From positions 1-64,000 of the forward strand of contig CAIRLC010000034.1 in NCBI GenBank assembly GCA_903879335.1: a stretch of DNA of 64,000 nucleotides, in the 5' to 3' direction. Both the position numbers and the translations under genes were made by a program. Origin of the DNA: an uncultured Pseudomonadota bacterium. GTDB lineage: Bacteria; Pseudomonadota; Gammaproteobacteria; Steroidobacterales; Steroidobacteraceae. Of the stretch, positions 1 to 64,000 are shown in pieces; the first letter of the stretch is position 1; each line of letters starts with the position of its first letter. The notes under the pieces are model-generated. The model made no database searches, was not told the origin of the DNA, and saw only the letters and a list, made by a program, of their open reading frames with translations.

Positions 1-220
1 CGGATGCCGCCGGCAGTCCTGCATGCGTGAGATCTTCGATTTGCACATCGCCAGGCCACGATCTGTTTTCTGCACTCGTAATCATGACGACCCAAACCAA
101 GCCGTGGTTCGTTTCCATTTCTGGGAGTGAGACGATGAGGGCAGGGCGGGATTGGCGGGTTGAGCGGTCCGTATAGGGAAACGGAACCTTAACAACGTCA
201 CCCTGATTAAAGGTTCTCAT
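1..220 (-). CDS. MazF/PemK-family mRNA interferase toxin, partial (cut by left edge)
   Basis: An open frame starts with ATG at 220 and runs leftward off the window without a stop, giving 73 residues. It begins MRTFNQGDVVKVPFPYTD and continues through RPALIVS and VVMITSAENRSWPGD. The GDVVxVxFPYTD start and the later ITS motif are the hallmarks of MazF/PemK/ChpB ribosome-independent endoribonucleases. The ATG lies inside the 3' end of the antitoxin gene, a 14-nt overlap, so the two are translationally coupled as in typical TA operons. Only the C-terminal part is missing, which may contain further catalytic residues, so activity cannot be judged. A degenerate second copy of its 3' half lies at 4545-4665. 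Confidence 0.85.
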   Translation of the reverse strand, partial: MRTFNQGDVVKVPFPYTDRSTRQSRPALIVSLPEMETNHGLVWVVMITSAENRSWPGDVQIEDLTHAGLPAAS

Positions 221-425
221 AGGCCTTCCGGTCGGCTTCCGAACCCCATTCATTAAACGTTTGGAACGGATTGTCCGTTTCGGCCACTGGCCGCGCGCGC
301 GTAAGGATGACTTCCGCGCCCCTAATTTCGTACGCCAACTCATCCCCCTCCGCGATGTTGAGCGCGGCGCGGATCGGCTGCGGAATGGTGGTCTGCGCCT
401 TGCTTGTCAGCTTGCTTGTGATCAC
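207..425 (-). CDS. AbrB/MazE-type antitoxin (SpoVT-AbrB domain)
   Basis: This 72-residue protein starts at a GTG with a GAGGT Shine-Dalgarno sequence about 6 nt upstream. It opens with MITSKLTSKAQTTIPQPIR, the classic swapped-hairpin AbrB signature (xxTxKxQxTIPxxIR), followed by the GDEL and EVILTRA strand. The acidic, aromatic C-terminal tail (FQTFNEWGSEADRKAYENL) is the type of segment that wraps round a MazF dimer. The gene overlaps the toxin gene by 14 nt. AbrB-type antitoxins normally repress their own operon by binding inverted repeats, and a perfect palindrome lies 16 bp upstream of the start. Function follows from the family and context; no binding was tested. Confidence 0.88.
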   Translation of the reverse strand: MITSKLTSKAQTTIPQPIRAALNIAEGDELAYEIRGAEVILTRARPVAETDNPFQTFNEWGSEADRKAYENL

Positions 426-440
426 ATCGATACCTCAGGT

Positions 441-471
441 AAGGAATATCCTTACGGTAAGGATATTCCTT
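441..471. promoter_or_regulatory. 31-bp perfect palindrome, probable autoregulatory operator of the TA operon
   Basis: The half-site AAGGAATATCCTTAC is followed by one central base and its exact reverse complement. Each arm contains the smaller near-palindrome AAGGATATTCCTT. The site lies between the antitoxin start at 425 and a possible leftward promoter (TTGACC at 482-477, 17-nt spacer, weak TACCGT at 459-454), so a bound repressor would cover the -10 and spacer. AbrB/MazE antitoxins bind such sites, so autoregulation is the likely role. Confidence 0.75.
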
Positions 472-783
472 GCTTTGGTCAATGGTCGCGCCTTGAGCTA
501 TCACGGGCATCCGTGTACGTGGTCATCTTCCAGGATCTTCGCCTAGCGTGCGGCGCACCGTTACCGAAGCCGGCCAGACTTTGCCCGTGTAGGAACATGA
601 CAAAGCCAGCCCCCGCTACCAACTCACTCGGCGAGACTGAATGGCCCGCGAAAGCCGGCTTTTTGTTTGACCTCTGGCTGGCTGTGTCTCGGCCCGTTCG
701 TCCGACGCTCGCTGACGAGGCGGTGCCTTTGGCCCGAAAAACCTCACAGCGACGTCCGCAATCCTTGCTCGGAGCGCAAAACA
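472..783. other. intergenic, no supported gene
   Basis: Open frames here lack ribosome-binding sites and recognisable protein character. A short AAAGCCGGCTTTTT motif near 652 resembles the end of an intrinsic terminator, but its stem is too short to call. This stretch separates the leftward phosphoesterase gene from the leftward TA operon. Confidence 0.5.
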
Positions 784-3594
784 TCAGTCCCAAGAAGGCA
801 TTGGGCGTCCCGTGGTGCCTTCCCACAGCACGCGATTGAATGCGCTTGGGTCGACGGCATCCGGGCGGGTCAGATCAAAGCCTGACGTGGCGTGGTCCCA
901 CCAAAGGGCGTCGTGCAATGGCATCGGACGTGTATTGGCTTGATCCTCCACCGCAGACGCTGGCAGCGGCAGTGACGTTGTCCAAAGCAGGGGCGACGGC
1001 TTCGCCGAAAATGTCCAGTTGGACCGCGACAGGTCGAATACATCCGCCATGGGGTGCGCGACCTCGTCGTGAGCGTTCATGGGCGTCAGACCCAAGACCT
1101 CTTCGATGGTGCGTAGCACGTCCACGGTGGTGTACCGCGTGGAGACGACCGCGCCGCCTTGTTTGACGTAGGGTCCGACGAGAAAAGCGGGGCTGCGGTG
1201 GGCGTCGACGTGATCGGGTCCATCTTGGGCGTCGTCTTCAACGATGACGATCAAGGTGCTGTTGGCAAACGGACTGTGGGCGATCCGCTCCACGAGTTTG
1301 CCTACGGCGTAATCGTTGTCCGCTATCTGCAGCTCAGGGGTGTTGACGCCATCGAGAGCGGTTTTGAAGGAACCCGTATGATCGTTCATGAGTCGAACGA
1401 GGGATAGGTTAGGCAAATTGCCGTGCGCCTCGAATTCGCTGAATTCAATCTCCCACTCGCGCTCACGCCAGAAATCCGGCAACTTCGTGTCGAACGAACG
1501 AAAGTACGGATCCGTGCGGGCTAGCAGCGAGGGATGCGCTGGAAACATGACCCGCGTGCCGGTTGCCCGCGGGTCGCGCAGCGGAGGCACGGCTAAGGTC
1601 ACGCCGTCCACCACCGCCGGAAGATCGTAATGCGACAGGTCGCCGTAGAAACCGTAGTTGCGCACTGTCTTATTGGCACGCAGTGCGGCATCCCATAAGT
1701 AGCCGAGACCCGGTTGACCCTCCGGACCGTCCAGTTCCATTTCATTGTGCGTGCCGGGGAGCAGATCAGGGTCCGTTGACCCGAAGACGCCGTGAGCTGG
1801 GTTGGCCGTTTGGCGCTCAGCCACCGACAGCGCCACATTAATACCGCGCGAAGTGCCTTCAGAGTCGTAACTGGCACCGCGCTTCGCGTAATTGATCGGC
1901 GCTGTGCGCTCGGTAATATCGACCGTGCGGCCACCAACCGACCACTGCCAACCTTGCATGGAAACTTCCCCCGCGCAGAAGAAAGCGTCCAGCGTGACGA
2001 ACTGGGAGGCCATAGCGTGTTCGTTGGGAGTGACCACGCGACCGAATTGCGTCAGTTCCGGAGCACCGTTGGCGCCTTCCAGATCGCCAAGCACCTGATC
2101 GTAAGTGCGATTTTCTTTAACCACGTACACGACGTGGCGGATTCGCTTGCGCAACTCGGAAAACAGTCGCCGCTCGCTGGCGTCGGGAGTCACGGGAATC
2201 CCGTTGTTGACTGCCACCTGCCGCGTCAGCCTCATCAACTCCTGTCGCCCCGGCACGGGCAGGGTGGCGAGGGTCGCATGCACCCGCTGCAGCGGGTAGT
2301 CGCCGGATGTCCTCAGAACAGCGCCGAAGGGGCAGCCGCTGGGGGCGAGCTCCGGGCGGCGGTTGGCCGCGCAATTGCCGCGGTTCGGGCCGATGGGCGT
2401 TTTACCGCTGGCGACGTAAAGGTGTCGACCGTCCATCGACACTGCGACGGCGTCCGGGTACCAAGCGGTCGGCAGCGTACCGAGCATATCGTATTCGTGC
2501 TCCGCAGCGTCCACGGCAATCACTGCCAGCGCATTTTCTCCGCCGAGGGTGACGTAAAGCCGCTTTTCGTCCGGCGACAGCGCAAGGGCGTTGGGGCCGG
2601 CGCCCGGACGGCCGCTGTCACGATGCAACGCGGCCGACGTGCGCACGGTCACGCCGCCGACGATTCGAAGGCGTTCCGTGTCGATGACTTCCACTCGGTC
2701 CGTTTGGTCGACCGACACGTACAGGTATTTCGCGGCTCGATCCAAAATCATTCGATTGGGGTTGCCTCGAACCGGAATACGCGCGCGCACGGTGCCGCCA
2801 TTGGCGAGGTCAACGACGACGACTTCCCGGTCGCGAACGCTCGATACGAAAGCGAGGTCATTGCCTTTGAGCACAACGTCCAGTGGAAACTCACCGCCAG
2901 CCTTGCCAACGTCGGCAGGATTGACCTTGCCCGGACGCAGGTCGATGGCGCGAACCGCAAGGGTGGCTAAGTCCACAACACTGATCGAGTCGTTTTCGTA
3001 GTTCGCAACAACGAGACGCGAACCGTCGGTACTGACGGCAAGACCAGCGGTCAAGGCCGGAACATTGCCGTCGATGTCGGCGTCGCCATTCAACAGGCCC
3101 AGACCGACGCCATTGCGCAGAACGGCGGGTGGTTGTTCAACCCAGCCTGAGTCCGCCCGTTCGAACACGCGAACGAGGTCGTTGCGCCCACCGCTGACGT
3201 ACAGGCGCCGATCGTCGGGCGCAAAGGCGAGACCAAGAAAACTGTTCTCAATGTCGAGCGTCCATTGGAGTTTCGGAACAGGGGCGGCCAGGTCGTAGAG
3301 GAATAGCTTTTCCAACGAATGCGGGAGATCAATAGTCCCGTCGGGCAGTGCTTGACGATTAAACCCGCTCGTCAGTACCGCCAAGGTCTTTCCGTCGTGA
3401 GAGCGCACGACGCTCATGGCTTGACCGACCGGCCGCGATCCGCCCAACACCTCGAGGTGTGTGCCGACGAGCGCCGTGGGGGTAATCCACTGACCGGTAG
3501 GAAGCCATTCGCGGCTCGCTGGCGCGGCGTAGGCAACGGGCAGCAGTGCGGTGATTGCAAGAAGAGATTGCAAGGCGTTGACGAGGCGGTGCAC
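784..3594 (-). CDS. YVTN-type beta-propeller / phosphoesterase (PF04185-like) two-domain exported protein
   Basis: This 936-residue protein has a GTG start with GAGGGG just upstream. It opens with a signal peptide (MHRLVNALQSLLAITALLPVAYA). Residues about 50-430 form repeated 40-50-residue propeller blades with motifs such as LALSPDEKRLYVT and VAVSMDGRHLYVASG. From about 485 (VVYVVKENRTYDQVLGDLEG) begins an alkaline-phosphatase-superfamily phosphoesterase domain. Its metal-site motifs include KENRTYD and, later, STLIVIVEDDAQDGPDHVDAHR. Proteins with this exact fusion are annotated as bifunctional YncE family/alkaline phosphatase family proteins, and their substrate is not established. The location should be periplasmic or extracellular. 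A second gene with the phosphoesterase domain alone is at 14188-15378. Confidence 0.85.
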   Translation of the reverse strand: MHRLVNALQSLLAITALLPVAYAAPASREWLPTGQWITPTALVGTHLEVLGGSRPVGQAMSVVRSHDGKTLAVLTSGFNRQALPDGTIDLPHSLEKLFLYDLAAPVPKLQWTLDIENSFLGLAFAPDDRRLYVSGGRNDLVRVFERADSGWVEQPPAVLRNGVGLGLLNGDADIDGNVPALTAGLAVSTDGSRLVVANYENDSISVVDLATLAVRAIDLRPGKVNPADVGKAGGEFPLDVVLKGNDLAFVSSVRDREVVVVDLANGGTVRARIPVRGNPNRMILDRAAKYLYVSVDQTDRVEVIDTERLRIVGGVTVRTSAALHRDSGRPGAGPNALALSPDEKRLYVTLGGENALAVIAVDAAEHEYDMLGTLPTAWYPDAVAVSMDGRHLYVASGKTPIGPNRGNCAANRRPELAPSGCPFGAVLRTSGDYPLQRVHATLATLPVPGRQELMRLTRQVAVNNGIPVTPDASERRLFSELRKRIRHVVYVVKENRTYDQVLGDLEGANGAPELTQFGRVVTPNEHAMASQFVTLDAFFCAGEVSMQGWQWSVGGRTVDITERTAPINYAKRGASYDSEGTSRGINVALSVAERQTANPAHGVFGSTDPDLLPGTHNEMELDGPEGQPGLGYLWDAALRANKTVRNYGFYGDLSHYDLPAVVDGVTLAVPPLRDPRATGTRVMFPAHPSLLARTDPYFRSFDTKLPDFWREREWEIEFSEFEAHGNLPNLSLVRLMNDHTGSFKTALDGVNTPELQIADNDYAVGKLVERIAHSPFANSTLIVIVEDDAQDGPDHVDAHRSPAFLVGPYVKQGGAVVSTRYTTVDVLRTIEEVLGLTPMNAHDEVAHPMADVFDLSRSNWTFSAKPSPLLWTTSLPLPASAVEDQANTRPMPLHDALWWDHATSGFDLTRPDAVDPSAFNRVLWEGTTGRPMPSWD

Positions 3595-3970
3595 GTGATC
3601 CCCTCAATTCTCGAAGTCGGTTTGACCCAGGTCGCACCCCCCAGAATACGGATTTTGGGTGAACCCTGCGTGACGAGTCGGTTGACACCGTGCCGCCAGT
3701 ATTAAACCTAATCCGACATCGTGCCCACGATGCCACGAGCACGCTACAAGCCACTCATCGGCGTGAGCGCATTGCACCGTCAAGGCACCCCTCTTGAGCG
3801 GTCGTGATGGTAATCCGCACGCCCAACGGACTTTCGAACCGCGAGGGCTGCCACACACGTCGCGGACTAAGCCATTCCAGGCGCTGGTCGTGTGGCTGCT
3901 CGGTCGTCTGCACAGGATCGTCCGCTTATTCTATGCAGAGTCTCGCGATGCTGAGCGACAAGCATGGCTG

Positions 3971-4439
3971 TTACGGTCGGCGCTCGTGCGTGACGAGCCG
4001 TAAATCCCTACGACAATGGATGAGAATCAACACCGAAACCGCGAAAAGTGAGCCATCGAACGGGAGTAAAGCAAAAAAATACTTGAGGTCGTAAAAATAG
4101 AAGTTCGCGATCAATGATGTTGAGACGATCGTGGTGGACAGTAGTGCCGCGCGTGCGCGAGTCGCCGCCAAAAAGGACATCAACCCGATCGCAGTATTCG
4201 CGAGATTCATCGCGACATGCCCCGATCCGGATACCTTATCTGGACACGAAGCCGGACCCGATTCTGCCGGGCAGAGAAATTGACCGAGCGCCATGATGAA
4301 TGCCAGTACTGACCTGACCCGCAATTTGGATCCTCTCCATCGTGATCTCAAATTCGCGTGAAGGCAGGCGCTGTCCGCGGACGATTTCGTACGCTTGTTG
4401 ACCGCTTTTTAATATTTCTGGGAATTGGCCCTTGTTCAC
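3971..4439 (-). pseudogene. possible frameshifted small membrane-protein gene
   Basis: Two overlapping leftward frames look like halves of one protein. The frame from 4439 gives a soluble-looking start (MNKGQFPEILKSGQQAYEIV, then LPSREFEITMERIQ) and then turns unnatural. A second frame from about 4330 to 3971 carries three hydrophobic stretches (VRSVLAFIMALGQFL; MNLANTAIGLMSFLAA; FALLPFDGSLFAVSVLILI). Joining them near 4320-4340 would need one frameshift. I do not recognise the family, and the join is an inference. It could equally be two unrelated chance frames. Confidence 0.3.
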
Positions 4440-4544
4440 GAGGGTAGCTGCCTACTCATTTTCGGCGACCATTTTTTTTTCGATTTGGATCAATATTTGG
4501 TTGGAGAGATCGGCAGTGATTGACCCGAGCCATTGGGCAAATAA

Positions 4545-4665
4545 CGGATGCGGCGGCCAGTCCGGCTGACCTAAGGTCTTCGATTCGCACATCTCCAGGC
4601 CACGATCTGTTTTCTACACTCGTAATCATGACTACCCAGAGCAGCCCGTGTTGCGCTTTCAGATC
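4545..4665 (-). pseudogene. decayed copy of the mazF toxin gene (3' half)
   Basis: The plus-strand sequence aligns base for base, without gaps, with positions 1 to about 120. They share CCAGGCCACGATCTGTTTTC and CACTCGTAATCATGAC. In the minus-strand frame it reads HGLLWVVMITSVENRSWPGD, against HGLVWVVMITSAENRSWPGD in the partial toxin at the left edge. Upstream, the N-terminal half is absent and an in-frame TAG occurs, so no functional toxin can be made. Beyond 4545 the frame stays open to a TGA near 4464, but that tail does not look like a normal MazF C-terminus. Confidence 0.8.
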
Positions 4666-4823
4666 GAGAACTCTCTACTTCGCCAATATGCCTCTGCGTC
4701 CAGCCGGTCGCCCGCGCGGCCTTCGGGCGGATCTTATGTCTTTACAGGCGTGACACAGCCAGCCCTAGCCAGTGACCCGAAGGGAACATGTGATTGATCG
4801 CTCGAAGTTCGAGGCATCCGCGA

Positions 4824-5954
4824 TTATCGAGCGACTTTTTTATCAGCTAAAAAAGCCCCGATTTGCGTGTTTAAGAACTCTGCATCTTGTGGGTTGCTCG
4901 CGGCACCCGCGGTGTGACCCCAAAGCGAAGGAATGGGCTTAAATAGGACATGCGGAATGGAAGCAGCCTCGACCTTTGCATCCTCCACCGGGAAATAGAG
5001 ATCGGTTGCAGACGGCATGTAGAGAACCCGGGCGCGTATCGATCGGAGTGCACGATGGACGTCTCCATCAAAATCCGGGGTCGTTCCAACGTCGTGCTGC
5101 TCCCAAGTGCGCATCTGCAGAATCAGATCGTTTGCGTCCGCTCCAGGAATGAAGTCGTGCCGATACTGGGATATTGCTTGCTCCAGCGTCGTGCCCGACG
5201 GTTCGCCCGTCCGCCAGAGCTCTTCGCGCCACCATTGTTGGGAATACAGCCAGCCCGCCCACATGAGGCCGAAGGTATCTAGACCGCGCACTGGCGGCTC
5301 GGTGTAGTCCCCGGCGTTGAAGGTTGGATCTGCGGTGATGGCGGCTATTTGACCTTCAAGTCGTACGATCCCATGCGGCCAGGTCTTCGCCGTTGCTGCG
5401 GTGACGACGATGGCATCTGCGAAATTGGGATAGCTGACCGCCCACTGGAATGCTTGTTGTCCACCCATCGAAAATCCGATCACGGCGCGCAAATGATTAA
5501 TTTTGAGCTCATTGACGAGCAAGTCATGGATGGCTGCCACATTGTCCCGAATGGTGGTGATCGGAAAACGTGGGCCATGGAACGGCTCAGAAGTATTGCT
5601 CGGCGAAGAGGAGCGGCCGTTACCGAAAAGCTCAGTCGCGATCAAAAAATATCGCTCGGGGTCTAAGGCCTTGTCTTTGCCAATGAGCCATTCGTAGCCA
5701 TGGCCATCAGCCATGTAGTGCGAGGGGAGGAGGATGGCGTTGGAATGATCGGCGTTGAGCTTGCCATAGGTGGCGTAGTGGATTTGCGCCGCAGGTAGCG
5801 TGACGCCATTCTCGAGCGTGAAGTGTTCAAGAGCGTGCGTATGGAATTCTTGCGCGCATGCGATGGGTGCTGCCAAAAAGCCGGTGAGTAGCAGGACGAC
5901 GCTGACCCAGGAGCGGCGGGATTGGGACGACAGGTTGTGGACTAGACTCGACAT
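4824..5954 (-). CDS. exported alpha/beta hydrolase of the homoserine O-acetyltransferase (MetX)-like family
   Basis: This 376-residue protein has ATG 5954 preferred because GGAG lies 6 nt upstream; an in-frame GTG at 5975 has no such site. An N-terminal hydrophobic segment ending in APIACA looks like a signal peptide, unlike cytosolic MetX. The MetX-like fold is shown by ENGVTLPAAQIHYATYGKLN, the nucleophile elbow GFSMGG (Ser near 162), a late Asp in PSATDLYFPVEDA and the His in WGHTAG. Exported relatives are usually annotated simply as alpha/beta fold hydrolases, so acyl transfer to homoserine is unlikely. No methionine genes are nearby and the substrate is unknown. Confidence 0.8.
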   Translation of the reverse strand: MSSLVHNLSSQSRRSWVSVVLLLTGFLAAPIACAQEFHTHALEHFTLENGVTLPAAQIHYATYGKLNADHSNAILLPSHYMADGHGYEWLIGKDKALDPERYFLIATELFGNGRSSSPSNTSEPFHGPRFPITTIRDNVAAIHDLLVNELKINHLRAVIGFSMGGQQAFQWAVSYPNFADAIVVTAATAKTWPHGIVRLEGQIAAITADPTFNAGDYTEPPVRGLDTFGLMWAGWLYSQQWWREELWRTGEPSGTTLEQAISQYRHDFIPGADANDLILQMRTWEQHDVGTTPDFDGDVHRALRSIRARVLYMPSATDLYFPVEDAKVEAASIPHVLFKPIPSLWGHTAGAASNPQDAEFLNTQIGAFLADKKVAR

Positions 5955-6181
5955 GTTCAGCTCCGAAGTGACCACTACTTGCCGCTAGGCGATTTCTGAT
6001 CTTAATGTGATTGCACGGCCACTGTGTTGTAAATGCGAAGGCGATCCGCCAGATTCATTGCCCCTGAAAATGATGGCTGTCCCGTCGCTGCGACTACCGC
6101 GGCTCAAAACAGGGCCGTTAGTTGAACATTTGGGCAAAGGTTTTTTTCCGCTGGGATTTGGCGCCGCGGTATGCTCCGTAC

Positions 6182-6598
6182 ATGAATACAGCACACCATG
6201 TAGAGACGGTTCGGCGGTGGATATCCATTGCAGAACGGGATTTTGTCGGTGACTTTTTGGACGTTTTTACGCCCGACTACCAAGGTCATATCGCCGGGCG
6301 GATTCATCTGGATTTGGATGGACTGCGACAGACCGAAATTGGGTTTCTGCACTCCTTTTCGAACGTCGTACGCACCGTCCACGAGCTCGCTGCCTTCGAG
6401 GATCGCGCCGTAATGCGTATCACTACGGAGGCGACACAGTCCGGCGCATTTCGCGGTATCGCTGCGACTGGGCGTCGGATTCACTTTTCGGCCATCGTGC
6501 TCTATCGATTCCGCGATGGGCGAATCTGCGAGTCGTGGACGGAACTGGATCTGGCGGGGCTCATGAGCCAAATGCTCGACGTCAGCCCAACCGCCTGA
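6182..6598 (+). CDS. SnoaL-like / NTF2-fold ester cyclase family protein
   Basis: This is a 138-residue protein. The start at 6182 (MNTAHHVETVRRW) fits the family better than an upstream ATG at 6122 in the same frame. The pattern is that of SnoaL-like polyketide cyclases and carrier proteins: an N-terminal helix, FLDVFTPDYQGHIAG, a central AVMRITTEATQSGAFRGIAATGRRI strand pair and the closing VLYRFRDGRICESWTELDLAGL. These are small cone-shaped alpha+beta barrels with very varied functions, so no reaction can be assigned. The gene stands alone and converges on the amidohydrolase gene across a strong hairpin. Confidence 0.75.
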   Translation: MNTAHHVETVRRWISIAERDFVGDFLDVFTPDYQGHIAGRIHLDLDGLRQTEIGFLHSFSNVVRTVHELAAFEDRAVMRITTEATQSGAFRGIAATGRRIHFSAIVLYRFRDGRICESWTELDLAGLMSQMLDVSPTA

Positions 6599-6614
6599 TG
6601 ACCTTGAATGCCGC

Positions 6615-6655
6615 GGGCCCTCGTCAGCACAGCGGGACTATGCTGACGAGGGCCC
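6615..6655. terminator. perfect 15-bp inverted repeat, bidirectional terminator-like hairpin
   Basis: GGGCCCTCGTCAGCA (6615-6629) and its exact complement (6641-6655) flank an 11-nt loop. The hairpin lies between two convergent genes ending at 6598 (+) and 6666 (-), the expected place for a shared terminator. There is no clear T-run on either side. Confidence 0.7.
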
Positions 6656-6665
6656 GACGTTCAGC

Positions 6666-8363
6666 TTAAGCCTCGTGTACGGTCTTGCCGCCGAGAATAG
6701 TGCGGACGACCGGGATATCGACGAGCCGCGTCGGGTCCGTGTGATGAGGGTCGGATCCGAGTAGTACACAATCGGCCAGTTTTCCGGGTGTGAGCGAACC
6801 CTTGAGGTTTTCCTCGAAGGAGGCGTAAGCGCCATTCACTGTGCACACCTTCAAAGCTTCGTCGATCGTAATGCGCTGAGATGGTCCCCAAACCCGACCC
6901 GCGCGATCTTGGCGAGTCACCATGCTCTGTAGGGCCATCATCGGTTCGTAGGGGCCGGGCGTGAAATCCGATGCCGGTGCGACGGGGATACCGGCGTCGA
7001 GGAAGCTGCGGTGCGCGAACATGTGTTCCATTTTAGCGTCCCCGTACTCGGACCATTTTTCACCGTGATAGTAAGCGTAGGTGTAGAACGGGGCCGGAAT
7101 GACGCCCAGCGCTTTGATGCGGGCAATCAGATCGGCATTCACGAGCGAACAATGCTCAATACGCAAACGTGGATTCGGGCCCGACCAGTTTTTTAAACCT
7201 TGCTCATAGGCGTTTAGCACCATGCCGATCGTCACGTCCCCGTTGGCGTGAATGCCGATGCGAAAGCCATGAGACAGGGCATCATGTACGGCCTCATCGA
7301 TCTGTTGCTGATCCATCGTCAGGATGCCGAAGTCGTCAGGCCTGCCCGTATAGGGCGTGCTCATGCGCATGGTGCGTTCTGACGCTGAGCCATCGGCAGC
7401 GTACTTCACCGCACCGATACGGATCATGTCATCGCCGAAGCCTGACCGTAGGCCCGCCATTTTCATGCCCGCATAAAGTTCTGCGCGCCCATTCGGCATC
7501 ACGGTGATGCGAAAGCAAAGTGCATTGGCATCACGAGCGTCTTGATAAGCAATGAAGTTGTCACGCTCGGTAAAGGCATCGGTCGTCGAGGTCAGTCCGC
7601 ACGCCGCCATTTTTCTAGAAATCAAGGCAGCCGATTGCGAGCGAGTTGCGCGGTCTTCCATGGGCCACGTGCCGACTTTTTCGAAGACTTCAACCGCGAG
7701 TTCGGCAACTTTTCCAGTGAGTTCGCCATTGTCCCGAAAGAATTTCCCGCCGATCGGATCTGGCGAATTGATGGTAATGCCTGCGAGTTCCAATGCCCGC
7801 GAATTCACGACAGCCGTGTGCCCGCCGCGATGGCGAACGATCACCGGATGCTCACTCACCACCGCATCGATATCACGACGATTGAGGGCGCGTCCTTCAC
7901 GGAATTTGGTGTCGTCATACATCATGCCGACAACCCACATACCGGGCGGTGTCGATGCCGCCTTACGGGCTAATGCGGCTTTAACATCGGCAATGCTCGC
8001 TAAGCCCACATCAACGCCGGTTGCGACACTCTGCAACAGCGGGTGACTGTGCGCGTCGATAAAGCCTGGCAACAAGGTTTGGCCATGCGCATCCACCACT
8101 CGCGTCAGCCGCGATTTGAATTGATTCACGTAACTCAAGCGGCCGACCGCAAGAATGCGGTCGCCGCGTAGCGCGACCGCCTCAGCCCGCGGTTGTTGTG
8201 GATCCATGGTGTAGACGGCGGCGCCAGCAATGATTGTGTCTGCCGCGCCCGACGGCTCGGCGACACGTGCGCCGAGCTGTTCCCGGCGCACAGCGACTGC
8301 GCAGGCAACGGGTAAAGAAGCGGCGGCACCGGCGATGAAAAAACGACGCGACAATGGGGTCAT
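6666..8363 (-). CDS. Tat-exported amidohydrolase (YtcJ-like, amidohydrolase 3 family)
   Basis: This 565-residue protein has ATG 8363 chosen because CGGAG lies 8 nt upstream. The N-terminus MTPLSRRFFIAGAAASLPVA is a twin-arginine signal peptide, implying folding with metal in the cytoplasm before export. The mature enzyme has the amidohydrolase layout: a start of the composite beta domain (DTIIAGAAVYTMDPQQPRA), the metal motif GFIDAHSHP, HRGGHTAV, IHANGD, IEHCSL and PVAPASDFTPG, and a closing LTPGKLADCVLLGSDP. YtcJ-like proteins hydrolyse N-acyl or imide substrates that are mostly undefined. The gene is monocistronic and follows the SOUL lipoprotein gene in the same direction. Confidence 0.85.
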   Translation of the reverse strand: MTPLSRRFFIAGAAASLPVACAVAVRREQLGARVAEPSGAADTIIAGAAVYTMDPQQPRAEAVALRGDRILAVGRLSYVNQFKSRLTRVVDAHGQTLLPGFIDAHSHPLLQSVATGVDVGLASIADVKAALARKAASTPPGMWVVGMMYDDTKFREGRALNRRDIDAVVSEHPVIVRHRGGHTAVVNSRALELAGITINSPDPIGGKFFRDNGELTGKVAELAVEVFEKVGTWPMEDRATRSQSAALISRKMAACGLTSTTDAFTERDNFIAYQDARDANALCFRITVMPNGRAELYAGMKMAGLRSGFGDDMIRIGAVKYAADGSASERTMRMSTPYTGRPDDFGILTMDQQQIDEAVHDALSHGFRIGIHANGDVTIGMVLNAYEQGLKNWSGPNPRLRIEHCSLVNADLIARIKALGVIPAPFYTYAYYHGEKWSEYGDAKMEHMFAHRSFLDAGIPVAPASDFTPGPYEPMMALQSMVTRQDRAGRVWGPSQRITIDEALKVCTVNGAYASFEENLKGSLTPGKLADCVLLGSDPHHTDPTRLVDIPVVRTILGGKTVHEA

Positions 8364-8500
8364 GGCGCACACTCCGAGCGTTAAGGCATCTCACGCCGGA
8401 ATGACGGAGCTTGCCGTGGATTTCCAACCATTTTCTGGCCGGCCAACGCCTCAGGTTGGCTAGCAGGCCCGCCTAATTGCGATGAACCGAGGCAAAGATC

Positions 8501-9142
8501 TCAAAGGGCTCTAATCGGAATCAGGATTTCATTGCGGCGGAGAAACGGTAGGCGCCAAGGCGGATCGTAGCGTGCGAGCTCCGCCTCACCCAACACCGTA
8601 AGGCCGTTCTTGGTAATCCAGGCGCGTAAGGCCGCTGTCCGTTCCGCAACTTTCGATTCCCCGCACAATCCTGAGAAACGAACCACCGCATAGGTGGCCG
8701 AGGGCACTTCCCGCAAATGCACATTATTGTCGATGGGGGCGGGCAGTGTCGCCAGCGTGTAGCGGGACGGCATCACGAACTGCAAACGATAACCGCCGTC
8801 GATCGGGTGGGTCGTCACCGGAGCCGTCATATCGATCTTTTCGGATTTGGCGACGGTTACGGGAGCCGTCATATCAATCTTGGTCGTTGCCCCCACTTGA
8901 GTGCGATTGCGGCCGAAGATATATCCCGCGACTTTTCTAAATCCCGCACTGGACGCCGAGGACAACGATCCGGTAATCCATGTTTCAGCGACGATTTTCG
9001 GGCCGTAGGTGCGGATCTCGAACGCTCCGTCCTGGCGAGTCGCGGTATAGGTGGGCTCTTCAATAGCCACAGCGGCACCACAGGCTGACAACAAGAAGAG
9101 GCTGAGCCCATAAAGGGCGAAGAGAGCAGTTTTTCGGTTCAC
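8501..9142 (-). CDS. SOUL-family heme-binding-like lipoprotein
   Basis: This 213-residue protein starts with GTG. A short signal ends in the lipobox LSAC (LYGLSLFLLSACG), so the mature protein should be lipid-anchored at Cys20 or so. The rest matches the SOUL/heme-binding-protein 2 fold: YTATRQDGAFEIRTYGPKIVAET, a repeated KIDMTAPV stretch, YRLQFVMPSRY and the final EVPSATYAVVRFSGLC plus ARYDPPWRLPFLRRNEI. Plant and animal SOUL proteins bind heme, but whether the bacterial lipoproteins do is less clear. A small hairpin (GCCAAC...GTTGGC, 8442-8460) downstream may end its transcript. Confidence 0.85.
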   Translation of the reverse strand: MNRKTALFALYGLSLFLLSACGAAVAIEEPTYTATRQDGAFEIRTYGPKIVAETWITGSLSSASSAGFRKVAGYIFGRNRTQVGATTKIDMTAPVTVAKSEKIDMTAPVTTHPIDGGYRLQFVMPSRYTLATLPAPIDNNVHLREVPSATYAVVRFSGLCGESKVAERTAALRAWITKNGLTVLGEAELARYDPPWRLPFLRRNEILIPIRAL

Positions 9143-9201
9143 GGTTTTTGCTCATAAAGAGTGATGAGTATATTGCCTTCACTAAGCGTTCAGGCGAGGC
9201 G

Positions 9202-10620
9202 TCATGATTGCGAGGGCAAGGTGAGACGGGGCGGCGCCCGACGCTCAGAAGCCCGACCTAAGGTGTAGTACAGGAGTCCGGGTACGATCAAGCCGACGAT
9301 CCAAGAGATATCGACGCCACCAAGAGTTGCGACCAAAGGTCCGGTATAAAATGATGTCGCAATGAACGGAACTTGGATCAAGACGCCAACGAGGTAGATT
9401 GAAATGCCCGTCATATTCCATCGTCCGTAGCGACCGTCTGGGTCCGTCAGTGCCGGTACGTCGTATCGCGATCGAGTAAACGCGTAGAAGTCGACCAGAT
9501 TAATTGCGCTCCACGGCGTGAATACTGCTAACAGGCACAAGATGAAGGATTCAAACGCCTGCAGAAACGAGTGCTGCCCGAGAATCGCCAGCAAACAAGA
9601 GATGCCGACCATCCCCAAGATGTAGAGCAGTCGATGCATCGTTGAGACATTCACTCGACGGCTAAACCCGCTTACCATCGTGGCCATCGACATGAAACTG
9701 CCGTATGAGTTGAGTGCGGTCACCGTCACTTTCCCAAACGCAATGCTGAAGTACAAAAGGCCGGCCACTTTGGTCGTGCCACCTAAGCTCACTATGTAGG
9801 CCACCTCGTGGTGAGCAAAACCGGAGCCCGCGAGTGCAGCGGCGAAAACGCCAAATGCCATAGCGATCTGAGAACCGACGATCGACCCGAATCCTACCGC
9901 GGCGATGACTTTCGGAATCGATGTGGCTCGGGGCAGGTATCGCGAATAATCGGCCACATACGGCCCATAAGCGATTTGCCAAGATGCCGAGAGTGAAACG
10001 GCGAGCAAAAAGCTTTCCAGTGTGAAGTGACGGTTGGCCAACAGCGCAGACATGGACTGCGTGCCGAACAGTCGTACGAACATAAAGACAAAAGCGCAGA
10101 CGCCAACCGCACTTGCGATTCGACCTAGCGCATGGATTACGCGATAGCCACACAGAGTGACTAGAACGATGAGGGCGCCAAATCCTAGGATGGCGACGCT
10201 GTCGCTGACATTCAGTAACTGCCCAAGGGCCTGTCCGGCCAGTAAGCAACCACTGGCCGTGAATCCGATATACATCAGACAGACCGCCACGATCGGGATC
10301 ATGGCTCCATAGACCCCGAACTGAACGCGGCTCGAGATCATTTGTGGCAGCCCCAGTTGAGGCCCTTGAGCGGCGTGCATTGCCATCACGGCGCCACCGA
10401 TGAACTGACCGAGCAGGAGTCCGACCAGTGACCAAAACACGTCGCCGCCGAACACCACCGCGAGCGCGCCGGTCACGATCGCCGTGATCTGTAGATTTGC
10501 CGACAGCCAGAGGGTGAACTGGCTAATCAGTCCGCCGTGACGCTCCGTGTCAGGCACATAATCAATCGAACGGACTTCGAGTGCCGTGCTACGGGCTCTT
10601 GTCGAATTTGTTTTTGGCAT
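9202..10620 (-). CDS. NCS1-family purine/cytosine permease
   Basis: This 472-residue protein has ATG 10620 preferred over an in-frame TTG at 10632. It opens with a soluble stretch ending in VRSIDYVPDTERHG, typical of NCS1 permeases, then about twelve hydrophobic helices. Family motifs include QFTLWLSANLQITAIVTGAL, GLPQMISSRVQFGVYGA and WSAINLVDFY followed by a tyrosine/arginine-rich loop. NCS1 proteins are Na+- or H+-coupled importers of nucleobases, hydantoins, allantoin or thiamine. No catabolic gene for any of these lies alongside, so the substrate is open. It is transcribed divergently from the M13 peptidase gene and lies 59 bp upstream of the SOUL lipoprotein gene in the same direction. 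Confidence 0.85.
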   Translation of the reverse strand: MPKTNSTRARSTALEVRSIDYVPDTERHGGLISQFTLWLSANLQITAIVTGALAVVFGGDVFWSLVGLLLGQFIGGAVMAMHAAQGPQLGLPQMISSRVQFGVYGAMIPIVAVCLMYIGFTASGCLLAGQALGQLLNVSDSVAILGFGALIVLVTLCGYRVIHALGRIASAVGVCAFVFMFVRLFGTQSMSALLANRHFTLESFLLAVSLSASWQIAYGPYVADYSRYLPRATSIPKVIAAVGFGSIVGSQIAMAFGVFAAALAGSGFAHHEVAYIVSLGGTTKVAGLLYFSIAFGKVTVTALNSYGSFMSMATMVSGFSRRVNVSTMHRLLYILGMVGISCLLAILGQHSFLQAFESFILCLLAVFTPWSAINLVDFYAFTRSRYDVPALTDPDGRYGRWNMTGISIYLVGVLIQVPFIATSFYTGPLVATLGGVDISWIVGLIVPGLLYYTLGRASERRAPPRLTLPSQS

Positions 10621-10842
10621 TCCGTTCCCCAATGTGCGGTCTTTCAGTCCTACTGTGCCACGACTCGCATGGCGTGTGGGGCCCCGAGTGGACCGTGTCC
10701 AGTACCACGAGCATCGTTCATACCGAGGGCATCGTGAGCCTTGACGCTGACGGAACGATCCGGTGAGACTGAGAAGGTCGCTACCAAATTCCTATGATCC
10801 GCTAGCGGGGACTCAGTCCTCTTAATTTATCGGGAGACTCCC

Positions 10843-12879
10843 TTGTCGTCCAAGACTCGATCCGGCGCCTTTGCTGCGCTGCTCTGTTTGTGTGCCAGCG
10901 CGCCAGCCTTGAGCGCGTCAAAAACGAATTCCCTAGTGTCGGGACTCGAACTGGAGTCCTTCGATCGTACAGCGCGGCCACAGGACGACCTGAACCAGTT
11001 CGTCAATGGGCGTTGGCTGGCGACAACGAGTATCCCAGCCGATCGGTCCTCGGTCGGTTCCTTTGATCGCCTTGAGGAAACCTCGACACAGCAACTGCGT
11101 CAGATCGTAGACCGGCTAAGCCGCCCAGGCGGTAGTCAAGACGCCAATGACCGTGCGGTCGTGAACCTGTATCGCAGCTATATGGCGACGGCTCGGCTTG
11201 AGCATCTCGGGGTAAAGCCGCTCAGCACATTACTGAGCACGGTGGATAACATTCAAACGCGCGCTGATCTTGCGGCCGCGTTTGGCCAACTCGGCCGCGA
11301 TGGCGTCATCGTGCCGATTGCAGCACAAGTGCATCCCCACCAAAAACGATCCACTGAATACGTGTTCGATTTAAATCAGAGTGGCCTAGGCTTACCTGAT
11401 CGCGACTATTATTTGGGCGACGATGCGGCGCTCCTGAAAGTCCGTACGGCCTACAAGGCACACCTAGCGCGGACGCTGTCACTGGCCGGTTCCAAGAATG
11501 CAGAGACCGCTGCCGACGATATTTTGGCCATCGAAACGGCGATTGCCACGAAGCAATGGACCCGCGTCGAGAATCGCGATCCCGTCAAAACCTTTAATGA
11601 GGTCGCAACGTCGGATTTGGCGACGGCGCTGCCGGATTTTGACTGGGCCCGATATTTTGATGCGGCGGGTGCGCATCCATTGACGGTAAACGTGAGTCAG
11701 CCTGGCTATTTCAATGCCTTGTCCGGTGTGTTGGCCGCCCACCCACTGAGCGCCTGGCGCGAGTATCTGCGTTGGCAGGTTTTGCGCAGTTATTCCCCAT
11801 TCCTGACGGACCGCCTCGCTCGCGAAAGCTTTGCCTTTTATGGCACGGTGCTTGAAGGAACCCCTAAGCAAAAAGAACGATGGAAGCGGGGTGTTGCACT
11901 GGTTGATCGGCAGGTCGGTGAAGCCTTGGGTCGCCGCTATGCTGAAACCTACTTCCCGCCGGCCAGTAAAGCCCGGGTCGAAGAATTGGTTCGCAATTTA
12001 ATCGCAACGTACTCGGCTGACATTGACACCTTGGATTGGATGGGGCCTGAGACCAAGCGTTCGGCGCACGCCAAGTTGGATAAGATTTTATTGAAGATTG
12101 GTTATCCAGATCATTGGCGCGACTATTCGACCTTGCAGATCTCACCGGAAGATCTGGTGGGCAATGTTCTGTGCACCACGGAGTTTGAATATGACCGCAT
12201 GATCGCCAAGCTTGGTCATCCTGTGGATCGCAGTGAATGGGATATGACGCCATCGACGATCAACGCGTACTACAACCCAACGGTGAATGAGATTGTATTT
12301 CCAGCCGGGATTTTGCAGCCTCCATTCTTCAACGCGACCGCCGACGACGCCGTCAATTACGGCGCGGTTGGGGCTGTGATCGGCCATGAAATCAGTCATG
12401 GTTTTGATGACGAGGGTTCGCAATTCGATGCCGAGGGTAACCTCAGTAACTGGTGGACGGAGTCCGATCGCTCGGCCTTTAATCAAAAAGCGCAGGCGCT
12501 CATTGCTGAATATGCTGCGTTTGAACCCGTGCCGGGCTTTCACATCAATGGTGAATTGACCCTGGGCGAAAACATTGCCGATAACTCCGGTCTCACGATT
12601 GCTTACAAAGCCTATCTGCGATCGCTGAACGGGCAAACGGCTCCGGTGCTCGACGGATTTAGTGGGCCGCAGCGGTTTTATCTCGGCTTCGCTCAAGTCT
12701 GGCGTGAGAAGGCCCGTGACGAGGCGATCATTGAGTTGATCAAGTCTGATCCCCACTCGATGGCTCGCTTCCGCATCCTCGGGACCGTGCGTAATCAGAC
12801 GGGTTATTTTGATGCCTTTGGCGTCACCTCTGCCGATAAGGCGTGGGTTGACCCGGCCGATCGAGTGCAAATGTGGTAG
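10843..12879 (+). CDS. exported M13 (neprilysin/PepO-type) zinc metallopeptidase
   Basis: This 678-residue protein starts at TTG with GGGAG 8 nt upstream. A signal peptide (AALLCLCASAPALSA) is followed by the M13 N-terminal domain, starting near FDRTARPQDDLNQFVNGRWL. The C-terminal catalytic domain shows NAYYNPTVNEIVFPAGILQ and VIGHEISHGFDDEGSQFD with zinc ligands His515 and His519 and the base Glu516. The third ligand is near Glu577 in GENIADNSG, and the family C-terminal PHSMARFRILGT follows. Length and all motifs fit an intact, active endopeptidase of peptides in the periplasm or at the surface. The gene appears monocistronic. Confidence 0.93.
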   Translation: MSSKTRSGAFAALLCLCASAPALSASKTNSLVSGLELESFDRTARPQDDLNQFVNGRWLATTSIPADRSSVGSFDRLEETSTQQLRQIVDRLSRPGGSQDANDRAVVNLYRSYMATARLEHLGVKPLSTLLSTVDNIQTRADLAAAFGQLGRDGVIVPIAAQVHPHQKRSTEYVFDLNQSGLGLPDRDYYLGDDAALLKVRTAYKAHLARTLSLAGSKNAETAADDILAIETAIATKQWTRVENRDPVKTFNEVATSDLATALPDFDWARYFDAAGAHPLTVNVSQPGYFNALSGVLAAHPLSAWREYLRWQVLRSYSPFLTDRLARESFAFYGTVLEGTPKQKERWKRGVALVDRQVGEALGRRYAETYFPPASKARVEELVRNLIATYSADIDTLDWMGPETKRSAHAKLDKILLKIGYPDHWRDYSTLQISPEDLVGNVLCTTEFEYDRMIAKLGHPVDRSEWDMTPSTINAYYNPTVNEIVFPAGILQPPFFNATADDAVNYGAVGAVIGHEISHGFDDEGSQFDAEGNLSNWWTESDRSAFNQKAQALIAEYAAFEPVPGFHINGELTLGENIADNSGLTIAYKAYLRSLNGQTAPVLDGFSGPQRFYLGFAQVWREKARDEAIIELIKSDPHSMARFRILGTVRNQTGYFDAFGVTSADKAWVDPADRVQMW

Positions 12880-12894
12880 CCCGGGCCGGTATTG

Positions 12895-12929
12895 TTGATC
12901 CACCTTGGCGGTCTCTCGGGGTGGATCAA
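12895..12929. terminator. 10-bp inverted repeat after the M13 peptidase gene
   Basis: TTGATCCACC (12895-12904) and its complement GGTGGATCAA (12920-12929) are separated by 15 nt, 16 bp beyond the peptidase stop. No T-run follows, so this is only a probable terminator or mRNA-stabilising hairpin. Confidence 0.5.
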
Positions 12930-12986
12930 AGGCCGACTCAAGCATCGCCTGCGTGATTTTGCGTTCTTTTTTCTCGGATCTAATCT

Positions 12987-14141
12987 ATGCATTGCCCGGC
13001 CCAATTGCGTTCTAAGTTACCGGATGTTGGAACGACTATTTTCACGGTCATTGGTGATCTCGCGTCGCAATATCAGGCCTTGAACCTGTCGCAAGGTGCG
13101 CCCAATTTCGATTGTGATCCGCGCTTAGTCGATCGCACCGTTGACGCGATGCGCGCAGGCAAAAATCAATATGCCGGCATGACGGGTTTGCCGGCATTAC
13201 GGAGCGCTATTGCTGCGAAGTGCTTGGCTCGTACCGGGGTTGCCTACGATCCAGACGATGAAGTGACGGTTGTGGCCAGCGCCAGTCAAGGGCTGTACGC
13301 AGCCATCGCGGGCCTGGTCCATCCGGGCGATGAGGTGATTTATTTCGACCCGGCCTTTGACAGCTATGCACCGGTTGTTCGTCTGCAGGGCGCGACGCCG
13401 ATCCCTATCAAGTTAACACCGAATGGCTTTCGGATCCCATGGGCCGAGGTCGCGTCGGAGATAAGTCCACGTACGCGCATGATTATCGTGAATACGCCGC
13501 ACAACCCAACGGCGACTGTATTCTCGGCGGACGATTTGGAGCAGCTTGCGGCACTCACGGCGGGTACGAATATTATCGTCCTGTCGGATGAAGTGTATGA
13601 GCATGTTGTGTTTGACGGTGCTGAGCACTATGGGGTGGCTAGACACCCTGCATTGGCAGATCGAAGCGTCATCGTGGCGTCATTCGGTAAGTCGTATCAC
13701 GTCACCGGGTGGCGCGTGGGTTACTGTCTCGCTTCGGCCGCATTGATGGTTGAAATCCGCAAAATTCACCAATTCATGATGTTCGCGGCAGATACGCCCA
13801 TGCAGTACGGGTTTGCGGATTTGATGCAGGACCCGAGTACCTACGAGGGATTGTCGGCGTTTTATCAGCGTAAGCGGGATCTTTTGGTCGGCGCGCTGGC
13901 AGGATCAAGGTTTGAGTTGCTCCCGAGCGCCGGATCCTTCTTTCTGCTTGCTCGCTTCAACGGCTTCAGCAGTGAGCGTGATAATGATTTTGTGCTGCGC
14001 TTAATTCGCGAACATCGTGTCGCCACGATTCCTCTGTCTGCCTTTTACAGCGACGGTACTGACCTTGGCATTATTCGACTCAGTTTTTCGAAGGATGAAG
14101 CGACGCTGCTCGAAGGGGCTCGCCGCTTAAGCGCGGTATAG
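12987..14141 (+). CDS. class I/II PLP aminotransferase, YbdL-like (methionine-type)
   Basis: This 384-residue protein has fold-type I motifs in order. They are LNLSQGAPNFDCD and NQYAGMTGLPALRSAIA, then VASASQGLYAAI, VNTPHNPTATVFS and LSDEVYEHVVFDG. The PLP lysine is in SFGKSYHVTGWRVGY (Lys235). The opening SKLPDVGTTIFTVIGDLASQ is close to YbdL, which transaminates methionine with 4-methylthio-2-oxobutyrate in the salvage pathway. Kynurenine aminotransferases share the pattern and cannot be excluded. The enzyme is cytoplasmic. No salvage genes are adjacent. It lies about 107 bp after the M13 gene and probably has its own promoter. Confidence 0.87.
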   Translation: MHCPAQLRSKLPDVGTTIFTVIGDLASQYQALNLSQGAPNFDCDPRLVDRTVDAMRAGKNQYAGMTGLPALRSAIAAKCLARTGVAYDPDDEVTVVASASQGLYAAIAGLVHPGDEVIYFDPAFDSYAPVVRLQGATPIPIKLTPNGFRIPWAEVASEISPRTRMIIVNTPHNPTATVFSADDLEQLAALTAGTNIIVLSDEVYEHVVFDGAEHYGVARHPALADRSVIVASFGKSYHVTGWRVGYCLASAALMVEIRKIHQFMMFAADTPMQYGFADLMQDPSTYEGLSAFYQRKRDLLVGALAGSRFELLPSAGSFFLLARFNGFSSERDNDFVLRLIREHRVATIPLSAFYSDGTDLGIIRLSFSKDEATLLEGARRLSAV

Positions 14142-14168
14142 CTCTGGCGGTGGGCAAAATGGTGGATG

Positions 14169-14188
14169 ATCGCCGCAGGTGCGGCGAT
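14169..14188. terminator. bidirectional hairpin between convergent genes
   Basis: ATCGCCGC, loop AGGT, then GCGGCGAT form a perfect 8-bp GC-rich stem. It sits between the aminotransferase stop (14141, +) and the phosphoesterase stop (14188, -), where a shared terminator is expected. Confidence 0.65.
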
Positions 14189-15378
14189 TATTCGATAGCC
14201 TTATTCAGTTGCACGTCAGAGCCAGACTCAAAAAATCCGATCAGGCCGGGTCGAGCCGCATAGCCGAGATGTGTGGTCAGGCTGAAAATGTCTTCCAGCG
14301 TTTTCAGCAACGCATAATGGTTAAATGGCGTTGCCGCCGTAGTCCCTGGCTTGAGGAATGGTGACAGTAGGACAGCACCGGTACGGTCTCCACCGAAGCT
14401 TGTCATCTTGGTGACGTATTTGGCGTCATCGTCCATAAAGGGGAACGGACCGATATTCGGTCCAGGCTGTTGGTCGCAGCAGGATTGGCCTTCGAAAACT
14501 TCCTGAGTTCGGCCATCAGCCAGCGTCGTGCTTTCGCTGTCGCCTTCATCAAAGGTGACGATCAGTAATCCATCTTTTCGATAAGCCGGTGACGCCATGA
14601 TGCGCGTTACCCAGATCTTGAGGAAGGCATCTGCCGAGATCAGCCCACCGCGGGCGCCATCTTTGCAGGGCGCATCGTGACCGTCATTGCATAAGTTCGG
14701 CGAGATGAACGCAAAGCTAGGCGTTGTTGAGACTTTTTGTAAGTCCACAGCCAGTCGATCAAGGCCGCCTACGTTTGCGGCGCAGGCACCGTTATCCAAG
14801 AGTGAGTGAAAATAAACAAAAGGATTGTGTCGCGCGGCGTATTGATCGCCCTTTTCTGCGCCTTGAGTGGGGTCAGCCGCACCGATCTGTGGTGCGCCAC
14901 AGTTTGGGCTTTCGCGCCGTGGATTTTTGCCCAGATCCTCCATGTAGCCGCGCCACGCTTTGCCGCGCGACATCAGCTGATCGGCAAGGGTTTGCACGTG
15001 TGCGGGGTAGACGCAGCCATGACCTTTTTCCTGCCCATCAGTCGTGGTTCCGGTGGAGACGAAGTCTTCAAAGACTTCGCAGTCGTTACGGGTTTCTCTC
15101 GTTCCACCCTGGCCGCTGATCATGGCCAGATAATTGCCGAGGCTGTAGTGCGCGGTACCGAAGTACTGACTGAGCAGCACGCCCTTTTGGGTCAATTGTT
15201 GCGACAGATACGGCGCCTTCGAGTGCGGACCAAAGGTGTCTGCATAACCCTTATTCTCAAGCACAATGACAAAGACGTGCCCAATAGGTGGTTTTGTCGG
15301 CGCTTCAGCCGCATGGATGAGGTGAGCGCCAAGGAGCAGTATGGCAGTCCAAGTAGATTTCAAATGACGGGTCGACAT
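14188..15378 (-). CDS. exported phosphoesterase (PF04185-type acid phosphatase)
   Basis: This 396-residue protein has ATG 15378 with AAGGT upstream. A signal peptide (WTAILLLGAHLIHAAEA) precedes a single phosphoesterase domain. It has GHVFVIVLENKGYADTFG at the N-terminus, HYSLGNYLAMISGQ, and the second metal-site motif LLIVTFDEGDSESTT. It resembles small acid-phosphatase/phospholipase-C-like proteins of the alkaline phosphatase superfamily that act in the periplasm or medium. It shares the domain of the larger fusion at 784-3594 without the propeller. A role in scavenging phosphate from organic esters is plausible but not shown. Confidence 0.82.
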   Translation of the reverse strand: MSTRHLKSTWTAILLLGAHLIHAAEAPTKPPIGHVFVIVLENKGYADTFGPHSKAPYLSQQLTQKGVLLSQYFGTAHYSLGNYLAMISGQGGTRETRNDCEVFEDFVSTGTTTDGQEKGHGCVYPAHVQTLADQLMSRGKAWRGYMEDLGKNPRRESPNCGAPQIGAADPTQGAEKGDQYAARHNPFVYFHSLLDNGACAANVGGLDRLAVDLQKVSTTPSFAFISPNLCNDGHDAPCKDGARGGLISADAFLKIWVTRIMASPAYRKDGLLIVTFDEGDSESTTLADGRTQEVFEGQSCCDQQPGPNIGPFPFMDDDAKYVTKMTSFGGDRTGAVLLSPFLKPGTTAATPFNHYALLKTLEDIFSLTTHLGYAARPGLIGFFESGSDVQLNKAIE

Positions 15379-15641
15379 GGAAGACCTTTCGGCGCGGGCG
15401 TTCTTGGCATCATCAACCCTGCCTATGGGTACTGCAACTGGGTAAGAGAAGTCTTAAACCCTCGAAACAGCGTCAGGTCATTGACGGTCTATCAGCCCGC
15501 CGTCTCGGATCCGCAGCGATGTGCTGCCGTGTCGATCGAAGGATTCGAATGTGGTGCGCCGGCGGCTCGCGCTAGGGGCGAAGGAGGCGAAGGGTGGTTG
15601 ACGGGTTCGGGAAGGGTGTACCCGCTGCGACGGGTGGACTA

Positions 15642-15671
15642 GGGTCCGGAGCCGCGGGCGGCTCCGGACCC
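15642..15671. terminator. 14-bp perfect GC-rich hairpin
   Basis: GGGTCCGGAGCCGC and its exact complement are separated by two bases, so in practice a 12-bp stem with a 6-nt loop forms. It lies 6 bp beyond the stop of the leftward membrane-protein gene at 15678. There is no U-run, but its position and strength fit a terminator. The 263 bp to its left, up to the phosphoesterase start at 15378, hold nothing else recognisable. Confidence 0.7.
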
Positions 15672-15677
15672 GTCGAA

Positions 15678-15986
15678 TCACGGCTTGGCGCGATTAATGA
15701 CGCCCATGAGGACGGCCGACAAGGAGGCGCCGGCGGCGATAGCGCCGATAGAGCCCGAGATCATGTGCAGATAGCTACCCACGACTGGAATCGCATCGAA
15801 GCTGCCGGACAGGGTGGTCAGGGCGATAGCGCCGATGACGGTAGCGACGACTTGGTCAGCGGAGACACTCAAGCCGGCGTATAGACCGACCAACAACAGG
15901 ATCAGTGCTGCAAACGGAATTGGCGCGAAGGCGCCGACGATGGCGACTGCTAAACCGATCCAACCGACGATCTTGTTCGCATTCAT
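15678..15986 (-). CDS. small hydrophobic membrane protein of unknown function
   Basis: This 102-residue protein is almost entirely hydrophobic, with three likely membrane segments (IVGWIGLAVAIVGAFAPI; FAALILLLVGLYAG; VVATVIGAIALTTL) and a glycine/serine-rich C-terminal part (MISGSIGAIAAGASLSAVLM) ending in a basic tail. There are no enzymatic motifs. The gene is monocistronic, with a strong terminator just after it and a 370-bp upstream region. I cannot name the family; it may be an inner-membrane protein with a stress or structural role, but that is a guess. Confidence 0.7.
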   Translation of the reverse strand: MNANKIVGWIGLAVAIVGAFAPIPFAALILLLVGLYAGLSVSADQVVATVIGAIALTTLSGSFDAIPVVGSYLHMISGSIGAIAAGASLSAVLMGVINRAKP

Positions 15987-16358
15987 TCTTCAAATCCCCC
16001 AATTAACGATTGATAACTTTCGTCTTCTTCTTAATTTGTCTCGGCGGGGCGCCTAGTTTGGTTACCCCGACCGGACGCTGTATTGAGTAGGCCAAATTTT
16101 GAGTTCTGTCAAGAAGTGAAAAAAGTGAAATCGTCGGCGTACTCGCCGAGAGGGGGCTGAAGACCGCCTGAGCGGTAGGGGCCCGAGGCCGATTTTGGTT
16201 GCTCGGACCGCCTAATGAACGCTAGATGAATATCCTACTTGTATCAAAAAACGCCTTATGAGATCGTTTGCAGTGTGCGTTGAATGACGCTTTCAGGGGG
16301 ATGCCCGAGATCGGGCGGATCGGCTTGTCCGATAGCCCCGGCTGGCTAGGGGTTACCG
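15987..16358. other. divergent intergenic region, no gene seen
   Basis: It separates the leftward membrane-protein gene from rightward amylosucrase and must hold both promoters. A small hairpin TCGGCG-TACT-CGCCGA (16134-16149) and an A-rich patch (16111-16130) are visible. I see no convincing promoter pair or riboswitch. Confidence 0.4.
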
Positions 16359-18272
16359 GTGTTGTCGATTGATCATCAAATTAGGCTCGCCTCAGAGCAC
16401 GTTCTGTCGGCCCTGGCGAAGCGGCCGTCTGCGCAGGCCGGGAGTCCGGCTTGGGGCCGATTTCAGGGGCGCTTTGAGCAGCATTTCCCGGCCTTGTTTC
16501 AGGAGTTATCGGCACTCTACGGAGAACGGGCTGACTTTTTAGACTTCATTGAAACCCTGCTCGTGACGGCTCTAGAGGCGTGGCAGGCACGTCCGGAGGA
16601 TCTAAAAGCGCTCGATCTCGCCCGTGAAGCAGATCCTCTGTGGTTTCAGTCCCAGAAGATGCTCGGCGGTGTCTGCTATGTCGACAAGTTCGCCGGCACC
16701 CTGAAAGGTATTGAAGCCCAGATTCCTTACTTTCAAGAATTGGGCCTAACGTACCTGCATCTGATGCCGTTGTTTAAGTGTCCGGAGGGTAATAGTGACG
16801 GTGGTTACGCCGTGTCCAGTTATCGTGAGGTGAATCCTGCGCTCGGCACGATGGACGATCTCCGTTCACTGACGCGCGCGCTGCGCGGCGCGGGGATCAG
16901 TCTCGTGCTGGACTTTATCTTCAACCACACCTCGGACGAACACGAATGGGCTCGCGGATGCGTGAGCGGGGCGCCGGAATATCAGGGTTTCTACCATATC
17001 TTTCCGGATCGGGGCCTGCCTGATCAATACGATCAGACCCTACGTGAGATCTTTCCCGACCAGCATCCCGGCGGCTTTTCGCAGTTGGCCGATGGTCGTT
17101 GGGTGTGGACCACGTTCAATTCTTTTCAGTGGGATTTGAATTACTCGAATCCAGCCGTTTTTACAGCGATGGCCGGTGAGATGCTGGCCATCGCCAACTT
17201 AGGCACTGCATTCCTGCGGATGGATGCGGTGGCTTTTGTTTGGAAGAAATTAGGTACAGCTTGCGAGAACCTGCCTGAAGCACACACCGTCATTCGCGCC
17301 TTTAGCGCGCTTGCGCGGATTGCCGCTCCCAGTTTGCTGTTCAAATCGGAAGCGATTGTTCACCCCGATGATGTGGTGAAGTACATTTCCTATCGTGAGT
17401 GCCAGATTTCCTACAACCCGCTACAAATGGCGCTGTTGTGGAACAGTCTCGCGACTCGCGAAGTGAATCTACTGCAGCAGGCGCTTGAGCAGCGACATAA
17501 CTTGGCTGCCGATACCGCCTGGGTTAACTACGTGCGCAGCCACGATGATATTGGCTGGACTTTCTCGGACGAGGACGCGGCACAGTTTGGGGTTGATGCG
17601 TTCCAGCATCGTCAATTTCTGAACCGCTTTTATGTCAATCGTTTCGAGGGTAGCTTCGCTCGCGGCGTGCCTTTTCAGGACAACCCGGTGACCGGGGACT
17701 GCCGGATCTGTGGAACGTGCGCGTCCTTGGCCGGCATAGAACAGGGCGATCCGCACGCGGTAGCGCGTCTCTTGCTGCTCTATAGCGTCGCGCTGTCGAG
17801 CGGCGGCATCCCATTGATCTACCTCGGTGACGAGGTGGGCGCCATGAATGATCACAGCTACTTGGATAACCCAGATCAGGCGATGGATAGCCGTTGGGTG
17901 CATCGGCCCGCCTATGATCCAGAGCGCTATTCAGACCGTCATAACCCAAACACCGTAGCCGGGCAGATATACGCGGGCCTGACTCGCATGATCGCCATTC
18001 GAAAGGCACATGCGGTCTTCGCGGGCGGTCATTTGAACGGCTTCAGGGCCGGTTCACGCAGCGTCTTGGCTTATACGCGTGGAGGTCATTCCGGTCATCT
18101 CCTCGCGCTCGCCAATTTCAGCGAATCCGTACAGCGGGTTCCTGCACACGTTCTGGCCGCGCAACCAGAAATCGCACAAGACTTACTGACGGGGCATCAA
18201 CACCGCCTGCGGGAAGGCTTGACGCTCGCGCCGTATCAGGTGGTTTGGCTCGATTGCAGCACGGCTAAATAG
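16359..18272 (+). CDS. amylosucrase (GH13_4)
   Basis: This 637-residue protein starts at GTG (a TTG follows at once). It makes an alpha-1,4-glucan from sucrose, releasing fructose; some relatives act mainly as sucrose hydrolases. The family signature [20 protein letters not shown] is present. The catalytic triad can be placed as Asp289 (LRMDAVAF), Glu331 (FKSEA) and Asp396 ([10 protein letters not shown]), each three positions from the well-studied Neisseria polysaccharea enzyme. Length and the N-terminal helical domain also match. No secretion signal is seen, so it should be cytoplasmic. No sucrose transporter or regulator gene is adjacent. Hydrolase and amylosucrase activity cannot be separated by eye. 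Confidence 0.93.
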
Positions 18273-18355
18273 ACTGCCGAAGGCGTTTGTGTAGCCTCGG
18301 ACCGAAGAGTATCCGACCGATGTCGTTCCCGCCCTCAAGCGGGGCACTCCATCAC

Positions 18356-18397
18356 CACGACGCCCTAGGCGCGCAACAGCGCGCGTGGGTCGTCGTG
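18356..18397. terminator. compound hairpin between amylosucrase and metallophosphoesterase genes
   Basis: An outer CACGACG/CGTCGTG stem encloses CCC/GGG pairs and an inner GCGCGC-AACA-GCGCGC hairpin. It lies between two convergent stops (18272 and 18471), which suggests a bidirectional terminator. Confidence 0.55.
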
Positions 18398-18470
18398 AGT
18401 TCGCGGCATCGTTTCGGAATCTGACGCGGATTCGAGGCGAGACGATTCAATCCAGCATCAGAAAGTCGGT

Positions 18471-19439
18471 TCAATGCTTCGGCAACGCGTCCACATCGAA
18501 ACTGTCGCGGATTGAGAACTGGTGCGGGTTCGCAGCGTCGAAATCCTCGAGTCGATTCATGTCGACATGCAATCGATCACTCGTGATGGTCAACATCAGG
18601 TAGTGAAAATTGGGTTCGCCGGGAGCGTGATACAGGTCGCCCTCACGACTCACCGGATACGGCTTCGCGCCTCCGCCACCAGACACCAAGTAAACGACTC
18701 CGTTCAGTTCGCGGTGCTCGTAGTTGTGGACGTGCCCCGCGACCACGAGCAACCGGGCTTTCAAGGTTTTGCCGCGCTCGCCAAGGAAGTCGGCCAGCAC
18801 CACTTCATTCGGGCGAACGTTGTGCCGCAACGGATCCCATTCTCTGGCAGCGATTGGTGGGTGGTGTAGGAACAGGATGACGAAGCGCGTACTGGTTGGC
18901 AAGTTATCCAATTGCGCCTCGAGCCACCGACGCTGCTCACTGCCCGTGTTGAAGGATAATGCGCTATCCAGTGCGATCGCTCGCACGGACGATCCAATAT
19001 CGACGCTGTACCAGCGCAGCCCATCGAGCAGGGGATTGGCGGCCCACCAGTGCGCCAAACACTCCGCTTCGCTGCAGCCGGCAAATTCATGGTTTCCAAG
19101 CGCCGGGAATACAGCGAGGTTCTTCTCGCGCCAATTCGCAGTTTCTTGCTGAAAAACGGTGTAGTCGTTCGCCGTGCCGCCGTGCCAAGGCACGTCTCCG
19201 GTCATCAGCACCGCATCGGCATTCGTCGCGCCGATCGCGCGTACTAAGGCTTGACGGGGGAGCGGACGCGAGGCGTCTTTTTCGGAGGCGTCTGTGAACC
19301 GCTGGTCGCCATAGGCAACGATGTGCACCTCAGACGGGTTCTTCGGGCTGACCGTGAAGTGATCCGACGGAACCCCGCAGGCGGTGGCGGCCACCAGAAG
19401 CCCGCTGGTTGCCCATAGTCGAGCGCGTGTGATCAGCAT
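18471..19439 (-). CDS. metallophosphoesterase lipoprotein (calcineurin-like)
   Basis: This 322-residue protein starts at ATG 19439 (MLITRARLWATSG), which places a lipoprotein signal with lipobox ATAC directly at the N-terminus. The metal-site motifs of calcineurin-like phosphoesterases follow in order: HIVAYGDQRF (D-x-R variant of DxH), VLMTGDVPWHGG (GD), FPALGNHEFAG (GNHE), FLHHPPI and VVAGHVHNYEH (GHxH). The first motif lacks the usual DxH histidine, as in purple-acid-phosphatase-like proteins. The substrate is unknown. It is leftward, with the acyltransferase gene 67 bp upstream in the same direction, possibly co-transcribed. Confidence 0.83.
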   Translation of the reverse strand: MLITRARLWATSGLLVAATACGVPSDHFTVSPKNPSEVHIVAYGDQRFTDASEKDASRPLPRQALVRAIGATNADAVLMTGDVPWHGGTANDYTVFQQETANWREKNLAVFPALGNHEFAGCSEAECLAHWWAANPLLDGLRWYSVDIGSSVRAIALDSALSFNTGSEQRRWLEAQLDNLPTSTRFVILFLHHPPIAAREWDPLRHNVRPNEVVLADFLGERGKTLKARLLVVAGHVHNYEHRELNGVVYLVSGGGGAKPYPVSREGDLYHAPGEPNFHYLMLTITSDRLHVDMNRLEDFDAANPHQFSIRDSFDVDALPKH

Positions 19440-19505
19440 TATAGCCACCTCAGATCTGGGCCTGCAGGCTACCGGCCTCATCACCGCGCCGCAACTTGGG
19501 TGGCA

Positions 19506-20552
19506 TTAAGGGAGCGGTACGCGGATTTTAGCTTTGATGGGTAATCGTAAGCCCTGCAACCGAGGCAGCAGCGGTCGTCGCTTGCTCTTCAGTTTTGGCA
19601 ACGGGCGATGTCGCAACACGATCGGGACGCTGCGAGCCAGAACATCGAAAGCATTCGGCCGCTCATCCTTAGGCAGCAAGGGGGCAGGCCACGTGCCTTG
19701 CACATCGAGGAATGAATCCGGCCAACCGCCGAGTGCATAGGTACGGCGGCAGAGTTCGCGCGCCAAGGCGGTCCGGTCTAGATTCTTCGGTAGCTCGGCG
19801 GCCGCGATGCATTCACCCACAACCACCCGGATCGGTCGGCGGGTGCGGCGCACGTTTTCGCCAATCAAGAGGCCCCACCGCAGGGTCTGGCTCCAATGAC
19901 TGACCAATTGAAATAGACGGCCATTTTGGCCTTCAAACCACATGGGCAGTACCGGCGCCTGGGTGCGTTCCACCAATTGGGCGACGAACGGATGCCAGTT
20001 TGCATCGAGGGCAGGGCTGGCGCCGAAGGCATCCGGGGACGTGGAAATGCCGCCGGCCGGGAAGATGATCAGCACGCCACCCGACTCTAATTGTTGCCGT
20101 GCCTCCAGACGACTCGAGGCATTTGCGCGCTGCGCTTCGCGCGTTCCAGAGGTGTCGATGCGAATCGCTTTCTCTTCTAATTCAGGGACATAGCGTCCTT
20201 CATTCAGAATTATTTTGAAGTCGTTTCGAACCTGACTCACCAGCCAGCAGGCGATGAGCCCATCCAAGATGCCATAGGGGTGGTTGGCGACGATCAGCAA
20301 TGGTCCAGTCGCCGGGATACGGCTCAATGCGCCTTCGGTCAGGTCGACGCGTACGCCCAAAAGACGCATGCAGTCGTCCCAGAATTGATTCGAGTCCGAC
20401 CGGTGCGTGCGGTAGCGATTGTAAATTTGCTGGAGGTGGTGCTGGCCCGAGACCCGTTCTAGGGCGCGGATGAAAAGACGCTGTGCCGCAGGGACGGACG
20501 GATCGGACATCGTATACGCAGGGGTCTTGCTCTCTACGGTTACCTGATCCAT
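19506..20552 (-). CDS. lysophospholipid acyltransferase-family protein (PlsC-like)
   Basis: This 348-residue protein starts at ATG 20552, chosen because GGAG lies 5 nt upstream; an in-frame GTG is two codons earlier. The acyltransferase motifs are visible: block I NHPYGILDG (the H-x4-D pattern with an inserted residue), then RYVPELEEKAIRIDT and block III IFPAGGISTSPDAFG, then APVLPMWFEGQNG. This pattern is seen in hemolysin-like or OlsB/OlsA-related acyltransferases rather than in housekeeping PlsC. It probably transfers an acyl chain to a lipid at the inner membrane face. The C-terminal 50 residues are basic and proline/leucine-rich. Confidence 0.8.
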   Translation of the reverse strand: MDQVTVESKTPAYTMSDPSVPAAQRLFIRALERVSGQHHLQQIYNRYRTHRSDSNQFWDDCMRLLGVRVDLTEGALSRIPATGPLLIVANHPYGILDGLIACWLVSQVRNDFKIILNEGRYVPELEEKAIRIDTSGTREAQRANASSRLEARQQLESGGVLIIFPAGGISTSPDAFGASPALDANWHPFVAQLVERTQAPVLPMWFEGQNGRLFQLVSHWSQTLRWGLLIGENVRRTRRPIRVVVGECIAAAELPKNLDRTALARELCRRTYALGGWPDSFLDVQGTWPAPLLPKDERPNAFDVLARSVPIVLRHRPLPKLKSKRRPLLPRLQGLRLPIKAKIRVPLP

Positions 20553-20709
20553 GTGCACTCCAAATCCGGCCGATATGACAATTAGGCCACCGGGATGCTA
20601 CGAATTGATGACGGTCAGTCGCCGAGGCGGCGTTCGAATGCTGCGTGGAGTGGCGGTCAGCGGTCGATCCGGTTAGTGTCGACGGTTTACAGTCGCAAGT
20701 GAGAGTTAG

Positions 20710-22101
20710 ATGGTCACGATCGATTTCGCAGTCATGGCGATCTATATGGTCGGGATCCTGCTCACCGGCTTTTGGGCGAAACGGAAGATCACGAGCCAGG
20801 AAGAATTCCTGGTTGCCGGCCGTAGCGTCGGTCTTGTCCTGTACTCCGGCACGTTGGCCGCTATCGTGCTCGGCGGGGCGTCCACTGTCGGCGGAGTGAA
20901 GCTCGGTTACCAATACGGTATATCCGGTATGTGGCTGGTATTCATGTACGGGCTAGGCATTTTGGTACTGAGCGTCTGGTTCGTGCCGAAGATTCTTGAT
21001 ATGAACCTGGTCACAGTGCCCGAATTGCTCGGCCGGCGGTTCTCTAGGCGCGTGCGCATTGCCGGTGGGCTGGTGATGGCGGCCTACGATTTCATGGTCG
21101 CGGTGACTGCCACCATCGCCGTCGGGGCGGTCATGGAGGTCATTCTGGGAATGCCGCGGACGCAGGCCATTTTTCTGTCTAGCACGGTCATGGTGGCCTA
21201 CTCGGTGCTCGGCGGCATGTGGTCGCTGACGATCACCGACATCGTCCAGTTCGTCATCAAGACGGTCGGTATCCTGTTTGTGCTGCTGCCCGCCTCGATC
21301 ATCCATGCCGGTGGCTTCTCGGGCATGGTTGCCAAGTTACCGGCCGGTTTCCTTGATCTGGGGCACATTGGCGGCGCGAAGATTTTCTCGTTCTTCATCC
21401 TGTATTTCTTCGGCATTACGATTGGTCAGGATGTTTGGCAGCGCGTATTTACTGCGCGCAATCTCAAAGTAGCCCGTACCGGTGGCGTCTTGGTGGCGCT
21501 GTATTGCTTCATCTACGCCGCAGCCGGCGGCCTGATCGGAGCAGCGGCTCACGTCTTTCTCCCCCCCTTAGCAGACCCTGATTCCGCATTCGCCTATGCA
21601 GTGCATGAAGTCTTGCCCGTGGGTCTACGGGGGCTAGTCCTTGCCGCTGCGCTCGCTGCGATGATGTCGACGGCGTCGGCATGCCTGCTCGCCACCTCGA
21701 CCGTCATCCTGGAAGACGTCGTATTGCCACTGCGTACCGCAGTCGGTCGAGGCTCAGTGACGCAGAGCCGCGTGTTGACGCTGATTTGCGGTGTCTTGAT
21801 GACGATCGTGGCGTGCCAAGTGAAGGACGTGATCGCCGCGATCACCATCGCCTACGACTTTTTAGTCGGATCACTGTTTGTGCCGGTGGTTGGTGCCATG
21901 TTGTGGCGGCGCGGGACGGAGCTGGCGGCGATGGTCTCTATTGCGATCAGTGCGGTTGTGGTCGTCGCCTTGCTGCTCTATGCCGGCATTGATTCTGATT
22001 GGCCGATCTATATTGGATCCGCGACCAGCCTCGCTGTCTTTGTCCTAATGAGCCTTCTCGGTCCGCGTGAATCGGCCGCACACCCTGTTATGGAAGCTTG
22101 A
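20710..22101 (+). CDS. sodium:solute symporter (SSS family)
   Basis: This 463-residue protein has about 13 hydrophobic helices starting at FAVMAIYMVGILLTGFWAKR. Typical SSS features are EEFLVAGRSVGLVLYSGTLAAIVLGGASTVGG near the N-terminus and the AAALAAMMSTASACLLATST motif. The latter corresponds to the second half of the Na+ site. The stop codon is only 4 bp before the ureohydrolase start, so the two are surely one operon, and the transporter probably imports the ureohydrolase substrate, a guanidino compound. Pseudomonas pairs a transporter with guanidinopropionase in the same way (established knowledge); the exact substrate here is an inference. Confidence 0.87.
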   Translation: MVTIDFAVMAIYMVGILLTGFWAKRKITSQEEFLVAGRSVGLVLYSGTLAAIVLGGASTVGGVKLGYQYGISGMWLVFMYGLGILVLSVWFVPKILDMNLVTVPELLGRRFSRRVRIAGGLVMAAYDFMVAVTATIAVGAVMEVILGMPRTQAIFLSSTVMVAYSVLGGMWSLTITDIVQFVIKTVGILFVLLPASIIHAGGFSGMVAKLPAGFLDLGHIGGAKIFSFFILYFFGITIGQDVWQRVFTARNLKVARTGGVLVALYCFIYAAAGGLIGAAAHVFLPPLADPDSAFAYAVHEVLPVGLRGLVLAAALAAMMSTASACLLATSTVILEDVVLPLRTAVGRGSVTQSRVLTLICGVLMTIVACQVKDVIAAITIAYDFLVGSLFVPVVGAMLWRRGTELAAMVSIAISAVVVVALLLYAGIDSDWPIYIGSATSLAVFVLMSLLGPRESAAHPVMEA

Positions 22102-22105
22102 AATC

Positions 22106-23080
22106 ATGAGTTACGAAAAACGTGGTCCAGTTGATCCGGCCAGTTATCAACCGATGCGGGAGCCTCGGTATACCGACATCGCCACTTTCATGCGTGCACC
22201 GTTGGCCGAGTCGCTGGCCGATGTCGATATTGGCCTCATTGGCGTACCGACCGATTTGGGTGTGACGAATCGTCCCGGCGCCCGGCATGGTCCGCGCGAG
22301 ATTCGCAACCAGTCGAGCTTTATGCGTGCATTCAATTTAGGAATGCGCCTGAATCCCTACGAGTTGTGCCGCATTGCTGATCTCGGTGACGTCCGCTTTT
22401 CGAGTCGGTACGACTTGCCGAGTCAGGTCAACGAGATCACGGCCTACTATCAGAAGGTGAAGTCGGCGGGCGTCATCCCCGTGTCCGCCGGTGGGGATCA
22501 CTTCATCACCTACCCGATCCTCAAAGGACTTGTTGACGATGGTCCGGTGGGTCTGATCCATATTGATGCCCACACCGACACATGGGGTGAGGTGTTTGGG
22601 TCTAAATTCACTCACGCTGCGCCATTTCGTCTTGCGGTTGAAGACGGATTGATCGATCCGAAGCGCACCATCCAAATCGGTATCCGCGGTGGTCAGAATT
22701 TCATGGATGGCGTGGAATATTCGGAAAAGAGTGGTATGCGCGTACTCTTCATGGAAGAGTTTTCGCGAATCGGCGTTGATGCGGTGATTGCCGAAGTGAG
22801 GCGTGTCGTCGGCGACGGGCCTGTTTATTTCACGTTCGATGTCGATGGATTGGATCCCGTCTATACCCCGGGTACTGGGACACCTGAGGTCGGGGGCATC
22901 ACGACGATCGAAGCGCAGCGCTTGATGTACGGCCTACGTGGCCTGAATTACATCGGCGGCGATGTCGTTGAGGTCTCACCGCCCTACGATCCCTCGGGTA
23001 ATACCGCGCTGGTCGGCGCGAGCATGATGTTTGAAATTCTCTGCTTGATTGCAGACAGCCGATTTGGTCGAGGAGGCTAG
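22106..23080 (+). CDS. ureohydrolase (agmatinase/guanidinobutyrase/guanidinopropionase family)
   Basis: This 324-residue enzyme has ATG 22106 preferred because a GGAAG lies upstream and the preceding gene ends 4 bp before. The binuclear Mn2+ site is complete: SAGGDHFIT, HIDAHTDTWG and TFDVDGLDPVYTPGTGTPE. These hydrolyse guanidino compounds to urea and an amine. The N-terminus (YTDIATFMRAP...ADVDIGLIGVPTDLG) and the C-terminal VEVSPPYDPSGNTALVGA resemble guanidinobutyrase and guanidinopropionase more than agmatinase SpeB. It is coupled to the symporter gene. No urease genes are in the window, so urea would be excreted or used elsewhere. Confidence 0.88.
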   Translation: MSYEKRGPVDPASYQPMREPRYTDIATFMRAPLAESLADVDIGLIGVPTDLGVTNRPGARHGPREIRNQSSFMRAFNLGMRLNPYELCRIADLGDVRFSSRYDLPSQVNEITAYYQKVKSAGVIPVSAGGDHFITYPILKGLVDDGPVGLIHIDAHTDTWGEVFGSKFTHAAPFRLAVEDGLIDPKRTIQIGIRGGQNFMDGVEYSEKSGMRVLFMEEFSRIGVDAVIAEVRRVVGDGPVYFTFDVDGLDPVYTPGTGTPEVGGITTIEAQRLMYGLRGLNYIGGDVVEVSPPYDPSGNTALVGASMMFEILCLIADSRFGRGG

Positions 23081-23125
23081 CGCCCTTAAGTGAATGCGGT
23101 GATGGGCTCGGGCGCTGTGATTAGG

Positions 23126-23290
23126 CTACCGAGCTCCCGTTTTGCGTCTTATACGGTTGCAACGCTCAGAGCAGGCGGTGACCTCGTTCCAGGTGGCACG
23201 CCATTTCTTGCGCCAAGCAAACGGTCGCCCGCAGACGACGCAGATTTTCTCGGGCAGATTGATTTTTTTGTGTGTCACAGAGTCCGTCAC
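23126..23290 (-). CDS. DUF2256 zinc-ribbon-like small protein
   Basis: A 54-residue protein (GTG 23290; GTG 23278 is equally possible) reads antisense in the gap between the ureohydrolase and amidohydrolase genes. The core HKKINLPEKICVVCGRPF, followed by WRKKWRATW and CSERCNRIRR, is a clear DUF2256 signature. The four cysteines (CVVC...CSERC) form a small zinc ribbon. Its function is unknown. No strong ribosome-binding site is visible, but the sequence conservation is too specific to be chance. The frame on the opposite strand has no protein character. Confidence 0.8.
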   Translation of the reverse strand: MTDSVTHKKINLPEKICVVCGRPFAWRKKWRATWNEVTACSERCNRIRRKTGAR

Positions 23291-23367
23291 GATGCAACCG
23301 TTGACCAGCCTCGGTATGCTCGCGCGTGGGTGGCGTTTCGTAAAGTTCCAGCATCTGGGGGTTTGAA

Positions 23368-24669
23368 ATGAGTCGATCAGTCGGCTTTGCTGTTCTCGGC
23401 CTACTGACACTCGCGCCGGCGTGGGCCGCGTCTCCTGCGGCTCAGGCCCAGACGCAGGTCTTGCATGCCGCGAGGTTGGTCGACGTTCTTGGCTCGCGGG
23501 TAGTCGCCGATCCTTGGGTGGTGATTCGTGCCGACAAAATCGTCGCGGTCGGCGATCACAGTGTGGTGCCCAGCGATGCGGTCATTATCGAATTGGGAGC
23601 TTCGACCTTAGTGCCGGGCTTAGTGGACTGCCATACCCACGTGGCCGACATGCCTGACGTCGCTGACCCCTACGAGACCCTCCGATATTCCGCAGCCGAG
23701 ATCGCGTATTCGGCGATTCCAAACGCCAAAGCCACGCTGCAGGCAGGCTTCACCACCGTTCGCGACGTCGGCACTTACCGAGCCTTCAATGACGTCGCTC
23801 TGCGGGATGCAATCGCGAAAGGTCTTGTGGAAGGCCCGCGCATGTACGTGGCCGGTGCTTACCTCACGGTCACCGGCGGCGCGGGGGCAATGACCGGTCT
23901 CGCGCAAGATATCCCGTTGCCGCCGAGCCTGCATTATGGCGAAGCAAACGGCCCTTGGGAGGTTCGCGCCAAGGTGCGTGACCTCGTGCATCATGGCGCG
24001 GATCACATCAAGTTGCTGTCGACCGGCGCTGTACTCACGCACGGCAGTAATCCCAAGAGCATTGAGTTTACACCGGAGGAGTTAGCAGCTGCGGTTCAGG
24101 AGGCGGCAAACTTCGGTCTTAAGGTGGCTGCACACGCCCACGCGGTTGAGGGCGTCAAGAATGCGATCCGAGCCGGTGTTGCCTCCGTCGAGCATGCGAC
24201 TCTGATTGATGATGAGGGCATTGCGCTTGCGAAGGCCAAGGGCACCTTCCTCGACATGGATATCTACGACGAGGAGTGCATTCAGAACGATCCGTCCGAA
24301 CCGGCTGATTTTTTACAACACGACCGTGACCTTGCAGCCGCGCAACGCGAGGCTTTCCGTAAGGCGGTGAAAGCCGGTGTAAAAATGTCGTTTGGAACGG
24401 ACTCGGGCATTTGCGCTCACGGTACCAACGCCCGTCAGTTCGCGTTTATGGTGCAATACGGCATGACGCCGATGCAGGCCATCCAAGCCGCCACAATCAA
24501 TGCGGCAGAACTGATTGGTCACCCGGAGCTGTTCGGTTCGATTAGCGCGGGTAAGTCGGCCGATATCATCGCCGTACCAGGTAATCCTATTGACGACGTT
24601 CGGCAGTTGGAAGCCGTGCGTTTTGTGATGAAAGAAGGGCACATTTACCGACATGACTTGATCTTTTAG
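23368..24669 (+). CDS. exported amidohydrolase (imidazolonepropionase-/prolidase-like, Zn-dependent)
   Basis: This 433-residue protein has a signal peptide (SVGFAVLGLLTLAPAWAASP) and a single amidohydrolase domain. Motifs are GLVDCHTHV (first metal site), HIKLLSTGAV with a lysine likely to be carboxylated, VAAHAHAVEG, VEHATLIDD, SFGTDSGICAHG, and the closing ISAGKSADIIAVPGNPIDD. Such exported members are annotated as Xaa-Pro dipeptidases or amidohydrolases acting on N-blocked peptides, and ochratoxinase-like enzymes share the layout. It lies about 290 bp after the ureohydrolase gene and 10 bp before the outer-membrane-like gene, so the downstream genes form an operon with it. Confidence 0.85.
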   Translation: MSRSVGFAVLGLLTLAPAWAASPAAQAQTQVLHAARLVDVLGSRVVADPWVVIRADKIVAVGDHSVVPSDAVIIELGASTLVPGLVDCHTHVADMPDVADPYETLRYSAAEIAYSAIPNAKATLQAGFTTVRDVGTYRAFNDVALRDAIAKGLVEGPRMYVAGAYLTVTGGAGAMTGLAQDIPLPPSLHYGEANGPWEVRAKVRDLVHHGADHIKLLSTGAVLTHGSNPKSIEFTPEELAAAVQEAANFGLKVAAHAHAVEGVKNAIRAGVASVEHATLIDDEGIALAKAKGTFLDMDIYDEECIQNDPSEPADFLQHDRDLAAAQREAFRKAVKAGVKMSFGTDSGICAHGTNARQFAFMVQYGMTPMQAIQAATINAAELIGHPELFGSISAGKSADIIAVPGNPIDDVRQLEAVRFVMKEGHIYRHDLIF

Positions 24670-24679
24670 GACGACGCCA

Positions 24680-26203
24680 ATGAACGGAAGGAACCGGATT
24701 TGCTTTGCCATGAGCGCGATTGCGCTTGCAGGCCTCTGCGTGCTCAGTGCTGCACGAGCAGCCACGTCAGACACCGTGGCGACTTCGTGGGAGGTGGGCC
24801 TTGATACTGAACGTTGGCAGCTGCCCGCGGATGAAACCGCGGGTGTCGCCGGTCTGCACCTGCGGCGAAATTTTGGCGAGCACCTGCGGCTGGGTGTCGA
24901 TAGCTTTGCCGCAGTGCAGGGCCGACGGGGCGGATTCATCACGCTCGGCGTCGGCGGCGAGTACGTCTATCCGCTGACCCGTCATGTCGATGTAGAGGGT
25001 GGTTTTTCGGTATCCGCTGGTGGCGGTCGTGGTGGGCACGAACTCTCGGGAGGTGGTCTGCTCCTGCGCGAGTCGATTGGTTTAGGGCTTCCTCTGGGCG
25101 CCTGGCGCTGGCGGGCGGGAATCAGTCATATTGATTTTCCGAATGGCGGCTCGATCACTGGCACGCAATGGTACGCCGGCCTTGAACACTCTTTTCGCGG
25201 TCTCTCGGTCGATCCGAGCGATACCAGTGACCGATTTCGCTTGACCGAAACGAGCGCATTCACCCCAAGCGATCTAGGCGTGTATGGCCGCCAATATCGT
25301 GTCCGGCACGGTAGCGTCACCGAGGCGGGTAGACCTCAAGCCAATTTTGGCGTGGTTGGAGCCCAGTGGCGAGGCACCATTAGCGGCCCCTGGTACTACA
25401 TGGTCGATGCGGCCGGCGCAGCTCACGGGTCCAGCAACGGCTACATGGAGATCATGGGCGGAGTGGGCCTTCGGTTGCCGCTGACGTCAACCTGGTCACT
25501 GGACGCTGGGGTCTCGCTCGGCGCGGGCGGTGGCGGTGCGGTATCGACCGGTGGCGGTATGCTTGTGGCCGCCCGAGTCGGCGCTGAGTGGTCGTTCAGT
25601 CCACAGAATGTCTTGGCGGTCGGCGTTGAGCGACTGAAAGCCCCGAATGGACATTTAGACACCGATGGCGTGTCGATCACCCTTCGTCGTCGTTTCGGTC
25701 CCGATCACATCACTACCGTGGATGCAGGCGATGTGGCGGCACTTGATACCCATCCAGTTCGCGTTCGAGTCACGGAGCAGTCCTACCGCGCCGCAGGGGC
25801 CGCTTGGTCGACTCGGCCGATTCCAAATATTGGAGTGCTCGGCGTTCAAGCGGATTATGACCTCAACGACCTGTGGTACATGACCGGCCAAGGACTTGCC
25901 GCCTATCGCGGGCAGAGTGGTGCCTACATGACGGGTTTAGTCGGTGCCGGTCTGCATCTGGGCATGAGCTCAGGCCTGCGGGTCGAAGCTGAAGCCCTCG
26001 CAGGCGCCGCGGGCGGAGGCGGCGTGGCGGTCGCTTCCGGTGCCGTCGGGCAAGTCAACGTGGGTCTAGGCTATGAGTGGCGAAATGGTGTCGGTGTGCA
26101 CGCGACGATAGGTCGCATTCGATCATTACACGGGACCTTCGCAGCTAATGTTGCCGGTCTCTCGATCAGTTACCGAACTAAATTGTTATCCGGCTCAAGC
26201 TGA
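24680..26203 (+). CDS. three-repeat outer-membrane beta-barrel-like protein of unknown function
   Basis: This 507-residue protein has a signal peptide (ICFAMSAIALAGLCVLSAARA). The mature part consists of alternating-polarity strands rich in Gly and aromatic residues. It falls into three homologous units of about 150 residues. Each contains a glycine cluster (SVSAGGGRGGHELSGGG; SLGAGGGGAVSTGGG; LAGAAGGGGVAVASG) followed by a pair of strands and an ISHIDFPNG, VERLKAPNG or IGRIRSLHG turn. I do not recognise a named family. A beta-barrel or a curved beta-sheet in the outer membrane is likely. Its stop overlaps the next start (TGATG), so it is co-translated with the serine hydrolase. Confidence 0.7.
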   Translation: MNGRNRICFAMSAIALAGLCVLSAARAATSDTVATSWEVGLDTERWQLPADETAGVAGLHLRRNFGEHLRLGVDSFAAVQGRRGGFITLGVGGEYVYPLTRHVDVEGGFSVSAGGGRGGHELSGGGLLLRESIGLGLPLGAWRWRAGISHIDFPNGGSITGTQWYAGLEHSFRGLSVDPSDTSDRFRLTETSAFTPSDLGVYGRQYRVRHGSVTEAGRPQANFGVVGAQWRGTISGPWYYMVDAAGAAHGSSNGYMEIMGGVGLRLPLTSTWSLDAGVSLGAGGGGAVSTGGGMLVAARVGAEWSFSPQNVLAVGVERLKAPNGHLDTDGVSITLRRRFGPDHITTVDAGDVAALDTHPVRVRVTEQSYRAAGAAWSTRPIPNIGVLGVQADYDLNDLWYMTGQGLAAYRGQSGAYMTGLVGAGLHLGMSSGLRVEAEALAGAAGGGGVAVASGAVGQVNVGLGYEWRNGVGVHATIGRIRSLHGTFAANVAGLSISYRTKLLSGSS

Positions 26204-27300
26204 TGGTGGGTCGAATCCTAATCGCGATGATCGGGCTGGTCTTGAGTACCGTGGCGCAAGCGGCATCGGAACCGGGCTGTGTCGAGCGGGTGGTGGTTCA
26301 AGGATCGGTGGTGTTGGATCGCGCCCACGGGCAACGTAGGGTGGGCCATGTCGCACGTTTGAGCGCCCAATCATCCTTTCGGCTCGCCTCTGTCTCTAAA
26401 CAGTTCACGGCGGCCGCGGTACTCACTCTGGTTGAGTCCGGGCAGCTTTCCTTAGATGCCCGGTTGGCCGATCTGCTGCCGGGTTGGTCGGCTTATGCAC
26501 AAACGATTACGGTCCGACACCTACTAACGCATACGTCCGGATTGCCCGATTATGAAGTGCTGATGGACGAGGCCGCCGCACACGGCGGTCCCGTGTACAC
26601 GTCGACGCATCAGATTGATGATGCGGCGGTGATGCGGCTTTTAGCGAGTACGAACGGCCCCCTTTTTCCGGCGGGGAGCCGCTGGGCCTACAGCAATTCA
26701 GGCTACGTGGTGCTCGGGCAAATCGTGGCCGCCGTGTCGGGTGAGACTTTCGGTCACTTTCTCGAGTCTCAGGTCTTTGTACCGAATGGCTTGTATCACA
26801 CCCATTTACGCACTGTAGGCGGGGTTGCGCTTGAACAGCGGGCCTACGGTCACCGGCAGGATTTGCTGACGGGCGTCTGGCACGTCTCGGATCAGAGCGC
26901 CACCTCAGCCACTGGCGGAGATGGCGGCATTTATTCCACCGTCGATGACATGGCGCGATGGCTACAGGCTATCGATCGTGGTGAAACCGTGATCGGACGC
27001 TGGGCATCCACCGTTTTTGCGACGACGCGCTTAGCGGATGGGACTGAAACGCATTGGCCTGCCGAGCCAGACGAGGATAATTTAGATCCTGGCGGCACAG
27101 TCCAGTATGGGCTGGGCTGGTTCCTCGACCCTGCGTTTGGAGCGACCCGTCGTTGGCATTTTGGGACTACTGAGGGGTTTCGCACGGCCATTGATTGGTT
27201 TCCGAAACGGAATATCGTCTCTGTCGTGCTTTGCAATCGCATGGATGTTGATGCGCGAGATCGAGCTTTAGAGAACGTCCGTCGTTTCTTTGGTCCGTGA
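26203..27300 (+). CDS. exported serine hydrolase, beta-lactamase/class C PBP-like family
   Basis: This 365-residue protein starts at an ATG overlapping the previous stop by one base. A signal peptide (ILIAMIGLVLSTVAQA) precedes a beta-lactamase-like domain. It shows FRLASVSKQFTA (SxxK, nucleophile Ser63, Lys66), then HLLTHTSGLPDYE and the tyrosine triad RWAYSNSGYVVLG near 163. HFGTTEGFR is in the place of the KTG box, as in esterases of this family. These enzymes are D-aminopeptidases, esterases or cell-wall hydrolases more often than antibiotic-resistance lactamases. It belongs to the same operon as the amidohydrolase. Confidence 0.87.
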   Translation: MVGRILIAMIGLVLSTVAQAASEPGCVERVVVQGSVVLDRAHGQRRVGHVARLSAQSSFRLASVSKQFTAAAVLTLVESGQLSLDARLADLLPGWSAYAQTITVRHLLTHTSGLPDYEVLMDEAAAHGGPVYTSTHQIDDAAVMRLLASTNGPLFPAGSRWAYSNSGYVVLGQIVAAVSGETFGHFLESQVFVPNGLYHTHLRTVGGVALEQRAYGHRQDLLTGVWHVSDQSATSATGGDGGIYSTVDDMARWLQAIDRGETVIGRWASTVFATTRLADGTETHWPAEPDEDNLDPGGTVQYGLGWFLDPAFGATRRWHFGTTEGFRTAIDWFPKRNIVSVVLCNRMDVDARDRALENVRRFFGP

Positions 27301-27348
27301 AGGGGCGCAGAATTTGACACCGGGGCCTTAAATTAAAGAGCAACTCTG

Positions 27349-28020
27349 ATGACACCACATCACCACCCATTGGTCCGTCTTGCTCAGTCTCGACCCAGAT
27401 TGCTCATCGCCACGGCCATTACCGTCGCGACCGGATATTTTTTGCCACAATTCATGGCGCTGCATGCTGTCACACGCTGGTTGGTGGCGTGGAACGTGGG
27501 CACTGTTTTTTACTTGGTGGTTGCGGCGGTGATGATGTGGCGGTCCAGCGAGCATCACATGCGACTTCGAGCGCGTTTACAGGACGATAGTCAGTTGGTG
27601 ATTTTGGGCTTGGTCGTTGTCGCGGGCGTCTCAAGTCTGGCCGCGATTGGCTTTGAATTGACCCTGGTTCGCGAGGCCCACGGTGTTTTACGCATCTTGC
27701 ATGCGAGCCTCGCGGGTGTCACCGTTTTGGCCTCATGGGCGTTCATCCAGACCATGTTCGCATTGCATTACGCACATGATTTTTATGCCGATCTGGGTCG
27801 TGGCGGACAGGGTGGGTTGCTGTTTCCCGGCGAGGAGGCCCCGGATTATTTTGACTTCATGTATTTCTCTGTGGTGATCGGCACTTCGGGTCAGACGGCC
27901 GATGTATCCTTTGCCTCCAAGCCGATGCGCCGGATTGGCGCGATACATTGCGCGCTGGCTTATCTCTTTAATACAACAGTGCTGGCCTTGTTAATCAATA
28001 TTGGTGCCAGTTTGATCTGA
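27349..28020 (+). CDS. DUF1345 integral membrane protein
   Basis: This 223-residue protein has five hydrophobic helices. DUF1345 is recognisable from the aromatic and acidic stretch MFALHYAHDFYADLGRGG followed by GLLFPGEEAPDYFDFMYFSV, which sits before VVIGTSGQTADVSF. The last helix ends in LAYLFNTTVLALLINIGASLI. The function of DUF1345 is unknown; members are inner-membrane proteins scattered across proteobacteria. It is 48 bp after the serine hydrolase gene and 10 bp before the desaturase gene. Confidence 0.85.
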   Translation: MTPHHHPLVRLAQSRPRLLIATAITVATGYFLPQFMALHAVTRWLVAWNVGTVFYLVVAAVMMWRSSEHHMRLRARLQDDSQLVILGLVVVAGVSSLAAIGFELTLVREAHGVLRILHASLAGVTVLASWAFIQTMFALHYAHDFYADLGRGGQGGLLFPGEEAPDYFDFMYFSVVIGTSGQTADVSFASKPMRRIGAIHCALAYLFNTTVLALLINIGASLI

Positions 28021-28030
28021 GGATTACCTG

Positions 28031-28930
28031 ATGCATTTGACCTTGGGTACTTGGTTATTGATTGGTCGTTTGACGGCCATTGTTTTAGAGGCGGTCCTCG
28101 GTGCGCGGGGAATTATCCGTGCCCACTACGAATGGAAAGATACGCTCGCCTCATTATCGATGCGAGCGGGTAATGTTGCTGTCAATATCGCCATGACCGG
28201 CATCATGTACGGCGGACTACAGTGGGCTTACGCGCATCGTGTGCTCACCTTTGAGATGTCGGCTTTGGCCTGGGGCCTACTCTTTATCCTCGATGACTTC
28301 ACCTACTACTGGTTTCATCGAATCAGTCATGAGTGCCGATTTTGGTGGGCCGCCCATGTCAATCACCATTCATCGCGTGAATACAATTTATCGACTGCTG
28401 CGCGCCAATCGTGGACGGGCATCGTTGTGGGGACATGGACGCCTTGGATGCCGCTCGCCTTCTTGGGTTTTACGCCAACGGCGATTCTGTTGATGCAGAG
28501 CATCAATTTGTTCTACCAATTCTGGTTACACACGGAAGCGGTGGATCGTCTGCCGAAATGGTTTGAAGCGATCTTCAATACGCCGTCCCATCATCGAGTA
28601 CATCACGCCTCAAACCCGAGATATCTCGATCGAAACTATGCGGGTGTCCTCATGATCTGGGATCGCTGGTTCGGGACCTTCGAGGCGGAAACCCCACTAG
28701 ACCAGCCCAATTACGGCATTCTGCATAACATCGAGAGCTACAACCCAATCATCATCGCCTTCCACGAATGGCGTGCGATGGTGCGTGATCTGATCAAGGC
28801 TAAGTCCTTGCGTGCCCGGATAGGCCATATTTTTGGTGTGCCGGGGTGGCAACCGAATGGAGGCGGGGAGACGTCAGAATCCGTTCGAAATCAATGGAGG
28901 CAGTCGGTCACGACGGCGTCCTCGGTCTGA
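28031..28930 (+). CDS. sterol desaturase/fatty acid hydroxylase superfamily protein
   Basis: This 299-residue membrane protein has the eight-histidine di-iron signature: WFHRISHECRFWWAAHVNHHSSREYN followed by FNTPSHHRVHHASNPRYLDRNYAG, plus WLHTEAV. These integral-membrane oxygenases hydroxylate or desaturate sterols, carotenoids or acyl chains using O2. The DRNYAGVLMIWDRWFGTFE ending is typical of the bacterial group, whose substrate is mostly unknown. An opening GTG ribosome signal, GAGG, lies 8 nt before ATG 28031. It is the last gene of the run from 23368. Confidence 0.9.
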   Translation: MHLTLGTWLLIGRLTAIVLEAVLGARGIIRAHYEWKDTLASLSMRAGNVAVNIAMTGIMYGGLQWAYAHRVLTFEMSALAWGLLFILDDFTYYWFHRISHECRFWWAAHVNHHSSREYNLSTAARQSWTGIVVGTWTPWMPLAFLGFTPTAILLMQSINLFYQFWLHTEAVDRLPKWFEAIFNTPSHHRVHHASNPRYLDRNYAGVLMIWDRWFGTFEAETPLDQPNYGILHNIESYNPIIIAFHEWRAMVRDLIKAKSLRARIGHIFGVPGWQPNGGGETSESVRNQWRQSVTTASSV

Positions 28931-29013
28931 AACGTGATCTAGGACGCGGTTCGAGAGTCTGATTCACCATAACCTCGGAATCCATGAGCGCTAGGGCGCA
29001 ACAAGGAGCCGAG

Positions 29014-29229
29014 ATGGACGACTTCCTGAGCAAAGATGAATGGGCAACGTTCTCCAAGCTCGGCATAGCCGCAGCTAGAGGGTTAGCGGGCGCGCCAATT
29101 CCTCGACCACTCTTCGACAAACTATCCCGGCGCGGTTACGTTTCGGTATCTGCGCGAGGCACCGCCACGGTGCTCACGGCTCACGGACGAACTGCGCTGG
29201 CGAATTGGCAGCGCAGTCTGCGTTGTTGA
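29014..29229 (+). CDS. small protein with winged-helix-like C-terminus, hypothetical
   Basis: This is a 71-residue protein. ATG 29014 is preferred over 28984 because a perfect AAGGAG lies 5 nt upstream. The sequence MDDFLSKDEWATFSKLGIAAARG is followed by IPRPLFDKLSRRGYVSVSARG and TATVLTAHGRTALANW. The LSRRGYVS...LTAHGRTAL pattern resembles the recognition helix and wing of small MarR/PadR-like winged-helix proteins, but half the fold is missing. It might be a truncated regulator or a stand-alone protein. It lies alone between the desaturase gene and the convergent korB gene (8 bp). Confidence 0.6.
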   Translation: MDDFLSKDEWATFSKLGIAAARGLAGAPIPRPLFDKLSRRGYVSVSARGTATVLTAHGRTALANWQRSLRC

Positions 29230-29236
29230 TCCCGTT

Positions 29237-30289
29237 TCAGCGGTATCTGGCCATTAATTTTGATAGTGCAGCAGAGCCTGGATTGAGTTCTGAGTAAGGA
29301 ACACTGTTCAGTCCTTCTGCGACAGAGCGATTCTGGGTGTGCAATTCGTGGTCCTCGGTAGAGGACGCATGAATCAATCCCGTGACGTGCTCGCCCTCGG
29401 TCAGCTTTGCGGCAATGTAGCGGTAGGCGGCCACGCGATCCGTGGTGTCAAAGGTCGGATCGAGCTTACGTAGTCGCAATTGACTACCGTCATGCAGCGC
29501 AACGACCGTCTGGTCGTCATAGGCCACTTCAATCGCTTGCGCTTTAGGCACAAAGTCGGTGGCGACAGCAGGGTGATAGTGATCGCGCGTGTACTGGTAG
29601 CTCTTCGTTGAACCTTCGTGATCATTAAAGGTCACGCAGGGCGATAGAACATCGATGATCGCGAATCCCGGATGGCGTAGGCCCGCCTGGATCAATGGAA
29701 CGAGTTGCTTCTTGTCGCCGGAGAAACCGCGGGCGACAAAACCCGCCCCGAGCGACAAAGCGAGCAGCGTCGGATCGATGGGGGTCTGGAGATTGGCTTC
29801 GCCCTTCTTAGATTGACTGCCGATATCGGCGGCTGCAGAGAATTGCCCCTTCGTCAGTCCATAGACTCCATTATTCTCGATGATGTAGAGCATATTCAGG
29901 TTGCGCCGGATGGCATGAACCAATTGCCCAAGGCCTATCGACAGTGAGTCGCCGTCGCCGGATATCCCGATGTAGTTCAGCTGCCGATTGGCTGCGTTGG
30001 CGCCTGTTGCCACGGATGGCATCCGTCCATGCACTGAGTTAAATCCGTGTGCGCCGCCGACAAAGTACGCGGTGGTCTTAGAGGAGCAGCCGATCCCCGA
30101 CAGTTTGACGAGCTCCTCGGGCCGGAGTGAGAGTCCCCAGGCCGCCTCAACGATCGCGGCCGTGATGGAGTCATGGCCACAGCCGGCGCAGAGCGTACTC
30201 ATCCCGCCTTCGTAGTCCCGCCGTGTCAGACCGAGTTCATTGCGTGGCAACGACGGATGCGCAACTTTTGGTTTCGTGATCGAGGTCAT
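29237..30289 (-). CDS. korB: 2-oxoacid:ferredoxin oxidoreductase, beta subunit
   Basis: This 350-residue protein starts at ATG 30289, one base after the korA stop. The thiamine-diphosphate binding module is clear (ISGDGDSLSIGLGQ, ENNGVYGLTKGQ), as are the cysteines expected for a [4Fe-4S] cluster (LCAGCGHDS, GIGCSSK, SPCVTFN). The enzyme oxidatively decarboxylates a 2-oxoacid, most likely 2-oxoglutarate, to its CoA ester and reduces ferredoxin. It is cytoplasmic and works with the alpha/gamma subunit encoded immediately upstream. The distinct cluster-binding Cys pattern matches KorB/PorB. Confidence 0.92.
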   Translation of the reverse strand: MTSITKPKVAHPSLPRNELGLTRRDYEGGMSTLCAGCGHDSITAAIVEAAWGLSLRPEELVKLSGIGCSSKTTAYFVGGAHGFNSVHGRMPSVATGANAANRQLNYIGISGDGDSLSIGLGQLVHAIRRNLNMLYIIENNGVYGLTKGQFSAAADIGSQSKKGEANLQTPIDPTLLALSLGAGFVARGFSGDKKQLVPLIQAGLRHPGFAIIDVLSPCVTFNDHEGSTKSYQYTRDHYHPAVATDFVPKAQAIEVAYDDQTVVALHDGSQLRLRKLDPTFDTTDRVAAYRYIAAKLTEGEHVTGLIHASSTEDHELHTQNRSVAEGLNSVPYSELNPGSAALSKLMARYR

Positions 30290-30290
30290 T

Positions 30291-32135
30291 TCAATGTCCC
30301 CGGCTTGCGGTTGAGTGGGTGGCCGTGGTTTGGACATGTGCAAGGACAGCGTCGGTCACGAAACGGGCTGTCATCGGCATGCCGTCGTAATGCAGGATCG
30401 GTATCAGTTTTCGCTTTTCAGCGTTGGTTTCGAGGATTAAGAGCGACCGCAACTGACCGTCCCGGTTCTGCTCGATGACGTAAACCACCGCGTGGGATTC
30501 GATGAAGGCGTCCACCTCTGCGCCGAATGGGAAGGCGCGTACTCGAAGGTAGTCGGTGTCAATGCCGGCAGCGGCAAGCTGGTCTTGGGCTTCCTTGACG
30601 GCCTCATCGCTGCTGCCATAGGCCAATAGACCGGTCGCATGATGGCTGGATCCGCGCAGAACTGCCGGGGGAAGCAAGTTTTTGGCCGTGTTGAACTTGT
30701 CGACGAGGCGGTCGAGCACTTCCTGATATTCAGCCGAATCTTCGGTATACACGCCAAACTTGTTGTGGCCTGAACCGCGAGTGAAGTAGGCGCCTTTCGG
30801 GGTCATACCGGGCAGTGTGCGATACGGGATGCCGTCGCCGTCGACATCAAGATACCGGTGAAATTTCGGTAAAGCCTCGATCTCCTCTTTTGAGAGGACC
30901 TTGCCACGGTCGGGTGTATAGCGGTCATCCCAAGTGAGTTCGGGGACCATCCAGTCATTCATCCCGATATCCAGATCAGACAAGACAAAAACGGGTGTTT
31001 GCAGACGCTCGGCCAAATCAAAAGCCACCGGCGTCAAGTGGAAACACTCGGTTGGATTGGCCGGGAAGAGGATGACGTGGCGCGTGTCGCCGTGTGAGGC
31101 ATAGGCGCATAGGAGGACGTCACATTGTTGGGTCCGCGTCGGCATGCCGGTGGATGGGCCTACACGCTGCACATTGAATAAAACAGCAGGCACTTCAGCG
31201 TAATAAGCAAGGCCAATGAATTCATTCATCAGTGAAATGCCGGGGCCGCTCGTGGGTGTGAAGGCGCGAGCGCCGTTCCACGACGCGCCGATGACCATGC
31301 CCACGGCCGCTAATTCGTCTTCGGCCTGAAGCACGATGAATTTCCGCTGCTTGGTCACTGGGTCGACTCTGAAGCGTTCGCAGAAGCCTTTGTACGCGTC
31401 CATCAGCGATGTGGAGGGTGTGATCGGATACCAAGCTCCAACCGTCGCACCGGCATACACACACCCGAGGCCTGCGGCCGTATTGCCATCAATGAGCACT
31501 TGCCCAACCGTCGAGTTCATCCGTTCGATGCGGTAGGGCAGCGGGCAGGGCAAATGGGCCTTGGCATAGGCATAGCCGAGCTCAATGGCCTTCATGTTCG
31601 CATCGACCAGTTTGGGCTTCGCAGCGTATTGCTCGGTGACGAGACTCCGAATCACCTCAAAGTCGATATCAAAGAGCGCAGCCATGGCCCCGGCATAGCA
31701 AATGTTCTTCATCAGAATCCTGTTGCGGACCCCGTCGAAATTTTCATTACAGAGGCGAGCAAATGGGACCCCGAGTACCGTGATGTCATCCCGGGAGAGC
31801 AGTGCGTTCCTAGGCCACGTCGAGTCATAGATCAGAAAGCCCCCTGGGGCAACTTCTTGAACGTCCCGAGCGTAGGTCTCGACATTCATCGCCACCGTGA
31901 CATTGACCTGCTCTCGTCGCGCCAGATACCCCGCTTTCGAGACGCGGATTTCGTACCAAGTCGGCAGCCCCTGGATATTGGAGGGGAAATAGTTTTTGCC
32001 CGTGACCGGTACGCCCATGCGAAACATGGACTTCATGATCAAGTTGTTCGCGCTAGCCGAGCCGGTGCCATTAACGTTGGCAAAACGCACCACGAAATCA
32101 TTCGTTTGGCCAATTGCAGAGATCGTTGTCGTCAT
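30291..32135 (-). CDS. korA: 2-oxoacid:acceptor oxidoreductase, fused gamma/alpha subunit
   Basis: This 614-residue protein starts at ATG 32135, overlapping the preceding stop by 4 nt (ATGA); a longer upstream frame would lie in that gene. Residues 1 to about 190 are the gamma (CoA/ferredoxin-facing) domain (FANVNGTGSASANNLIMKS). The rest is the alpha domain with the cofactor-shielding motif WYPITPSTSLMDAY, ERMNSTVGQ and SGPGISLMNEFIGLAYYAEVP. Such gamma-alpha fusions are standard in the KorAB class of aerobic bacteria. Between the flavoprotein gene and korB it forms a three-gene operon with very tight spacing. Confidence 0.92.
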   Translation of the reverse strand: MTTTISAIGQTNDFVVRFANVNGTGSASANNLIMKSMFRMGVPVTGKNYFPSNIQGLPTWYEIRVSKAGYLARREQVNVTVAMNVETYARDVQEVAPGGFLIYDSTWPRNALLSRDDITVLGVPFARLCNENFDGVRNRILMKNICYAGAMAALFDIDFEVIRSLVTEQYAAKPKLVDANMKAIELGYAYAKAHLPCPLPYRIERMNSTVGQVLIDGNTAAGLGCVYAGATVGAWYPITPSTSLMDAYKGFCERFRVDPVTKQRKFIVLQAEDELAAVGMVIGASWNGARAFTPTSGPGISLMNEFIGLAYYAEVPAVLFNVQRVGPSTGMPTRTQQCDVLLCAYASHGDTRHVILFPANPTECFHLTPVAFDLAERLQTPVFVLSDLDIGMNDWMVPELTWDDRYTPDRGKVLSKEEIEALPKFHRYLDVDGDGIPYRTLPGMTPKGAYFTRGSGHNKFGVYTEDSAEYQEVLDRLVDKFNTAKNLLPPAVLRGSSHHATGLLAYGSSDEAVKEAQDQLAAAGIDTDYLRVRAFPFGAEVDAFIESHAVVYVIEQNRDGQLRSLLILETNAEKRKLIPILHYDGMPMTARFVTDAVLAHVQTTATHSTASRGH

Positions 32136-33907
32136 AGAGCCTGTCCAAGACTGGCGTGGGGGATATGGATTGTTGACTTTTGCATGTCCCACGCCGCCGT
32201 TGGGCAGCGTTCGGCACACAACCCACAGTGCACGCAGAGATCCTCGTCTTTGATCATGACGCGCCCAGTGGCCTTGAGAGGCGCGGAGACATACAGCGGT
32301 TTGCTCGGATCCTGTCGCGGCACTTTAGTGCTGGCAGACACCTCCTCAAGCGTTCCATTCGGCGCCATCGTTAGGCAGTCCACCGGACAAATATCGATGC
32401 ACGCATCGCATTCAATGCAGGCGGGCGCTGAGAAGACCGTCTGTACGTCACAGTTGAGGCACCGTTGTACCTCGAGTGCTGTTTGGGCGGGATCAAAGCC
32501 CAACTCGACTTCGATCTTGAGCTTCTTAAATCGCTCGGCCAGCGCCACATGCGGCACGAGTCGACGCTCTGAAGGGTTGTAGTCGTTTTTATACGACCAC
32601 TCATGGATACCCATTTTTCGACTGGAGAGCGTGACCCCGCGGGCCGGTCGGTCGGTGATGGGCCTGCCTTCGGCCCGCAGGTGTATCGATAACGCGGCTT
32701 GATGGCCATGCTCCACAGCCCAGATGATGTTCTTGGGGCCAAAGCCGGCATCGCCGCCGAAGAACACGCCGGGCCGAGTCGATTCGAGGCTCGTTGGGTT
32801 CACCACGGGAACTTGCCAGCGGTCGAACTCAATCCCAAGGTCACGTTCAATGAACGGGAAGAAATTTTCCTGACCAATTGCCAGAATCACGTCGTCGCAT
32901 GGGATGATTTTTTCGGCGATGACGCGTTCGGAGACGATGCGGCCATCGTCCAGTTCGTATTCGATTTCATCGAATAACATGCCGATGAGGCGACCCTTCT
33001 CGATGACGAATGATTTCGGTGCGTGGTTGATGACAATCTCAACCCCTTCGGATTCTGCATCCTCAAGTTCCCATTCGGATGCTTTGAAGAACTGACGGGA
33101 TTTGCGGGCCATCACTTTGACGCTCTTCGCGCCGAGACGGAGGGCCGAGCGGCAGCAGTCCATGGCCGTATTACCAACGCCGATGATCAGCACACGTTCG
33201 CCAATGGATTCCGTATGGCCAAAAGCGATCGACTGTAACCAGTCGATACCGGAATGGATGCGGTCGGATTCATCCCGCCCAGGAATCCGTAAGTCTTTCG
33301 CCCGAGGGGCGCCTGATCCGACGAAAATGGCGTCGTAGCCGGCCTCCAATAGGGATTTCAGGCTATCGATGCGTTCACCCAAACGGATCTCGGCCCCCAT
33401 TTGTTCTATGAGGCCTATTTCCTCATCAAGGACCTCGGCCGGAAGACGGAACGACGGAATATTGGAGCGCATCAGGCCGCCCGTGACGCCCCACTGCTCA
33501 AAAATCGTGACCGCGTAGCCGAGCGGCAGGAGGTCGTTAGCGACCGTGAGTGATGCTGGGCCGGCGCCGATGCAGACCACCCGGTGTCCATTGGGTGGCG
33601 ATGCCGTGGGCAATAGACCGCGAACGTCATCGCGGTGGTCGGCTGCTACCCGTTTCAGTCGACAAATAGCGACCGGTTTGTCGTCCACGCGGCCGCGTCG
33701 ACAAGCCGGCTCGCAGGGTCGATCGCAGACTCGTCCTAAAATGCCGGGAAAGACATTGGATTCGCGATTGACGAGGTAGGCGTCTGTGTATCGCCCCTGG
33801 GCGATCAGTCGAATGTATTCCGGTACGTCGGTATGCGCCGGGCAGGCCCATTGGCAATCGACGACGCGGTGAAAGTGGTCAGCATCCCGAATATCAGTTG
33901 GGTCCAT
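32132..33907 (-). CDS. GltD-like FAD/NAD(P) oxidoreductase with C-terminal 2x[4Fe-4S] domain
   Basis: This 591-residue protein is first in the kor operon. It has an N-terminal cluster-binding domain like glutamate synthase beta (CPAHTDVPEYIRLIAQGRY, GRVCDRPCEPACRRG), then FAD-binding VVCIGAGPASLTVA and NAD(P)-binding VLIIGVGNTAMDCCR. At the C-terminus are two ferredoxin motifs, CIECDACIDICPVDC and CVHCGLCAERCP. In this operon it most likely passes electrons between reduced ferredoxin clusters and NAD(P)H, replacing free ferredoxin as partner of the oxidoreductase. It is not a glutamate synthase subunit, since no gltB is present. Confidence 0.9.
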   Translation of the reverse strand: MDPTDIRDADHFHRVVDCQWACPAHTDVPEYIRLIAQGRYTDAYLVNRESNVFPGILGRVCDRPCEPACRRGRVDDKPVAICRLKRVAADHRDDVRGLLPTASPPNGHRVVCIGAGPASLTVANDLLPLGYAVTIFEQWGVTGGLMRSNIPSFRLPAEVLDEEIGLIEQMGAEIRLGERIDSLKSLLEAGYDAIFVGSGAPRAKDLRIPGRDESDRIHSGIDWLQSIAFGHTESIGERVLIIGVGNTAMDCCRSALRLGAKSVKVMARKSRQFFKASEWELEDAESEGVEIVINHAPKSFVIEKGRLIGMLFDEIEYELDDGRIVSERVIAEKIIPCDDVILAIGQENFFPFIERDLGIEFDRWQVPVVNPTSLESTRPGVFFGGDAGFGPKNIIWAVEHGHQAALSIHLRAEGRPITDRPARGVTLSSRKMGIHEWSYKNDYNPSERRLVPHVALAERFKKLKIEVELGFDPAQTALEVQRCLNCDVQTVFSAPACIECDACIDICPVDCLTMAPNGTLEEVSASTKVPRQDPSKPLYVSAPLKATGRVMIKDEDLCVHCGLCAERCPTAAWDMQKSTIHIPHASLGQAL

Positions 33908-34301
33908 TGTTGCTCTGAAATGGCTGATTAGAATCTAGGCCCCCTCGGCCAAATTCGAGTATAGACCCCGGTGGCGCAGTGCGGTCTACGAGTAAATCCC
34001 GATTTTTAGTCTGGTGAACGATGGAAATTGACCGGTTTTCGGACTTCGACGGGCCTTGACGGCCGGATTAAAGTTAAAAACCTTTTCGGAATCGAAGGTT
34101 TTCCGGTAGAATCTTGGACTTGAGAATCGTCTCTGGCTGAGCGGTTCTGTGTGAACGCAGTGAAAGCCCCCTCGGGGGCTTTTTCGTTTGGGTCGGAGGC
34201 GGCTGCGCCTAGTGACCTCGAATATGGGCCGAGGGCCCATTTTTTTGGTCCATTTTTTGTGAGCTGAGCGTAATGACTTTCGGGTCAGGAGTGGTTGGTC
34301 G
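33908..34301. promoter_or_regulatory. leader region of the rimP-nusA-infB operon
   Basis: About 390 bp separate the divergent flavoprotein gene from rimP. Visible elements are AAAACCTT (34077-34084) paired with AAGGTTTT (34095-34102), a -10-like TAGAAT at 34108-34113 and a strong terminator at 34163-34185. A good AGGAG precedes rimP at 34287-34291. No tRNA-Met gene (metY), often found here in enterobacteria, is present. The order promoter, short transcript, terminator, operon suggests attenuation or a small RNA. Confidence 0.5.
34163..34185 (+). terminator. intrinsic terminator upstream of rimP
   Basis: AAAGCCCCC, a 2-4 nt loop and GGGGGCTTTTT form a textbook rho-independent terminator followed by a T-run. 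No rightward coding gene lies before it, so it should end a short transcript starting near 34120, or act as an attenuator of the operon. Confidence 0.8.
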
Positions 34302-34772
34302 ATGCGCGAGACGCTGATTTCGCTGCTCGAACCGGGAATTGTGGCTTTGGGCTACGAACTGGTCGAGTTGGAATTCAACGCCCACCGGGGCGGTGGCACC
34401 CTGCGTATCTTTATTGATCACCCGGGCGGGGAAACTGAAGGACACCGTGTCACGGTCGATGACTGTGCGGCGGTGAGCCGGATGTCCAGCGAGTTGCTGG
34501 ATGCCGCTGACCCGATTAGCAGCGAATACACCCTTGAGGTGTCGTCGCCAGGCTTTGATCGGCCGCTTGCGAAGCCTGCGCATTTTGCGCGCTATGTAGG
34601 CGAACGAGTGCATGTGGAAAGCCATTTGCCGCGCGATGGTCGGCGACGTTGGACGGGGCAACTCGTCTCGACCTCGCAGACGGGTATCGTGTTGCAAGTG
34701 GATGGAAAAGAAGTGGTTTTAGGTTTCAACGAAATCAAGGCAGCACGGCTGGTGCCGGATTTTGGCGCCTGA
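34302..34772 (+). CDS. rimP: ribosome maturation factor RimP
   Basis: This 156-residue protein has a standard length for RimP. It promotes 30S subunit assembly. Its N-terminal domain shows IVALGYELVELEFNAHRGGGTLRIFIDHPGG, and VDDCAAVSRMSSELLDA and YTLEVSSPGFDRPL are family hallmarks. The C-terminal Sm-like domain ends with LGFNEIKAARLVPDF. It is the first gene of the nusA-infB operon, starting with ATG preceded by AGGAG. Confidence 0.97.
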   Translation: MRETLISLLEPGIVALGYELVELEFNAHRGGGTLRIFIDHPGGETEGHRVTVDDCAAVSRMSSELLDAADPISSEYTLEVSSPGFDRPLAKPAHFARYVGERVHVESHLPRDGRRRWTGQLVSTSQTGIVLQVDGKEVVLGFNEIKAARLVPDFGA

Positions 34773-34786
34773 CGGGAGTGAAAAAT

Positions 34787-36298
34787 ATGTCGAAGACAAC
34801 GCTGAAAGAAATCGTCGACGCAGTTGAGAGCGTCGCCAATGAAAAGGGCATCGATAAGGAAATCATTTTCGAGGCCTTAGAGGCGGCCTTGGCGTCTGCG
34901 ACGCGTAAGCGTCTCGGCGAAGAGATGGACGTACGCGCCTCGATCAACCGCAAGTCCGGCGATTACGAAGTTTTCCAGCGTTGGAAGGTGTTTGCTGACG
35001 ATTCGCGTGAGCTCGAAACACCGGACCGTGAGTTGCGTCTTGAGGATGCCTTGGACGTCGACCCGAAGGCGGTGGTGGGCGGTTACGTAGAGGTGCCGCT
35101 GGAAGGCGAGGGCTTCGGGCGTATCGACGCTCAGACGGCCAAGCAGGTCATCGTACAGAAGGTCCGTGAAGCCGAGCGCAGCCAGGTTGTGGATGCCTAT
35201 CTAGACCGCGTCGGCACGCTGGTCAGCGGTATCGTCAAGCGCGTGGATCGTAACGGCACCTATGTCGACCTCGGCCAGAACGCAGAAGCTTTCATCCCGC
35301 GCGAACATATGATCCCGCGGGAGCCGATTCGTACTCAGGATCGCGTGAAGGCCTTTCTGAAGGAAGTTCGCTCGGAAATTCGTGGGCCGCAGATTTTCCT
35401 GTCGCGCACTGCGCCTGAGTTCCTCATTGAATTGTTCAAGCTTGAGGTTCCTGAAGTGGGCCAGGGCTTGATCCAGATTTTGGGTGCTGCTCGTGATCCA
35501 GGCGCGCGTGCCAAGATCGCGGTGCGCAGCACCGATAGCCGCATCGACCCTGTGGGTGCGTGCGTCGGTATGCGCGGTAGCCGCGTTCAGGCGGTCTCGA
35601 ATGAGATTGCCGGCGAGCGCGTCGACATCATCCCGTTCGAAGACAATCCGGCGCAGTTCGTGATCAATGCGATGCAGCCTGCTGAAGTCACGTCGATCGT
35701 CGTCGATGAAGATCAACACAGCATGGAAATTGCTGTCGCTGAGGAAAAGCTGTCGCAGGCCATCGGCCGCGGTGGCCAGAACATTCGTCTGGCATCCGAG
35801 TTGACCGGCTGGAAGCTCAATATCATGAGCGAAGCTCAGGCCGACGAGAAGAGCGAGGCGGAAACGCGCGTTCTCTTGGATGTCTTTAAGAATGCTCTGG
35901 ATGTCGATGAAGACGTGGCCGCGATTCTCGTGGGCGAAGGCTTCTCGACGATCGAAGAAATTGCTTACGTACCGACCAACGAGCTCCTCGCTATCGAAGA
36001 GTTCGACGATGAAATCGTCCGCGAGTTGCGCAACCGCGCTCGAGACGTATTGCTGACCCAAGCGATTGCCACCGAGGAAAGTCAGGATGGCACGCCGTCT
36101 CAAGATCTGCTGACGCTCGACGGGATGACCGACGAGTTGGCGGCAGCCTTGGCTGCACGCGGAGTCTGTACGCGTGAAGATCTCGCCGAACAGGCGACTG
36201 AAGATCTCGACGGCGTTGGTGGTCTCGATGAGGCCACTGCCGGCAAGCTGATTATGGCTGCCCGCGCCCATTGGTTCACCGACGGGGCATCGGCCTGA
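34787..36298 (+). CDS. nusA: transcription termination/antitermination factor NusA
   Basis: This 503-residue protein starts at ATG 34787 with GGGAG upstream, 14 bp after rimP. The layout is an N-terminal RNA polymerase-binding domain (about 1-125), S1 domain (GTLVSGIVKRVDRNGTYVDLG), and two KH domains (GACVGMRGSRVQAV; LSQAIGRGGQNIRLAS). Two C-terminal acidic repeats follow (FSTIEEIAYVP; VCTREDLAEQATEDLDGVGG). It modulates pausing, termination and rRNA antitermination. The two C-terminal repeats are typical of proteobacterial NusA. Confidence 0.98.
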   Translation: MSKTTLKEIVDAVESVANEKGIDKEIIFEALEAALASATRKRLGEEMDVRASINRKSGDYEVFQRWKVFADDSRELETPDRELRLEDALDVDPKAVVGGYVEVPLEGEGFGRIDAQTAKQVIVQKVREAERSQVVDAYLDRVGTLVSGIVKRVDRNGTYVDLGQNAEAFIPREHMIPREPIRTQDRVKAFLKEVRSEIRGPQIFLSRTAPEFLIELFKLEVPEVGQGLIQILGAARDPGARAKIAVRSTDSRIDPVGACVGMRGSRVQAVSNEIAGERVDIIPFEDNPAQFVINAMQPAEVTSIVVDEDQHSMEIAVAEEKLSQAIGRGGQNIRLASELTGWKLNIMSEAQADEKSEAETRVLLDVFKNALDVDEDVAAILVGEGFSTIEEIAYVPTNELLAIEEFDDEIVRELRNRARDVLLTQAIATEESQDGTPSQDLLTLDGMTDELAAALAARGVCTREDLAEQATEDLDGVGGLDEATAGKLIMAARAHWFTDGASA

Positions 36299-36310
36299 GG
36301 GAGTTTCTGA

Positions 36311-38854
36311 ATGTCTGATGTCACCGTAGCGCAATTCGCCGAGGTCCTTAAGGTCCCGGTAGAGAAGTTGCTCAAGCAATTTGAGGAGGCCGGCATCCAA
36401 GTCGGCGGCTCCGACGCCAAAATTAGCGACGATCAAAAGGGCGAATTGCTCGCTTTTTTGCGTCGCTCGCACGGACGCACGGAAGAGGAAGGAGCGTCTG
36501 CCGGTCCACGCAAGATCACGCTGAAGCGTAAGACGCAGAGCGAGATTAAGGTCAGTGCCGCGCAGGGTCGCGCTCGAACCGTCAGCGTCGAAGTGCGTAC
36601 CAAGCGTACGTACATCAACCGAGGCGTGCTCGAAGAGCAAGCCCGTGCGGCGCAGGAAGAGATTGATCGCGTACGTGAGGCTGAAGAGGCCGCTGTTCGG
36701 GCGGTTGAAGAAGAGCGTCAGCGTATTGCTGACCAAGAAGCGCATGCACGGGCGGAAGAAGAGCGTCGCATCAAGGCCGAGGAAGACGCGCGCATCGCCG
36801 CCGAAGAAGCCGTCCGTCGTCAGGCGGAGCAGGCCGAGCGCGAAGAAGCCGAGCGAGCACGCAAAGCTGTGGCTGTCGTGGCCGCACCAGTTGCGCCGCC
36901 GCCGCCGCCGAAGCAGGAACGTTCACCACCGCCAGCGGCAAATCGCGATTCGCGAGACACCCGCTACGGGCGTCAGGAACTGCACGTCTCATCGGACGCG
37001 AGCAATCGCTTCAAGAAAAAGAAGCCGATGAAGAATATGCGTCGTGGGGGAGGATCCAATGCCCCTGAGGGACGCCACGGCTTTGAGATGCCAACGGCAC
37101 CGGTTAAGCGGGAAGTGTCGATCCCGGAAACCATCACCGTGGCCGAGTTGGCACAGAAGATGGCCGTTAAGGGCGGTGAACTGATCAAGACGCTCATGAA
37201 CATGGGCGTGATGGCGACGATCAACCAGCCACTCGACCAGGACACTGCAGTCTTGGTGGTCGAAGAATTGGGTCACACGGCCAAGCCGTTGAAAGAGAAC
37301 GCTCTGGAGGACTCGCTGGTGGCAGACCCTGCGTTGCAGGGTGAGTTGCTGCCCCGTCCGCCGGTCGTCACGATCATGGGCCACGTTGACCACGGTAAGA
37401 CGTCGTTGCTCGACTATATCCGCCGCGCCAAGGTGGCGGCCGGTGAAGCGGGCGGTATTACGCAGCACATAGGCGCGTATCACGTCACGACGCCACGCGG
37501 CATTGTGACCTTCATCGATACCCCGGGCCACGCAGCCTTCACTTCGATGCGTGCACGCGGTGCCCAGGTCACGGATATCGTGATCCTCGTGGTCGCGGCC
37601 GATGACGGCGTGATGCCACAGACGATTGAGGCCATTCAGCATGCGAAAGCTGCCGAAGTGCCCATTGTTGTGGCGTTGAATAAAATGGACAAGGAAGACG
37701 CAGACCCGGATCGCGTCAAGAACGAGATGCTGCAGTACGGCATCGTTCCGGAAGAGTACGGCGGCGATACGATTTTCGTGCCGGTTTCAGCCCGCACGGG
37801 TCTCGGTGTCGAGCAGTTGCTTGAGTCTCTCTTACTCCAAGCTGAGGTTCTTGAACTGCGCGCGGCGCCATCGGGTACCGCGGTGGGCGTGGTGCTCGAG
37901 TCGAGCATTGAAAAGGGTCGCGGTGCGGTCGCCACGGTGCTCGTCAAGCGCGGAACCCTCAAGCAGGGTGATCCGATTATTGCCGGTCAGGAATTTGGTC
38001 GCGTCCGCGCCATGTTCGATGAAACGGGTGCGCCGACTTCGAGTGCGGGACCTTCGATCCCCGTGCAGGTCCTCGGCTTGTCTGGTGCTCCGAACGCGGG
38101 TGATGACTTCCAGGTCGTTGAGAGTGAGCGTAAGGCTCGCGAGGTTGCTCTGCATCGTCAGGGTAAGTTCCGCGACGTTAAACTCGCGGCTCGCACCCCT
38201 AAATTTGAAGACGTCTTCTCGCAGATGGAAGAGGGCAAGGCGCAGACCGTGCAGGTCGTCATTAAGGCGGACGTGCAAGGGTCGGCGGAAGCGCTGCGTG
38301 ATTCACTGCAGAAGCTGTCCACCTCTGAAGTGGCCGTTAAGGTCATCTCGTCGGGTGTCGGCGGCATTACTGAGTCCGACGTCATGTTGGCGTCAGCATC
38401 GAATGCCCGGATCGTGGCATTCAACGTTCGCGCCGATGCGGCGGCTCGCTCGGCCATCAAGGACAACGGCGTCTCGATTCAGTACTACAGCATCATCTAT
38501 GAAGTGATCGACGATGTGCGTTCGGCACTGTCGGGCATGTTGCAGCCAGAGATCCGCGATCAGATCGTGGGCCTTGCTCAGGTGCGCGATGTATTCCGCT
38601 CGAGCAAGTTCGGTCAGGTTGCAGGCTGTCTCGTGATCGAGGGCTTCGTCAAACGCAACAATCCGATTCGCGTTCTGCGCGACAACGTCGTCATTTTCGA
38701 AGGTGCGCTTGAATCTCTGCGGCGCTTCAAGGATGACGTCGCCGAGGTTCGTTCAGGCACCGAGTGCGGTATCGCAGTTAAGGATTACAACGACGTGCGC
38801 GCCGGCGACCAGATCGAGTGCTTCGAGCGCGTGACGGTCACGAGGTCGCTCTAA
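36311..38854 (+). CDS. infB: translation initiation factor IF-2
   Basis: This 847-residue GTPase delivers initiator tRNA to the ribosome. The N-terminal IF2-associated domain ([23 protein letters not shown]) is followed by a long highly charged Glu/Arg/Ala region that should be helical. A proline-rich linker ([17 protein letters not shown]) and a second N-terminal module come next. The G domain has [27 protein letters not shown] and VSARTG. It ends with the C-terminal domains ([29 protein letters not shown]). GGGAG lies before ATG 36311. Confidence 0.98.
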
Positions 38855-39277
38855 GTGCCACGTGATTTTCAGCGCGGCAGACGACTCGAAGAACAGATGT
38901 TACGTCTGATCTCCGAGCTCGTCCGTCGTGAGGTCAAAGATCCCCGAGTGGGGCTCGTGACCTTCACGACGGTCGAAGTGAGTCGTGATCTGAGCCACGC
39001 GAAGATTTTTTTCGTGCCCTTTGATGGCAAGCGGCCGGCGGAAGAAGTGGCCGCTGCGCTCACGTCGGCGGCAGGGTTCTTGCGCATCCATTTGAAGAAA
39101 CAATTGGAGATCCGGCATGTGCCGGAACTCCGTTTTGCGGTTGACCATACGATCGATGAGGCGGCCCGGATGTCGTCATTGATCAATCGAGCCGTGGCGA
39201 GTGACGCTCGGCTCGCGGAAGAACACCCGGCGCCTGCAGACGGTGAGCCCGACGCAGCGGAAGACACTGCCGAATGA
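38855..39277 (+). CDS. rbfA: 30S ribosome-binding factor RbfA
   Basis: This 140-residue protein starts at GTG 38855, directly after the infB stop with no gap. It is a cold-shock-associated assembly factor binding 16S rRNA helix 1. The KH-like fold motifs are visible: RRLEEQMLRLISELVRREV, DPRVGLVTFTTVEVSRDLSHAKIFF and LEIRHVPELRFAVDHTIDEAARM. An acidic tail (PADGEPDAAEDTAE) extends beyond the usual end. Confidence 0.96.
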   Translation: MPRDFQRGRRLEEQMLRLISELVRREVKDPRVGLVTFTTVEVSRDLSHAKIFFVPFDGKRPAEEVAAALTSAAGFLRIHLKKQLEIRHVPELRFAVDHTIDEAARMSSLINRAVASDARLAEEHPAPADGEPDAAEDTAE

Positions 39278-40188
39278 CCGGCAGCTCGGGCCGCACTCGT
39301 ACGGTCTGGCGACGGGTTGACGGTATAGTCTTGCTCGACAAGCCACTGGGTCTGACCTCCAATCAGGCCCTGCAGATGGTTCGTCGCCTATATCGTGCTG
39401 AAAAGGCAGGCCACACGGGTAGTCTCGATCCGCTCGCCACGGGGGTCTTGCCCTTATGTTTTGGCGAAGCGACCAAAGTGGCGGGGCTACTGCTGGATGC
39501 CGACAAACGTTATACGGCAACGCTCTCGCTCGGTAAGCAAACGGATACCGGCGATCGCGAGGGTGAGGTCATCCGCGAGGAATTGGTTCCGCTGCTCGAC
39601 GAGGTGCAGATCCGCGCCGCTCTAGACCGGTTTGTTGGTGATACGACGCAAATTCCCCCGATGTACTCCGCGCTCAAGCGAGATGGGGAAGCCCTCTACA
39701 CATTAGCGCGCCGAGGTGAGGTTGTTGAGCGCGAGCCGCGGGCGGTGCGCATCACGGCGATCGACTTGATCTCGTGGTCGGGTAATGAAATTGTCTTCGA
39801 TGTCCGGTGCTCTAAGGGTACCTATGTCCGCACACTGGGTGAGGACATCGCGCAGGTACTGGGCACCGTCGGTCACCTCAGCGCGTTGCGGCGGACCGAT
39901 GTCGGTGGCGCCTTTACCGACCACCCGGTGCACACCTTAGAGTCGCTTCAAAGCCTCGTCGGTCAAGAAACGCTGCTCGATTCCTTGTTGCTGGCGCCGG
40001 ACGTTGCCCTCGGCCAATGGCCCGCGGTCCATCTGGCGGCTACTGAGGAAGCACGCCTGTTGCACGGCCAAGCCGTGCCGGTCCTCGCGCCTGATGGTCT
40101 CGTGAAGGCCTATGGGGCCAGCGGGCGTTTTCTGGGTTTGGGTCAGGTTGTCGGCGCTGTGATGGCGCCGAAACGGCTTTTTAATTGA
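39274..40188 (+). CDS. truB: tRNA pseudouridine(55) synthase TruB
   Basis: This 304-residue protein starts at an ATG overlapping the rbfA stop by 4 nt. It converts U55 of tRNA to pseudouridine. Motifs are GIVLLDKPLGLTSNQALQMVR and GHTGSLDPLATGVLPLCFGEATK with the catalytic Asp in HTGSLDPLA. QIPPMYSALKRDG and FDVRCSKGTYVRTLGEDIA are also present. The C-terminal PUA-like extension is intact. Unlike in many proteobacteria, rpsO and pnp do not follow; the polysaccharide-precursor genes do. Confidence 0.97.
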   Translation: MTGSSGRTRTVWRRVDGIVLLDKPLGLTSNQALQMVRRLYRAEKAGHTGSLDPLATGVLPLCFGEATKVAGLLLDADKRYTATLSLGKQTDTGDREGEVIREELVPLLDEVQIRAALDRFVGDTTQIPPMYSALKRDGEALYTLARRGEVVEREPRAVRITAIDLISWSGNEIVFDVRCSKGTYVRTLGEDIAQVLGTVGHLSALRRTDVGGAFTDHPVHTLESLQSLVGQETLLDSLLLAPDVALGQWPAVHLAATEEARLLHGQAVPVLAPDGLVKAYGASGRFLGLGQVVGAVMAPKRLFN

Positions 40189-40261
40189 ATGTCAGTACAA
40201 TTCGCTCATCGATGTGTGATTGCGAGATTCATGCGCGTCGCTCGAGACTAAGGAAGAGCCA

Positions 40262-41605
40262 ATGAAGATCACCATTTTCGGTTCAGGCTATGTCGGACTC
40301 GTCACGGGCGCTTGCCTTGCGGATGCCGGCAATTCAGTCGTCTGCGTGGATGTTGATCCGCGCAAAATCGAACGTCTCAATCAGGGCGATGTCCCGATTC
40401 ATGAGCCGGGTCTGGATGAGTTGATTGAACGCAATATGGCCAAGGGCCGCCTGCGCTTCACCACCGATGCCGCAGAAGGCGTCGCGCATGGGCTCTTCCA
40501 AATGATTGCGGTCGGAACGCCTCCGGATGAGGACGGATCTGCGGATCTGTCCTATGTGCTGGCCGTGGCTCGCACCATCGCGACTCACATGGTTGATTAC
40601 AAAGTGGTGATCACGAAATCAACGGTGCCGGTGGGCACTGCGGATAAGGTGCGTGCGGCGCTTGAGGGCGCTCTGGCTGAGCGTGGCGCCTCACATGAGT
40701 TCGATGTGGTTTCGAATCCGGAATTCCTCAAAGAGGGCGCTGCGATCACCGACTTTATGCGTCCCGATCGCATCGTGGTCGGCACCGATAAGCCGCAGGT
40801 CACCGAATTGATGCGGGCACTGTATGAGCCCTTTACCCGTAATCATGAACGCCTGATCGTCATGGATATTCGCTCGGCCGAATTGACCAAATATGCTGCG
40901 AATGCACTCTTGGCCACCAAAATCTCGTTCATGAATGAGATCGCTAATCTCGCCGAGCGGGTCGGTGCCGACGTCGAGAAAGTGCGCGTGGGTATCGGTT
41001 CCGATCCCCGCATCGGGTACCACTTCATCTATCCGGGTGTGGGCTATGGCGGCTCTTGTTTCCCTAAAGATGTCCAAGCCTTGGAGCGCTCGGCCCGCTC
41101 AACGGGTTACGAGCCGCTGATTCTGGCGGCGGTGGAGGCGGTCAATGCCCGTCAAAAGACCGTCCTGTTTCAGAAAATCGCTGCGCATTACGGCGGGCAG
41201 ATCGCCGGCAAGACCATCGCGATTTGGGGCCTCGCCTTCAAACCCAACACCGACGACATGCGGGAAGCGCCGAGCCGCGTACTCATAGAAGCCTTGTGGG
41301 CGGCCGGCGCGACGGTACGCGCCTACGATCCGGTCGCTATGCCGGAAACCCAGCGGATTTATGGGGAGCGTGCCGACCTGACTTACTGTAAGTCCATGGA
41401 AGAGGCGCTGCAGGGTGCCGACGCCCTGGCGATCGTGACGGAATGGCGCGAATTCCGGAGCCCCGATTTTGATGAGATCAAGGCCATACTGACGGCGCCG
41501 GTCATTTTTGATGGTCGTAATCTATATGATCCGTCACAGATGCGACGGGCAGGATTCATCTACTATGGCATCGGACGCGGCGATACGTTGCCGGCCATCC
41601 GCTGA
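40262..41605 (+). CDS. ugd: UDP-glucose 6-dehydrogenase
   Basis: This 447-residue protein starts at ATG 40262 with AGGAAG upstream. It oxidises UDP-glucose to UDP-glucuronate with two NAD+. The Rossmann start is [24 protein letters not shown]. The central helix domain follows with [12 protein letters not shown], and the catalytic cysteine is in [16 protein letters not shown]. The C-terminal domain has [18 protein letters not shown] and [12 protein letters not shown]. It heads a likely operon with manC and the phosphomannomutase gene for exopolysaccharide precursors. Confidence 0.96.
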
Positions 41606-41624
41606 TGCGGTGTAGGGAGTGACC

Positions 41625-43046
41625 GTGCTTATACCGGTAATTTTGTCTGGTGGTTCTGGAACCCGGCTGTGGCCGCTGTCGCGTGAACTACATCCCAAGC
41701 AATTCCTGCCGCTTGTCGGCGAGGAAACCATGCTGCAGGACACGGTGCGACGTCTGAGTGGCCTGAACGCAGGGCAACCGATTGTCGTCTGTAACGCCCA
41801 CCACCGATTCATGGTGGCTGAGCAGTTGCGAACCATCGGCGTTCCACCGGGTGACATCATCCTCGAACCGGTGGGGCGAAATACGGCCCCAGCCGTAGCG
41901 ATTGCCGCCTTGGCCGCGTTGCAGGGACCCGCCGGAGACGATGCATTATTGTTGATCATGCCGGCCGACCATTTGTTGCGCGACGTTCCGGCCTTTCAGA
42001 GTGCCGTCAGCGTGGGCATAGAGGCCGCCAAGTCTGGTCATCTCGTGACTTTTGGCGTCGTGCCGACGGCACCAGAAGTGGGCTACGGCTATATCCGACG
42101 TGGGGCAGGGGAGGGACCGGCCTATCCCATCGCGGAGTTTGTCGAAAAGCCGAATGCCGAGCGCGCCGCGTCCTATGTCGCCTCGGGTGATTATCTTTGG
42201 AATAGCGGCATGTTCTTGTTTTCAGCGCGCCGTTACTTGGATGAGTTGGCTCAATTCCATCCGCAGATGTTGGCCGCTTGTGAATCAGCGTTCCGGGACG
42301 CTCACCGAGATTTGGATTTCATTCGTCTTGGCGTTGAGGCTTTCGGGCATTGCCCGAGTGACTCGATCGACTATGCGGTGATGGAAAAGACGCTTTCAGC
42401 CGTGGTTGTTCCCCTCGATGCGGGTTGGAGCGACGTGGGATCTTGGTCAGCGTTACACGATAGCTTGCCCGCTGATGCGTCCGGCAATGTGACGCGTGGT
42501 GATGTGGTGACGGAAGACACCTCGGGTTGCTACCTCTATTCGTCGGAACGATTAATCGCTACGGTCGGACTCACCGATCACGTGGTCGTTGAAACGAAGG
42601 ATGCCGTTTTAGTCGCGCCCAAAGGGCGAGTGCAGGACGTCAAAGCGCTCGTGGGCCAACTGAAAGCGGCAAAGCGCTCGGAGCCTTCGATCCATCGTGA
42701 AGTATTCCGGCCATGGGGTAGTTACGACAGTGTCGACAATGGCCAACGTTTTCAGGTCAAGCGATTAGTCGTGAATCCAGGCGCCACGTTGTCGTTGCAA
42801 ATGCATCACCATCGCGCCGAGCATTGGATTGTTGTCTCCGGCACCGCCGAGATCACCTGCGACGATAAAGTTTTTCTATTGTCCGAGAATCAATCCACCT
42901 ATATCCCGGTCGGTGCAAAACACCGTATTCAGAATCCAGGGCGAGTGCCTTTGCACATCATTGAGGTCCAGTCAGGATCGTATCTGGGTGAGGACGATAT
43001 TGTGCGCTTCGAGGACAATTACGGCCGTCAGGGCACGAACTGCTGA
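41625..43046 (+). CDS. manC: mannose-1-phosphate guanylyltransferase / mannose-6-phosphate isomerase
   Basis: This 473-residue protein starts at GTG 41625, preferred because TAGGGAG lies 6 nt upstream; another GTG two codons earlier overlaps that site. The N-terminal nucleotidyltransferase domain has VILSGGSGTRLWPLSRE and HPKQFLPLVG and makes GDP-mannose. The C-terminal cupin domain has LQMHHHRAEHWIVVSGTAEIT and isomerises fructose-6-P to mannose-6-P. It is the bifunctional AlgA/XanB/ManC type. GDP-mannose feeds xanthan-like or alginate-like polysaccharides and glycans. Confidence 0.95.
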   Translation: MLIPVILSGGSGTRLWPLSRELHPKQFLPLVGEETMLQDTVRRLSGLNAGQPIVVCNAHHRFMVAEQLRTIGVPPGDIILEPVGRNTAPAVAIAALAALQGPAGDDALLLIMPADHLLRDVPAFQSAVSVGIEAAKSGHLVTFGVVPTAPEVGYGYIRRGAGEGPAYPIAEFVEKPNAERAASYVASGDYLWNSGMFLFSARRYLDELAQFHPQMLAACESAFRDAHRDLDFIRLGVEAFGHCPSDSIDYAVMEKTLSAVVVPLDAGWSDVGSWSALHDSLPADASGNVTRGDVVTEDTSGCYLYSSERLIATVGLTDHVVVETKDAVLVAPKGRVQDVKALVGQLKAAKRSEPSIHREVFRPWGSYDSVDNGQRFQVKRLVVNPGATLSLQMHHHRAEHWIVVSGTAEITCDDKVFLLSENQSTYIPVGAKHRIQNPGRVPLHIIEVQSGSYLGEDDIVRFEDNYGRQGTNC

Positions 43047-43083
43047 CCTCCCTATATAGATTGAAGGACGGAGATCGCCAACG

Positions 43084-44457
43084 ATGAACGCTATTACCGC
43101 ATTCAAGGCCTACGACCTGCGGGGACGCATCCCGAACGAGTTGAATGAGGACATCGCTTACCGCGTCGCTCGAGGCTATGCGCAATTCTTGGCGCCAAAG
43201 CGGATATGCGTCGGGCGTGATATTCGGCTGTCCAGCGACGCGCTAGCCAAGAGTGTGATCCAGGGTCTGGTTGATTCAGGCGTGGATGTCGTTGATATCG
43301 GTCTATGCGGGACGGAAGGCGTCTACTTCGCCACCTTTGCACTCGGTCTGGATGGCGGGATCATGGTGACCGCGAGTCATAACCCCCCCGATTACAACGG
43401 AATGAAGTTTGTTCGTGAGGGATCACGACCAATTTCGGGTGATACGGGGCTTAAGGACATTCGTGCTTTTGCGGAAGCGCAAAACTTCCCAAGTCCGACC
43501 CAACCCGGCACCGTGACTCACATCGACACGGGGCCTGCTTACATCCAGCATTTGCTGTCCTACGTCGATCTGACGAAGCTCAAGCCCATCAAGATCGTCT
43601 GCAATGCAGGCAATGGCGGTGCGGGCCTTGTGGTGGACAAACTGGAACCGCACTTGCCGTTCCAATTTATCAAGATGAATCATCTGCCCGATGGCACCTT
43701 CCCACACGGCGTGCCCAATCCCATGCTGGAGCAGAACCGCGCGCCGGTCGCTGAGGCCGTGGTACGGGAAGGCGCGGATATTGGTATTGCCTGGGACGGA
43801 GATTACGACCGTTGCTTCTTTTTCGACCACGAGGGCACGTTCATTGAGGGTTATTACATCGTCGGCCTGTTGGCCTCGGTGTTCCTTGAACGCTCCAAAG
43901 GCGCGGCGATCGTCCATGATCCACGCCTGACGTGGAATACGATTGATATCGTGCAGAAGCATGGGGGACGCGTAGTCCAATGCAAATCTGGCCATGCGTT
44001 TATCAAAGCCACGATGCGCGACGTGGATGCAGCCTATGGCGGCGAGATGAGCGCGCATCACTATTTCCGTGACTTCGCCTACTGCGACAGCGGCATGATT
44101 CCGTGGCTTGTGCTGGCTCAGGTGATCAGTGAGTCCGGCAAGTCACTGGCCCAGCTCGTGGGCGAGCGCATGCAGGCCTTCCCTGCGAGCGGTGAGATCA
44201 ATATGCGTGTTCCCGATGGCCCGGCCGCCATTGCGGCGCTGGAGGCACACTACTTGCCGTCCTCCAAGGTGCAGGACTACACCGATGGCGTGTCCCTTGA
44301 GTTTGATCAATGGCGCCTAAACCTGCGGTCCTCCAATACCGAGCCGCTCATCCGCCTCAATGTGGAGAGTCGGGGGGATTCGGCGCTGATGAAGGCCAAG
44401 ACCGAGGAGATATTGGCGTTTCTGGGCGCTCTCGGCGCGGTCGCGGCGGATCACTGA
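43084..44457 (+). CDS. algC: phosphomannomutase/phosphoglucomutase
   Basis: This 457-residue alpha-D-phosphohexomutase interconverts the 6- and 1-phosphates of mannose or glucose. The phosphoserine loop is MVTASHNPPDYNGMKFV (Ser98). The metal loop AWDGDYDRCFFFD and the sugar-specificity loop GGEMSAHHYF are typical of the AlgC/XanA dual-specificity group. The C-terminal phosphate-binding loop is RSSNTEPLIRLNVES. The enzyme supplies substrate for ManC and, through glucose-1-P, for UDP-glucose. A GGAG lies before ATG 43084; the gene is 38 bp after manC. The symbol could also be manB/xanA. Confidence 0.94.
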   Translation: MNAITAFKAYDLRGRIPNELNEDIAYRVARGYAQFLAPKRICVGRDIRLSSDALAKSVIQGLVDSGVDVVDIGLCGTEGVYFATFALGLDGGIMVTASHNPPDYNGMKFVREGSRPISGDTGLKDIRAFAEAQNFPSPTQPGTVTHIDTGPAYIQHLLSYVDLTKLKPIKIVCNAGNGGAGLVVDKLEPHLPFQFIKMNHLPDGTFPHGVPNPMLEQNRAPVAEAVVREGADIGIAWDGDYDRCFFFDHEGTFIEGYYIVGLLASVFLERSKGAAIVHDPRLTWNTIDIVQKHGGRVVQCKSGHAFIKATMRDVDAAYGGEMSAHHYFRDFAYCDSGMIPWLVLAQVISESGKSLAQLVGERMQAFPASGEINMRVPDGPAAIAALEAHYLPSSKVQDYTDGVSLEFDQWRLNLRSSNTEPLIRLNVESRGDSALMKAKTEEILAFLGALGAVAADH

Positions 44458-44501
44458 CGCGTCCGGGGTGACGGGGCGCACATTTCGGAATCACCTGATG
44501 C

Positions 44502-44522
44502 AAATGAGATGAATTCTCATTT
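44502..44522. promoter_or_regulatory. Fur box upstream of feoA
   Basis: AAATGAGA, five bases and TCTCATTT form a perfect 8-bp inverted repeat that closely resembles the Fur consensus core TGAGAATnATTCTCA. It ends 12 bp before the feoA start, so Fur-Fe2+ should repress transcription when iron is sufficient. Confidence 0.75.
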
Positions 44523-44534
44523 ACAATTCCGATC

Positions 44535-44834
44535 ATGGAGCCGGTGCCCCCCGATCACCCTGTTACGGACGTCACGCTAAACGACCTACCGCTGCGTGCG
44601 GAGGCTCGTATTGTGGGTTTGACGGCTAAGGCTGAGGCCGGGGGCCAGCAACTGACTGAGCGCTTAGCGGAACTCGGGTTTTTGCCCGGCGAACGAGTCC
44701 GGGTCTTGGCGCGAGCCATATTTGGCGATCCCATCGCGGTTCGCCTGGGCAGTGGCACCTTTGCGCTGCGTCGATTCGAGGCTGCATGTATTGCGGTCGA
44801 GATCATCGGGGCCCCGATAGGCGCGCTCGCGTGA
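44535..44834 (+). CDS. feoA: ferrous iron transport protein A
   Basis: This 99-residue SH3-like FeoA-domain protein is somewhat longer than the usual 75-80 residues because of an N-terminal extension. Family motifs are LNDLPLRAEARIVGL, LTERLAELGFLPGERVRVLARAIFGDPIAVRLG and FALRRFEAACIAVE. It assists FeoB in importing Fe2+. It lies downstream of the Fur box and overlaps feoB by 4 nt (GTGA). Confidence 0.9.
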   Translation: MEPVPPDHPVTDVTLNDLPLRAEARIVGLTAKAEAGGQQLTERLAELGFLPGERVRVLARAIFGDPIAVRLGSGTFALRRFEAACIAVEIIGAPIGALA

Positions 44835-46714
44835 GTCATCCAGATCCCTTGGTCGCGTTGGTGGGGAACCCCAATTGCGGAAAGACGGCGCTCTTTAATC
44901 TGTTGACCGGTAGCCGTCAGAAAATTGCCAATTACGCCGGTGTGACGGTTGAGCGTAAAGAAGGCCGATTGACCACGCGGAGTGGTCGAACCATCCGGGT
45001 GGTCGATCTACCCGGAGCCTACAGTCTGTCGCCGCGCACACCCGACGAAGCGGTGACCTGCGATTACATTCTGGGTCACCTGCCTGGCGAGACTCCGCCG
45101 GACCTGATTGTTGCAGTGGTTGATGCGACCAATCTGCAACGCCATTTGCGATTTGTTCTCGCCTTAAAACGAGTCGGCCGCCCCGTCCTGGTTGCGCTCA
45201 ACATGAGCGATCTGGCGCGTCGCCGGGGTGTAGAGGTGCAGCCGGAGGCACTCTCCGCGCAACTGGGCTTGCCCGTTGTATCGACCGTGGGCATTCGAGG
45301 CGGTGGTGCGCGAGCGTTGATTGATGATCTGGATCAGCACCTGGCATTGAGTCAAAGCCGAAGCGCGTCGCCCCGCCAGCAGCCCGAGACGCGCGCTGAC
45401 CTCGCAACAACCGCAGCGGATCAACGCGAGGTCGAGCGGATACTGTCGGCGGTTGGACGCTTGGATGCGCCGATCGATACGCCCTCTGATCGTATCGATG
45501 CTGTGGTGTTACATCCGATTTTGGGTCCCGTGATTTTGGCGTTGACGCTGTTTCTGATGTTTCAAGCGGTGTTCGCAGGTGCGCGGCCGTTTATAGATGC
45601 ATTAACGGCTCTGGTCGCTGGAATCGCGGCGTTCATCAACTCGACAATGCCCGCCGGTTTATTACGCAGCTTAGCCGTCGATGGCGTCCTCGCAGGCGCC
45701 GGCAGCGTGCTCGTCTTTTTGCCGCAGATCGTGTTGCTCTTTGCGTTTATCTTGATACTTGAAGATTCTGGTTATCTGCCGCGTGCGGCGTTTTTGTTGG
45801 ATCGCCTCATGGGTGGGGTCGGTTTGTCGGGTCGCTCATTCATCCCGCTGCTGTCGAGCTTTGCCTGTGCGGTGCCCGGGATCATGGCGACGCGTACCAT
45901 CCCCAATCCGCGTGATCGCTTGGTCACCATCATGATCGCGCCATTAATGACATGTTCGGCTCGGTTGCCGGTCTACGGCTTGCTGATCGGCGCCTTCATT
46001 CCCGAGCGAACGCTGAGCTTTGGCATAGGTCTGCAAGGCTTGGTGCTGTTTATTCTGTATGCCGTTGGCGTGCTCAGTGCATTTTTAGTCGCGCTGCTGC
46101 TTAAACATACGACCGGACGGCCTGCATTGCATCCCTTGCAGATGGAGTTACCGGCCTATCACTGGCCTAGCCTGCGTAATCTGCTCATTGGGCTGTGGCA
46201 GCGGATCGAGGTCTTCGTCGGACGTGTCGGCACCACGATTCTGGCGTTGATGATTGTGCTGTGGTTCCTATCGAGTGTGCCCGCGCCGCCCATGGGCGCT
46301 GTGGGACCGGCGATTCAGTGGAGCTTTGCAGGTCGTATCGGGGCTTTGTTGGCGCAATTGTTTGCGCCGATTGGGTTCAACTGGCAAATCTCGATTGCCT
46401 TGGTGCCAGGGCTTGCTGCCCGCGAAGTGGCGGTGGGTGCGCTTGGAACGGTCTACTCTCTGGCGGCGACGGGACAGGATGTCGCTGGCGCATTGACGCC
46501 GATCGTGGCGAAGTCATGGAGTTTGCCGACGGCGCTATCGCTGCTGGCCTGGTATGTCTACGCGCCGCAATGCCTCTCGACGCTCGCCGTTATTCGACGA
46601 GAAACCGGGACTTGGCGTTATCCCTTATTGATTACCGCCGGGATGTTTGCGGCGGCCTACGTCGCCGCAGGCCTCACCTTTCACGTGGCGCGCTGGTGCC
46701 TGGGCAGCGGCTAA
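44831..46714 (+). CDS. feoB: ferrous iron transport protein B (GTPase permease)
   Basis: This 627-residue protein starts at GTG 44831. The N-terminal G domain shows ALVGNPNCGKTALFNLLTG, VDLPGAYSL, NMSD and the short switch helices. The membrane domain has about ten helices with Gate motifs CAVPGIMATRTIPNPRDR (before TCSARLPVYG) and LVPGLAAREVAVGALGT. It imports Fe2+ across the inner membrane. Some residues of the C-terminal part are shorter than in E. coli FeoB (773 aa), which is common in this group. Confidence 0.95.
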   Translation: MSHPDPLVALVGNPNCGKTALFNLLTGSRQKIANYAGVTVERKEGRLTTRSGRTIRVVDLPGAYSLSPRTPDEAVTCDYILGHLPGETPPDLIVAVVDATNLQRHLRFVLALKRVGRPVLVALNMSDLARRRGVEVQPEALSAQLGLPVVSTVGIRGGGARALIDDLDQHLALSQSRSASPRQQPETRADLATTAADQREVERILSAVGRLDAPIDTPSDRIDAVVLHPILGPVILALTLFLMFQAVFAGARPFIDALTALVAGIAAFINSTMPAGLLRSLAVDGVLAGAGSVLVFLPQIVLLFAFILILEDSGYLPRAAFLLDRLMGGVGLSGRSFIPLLSSFACAVPGIMATRTIPNPRDRLVTIMIAPLMTCSARLPVYGLLIGAFIPERTLSFGIGLQGLVLFILYAVGVLSAFLVALLLKHTTGRPALHPLQMELPAYHWPSLRNLLIGLWQRIEVFVGRVGTTILALMIVLWFLSSVPAPPMGAVGPAIQWSFAGRIGALLAQLFAPIGFNWQISIALVPGLAAREVAVGALGTVYSLAATGQDVAGALTPIVAKSWSLPTALSLLAWYVYAPQCLSTLAVIRRETGTWRYPLLITAGMFAAAYVAAGLTFHVARWCLGSG

Positions 46715-46917
46715 TGTGGCAGATATGCATTGTGGCGCTGCTGGTGGCGATGGCCGTACTTCAATCCCTGCGCGCGCTCTTGCCCTTCGCGGCACGGGTG
46801 GCGCTTGCCCGTCGCGCCCGAGGCCGTCTGCCGGATTGCTGGATTGTATGGTTCGCAGGCCAAGGGGCTTGCGATGCCTGTGGTGGCCGCTTGAATCGGC
46901 CTCAGCGCACCAGATAG
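46714..46917 (+). CDS. DUF6587-type small protein of the feo operon
   Basis: This 67-residue protein starts at an ATG overlapping the feoB stop by one base. It has a single N-terminal membrane helix (WQICIVALLVAMAVLQSLRALLPFAA), a basic stretch and a C-terminal CDACGG pair of cysteines. Small proteins like this follow feoB in many gammaproteobacteria in place of FeoC; the family is DUF6587 in my recollection. Its cysteines could bind iron or a cluster, but that is a guess. Its 3' end overlaps the convergent uppP gene by 16 bp. Confidence 0.72.
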   Translation: MWQICIVALLVAMAVLQSLRALLPFAARVALARRARGRLPDCWIVWFAGQGACDACGGRLNRPQRTR

Positions 46918-47693
46918 AGAATCAGGGCGCCGGCCGCAATCCGATACCAAGCGAACGGTGCGAAACCGCGGCGACTGACAAAGCTCACCAAACCGCGGAC
47001 GACCAATAGCGCTGAGATAAAAGCGACCACGAAGCCGATCGCAATCAATCCCCAGCCGGCCCCTGCGAGGTCATGCCGCGCCTTCCATACGTCAAGAACC
47101 GTTGCGCCGGCCATCGTCGGGATCGCCAGAAAAAATGAAAATTCAGTCGCGGCTTCGCGCGTGACGCCCAATAAAAGAGCGCCTACGATGGTTGCGCCTG
47201 AACGAGACGTCCCTGGAATCATCGCAAGACATTGAAATAGACCGATTTTGACAGCCGTCGATACCGGCATGCGTTCCGTGCTCGCGCAGTGAGCCTCAGG
47301 CCGCCACCGTTCAGCCGCAAGAATGGCGATGCCACCTAGGATGAATGCCCACCCGACGATGGTCGGGGAGAACAGCACACGCTTGATGAAGTCATGCGCG
47401 ATCAGACCAATCACGACCGCGGGTAGAAAGGCAATCATCACATTGCGGGCGAACAGGCGCGCGTCGCCGGGCTGTGCTAATCCGATCAGTGTCCGCCACA
47501 GCTTGACGCGGTATAGCCAGCAAACGGCGAGGATGGCGCCGAGCTGAATCACAACTTCAAATAGCTTGGAAAAACCGCTGGTGAACCCGAGTAAATCGCC
47601 GATGACGATCATGTGTCCAGTCGAAGAAATCGGTAGGAACTCAGTGATGCCTTCCACCAGACCTAAGATGACTGCGGATAAAGTGTCGCTCAT
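46902..47693 (-). CDS. uppP: undecaprenyl-diphosphate phosphatase
   Basis: This 263-residue membrane protein dephosphorylates undecaprenyl-PP, recycling the lipid carrier for peptidoglycan and polysaccharides. The BacA/UppP signatures are complete: VEGITEFLPISSTGHMIV near the N-terminus and MIPGTSRSGATIVGALLLG in the second active-site loop. It is convergent with the feo operon and 30 bp downstream of the MFS gene, so it may be the end of the cstA operon. Confidence 0.96.
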   Translation of the reverse strand: MSDTLSAVILGLVEGITEFLPISSTGHMIVIGDLLGFTSGFSKLFEVVIQLGAILAVCWLYRVKLWRTLIGLAQPGDARLFARNVMIAFLPAVVIGLIAHDFIKRVLFSPTIVGWAFILGGIAILAAERWRPEAHCASTERMPVSTAVKIGLFQCLAMIPGTSRSGATIVGALLLGVTREAATEFSFFLAIPTMAGATVLDVWKARHDLAGAGWGLIAIGFVVAFISALLVVRGLVSFVSRRGFAPFAWYRIAAGALILYLVR

Positions 47694-47722
47694 GTCGATT
47701 CCAAAAAGTGAATGCGTTGATG

Positions 47723-49075
47723 CTAGGGCTGTGGATCAGCAGTGTCCACCCGTAAGGGGGGACGGTTCTTGGTTTCGACGATAAAAGGCGTCACGCAGAT
47801 CGCAATGACCGGAAGCGCAACGAGTGCTGTCAGCGCATGCATTGCGCCTGTCGTGGTATCGGCTTGGTGTGCCGTGTATGCGCCGACGGCGAAGGGACCC
47901 AAGGCCGCGCCGAGACGCCCGATGTTGTACGCGAAACCCGCCCCCAGACCACGCACATCGGCTGGAAATAGCTCGGGTAGGTAGTACGTAAAAGCACCAA
48001 ACACACCGAATACCGAAAGCCCGACCAAGAAGGTCAGATGCAGCGTCACCGTCGGCGACCAAGCGATGCCGAAGGCCAGCAACAGGGACAACGCGCCAAC
48101 CGCGTAATACAACGCGAACATGCCGCGTCGCCCTAACCGGCGCGCGGCGGGCACGGTTAACAAAGCGCCGACCATACCGCCGAGGTTGAACCACAGGGTG
48201 ATGGAAGCCTTCCATGACTCCGCCAAACTGACCGCAGCCGCGCCGGTGAGCCCAGCCGCCGTTGCCGCGCGGGCCCCTAGGCCCGCACCAATCGTTGGCA
48301 AAAACGCGTTGCAGCTCCACCAGGTGAATAAGGCCAGTATCGACATGGCGATTGCGGAGAACGTGGCGGCACGCAATCCAGGCGTGAAGAGGCGCTTGAG
48401 CGCGATGCGTAGCGGACGGGTGGAGGTAGGCTCTCGGTCCGGTGCGTCAGCGCGTGCGCGCAACAACATCACCAGCAAGATCGGTAGCACGCCGGCGCCG
48501 AGTACAAATCGCCAACTCAAGGTTGGCGCATCGGCCATCCAGACGCCCGCAATCAGCCAAGTGGTGAGGCTCGCCAATATCAGGCCTAAGGGCGATGCCG
48601 TCTGCAGGAAGGCTCCAGCGATCAGTCGGCGCGATTCAGGGACGGTTTCAGCCACTAAGGTGGCGCCCGTGGAAAACTCTCCGCCGAGTCCTAGGCTTGC
48701 GATCAGTCGAAATACGATGAGCATCGCTAGATTGGGGGAGCATGCCGACGCACCAGTACCGAGTGCGTACACGGCGATCGTGAGGAGCAGTGCGCGGCGT
48801 CTGCCGATGCGATCGGCCAGATGTCCAAACAGCACGCCGCCGATGGCCCAACCGACCAGCAGGAGCGCGGTCAGTATGCCGGTCCACTGGGCAGTTGCCG
48901 CCTTAGCGGCGGCACTGCCAATCTCTAGACCCAGCAAAGTGGGGATCGCGTTTGGGGCCACGAAATTCAGCAGGAGCGCGTCGAAAATATCAAAGCCCCA
49001 GCCGAGCCATACGGCGATGACCGCACGTCGCTGCGGCTTATTGAGGGCGTGCAGGGGAAGCGATATGAACGACAT
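47723..49075 (-). CDS. MFS transporter (sugar/aromatic acid-type)
   Basis: This 450-residue protein starts at ATG 49075, overlapping the ybdD stop as TGATG; the longer frame upstream would run through ybdD. It has twelve hydrophobic helices with the MFS motif GVLFGHLADRIGRRRALL between helices 2 and 3. VVAETVPESRRLIAGAFLQTASPLG and FGAFTYYLPELFPADVRGLGAGFAYNIGRLGAA are of the metabolite:H+ symporter/shikimate-type MFS. Its substrate is probably a carboxylate, given the neighbouring cstA, but this is inference. Confidence 0.82.
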   Translation of the reverse strand: MSFISLPLHALNKPQRRAVIAVWLGWGFDIFDALLLNFVAPNAIPTLLGLEIGSAAAKAATAQWTGILTALLLVGWAIGGVLFGHLADRIGRRRALLLTIAVYALGTGASACSPNLAMLIVFRLIASLGLGGEFSTGATLVAETVPESRRLIAGAFLQTASPLGLILASLTTWLIAGVWMADAPTLSWRFVLGAGVLPILLVMLLRARADAPDREPTSTRPLRIALKRLFTPGLRAATFSAIAMSILALFTWWSCNAFLPTIGAGLGARAATAAGLTGAAAVSLAESWKASITLWFNLGGMVGALLTVPAARRLGRRGMFALYYAVGALSLLLAFGIAWSPTVTLHLTFLVGLSVFGVFGAFTYYLPELFPADVRGLGAGFAYNIGRLGAALGPFAVGAYTAHQADTTTGAMHALTALVALPVIAICVTPFIVETKNRPPLRVDTADPQP

Positions 49076-49263
49076 CAGCAACAGCGACGCACGCCATCCC
49101 AGCGCTCGGTCTGTCCGTCCCGAAAGAACTCCGCCTTCGACGGAGCCGCGCGCTCCGGGTGTGCATCGCGCAAGTGCAGGCAATACCGCTCGTAAGCGCC
49201 TTCGCCAGTCGCGCCACTTAAGAATTCGACGATGCGCCGCCAGTGTCTTTGAAGATCAACCAT
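49075..49263 (-). CDS. ybdD: YbdD/YjiX family small protein
   Basis: This 62-residue cytosolic protein starts at ATG 49263, overlapping the cstA stop by 8 nt. The sequence MVDLQRHWRRIVEFLSGATG with YERYCLHLRDAHPERAAPSKAEFFRD is the YbdD/YjiX signature, including the Cys/His and the AAPSKAEFFRDR-like segment. Such proteins accompany CstA/BtsT transporters in almost all genomes. Their role, thought to be assistance of the transporter, is not settled. The final two residues are cysteines. Confidence 0.88.
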   Translation of the reverse strand: MVDLQRHWRRIVEFLSGATGEGAYERYCLHLRDAHPERAAPSKAEFFRDGQTERWDGVRRCC

Positions 49264-51313
49264 GACCGGCTTCCGGTAACAACGATCGCACGTAGGGTGT
49301 TTCGGGCGATGGGTCGACAGAGTCACCCCGGACGCGCCGCACAAGAACCACACAGACATCGATGAGGACGAGCCATAGGACTGTCAGGAAGATCCCGGCT
49401 AAGACTGCATCCAGTTGTTGATTGAAGATGATTTTGCCGGCAACAGCGGCCTTCTCGGGCGGCAGGGTTCCAGCGGCCAGCTTATCGGCCAGATCACGCG
49501 CGCCCGCCAGGAACCCAATTTTTGGATTGTCGCTCGTGATTTTCAGCCACGCAGCACTTGAGGTGACTACGCTCAGCCACAGCAAGGGCGCTGCTGTGAT
49601 CATCGCGCGCCACGGCCGGTGGCCTTTGAGTAGTACGGCCGTCATGACCGACAGTGCAATGGCCGCGAGCATTTGATTGGAGATGCCAAATAGCGGCCAG
49701 AGGATGTTGATGCCGCCGTTCGGGTCGGTTACCCCGATGTAGAGGAAGTATCCCCAAGCGGCCACGATCAGCCCACTCGTTAAAACCACGGACGGGTACC
49801 ACGACGTACGTCCAATTGGTTTCCATAGATGTGACAGCGTGTCCTGCAGCATGAAGCGTCCGACGCGAGTGCCCGCATCAAGCGTGGTCAGGATAAAAAT
49901 CGCTTCAAACATGATGGCGAAGTGATACCAGATGGCAATCATTGCGCCGCCAAAAGTGCTAGCAAAAATGCTGGCCATGCCCACCGCCAACGACGGAGCG
50001 CCACCGGTCCGCGCGAATAACGTGCTTTCCCCCACTTGATTGGCCAGGGACTGCATCGTTTCAAGTGTGACGGGAAAACCCCACTGAGACAGCGTATTGA
50101 CCGCAGCCTCTGCGCTGCCGCCTAAAGCTGCCAAGGGGCTATTGATCGCGAAATAAACGCCCGGTTCCAGCAAGGTTGCGGCGATCATGGCCATGATTGC
50201 CACCAAGGACTCAAGCGCCATCGAACCGTAGCCGACTAGGCGTATGTCGCCTTCGTTACGCAACATTTTCGGCGTTGTCCCACTCGAGATCAGCGAGTGA
50301 AATCCAGAGATGGCACCGCAGGCAATGGTGATAAAAACAAAGGGGAAGAGCTTTCCGGCAAACACGGGCCCGGTGCCATCGACGAATCGGGTCAGTGCCG
50401 GCATCCGCAAGTCCGGATGAATCACGACGATCGCAACGGCGAGCAACACGATCACGCCTAATTTAAGATAGGTGGATAAATAATCACGTGGCGCCAATAG
50501 GAGCCAAACCGGCAAGATCGCGGCCAAGAAGCCATAACCCATGACGAACCACGCGAGCGTTGTGCCGTCATGGTCGAAATACACCCGCCAGCTCTCGTGA
50601 TGATCCACCCAGCCACCACCGACGACCGCGCCGATGAGCAGGGTCACGCCAAGCACCGAGCCTTCCACCACGTGGCCGGGCCGCAGGTGACGCATATAGA
50701 GTCCGACAACGACCGCAATGGGGATCGTCGCAAAGACCGTCGAAGTTGCCCACGGGCTATGTTTCATCGCGTTAACGACAACCAAAGATAGCACCGCGAT
50801 CAGAATCACCATGATCGCCAAGGTGCCCAACAGCGCCGCTGTGCCGCCGATCGACCCGAGTTCCTCGCGGGCCATCTGACCCAGCGTGCGCCCATCCCGC
50901 CGGGTGGAGGCGAAGAGCACAACCATATCCTGCACACAGCCCCCAAGCACGGAGCCAATCAAAATCCACAGCGTGCCGGGTAAATAGCCAAATTGCGCCG
51001 CGAGCGTTGGTCCCACCAAGGGCCCCGGTCCTGCGATGGCGGCAAAGTGATGACCGAAGACCACCCACCTCGGCGTGGGATGAAAATCGCGTCCGTTATC
51101 CAGTCGCTCCGCCGGCGTGGCCCGAGTGGGGTCACAGCTGAGGACGTGGGCCTCGATCCACGCGGCGTAAAACCGGTAGCCCAAGGTATAGATGCACACG
51201 CCGGCGACCAGCAGCCAAAGCGCGTTGATGGGCTCGCCCCGTGAGACTGCAATGGCGCCGACTGAAATGGCTGCGCCGCCCGCAAGGCTAAGTCCAAGCA
51301 GCTTTTTCAGCAT
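49256..51313 (-). CDS. cstA: carbon starvation protein CstA (pyruvate/peptide transporter)
   Basis: This 685-residue protein starts at ATG 51313 ([14 protein letters not shown]), in keeping with family length. It has about 16 hydrophobic segments. CstA motifs are [57 protein letters not shown] and [13 protein letters not shown]. CstA and BtsT take up pyruvate or peptides under carbon limitation. The operon is cstA-ybdD-MFS, possibly uppP. No cAMP-CRP site could be verified in the promoter region. Confidence 0.93.
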   Translation of the reverse strand: [685 protein letters not shown]

Positions 51314-51499
51314 CCTCTTCCCCTCATCATGTTCTGTGTCCAAAATCGGAATCCCACCGGTACTTGGACTATGGCATGTCGCGGTCGGCCCGACAAAAAT
51401 TGATGCTTATGTTGAAACGTCGTGGCGCGAAACATGTGGAGTGTGTAGGTTCCGCTTATGTGTGGCTCATCTAGCCGCGTTCCATTTGGAGCATCTTCA

Positions 51500-51841
51500 A
51501 TGAAGGTTTATCACGCCGTCGCCCTTGCGGCGCTTGCGACCCCTTTGGTGACGCAAGCCGGGCCGATGCCCAGAATGCCGTCGCCGATCGCCCGCTCAGT
51601 GGTTCCCGTCGGTCCCGTCGGACCGGTCATGGGCACTACGGTGTTCCCGGGCGGTACCCCAGGAGGCCCACCCGTAACCCCGATTGGGCCAATCAATGGC
51701 ACGATCATTAATCCCGGCAGCGGCGGTCTTCCGATCGGTCCCGTTCACGGCACCATCATTAATCCGGGTGGCGGTTTGCCGGGCACCGGCAACCATCACA
51801 CGCCGCCGTCCAACGACAGCAACGAGTCGGGCGGTCATTGA
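51500..51841 (+). CDS. small secreted Gly/Pro-rich repeat protein
   Basis: This 113-residue protein starts at ATG 51500, with GGAGC 8 nt upstream. A signal peptide (MKVYHAVALAALATPLVTQA) is followed by three tandem units of 16-19 residues: PVGPVMGTTVFPGGTPGGP, PIGPINGTIINPGSGGL and PIGPVHGTIINPGGGL. It ends with a His/Asn/Ser-rich tail (NHHTPPSNDSNESGGH). Nothing catalytic is seen. It is 47 bp before the JmjC-type oxygenase gene and could be its substrate, since Pro, Asn and His are typical targets of such enzymes. It could also simply be an extracellular matrix-like protein. Confidence 0.7.
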   Translation: MKVYHAVALAALATPLVTQAGPMPRMPSPIARSVVPVGPVGPVMGTTVFPGGTPGGPPVTPIGPINGTIINPGSGGLPIGPVHGTIINPGGGLPGTGNHHTPPSNDSNESGGH

Positions 51842-51888
51842 CGGGTTGGGGCGCGCCGTAGGCGCCTCCTCGATATCCGGAGGGCGGC

Positions 51889-53004
51889 ATGAGCGGTGAC
51901 CCACTCTGGGGTGATGCTGGCCTAACCGGTATTCTGGCTGCTTTCCAAGGCGGTGAACCCTTCGTGGTCCACGGTAGCCTCGACCGCCTCCCGGCGTGGA
52001 TGCAGTCCAAGGGCTTACAGTCGATCGACGGGTTGGATCGGCTGTATACCGGGCGCATTTTGCATGGCCGTCGCGACTGTGGGCCGCGCTCAACGTTGAT
52101 TCCACAGGGCTCTGTGGCCGCATTGATCGCGGCCGGTGAGGCCTTGTATCTGCCGGATGTTGCGGAGGCGATTCCTGGCGCAGCGGGCTGGCTTCGAGAC
52201 CTGGAGCAATCGCTGGGTATACCCGCCGGTAGCGCCCGAGCGACGGCTTGGGTTGCACCAGCCGGGGAGGGGACTGCGGAACACCTTGATGCTGAAGATG
52301 TCATCTCTATTCAGCTACTCGGCCGTAAATCTTTTGCCGTGGCTGAACCCGCAGCGATACCGTTCGCGGCGGGATTTCAATATGGCCCGGGGATACCGGC
52401 CGCGGCTGATCTCTATCCGCAAGCCGCACATGGTTTTCCAAAGGACGCAGAGTACACGACCGTCGACCTGCGGCCGGGCTCCCTCGTCGTGCTCCCGCGG
52501 GGCCATTGGCACCACACCCGCTGTCAGGAGGTGTCGATCGCCTTATCGATCATCCTGTCACCGCCCACCTTGCTGGATTGGATGCTGGGCGTGCTGCGTC
52601 ACCGGGGATTGGAAGAAACATTTTGGCGCCGCCCACTGTATGGGACGCCCGATGCGATGGCGTTCGCGCAGAGTGCCGAAAAGTTGAGCGTCATGGCGGC
52701 GGCGCTTGAAGCGGATTGCGCAGGCGGGCTTTGGAGCGATCGGACCACGCTGCAGTGGATACCGACGAAGATGATCGAGTACACCGACCGGTTCGAACTC
52801 ATCGATCGTTACGACGGTAGCCGACGCACGCTCGAGCCCATGGATCAGCTCAAGTTGTTTTTGACGTGGCAGGGTTCCCGTTCGAGCGCCTACACGGTGG
52901 CTGAGGCGCGCCGGGTGTTCGGGGCGCCGATCGATGCGCTGTTGCAGAGCTTGGTGCAGGCTGGAGCGCTCTATCGCTGGCCTGTGTCACGAGGGCAGAC
53001 TTGA
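51889..53004 (+). CDS. JmjC/cupin-like 2-oxoglutarate Fe(II) oxygenase
   Basis: This 371-residue protein has the cupin_4/RoxA-like layout. An N-terminal part ends in an active-site strand with TAEHLDAEDVISIQLLGRKSFAV (His132-x-Asp134). A second metal ligand sits in LPRGHWHHTRC (His206 or His208). These ligands bind Fe(II), and LGRKSFAV provides the strand that follows the HxD in this group. C-terminally a winged-helix-like dimerisation segment follows (YTVAEARRVFGAPIDALLQSLVQAGALYRW). RoxA hydroxylates ribosomal protein L16; this protein is a paralogue of that class with an unknown target. No signal peptide is present, so the target is modified in the cytoplasm. Confidence 0.78.
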   Translation: MSGDPLWGDAGLTGILAAFQGGEPFVVHGSLDRLPAWMQSKGLQSIDGLDRLYTGRILHGRRDCGPRSTLIPQGSVAALIAAGEALYLPDVAEAIPGAAGWLRDLEQSLGIPAGSARATAWVAPAGEGTAEHLDAEDVISIQLLGRKSFAVAEPAAIPFAAGFQYGPGIPAAADLYPQAAHGFPKDAEYTTVDLRPGSLVVLPRGHWHHTRCQEVSIALSIILSPPTLLDWMLGVLRHRGLEETFWRRPLYGTPDAMAFAQSAEKLSVMAAALEADCAGGLWSDRTTLQWIPTKMIEYTDRFELIDRYDGSRRTLEPMDQLKLFLTWQGSRSSAYTVAEARRVFGAPIDALLQSLVQAGALYRWPVSRGQT

Positions 53005-53439
53005 TCCCGAGGCTGTCGATCGCGTCATTGGGCGGCGCGCCAGTCCGACCCCAAGGCTGAACTTTCAGACTACGGCTGAACCTTCAGAATGGCGTGGTCT
53101 GCTTCGGCGCACGTGCATGTGGGCCTCGTGGTCGATCGAGTCCCGCTGCTGGTCATGACACCGCCACGCGACCCGTCGGTCTTTTTCGCGTGATGTACAG
53201 TACAAACCTCGGTCTCGACGCGCTAAGCATCTGGTTTTTAACTCGATTCTTCAAACTTGACAAAACTTTTCGGCTCCTTATGTGAAGTTCAGCAACATTT
53301 TGATGGGCTTGAAGCGCTAAAGTCCCGCATACCATTTTCAGAACAGTTTTCCGTGTGGCGAGTCTGAAAATTCCTGATTTGCGACCCCATCGACGATTTG
53401 GCGATATGCCGCTCGGCAGTGTCGTAAAGGAGAATTGCT
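53005..53439. other. intergenic region with the multicopper oxidase promoter
   Basis: No gene is seen in 435 bp. A -35 TTGACA (53257-53262), a 16-nt spacer and TATGTG (53279-53284) form a plausible promoter 155 bp upstream of the multicopper oxidase start. The long 5' leader this implies contains no obvious hairpin or riboswitch that I can recognise. Confidence 0.45.
53257..53284 (+). promoter_or_regulatory. probable promoter of the multicopper oxidase operon
   Basis: TTGACA, 16 bp, TATGTG. The -35 is perfect; the -10 matches the consensus TATAAT at the first three positions and deviates in the last three. It faces the oxidase gene with no other gene in between. Confidence 0.45.
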
Positions 53440-56400
53440 GTGCCTCATTTGACCCTGTTTGGTGCCCTCTCGTCCGTACTCAGAGCCTCGCGGGCGGGAT
53501 CGGGACTGGCATTGCTGACCGTCTTATCCGGCTTCGCTGTGGCGCCCGTCACCGTGGCCGCTCCGGGACGGGTCTGCTTAGATCCAACCCAGACTTTGGC
53601 CACCTGCACTGTGGGTACGATCGGAACCTATTACGCCAACAGTGAGTTGCCGAGGGTCGATCTCTCGACGGGTGCGGTCACCGGCGGCATCCGTAAGTTC
53701 ATCGATACGGTGCCGGGGTTGTCATCGGCTAACACCAATACATTTGCCAATCACGCGCCGGGCGAATACATCAGCGTCGCGGAGCCGGATCTCGTGTCCT
53801 ATCCCGGCGCGCAGACCTACGTGATGGCGGTCGTTGAGCACGTGCAGCGGATGCACAGCGACTTACCCAAAGACACGCTGCAACGCAGTTACGTCCAGTT
53901 GTATCCGAAACTCTCCGAGCGTCCAGCTGCCATGGGCAAATCGAATCCGCCGGTGAAGCCGACCTCCGTCTATGGGCTGCCGCTGCCGGCACCGCGCCTG
54001 TTGTCCGACGTAATCGCCTCGACAAGCCCGATCTACTGGCCGGGAACTCAGGAGCCGATTTATGCGATGGATACGCCACATTACCTGGGCCCGGTCATCC
54101 TTACCCAGAAGGGAGTGGCCGTTCGCGTCAAGATGATCAATTTACTGCCCGTCGGCGGGGCCACCACGACGGCTGATGCGCAAGGCAATCTGTCCGTCGT
54201 CGCGCGCAACGGCGACATCTTCATGCCCGTCGACGAGTCCTTGGGTGGTGCGGGTGAGAGCCCGGGGCCGGTGTCAGCAACTCAGTTGGTGGCTGGCGCG
54301 AAGTACACCATTGCAACGTTGGGGAGTACCGACTTCAAGACCGTGGGCGCGCCGAAGAATCAAGTCGGTCTCACGTTCACAGCTCTGGGCGCTGGGGTAG
54401 GGTCGGGCACGGCGGTGCCCAAATATTCGCAGACACGGGCGAGCTTTCATCTGCATGGTGGCGATAGCCCCTGGATCAGTGACGGCACCCCGCACCAGTG
54501 GATTGTTGCGGTGAACGACCCAACGCCCTATAAGCGCGGGGCCAGTGCGTACAGCGCACCCGATCAAGCGGATCCAGGCGATGGTCAGTACAACCTGTAT
54601 TGGCCGAACGATCAGTCATCACGGTTGATGTGGTACCACGATCACACCTTCGGTCTCACCCGCCAAAATGTATACGCGGGTGCAGCGGCCGGCTACATCA
54701 TCATCGACGCGGCCGAATTGGCGTTGCTGAACGGCGATGCAGCACTTGGCATCAATAAAGCGCTACCCGGCAGTCTGCTTGACCAGCTGGTTTTGGTGCT
54801 TCAGGACAAGACCTTCGTGCCCTCTGATATCGCGACCCAAGACGCGAAGTGGGATACCACGGCGTGGGGTGAGCCCGGTGACCTGTGGTACCCGCACGTG
54901 TACGAGCCTTTCCAGTTGTGGCAACCCAACGTGACGGCCGGCGCGAGTGAAGAGGCGGCATCCACGTTCAATCCAGCCGGTCGCTGGGACTATGCGATGG
55001 ATCCCAACGGGCTGTATCAGCCGCCGACGGGCTCCTTACGGCAGGATCCGGATTATGGTGCGGTCGCGTTCCCGGATGGTTCGTATTTCGGTGGTCCGTC
55101 AGCCACGCCGGAGTCCTATATGGACACGCCGATGGTCAACGGTGTGGCCTATCCGGTGATGAATGTCGAGCCAAAGGCCTATCGCGTTCGTTTCTTGAGC
55201 GCCGCCAATGATCGGTATTGGAATCTGTCGCTGTGGGTAGCCGACCCGACCGTCGTGACTCCAGATGGGCGCCACAATACAGAAATCAAAACTGTTCCCG
55301 CGACGGACGGACGTATCGGTGGTGTGCCCGATCCCACGACGGCCGGTCCTAATATCATTCAATTCGCCAATGAAGCGGGCTTCTTTCCCGCGCCGGTGGT
55401 CTTTCAGCCAAAGCCAATGTCTGGGGTGACGGATCCGAACGGCGAGTTGACGCTGGTACGTGGTCCCGGTGATTTCTATCTCGGCGGCGCAGAGCGCGCG
55501 GATACCGTGATCGATTTCTCTCAGTACGCGGGCAAGACCTTGATTCTGTATAACGATTCATCAGCGCCTGTGCCGGGCGGTGATCCGCGTTACGACTATT
55601 ACACCAACGATCCGGACATGACGCCGTATGGCGGCGCGCCAAGCACGCTGCCGGGCTACGGTCCGAATACGCGCACGGTTATGCAGATCCGTGTGGCGGC
55701 GACGCTCGCTGGCGGTGCTCCGGCTGCGGCGGCTTATGACGCCCGCGGAACGGGCGGCGCATTGGCGACGGAGTTGCCGAAGGCTTATGCGATCGGTAGC
55801 GATGCGCATGTGGGCCTAATGGCCGGTGGCTATGACCCAGCAACGACGACACTCACCTTGAATGACGGCACTCAATTGTCACCGACGTCAGCGCCACTGT
55901 CGCTGAAGGTGAAGACGATCGAGGGCTACACCGATCCCACCTTCGGCCGCTTGATTGCGCAGATCGGCTCGGAATTGCCGCAGGCCGCAGCAAGTACGGT
56001 GGTCGCAAGCGGCGGCACGCCGATCGCCTATGTCGACAAGCCAACGGATATTGTCAGCGAAGGCGAGCTGCAGTACTGGGTCATCAAGAACAATGATACC
56101 GATAATCATCCGATGCACTTCCATCTGTTCAACGTGCAGGTGATCGGCCGCTGGGACACATTGAACAACGTATTTGTACAGCCGCAACCCGATGAGCTCG
56201 GTTGGAAAGAAACCGTGAAGAACTGGCCTGGCGAGGATGTGTTCGTGGCCTTGAAGCCCAAGACGCCAGCACTGCCCTTCGGACTGCCGAAGAGCCAGCG
56301 ACTGATGGATCCGACGCTACCGGCGGGGGCAACGTTATCGGCCGCGCCCCGCGCCGGCGGTGATGGAACGTTCGCGTTTTCTCAGTTCGATGTCACCACG

Positions 56401-57822
56401 GGCGCTCCATTGCCGGTGGGTACCGTGCAGGGCAACGAGATGGTTGACTACGATTGGGAGTACGTCTGGCACTGCCATATCTTGGGTCACGAAGAAAATG
56501 ACTTGATGCACCCCATGGTCTACAAGCCGCTCGTTTCCCAGCCGGGGGCACCGACCGCCGTGACGGTGACCTCGAACGCCAAGGTTCTGTGGACCGATGC
56601 GACGCCGGCGTTTGCCCTGACGACCAAGGGTAACGCCACGAACGAGTACGGTTTCTTGGTGGAGCGTGCGCCGATCGTCAATGGCGTGACCCAATCCTTC
56701 GTCGCCTTGCCGCCGGCGCCCGGTGTAGCCGTTGCCGGAGTCAACACACTCGCGAATGCCACGGCGTATCAGGATTCGGTGCCTTCGGCGACGACGGATT
56801 ACCAGTATCGAGTCACAGCAGTGAATGCCGCTGGGGCGACTCCGGCGGCGGTGAGCCCTGTGCTGCATCAGGGTCCGGCGGCACCGACCGGCTTGGCGGC
56901 TTCCAAGGTTTTTGTACCGGCCTCCAGTGCCGTGTCTGTGAACCTGTCGTGGATCGACAATGCCAGTAATGAAACCGGCTACCGCGTGTCCCGCGACGGC
57001 GTCGTTATCGCGACGCTGGGCGCGAACGCATCGTCTTACACGGACACCCTGACCGGCATCACGTCGGCCAATGCCAATGTCGCGCGGACTTACAGAGTTG
57101 TCGCTTACAACTCAACGGCCAGTGCGTCGGTGGCTCAAGCCCTCAACGTCACGCCGGGCGTGAGCCTTGCGGCGCCATCGGCGCTCACCGCCGCCTTGGG
57201 TGGTACGGCAGCGGCGCCGACCGTATCGCTCAGCTGGGTTGATCAGTCGGTGGGCGAGTCGGGTTATGCCGTTTCGCGCGCCACCGGATTGGTCCACGCC
57301 ACAACCGGCGTAATCACCTGGGGTGCGGCATCACGTTTAGCGGCCGCCGGCCGCGGAGCATCGACGACATTGACGGCCAATGAGGCGGCGTTTACCGACA
57401 GTACGGCAACCAAAGACCAGATTTACCAGTACACCGTTACGGCGTTGAATGGCACGGCAGCGGGTCCCGCCGCGTCGTTGACGCAAATGACGAGTACTAC
57501 ACTGGATACGCCGACGCAATTTGCCTCCGGCGGTCAGGCCTCGGCAACCACGGGCATCAAGATCCAGTGGCAGGCTTCAGTCTCAGGGCTCGCAACGGGC
57601 TATGTTGTGGAGCGCTGCCTTGCGCTCACCCCCACAAGTTGCACGGCGACGACGGGAACCTGGACGGCGCTTGCGACCGTTGCCGGTCGCGTGACGCAAA
57701 AGGTCACCGATCTTGCGGTGTCTGCCAAGACGAGCTACGCCTACCGCATGCGTGCGATCAGTGCGCTCTCCGCGAGTCTTAAGTCGCCTGACACAACGGT
57801 GCTGACGATTAAGGTACCCTGA
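53440..57822 (+). CDS. giant exported multicopper oxidase with C-terminal fibronectin-III domains
   Basis: This 1460-residue protein starts at GTG 53440 with AAGGAG upstream. The signal peptide (ALLTVLSGFAVAPVTVAAPG) is followed by a multicopper oxidase core carrying all four copper motifs. FHLHGGDSPWISDG lies near 336, WYHDHTFGLTRQNVYAG near 398, DNHPMHFHLFNVQVIG near 888 and VWHCHILGHEENDLMHP near 1009. From about 1030 to the end are four fibronectin type III-like domains (for example LSWIDNASNETGYRVSRDG, LSWVDQSVGESGYAVSRAT). An insert of about 48 residues (54271-54414) resembles modules of phage tail proteins. The size and the adjacent cytochrome resemble the MofA group of putative Mn(II) oxidases, but the substrate is unproven. 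Confidence 0.87.
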   Translation: MPHLTLFGALSSVLRASRAGSGLALLTVLSGFAVAPVTVAAPGRVCLDPTQTLATCTVGTIGTYYANSELPRVDLSTGAVTGGIRKFIDTVPGLSSANTNTFANHAPGEYISVAEPDLVSYPGAQTYVMAVVEHVQRMHSDLPKDTLQRSYVQLYPKLSERPAAMGKSNPPVKPTSVYGLPLPAPRLLSDVIASTSPIYWPGTQEPIYAMDTPHYLGPVILTQKGVAVRVKMINLLPVGGATTTADAQGNLSVVARNGDIFMPVDESLGGAGESPGPVSATQLVAGAKYTIATLGSTDFKTVGAPKNQVGLTFTALGAGVGSGTAVPKYSQTRASFHLHGGDSPWISDGTPHQWIVAVNDPTPYKRGASAYSAPDQADPGDGQYNLYWPNDQSSRLMWYHDHTFGLTRQNVYAGAAAGYIIIDAAELALLNGDAALGINKALPGSLLDQLVLVLQDKTFVPSDIATQDAKWDTTAWGEPGDLWYPHVYEPFQLWQPNVTAGASEEAASTFNPAGRWDYAMDPNGLYQPPTGSLRQDPDYGAVAFPDGSYFGGPSATPESYMDTPMVNGVAYPVMNVEPKAYRVRFLSAANDRYWNLSLWVADPTVVTPDGRHNTEIKTVPATDGRIGGVPDPTTAGPNIIQFANEAGFFPAPVVFQPKPMSGVTDPNGELTLVRGPGDFYLGGAERADTVIDFSQYAGKTLILYNDSSAPVPGGDPRYDYYTNDPDMTPYGGAPSTLPGYGPNTRTVMQIRVAATLAGGAPAAAAYDARGTGGALATELPKAYAIGSDAHVGLMAGGYDPATTTLTLNDGTQLSPTSAPLSLKVKTIEGYTDPTFGRLIAQIGSELPQAAASTVVASGGTPIAYVDKPTDIVSEGELQYWVIKNNDTDNHPMHFHLFNVQVIGRWDTLNNVFVQPQPDELGWKETVKNWPGEDVFVALKPKTPALPFGLPKSQRLMDPTLPAGATLSAAPRAGGDGTFAFSQFDVTTGAPLPVGTVQGNEMVDYDWEYVWHCHILGHEENDLMHPMVYKPLVSQPGAPTAVTVTSNAKVLWTDATPAFALTTKGNATNEYGFLVERAPIVNGVTQSFVALPPAPGVAVAGVNTLANATAYQDSVPSATTDYQYRVTAVNAAGATPAAVSPVLHQGPAAPTGLAASKVFVPASSAVSVNLSWIDNASNETGYRVSRDGVVIATLGANASSYTDTLTGITSANANVARTYRVVAYNSTASASVAQALNVTPGVSLAAPSALTAALGGTAAAPTVSLSWVDQSVGESGYAVSRATGLVHATTGVITWGAASRLAAAGRGASTTLTANEAAFTDSTATKDQIYQYTVTALNGTAAGPAASLTQMTSTTLDTPTQFASGGQASATTGIKIQWQASVSGLATGYVVERCLALTPTSCTATTGTWTALATVAGRVTQKVTDLAVSAKTSYAYRMRAISALSASLKSPDTTVLTIKVP

Positions 57823-57827
57823 GGTCT

Positions 57828-59597
57828 ATGACCGCCCGCACGACGCCTCTCTGGGTGCTCCTTGGAATCGTCGTGGCGGGTGGCCTCGGGCTCAGTCTCG
57901 CTTTGCCGAGCCAAGCTGCCACGGATGTCGAGCGCTTGGGCCGCAGTATCTACGAGCGGGGTGACTGGCCTTCCGGTCAGCCTATCCGCGCCACCTACGG
58001 CGTCGATACGCCGGTTGAAGGCCGTGCGGCCGCCTGTGTGAATTGCCATCGTCCGTCGGGTCTAGGCAGTGTCGAAGGTCAATCAATCGTGCCGCCCATC
58101 ACGGGGCGCGCCCTGTTCGGCGGGGGCGCGCCTGTGATCGTTCGCGCAGATCGATTGCAGTCCCGTGGTGTCGCGAAGACCCACGAGCCGTACTCCTTAG
58201 ACGAATTCAGCCGAATCCTCGCGGATGGCAGGACGCCAGACGGCCAGAACATCAGTGCGCTCATGCCGCGCTATTCATTCACGCAGACCGAAACAGAGGC
58301 GCTCGCGGCGTACCTCCAAACGCTCTCCACCGATCTCTCTCCTGGTGTCGACGACACGGTCATCCACCTGGCGACCGTCATTACTCCTGGAAATACTGAG
58401 TCGAGGAAAACGGCATTTTTGTTGACCTTGAAGGCGCTCGTTGCGCAATTGAATGTCACGTCCCGACCAACACTTCGCCAAAAAGCATCGCCATTTGATC
58501 GCCGCTATGGCTCACATCGGCAGTGGGAGTTGGCCATTTGGTCGTTGAATGGGCCTTCGAATACGTGGGCGGAACAGTTGCGGCATTTCCAAGCGAAACA
58601 GCCTGTATTCGCCGTGGTTTCCGGCCTTGGCGATACGGAGTGGCAACCCGTGCAGGATTTTTGTGATGCCGAACAGGTTCCGTGTTGGTTTCCAAGCCTG
58701 AATGCGGCACCTTTGAATGCGGCAGACAGTCGTTATGCCTTTTATTTCTCGGCTGGTATCGGCACTGAATCGAGCGTCCTTGCGCAACGTTTCGCCGCGA
58801 TGGGCGGGAAGGTGGTCCAGGTGGTCGGCGCGACCTCTGCGGCAGCGGAGGGCGCCAAGCGGCTGCGGGCGGGGCTGAATGCGTCGGATCGATTGGTCGA
58901 ATTCAAGATCACCGCCGCCGGTCTCATGACGGACCTGGCTAGTCTCAGGGAGTCTGACGCGATCGTCTTTTGGCTGACCCCTGCAGAGCTCCAGTCGTTA
59001 CGTTTCACGGCCAAGCTCAGAGCGTCGAGTTATTTATCCTCGACCCTTGGAATGACGGAGACAGTCGATTTGCCCCAGGCATTGGGCGCGACATCGTTGA
59101 TCCAGCTGGAAGAGACACCGGATCTGAGGGCGAATAATCTTGAGCGACTGCAGACTTGGTTGAGCGCTTCCAATATCCCGGTTGTGGATTTGCGCATGCA
59201 GTCCGAGGTGCGCTTTGCCGTCCGATATCTGGCCAGTTCAGTGCGTTCCATGCTGAGTAACCTCTACACGCCTTATCTCGTTGAGCGCGGCGAGACGATG
59301 ATCGGGTCCTTCGAAGCCATGGCGGTCAATGATGAGGTGATGGCGTTGCAGATGGGTCCCGTGAATAAGCGTCCTTTGTCGGATACGTTACTCAGTGCCG
59401 ATAGCCTCGGCCGGATTGAGCGCGCGCGGGAGCATCTGGACGACATGCGTGCCCGCGGTGGCACCACGGTCTATCCAAGATTGTCGCTGGGTGTCGGCCA
59501 ACGGTTCGCATCAAAAGGCGCCTATGTCGAACCGTTAAGACCAAACGTAAACGGCGCGATATCACCTGAGTGGGTTGTTGCCGAACTCGTCCATTGA
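57828..59597 (+). CDS. cytochrome c / periplasmic-binding-protein type 1 fusion
   Basis: This 589-residue protein starts at ATG 57828, 6 bp after the oxidase stop. A signal peptide (TTPLWVLLGIVVAGGLGLSLAL) precedes a monoheme cytochrome c domain with CVNCH at 70-74 and a likely axial Met in ALMPRYSFT near 145. Residues about 200-560 match the type 1 periplasmic-binding fold of amino-acid ABC substrate-binding proteins, but no permease or ATPase gene is present. The domain pairing and operon position suggest an electron acceptor or adaptor for the multicopper oxidase; this is inference. Binding-protein ligand residues could not be checked. Confidence 0.8.
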   Translation: MTARTTPLWVLLGIVVAGGLGLSLALPSQAATDVERLGRSIYERGDWPSGQPIRATYGVDTPVEGRAAACVNCHRPSGLGSVEGQSIVPPITGRALFGGGAPVIVRADRLQSRGVAKTHEPYSLDEFSRILADGRTPDGQNISALMPRYSFTQTETEALAAYLQTLSTDLSPGVDDTVIHLATVITPGNTESRKTAFLLTLKALVAQLNVTSRPTLRQKASPFDRRYGSHRQWELAIWSLNGPSNTWAEQLRHFQAKQPVFAVVSGLGDTEWQPVQDFCDAEQVPCWFPSLNAAPLNAADSRYAFYFSAGIGTESSVLAQRFAAMGGKVVQVVGATSAAAEGAKRLRAGLNASDRLVEFKITAAGLMTDLASLRESDAIVFWLTPAELQSLRFTAKLRASSYLSSTLGMTETVDLPQALGATSLIQLEETPDLRANNLERLQTWLSASNIPVVDLRMQSEVRFAVRYLASSVRSMLSNLYTPYLVERGETMIGSFEAMAVNDEVMALQMGPVNKRPLSDTLLSADSLGRIERAREHLDDMRARGGTTVYPRLSLGVGQRFASKGAYVEPLRPNVNGAISPEWVVAELVH

Positions 59598-59643
59598 CTC
59601 AGCCGCATGGCGGCACCACTCTTAGATCAAGATAAGGAAATAG

Positions 59644-59844
59644 ATGATGTTCAAGCATATTTTCAGCGCAGTACTTTTGGTGCTCGCGACATCCACGGCG
59701 ATTGCTCAAAGCGCGCCGACTCCACGTGCCGACGCGCACAAGAGCTACGACGACAAGATTCGCGAGTGCCGTAAGCTCGGCGCTGAGCAGGGACTGAGCG
59801 GTGAAGCCTTGCGCGCCTACGTGACGGACTGTGCTCGACGCTAA
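59644..59844 (+). CDS. small secreted PsiF-like protein
   Basis: This 66-residue protein starts with ATG behind AAGGAAAT. A signal peptide (IFSAVLLVLATSTAIAQS) is followed by YDDKIRECRKLGAEQGLSGEALRAYVTDCARR. The two cysteines and the KLGAEQGLSGEALRAY pattern resemble the repeat in PsiF phosphate-starvation proteins, here as a single repeat. The function is unknown. It lies 46 bp after the cytochrome fusion gene and could be the last gene of that operon. The similarity is weak, so this is a tentative family call. Confidence 0.55.
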   Translation: MMFKHIFSAVLLVLATSTAIAQSAPTPRADAHKSYDDKIRECRKLGAEQGLSGEALRAYVTDCARR

Positions 59845-60001
59845 AGCCAACGTCCCTTGCAAGGGTTGCGATTGGGATTGAGTCGATCAGCGACGTGCGG
59901 TAGCGCCGGATCTCGAGAAGCGTTGATGCCTTGGGCGTCGATGCCGAGCGGCGTTGCGCATACGCTATCGACTCCTAGATCTGCGACTCGGGGCAGTGAG
60001 T

Positions 60002-60538
60002 ATGGCGGTACGCGCGATTTTGAAGATGGGTGACCCGCAGTTACTCCAGGTTGCGCGGCCGGTCACTGACTTTCAAGCGCCAGAATTTCGCGAGGCCGTG
60101 CTGGATCTACGCGACACTTTGGCCGCAGTGAAGGGCGCCGGTCTTGCAGCGCCGCAAATTGGCATTGATCTTGCGGTGGTTCTTTTCGGCTTTGATCGTC
60201 TTGTCCGCTACCCGGATGCACCGTCGGTGCCCATGACCCTGCTCGTCAATCCGGTCATTGAGGTGTTATCAGAATCATTGGAAGAGGGTTGGGAAGGCTG
60301 CCTTTCGGTGCCAGGATTGCGTGGGGTCGTGCCGCGGTATGCGCGCATCCGCTACCGCGGGCGAGACGAGTGGGGTGGTCAGATTGATAGGACGGTTGAC
60401 GGTTTTCACGCCCGGGTCGTACAGCACGAATGTGATCATCTCATCGGAAGACTGTATCCGACGCGAATGCAGGACCTGAGCCGGTTGGGCTACACCAGCG
60501 TGTTGTTTCCCGAACTGACAGACCCCAGCGCCGATTGA
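60002..60538 (+). CDS. def: peptide deformylase
   Basis: This 178-residue enzyme starts at ATG 60002 ([21 protein letters not shown]), preferred to a longer frame starting at 59954. The three metal motifs are complete: [21 protein letters not shown] with the metal cysteine, and [17 protein letters not shown] with HExxH. It removes the formyl group from nascent proteins. It is not next to fmt or rsmB, so it is probably a second deformylase gene, with the housekeeping copy elsewhere. It converges on the DUF885 peptidase gene (12 bp apart). Confidence 0.95.
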
Positions 60539-60550
60539 GCGGGCTCGTCG

Positions 60551-62335
60551 CTAATTCTCTTCGTCGGGATACGGTCCTTTTCCGCCCTCCGCGATAAACC
60601 GATCAATGCGTGAGTTGAGTACACTCATCGGTACGGAACCTAATTCCAACACGGTATCGTGAAAGGCGCGCAGATTGAATTTTTTGCCAAGCGCCGCTTC
60701 GGCGCGAGCACGGCCTCTGACGATTTCAGTTTCCCCGAGGTAATAGGACAGCGCCTGAGCAGGCCAGGCAATATAGCGGTCGACTTCGGTTTCAACTTCG
60801 TGCGCCGGCAGCGTGGTGTACTTCAAAAGATAGTCGATCGCTTGCTGGCGCGTCCATCCCTGGGTATGCATGCCGGTGTCGACCACCAGTCGTGATGCGC
60901 GCCAGATTTGATACCCCAACATTCCGAAACGTTCATAGGGGCTCTGATAGATTCCCATTTCATCACCGAGGCGCTCACAGTAGAGCGCCCAACCTTCGCC
61001 GTAGGCGGAGATGTATGTGTGCTGCCGAAATTCCGGCTGATCCTTATGTTCAAGTGCTAGCGACATCTGCAGCGCATGTCCGGGTGCAGACTCATGCAGG
61101 GTGAGGGCCGGTAAGTTATAGAGTGGTCGAGAGGGTAAGTTATACGTATTCAAAAGGTAGACACCGTTGCCACCACGGCCAGCCGTATAAAAAGGCGCGA
61201 GCTCGTCCGGGACCGGCCGGATCGCAAATCGGGCGCGCGGTAATCGTCCGAAATACTGACCAGAGACTTCATCAAAGCGTTTCGCCACCCATGCTGCCCG
61301 CATGAGCAGTTCCTCCGGCGTCTTCGCCGAAAACCGCGGATCTGTTCGAAGCATGGTCATGAAGTCGTCAAAGCTGCCGGTCCAGCCGGTCGCCTTCATC
61401 GCCTCAACCATTTCGGCATGCAGGCGAGCCACCTCCGATTCTCCAAAGGCATGGATCTCTGTCGGCGTCAGATCAAGTGTCGTGAACTCAGCAATGCGTG
61501 TCCGGTAGTAGACTTCGCCGTCCGGCAGATCCAGGGCGGCAATTGACGTGCGGGTATGCGGCACATAGTCGTTACGAAAAAAATCCAATAACTGCCGATA
61601 AGCCGGCTGAACGGAATCCTGGATGACCGTGAGTGCCTCAGTTCTCAACGCAGCACGTTCGGCCTCAGGCACAGCCGTCATTTTCTCAAATGGACCATAA
61701 AAGAACGTCTGCTCCGGTTTCGCATCGACAATCGGCGTCAATGACCCGTCCCGACCGGCCAGTGTGACCTGTGGAGGGGTGAAGCCTCGGGCAAGTCCGG
61801 CGCGCATCTGCGCTTGCTGCTCGGCGAAATAGCGCGGGATGTCGCGCATCTGAGCGATCCACCGCCGGTAATCTTCGACCGTTCGAAAGGTGCTGCGCGC
61901 GGCGTAGGTGAGACCGGTCCAGAATGCTGAGTCTGAATTAACCGGCATTTCGTAGTCACGCAGCTCCTGAAGGCGCGTCAGAATCTCAATCTGCGGCCGA
62001 TAGACGTCGTAGTTGACGCGCTCGGCTGGCGACAAGTCCTCGCGCCGTATTTCGCGCAGTGCGGCAAGCGTCGTTTGCCAGTGCTTCAAACGTTCGGCTT
62101 GGGATTGGGCATCTACCCTAGGAAGATGGTCGGCGACCTTGCCTGAATCCTCTTCCGAATCGCCGTCATCGCGGCTGCGCCACTTCCACTCGGCGGTATA
62201 GATTTCGCGCAGGCGTGCATCGGCTTTATTGGCGGAAGGGCTCGCGGCCGTCTTCGCTGGAGCGTGGTGCGCCTCGGCAGCGAGTGGGAATAAGGTAATG
62301 GTGGCGAGCAGAACGATGGTCAGACGTGTATGCAC
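60551..62335 (-). CDS. exported DUF885 metallopeptidase-like protein
   Basis: This 594-residue protein starts at GTG 62335 with GGAG 7 nt upstream. A signal peptide (MHTRLTIVLLATITLFPLAAEA) is followed by a largely helical protein with the DUF885 signature. The key motif is ALTLHESAPGHALQMSLALEH (HExxPGH), then AYGEGWALYCERLGDEMGIYQ (with Glu of a gluzincin-like third ligand). YIAWPAQALSYYLGETEI and FHDTVLELGSVPM complete the family. It is probably a zinc carboxypeptidase-type enzyme acting in the periplasm. The gene is convergent with def. Confidence 0.88.
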   Translation of the reverse strand: MHTRLTIVLLATITLFPLAAEAHHAPAKTAASPSANKADARLREIYTAEWKWRSRDDGDSEEDSGKVADHLPRVDAQSQAERLKHWQTTLAALREIRREDLSPAERVNYDVYRPQIEILTRLQELRDYEMPVNSDSAFWTGLTYAARSTFRTVEDYRRWIAQMRDIPRYFAEQQAQMRAGLARGFTPPQVTLAGRDGSLTPIVDAKPEQTFFYGPFEKMTAVPEAERAALRTEALTVIQDSVQPAYRQLLDFFRNDYVPHTRTSIAALDLPDGEVYYRTRIAEFTTLDLTPTEIHAFGESEVARLHAEMVEAMKATGWTGSFDDFMTMLRTDPRFSAKTPEELLMRAAWVAKRFDEVSGQYFGRLPRARFAIRPVPDELAPFYTAGRGGNGVYLLNTYNLPSRPLYNLPALTLHESAPGHALQMSLALEHKDQPEFRQHTYISAYGEGWALYCERLGDEMGIYQSPYERFGMLGYQIWRASRLVVDTGMHTQGWTRQQAIDYLLKYTTLPAHEVETEVDRYIAWPAQALSYYLGETEIVRGRARAEAALGKKFNLRAFHDTVLELGSVPMSVLNSRIDRFIAEGGKGPYPDEEN

Positions 62336-62876
62336 GTGAAAGCTCCAGACCTGATGTCCCGAGATTATCTGATTTGGTGACTGTTAAGGCCGCAACTTAC
62401 ATGATGTCCCGCTGGCACCCGCCCATCCACCGCGGGTACTTTTGCTTCCCACAGGGACCGTCTAAGGCATTCGTGGTGCTGTGCCTTGGCGCTCCAAATG
62501 CATCAAGACCGCGCCACCTGGCGTTATCCCATTCTGTTCACCGGTTAAACGTTGCTCGGAGCCGGTGCGCGGACTGAGATCGGGGGGCTGCGCGATGGGT
62601 GAGCCGCTTATTAAAATCCGCATCGCCGTCCTGCGAGCTCTTGCATTAAAAATCGGCATGTGATTCGGGCCACCGCCGCGCTGCGATTACCCGGAAACAG
62701 AGGATTATGATTTGAGATAGAACGAATCTTGGGCTGAGCGTCAAATGAGCAATCTGAGCGTTTGCTTGGCGTGAAGTGGGTTGCCGCGTCTAGGTAATCC
62801 TTGAAATTGCCTGGACTGAACTTGCTGACCGACCAGAGTCGAGGAGTTTCGACATCTCGCAATATTCTGGAAGGAT
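62336..62876. other. intergenic, no supported gene
   Basis: This is the upstream region of the DUF885 gene plus sequence adjoining the tRNA fragment. A weak hairpin ACCCGC/GCGGGT (62417-62437) is followed by a short T-run but has no gene before it. Open frames here have low protein quality. It is probably chromosomal flank next to an integration site. Confidence 0.45.
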
Positions 62877-62921
62877 TAGTGGGCGGTACAGGGCTTGAAC
62901 CTGTGCTCCCTGCCGTGTGAA
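62877..62921 (-). pseudogene. 3' fragment of a tRNA-Val(CAC) gene (putative attachment-site scar)
   Basis: Read on the minus strand, the anticodon loop TTCACAC (anticodon CAC) and the 3' anticodon stem GGCAG come first. A T-arm with a perfect 5-bp stem (ACAGG-TTCAAGC-CCTGT) follows, then the 3' acceptor strand ACCGCCC and discriminator A, ending CTA rather than CCA. The 5' half of the tRNA is absent; the bases before the anticodon loop do not complete the stem. This is the usual remainder after integration of an element into the 3' end of a tRNA gene. By orientation the element should lie to the right. Confidence 0.78.
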
Positions 62922-63122
62922 TGGCTCGCCTGAAACGGGCTTGGTACAAAGTTGCCGAAAAATGACTGCATTTTCAAGCAGAGGGCTGTTACCGCCATTA
63001 GCTCTGGTGTCGCAGCGCAATTTACGTAATCAGGTCGCGACGGCAGCGAGATCAATCCAATTTGACGGCGAGTAGAAACGCATGCGCAGGTAGCGTCCGT
63101 GCTGACCCGCACATGCAAATAT

Positions 63123-63150
63123 TTGAATAAAATATAAGTATTCGTATAAT
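63123..63150 (+). promoter_or_regulatory. promoter of the right-hand TA operon
   Basis: TTGAAT (63123-63128), 16 bp and a perfect TATAAT (63145-63150). The predicted transcription start falls at or next to the GTG of the toxin gene, so the message would be nearly leaderless. The AT-rich flank contrasts with the neighbouring DNA. Confidence 0.6.
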
Positions 63151-63156
63151 GAGGCA

Positions 63157-63513
63157 GTGCGATCGCGAAAGCTGCCACAGTCGCTGCTGATGAAGTCATT
63201 GGAGTTTCTTGGCTCCAGTCGAGAAGATTTGTCGTTAATGCCTGCAGATGTTCGGCACGATATGGGTCTTGAGTTGATGCGCGTCCAGTATGGGGGACAG
63301 CCAACCGACTTCAAGCCCATGGCGAGTGTTGGTGCTGGCGTCTACGAAATTCGAGTTCGCGATCCATCCGGAGCTTATCGAGCATTCTACGTGGCCAAAT
63401 TCGATTCGGTTGTTTACGTGCTTCATGCGTTCCAAAAAAAGTCGCAGAAGACAGCAAAGTCAGATATCGAGCTAGGCAAACTGCGGTACAAATTAATTGG
63501 AGTAAAGCGGTGA
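63157..63513 (+). CDS. RelE/HigB-like toxin of a type II TA system
   Basis: This 118-residue protein starts at GTG 63157 with GAGG upstream. The pattern WLGSS-type start (KSLEFLGSSREDLSLMPADVRHDMGLEL), then DFKPMASVGAGVYEIRVRD and AFYVAKFDSVVYVLHAFQKKSQKTAKSDIELG, is the phage-Gp49/HigB-type RelE toxin family, which cleaves mRNA on the ribosome. The basic tail completes the fold. It overlaps the antitoxin gene by 4 nt (GTGA), with the toxin first as in higBA. It lies 236 bp right of the tRNA scar, consistent with island cargo. Confidence 0.88.
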   Translation: MRSRKLPQSLLMKSLEFLGSSREDLSLMPADVRHDMGLELMRVQYGGQPTDFKPMASVGAGVYEIRVRDPSGAYRAFYVAKFDSVVYVLHAFQKKSQKTAKSDIELGKLRYKLIGVKR

Positions 63514-63821
63514 AACAAAAAATTGATCCACGTGCTGCAGATACTCGCCGTACTAAGAGCAGTGGGAACGTGTTTCTTGACCTTGGATTTGAGCCGGCAG
63601 AAGCGAAGGTCATGGCGCTTCGGGCGCAGGTCATGATCCATCTTGAGATGTACCTAAAATCGCAAGGCTGGACTCAGGCAGAAGCCGCGGAGCAACTCGG
63701 CGTTTCGCAGCCGAGGGTTTCAAGGTTGCTCAAGGGACAATGGCAGGATTTTAGTCTAGACATGCTTCTGACATTGGCTGCCCGCGTTGGGCTTGAGCCC
63801 CATGTGAGTCTTGCTGCTTGA
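63510..63821 (+). CDS. XRE-family HigA-like antitoxin
   Basis: This is a 103-residue protein with a GTG start inside the toxin stop. After a flexible N-terminal part it has FLDLGFEPAEAKVMALRAQVMIHLEMYLKSQGWT, then a helix-turn-helix (QAEAAEQLGVSQPRVSRLLKGQWQDFSLDMLLTLAARVG). This is the antitoxin partner of the preceding toxin and probably represses the operon. Similar XRE antitoxins with a long N-terminus accompany Gp49-like toxins. The gene is complete. Confidence 0.88.
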   Translation: MKQKIDPRAADTRRTKSSGNVFLDLGFEPAEAKVMALRAQVMIHLEMYLKSQGWTQAEAAEQLGVSQPRVSRLLKGQWQDFSLDMLLTLAARVGLEPHVSLAA

Positions 63822-63894
63822 CATCGCGAGTTGGAAAACGGCTTTTTTTGCTTCAGATGACGGTTGCTAGGCCGAATTCGCTGAGACCTTCGAC

Positions 63895-64000
63895 ATGCAA
63901 TTGAATGACCCACCGCATCCTGGCGAAACGCTGCTTGATGACGTCCTGCCGGCGCTTGGCTTGACTGTCAGTGCGGCAGCATTCGCATTAGGCGTAGATC
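63895..64000 (+). CDS. HigA-type antitoxin, partial (cut by right edge)
   Basis: The frame begins at ATG 63895 and runs 35 codons to the window end without a stop: MQLNDPPHPGETLLDDVLPALG followed by LTVSAAAFALGVD. The HPGE...LPxLGL-S/T-V...A..LGV start is the signature of HigA addiction-module antitoxins (XRE fold). No HigB-type gene lies directly upstream, since only 73 bp separate it from the previous antitoxin stop, so its toxin is missing or downstream. Two antitoxins in a row mark a TA-rich segment. Confidence 0.8.
   Translation, partial: MQLNDPPHPGETLLDDVLPALGLTVSAAAFALGVD

Follow-up and report, generated by a model that had tools for sequence, protein, structure and literature searches.

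A probable MofA/OmpB-type operon of the Steroidobacteraceae that combines a large multicopper oxidase with a MofC-like cytochrome and a PsiF-like protein

Multicopper oxidases (MCOs) accept single electrons at a type-1 copper and reduce O2 at a trinuclear site. The MofA/OmpB group consists of large secreted copper enzymes that are suspected of manganese or iron oxidation. MofABC is described from Leptothrix discophora and L. cholodnii, with homologues in Gallionellaceae and Rubrivivax (PMC5566968, PMC8218464). The functions of the mofABC products have been described as unverified for MofA itself (PMC5566968), and for Leptothrix ochracea Fe has been considered as another possible substrate (PMC11412304). 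He et al. (2017, PMC5566968) described the MofC-like proteins of OmpB/MofA clusters as combining a cytochrome c with a periplasmic-binding domain; in the same clusters mofB encodes a peptidyl-prolyl isomerase, and SCO1/SenC is found nearby in some (PMC5566968). MnxG of P. putida GB-1 is a genetically supported Mn oxidase, the operon of which lists an ‘ABC transporter substrate-binding protein, cytochrome c domain’ as well as two SCO1/SenC proteins and a SurA-domain chaperone (PMC11409713). In pseudomonads, cytochrome c maturation genes are reported to be involved in Mn oxidation (PMC11409713). The copper motifs are reported to be ordered A-B-C-D in MofA and CotA and in the opposite direction in MnxG (PMC3618234).

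The window, which is the whole stretch of 64,000 nucleotides that was analysed, derives from an uncultured member of the Steroidobacteraceae and contains a trio of genes encoding a mofA-like MCO, a mofC-like protein and a PsiF-like protein (Table 1). The MCO and mofC-like ORFs are separated by 5 nt, a correction to the 6 bp given in a sequence-only reading of the window. A promoter scan of the locus gave nothing above chance. A second species of the genus (locus L063, genome G009) has the trio in the same order, and the arrangement is therefore not a matter of chance. One side of the operon is flanked by FeoB, UppP, an MFS transporter and CstA, of which CstA was checked by Pfam and the others were named from the sequence by eye. 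The same block, inverted, adjoins the operon in G009, and this shared synteny points to vertical inheritance. A JmjC_2/Cupin_8 protein (window 51889-53004) lies between CstA and the operon; it is not between them in G009. Both main genes are under purifying selection, with dN/dS values of ~0.2 for the MCO and ~0.3 for MofC, ratios that are rough given that dS is saturated.

Table 1. Positions in the window of the three genes and of the features within them.
Feature	Position	Strand	Remark
Shine-Dalgarno-like AAGGAG of mofA-like gene	53427..53432	+	from sequence
mofA-like multicopper oxidase, 1460 aa, Leu-type sub-clade	53440..57822	+	GTG start; ORF
Copper motif A HLHGG, residues 337-341	54448..54462	+	
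Copper motif B WYHDH, residues 398-402	54631..54645	+	
Copper motif C HPMHFH, residues 890-895	56107..56124	+	clade-specific K883, N884, D886, N889 just before
Copper motif D HCHILGHEENDLM, residues 1011-1023	56470..56508	+	type-1 axial position Leu1022 (nt 56503-56505)
C-terminal tail, FN3-like repeats, ~residues 1040-1460	56557..57819	+	weak profile matches and by eye
mofC-like gene, 589 aa, N-terminal monoheme cytochrome c and type-I periplasmic-binding-protein domain	57828..59597	+	
Haem c motif CVNCH, residues 70-74 of MofC-like protein	58035..58049	+	
Met146 of MofC-like protein, likely distal haem ligand	nt 58263-58265	+	invariant over 38 family members
PsiF-like small protein (predicted secreted), 66 aa	59644..59844	+	kept in Leu sub-type

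The MCO contains all four copper motifs, as the sequence-only reading had recognised, and these are arranged in the order A-B-C-D. Its first ~40 residues are likely to form a Sec signal peptide, as judged by eye. The C-terminal copper domain is recognised by the Pfam family Cu-oxidase_2 above the cut-off (4.9e-11), whereas Cu-oxidase_3 scores below it; a search of the organism's own genome with PF00394 gave no match, as the family is too divergent for this model. An AF2 model of residues 37-1052 is of moderate quality (pLDDT 72.6) and matches the folds of CotA laccase and bilirubin oxidase, the nearest solved structures (TMt ~0.8, E ~1e-33). The tail had been read as four fibronectin-III domains. 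Its FN3-like character is weakly supported, by one sub-threshold fn3 match and one match to a Contactin-1 FN3 at E 0.001, and the number four is a reading by eye. The paralogue of the window MCO (see below) has two fn3 stretches at a relaxed threshold, and a Phe-type relative from the same genus (L064) has seven clear ones.

The window MCO very probably belongs to the MofA/OmpB group, judging from its sequence and gene neighbours. In a tree of copper domains it is placed with Geomonas/Geobacter and mofABC-type proteins, among the large MCOs and outside the short CotA-like ones; this comparison, proposed earlier as a check on the oxidase, was made with a reference set without Leptothrix MofA and in which GSU1394 was not identified by name. 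The link to Leptothrix MofA and G. sulfurreducens OmpB is accordingly drawn from what the clusters contain, from the order of the motifs and from the papers cited. For CotA and bilirubin oxidase the comparison was one of structure and profile; both stand outside the tree, the short MCOs of which are CotA-like. They share the cupredoxin fold and motif order with the window MCO, but have ~500 aa and a Met axial residue as opposed to 1460 aa and Leu1022, and we know of no MofC partner for either.

High-potential laccases also have an axial Leu, and non-Met axial residues occur in phenol-oxidising laccases. A non-coordinating axial Leu is expected to raise the type-1 potential; in Botrytis aclada laccase the reverse substitution, L499M, was reported to lower it by 140 mV (PMC4220974). 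The residue is compatible with Mn(II) oxidation and not diagnostic of it. Together with the structural matches to CotA and bilirubin oxidase, it could indicate a high-potential laccase or phenol oxidase acting on humic or lignin-derived aromatics, with metals incidental. The grouping of the MCO core with large MofA/OmpB-type enzymes rather than short CotA-like ones, and cluster partners of the kind seen with suspected or genetically supported metal oxidases, make such an enzyme unlikely.

The window shares with MofABC a very large, probably exported MCO, the motif order A-B-C-D and a MofC that has a cytochrome c and a periplasmic-binding domain. It differs in the lack of mofB (FKBP) between the genes and of SCO, in the added PsiF-like gene, and in the axial residue, which is Leu in the window and Phe in the mofB-bearing proteobacterial relatives. 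Since mofB is missing, the operon is not a copy of mofABC. The earlier likening to the Leptothrix mof genes therefore stands for the pairing of a MofA/OmpB-type MCO with a MofC-type neighbour (PMC5566968), but does not extend to the full gene set. The OmpB cluster of Geobacter sulfurreducens resembles the window in its large MCO, which has FN3 where the window MCO has an FN3-like tail, in its distant mofC homologue and in the absence of mofB, but has SCO1/SenC (PMC5566968); in the window the oxidase and mofC are directly adjacent, and the MCO is without the EXXE motif invoked for OmpB. In Geobacter the reduction of Fe(III) oxide depends on OmpB, the characterised FN3-bearing relative, whose cluster includes a distant mofC homologue (PMC5566968). 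As named Geobacteraceae loci also fall in the same MCO group, the window enzyme might make contact with Fe(III) minerals instead of oxidising a metal. This appears improbable, although the missing EXXE is a weak argument against it, given that several Geobacteraceae relatives lack the motif as well. The mnxG operon of P. putida GB-1 is similar in having an MCO with a cytochrome c/ABC-substrate-binding protein, a likeness by annotation only, whereas MnxG-type MCOs have motifs C and D at the N-terminus (PMC3618234).

A scan of genome contigs gave 80 named loci with relatives of the window oxidase, including Geomonas, Geobacter, Methylococcales, Holophagaceae, Neobacillus and Micromonospora. The loci are mostly from metagenome-assembled genomes, where the gene calls are simple ORFs, and every tree was built by a quick method, with branch support from SH-aLRT alone. 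The type-1 axial residue across these relatives is Met, Phe or Leu. In a tree of 104 MCO cores the eight Leu rows form a single clade (100% SH-aLRT), which is nested among large MCOs beside a group with mofA-mofB-mofC(-SCO) clusters, the short CotA-like MCOs lying outside. With three clusters that were found later and are outside this tree (L291-L293), 11 Leu-type MCOs are known here, including the paralogue in the organism's own genome (L061), and 10 of them have mofC. The Leu clade is set apart from the rest by 23 residues, several of which lie near motif C (883-889) and motif B (409, 411). His884 and Gly886, invariant in the other sub-types, are replaced by Asn and Asp.

The MofC proteins of all 10 Leu-type clusters similarly form one clade (100% SH-aLRT, tree of 64 MofC proteins), and both trees split a Methylococcaceae trio from the rest of the Leu clade. 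These matching clades indicate that the pair has been inherited together. As the Leu types are one clade, the ten clusters represent one evolutionary event and not ten independent ones. The start of mofC within them ranges from 40 nt before the end of the oxidase ORF to 101 nt beyond it. Neither mofB nor SCO was found near mofC in any of the 10, whereas of 22 mofC genes that adjoin a Phe-type MCO, a count in which L107 and L296 represent one and the same locus, 17 have mofB. The Phe-type clusters contain a Mip/FKBP isomerase, and the proteobacterial ones are arranged mofA-mofB-mofC. The MCO–MofC partnership recurs in loci of Pseudomonadota, Holophagaceae/Acidobacteriota and Geobacteraceae. A chance neighbourhood of unrelated genes, to which nothing beyond the mofC-less paralogue L061 lends itself, has next to no probability in view of the repeated pairing, the congruent clades and the conserved order, and was rejected on the basis of this cluster survey.

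The PsiF-like gene follows mofC in eight of the 10 Leu-type clusters; it is not present in L172, and L147 stops at the contig end. It also follows the mofC-less MCO of L061, and was found at none of the 22 mofC genes beside Phe-type MCOs. A Pfam search with the window protein itself gave no match. Its homologues in L152 and L123 match PsiF_repeat weakly and below the cut-off (E 0.014 and 0.036), which agrees with the earlier description of a small PsiF-like protein downstream. A search of the open literature for a multicopper oxidase together with PsiF returned nothing relevant. The window operon thus belongs to an established kind of system, and its novelty lies in the sub-type. From the gene and residue comparisons, this is a previously unremarked form that keeps MofC, is without mofB and SCO in the cluster, adds a PsiF-like gene and has an altered copper site.

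The MofC-like protein matches the Pfam family Cytochrom_C just above the cut-off and Peripla_BP_6 weakly. A phmmer search against PDB sequences returned nothing, so that fold comparison was needed. The AF2 model is good (pLDDT 88) and matches type-I periplasmic-binding folds, namely branched-chain amino-acid-binding proteins and receptor ligand domains. A cytochrome c fused to a binding-protein-type domain had been correctly read from the window. The fusion without a permease had been thought unusual; it is the norm of the MofC family in the cluster survey and is described in OmpB/MofA clusters (PMC5566968). The earlier interpretation is, overall, partly supported. The window MofC sits on a long end branch of 0.99, where the rest of the Leu clade ranges from 0.07 to 0.64; the window oxidase has a short one (0.08). 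Decay of the protein is nevertheless not supported, as only 2 of 58 family-conserved residues are changed. In a plasmid collection, MofC-like genes were found on Cupriavidus and Paraburkholderia megaplasmids; the same collection gave no MofA-type MCO, just weak short MCO matches. Pairs of SCO and mofC-like genes adjoin giant proteins that are not of the MofA type in L075, L077, L079-L082, L084, L085 and L087-L093. The giant neighbour in L090 has a T1-like motif, HCHFYPHFAAGM, and the other such neighbours are without a copper-oxidase Pfam match; the enzymes beside these pairs may be undescribed.

Where mofC homologues lie away from a MofA-type MCO, 17 of 18 adjoin an SCO1/SenC-like gene, which favours a role in assembly. 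MofC could then be mainly a maturation factor, with its haem and binding domain helping the copper loading or redox state of the exported oxidase, in a module with SCO chaperones and peptidyl-prolyl isomerases. The isomerase of the Phe-type clusters and the composition of the P. putida mnxG operon (SCO, SCO, cytochrome/binding protein, SurA) are consistent with this. The Leu-type clusters, however, keep MofC with neither SCO nor mofB beside it, which makes it independent of local maturation genes and favours a direct MCO–MofC partnership. Other parts of the organism's own genome encode SCO proteins and one FKBP_N protein, so their absence from the operon does not equate to absence from the cell. 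Maturation as the main role of MofC is considered somewhat unlikely.

The same genome encodes a second Leu-type oxidase, 72% identical to that of the window (contig C36, L061:13243-17625). This gene is directly after cmk, has no mofC beside it and is followed by its own PsiF-like ORF (17902-18117). There is only one MofC gene in the genome. A third oxidase is Phe-type and of 2653 aa (contig C4, L062:841-8802); its motif-A-like HxHG at residue 268 is far from motif B (1429), which suggests a large insert. In G009 a mofA-mofB-mofC cluster (L064), separate from the orthologue of the window operon, encodes a 1937-aa MCO, an FKBP_N/FKBP_C protein and a cytochrome/binding protein. Beta-proteobacterial loci contain a second MofA-like protein in tandem after mofA (L102:4404-11141, L103:14304-19196, L104:15032-22255 and L301:2321-8209). 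These proteins match the MCO profile with good scores, and the three that were placed in the tree fall in a single 100% clade, yet where aligned their copper motifs are lost, HLHGG becoming HLVGG and YHDH becoming YQDR or IQDR. In L103 HPxHFH is also changed to NSMHFN and HCHxxxH to NSAxxxS. The tandem protein is apparently a copper-free partner subunit.

The preferred reading, with a probability of roughly 0.55, is that the window holds a streamlined sub-type of the MofA/OmpB operon (MCO, MofC, PsiF-like protein) that is metal-oxidising, with MofC as the redox partner. For the window MCO taken on its own, the prospects of metal oxidation are about even, and Mn(II) oxidation is possible. The exported MCO would withdraw single electrons from a reduced substrate at the type-1 copper, with O2 reduced to water at the trinuclear cluster, and the most likely class of substrate would be a metal ion outside the cell, Mn(II) or Fe(II). 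As the type-1 surroundings of the Leu clade differ (axial Leu, Asn, Asp), the substrate may differ from that of MofA. The FN3-like tail may tether the MCO to the surface, matrix or a mineral. MofC would be a dedicated periplasmic redox partner, its binding-protein domain recognising a small ligand or the MCO itself, and would either carry electrons onward from the oxidase into the respiratory chain or serve in redox and copper maturation of the oxidase.

The role of MofC is thus most likely that of an electron partner or of redox assembly, two roles that are not separable by sequence alone. The MCO has its own oxygen-reducing site and would need no cytochrome for turnover, which speaks against a partner role; similarly, the paralogue with no adjoining mofC suggests that the MCO may not need MofC, unless the two oxidases share the single MofC. 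The cytochrome partner is nonetheless the strongest clue, as it is kept where other helpers are absent and a gene of like annotation is present in the mnxG operon. A further reading, regarded as quite unlikely, is that Leu-type MCO, MofC and PsiF-like protein are a minimal self-contained set for extracellular metal oxidation. In that case the retained MofC and the type-1 site, which is altered and probably of high potential, would allow electrons taken from Mn(II) or Fe(II) to be routed via a ligand-sensing cytochrome to the cell and not only to O2 at the enzyme.

The operon bears on the questions of which enzyme oxidises manganese in most environmental bacteria and of what the accompanying haem protein does. 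MofC is the sole partner to persist in clusters without mofB and SCO, and the dissimilar oxidase MnxG is accompanied by a gene of like annotation. The Leu/Phe/Met split at the type-1 copper provides a simple sequence marker for the sub-types and a testable prediction of redox potential.
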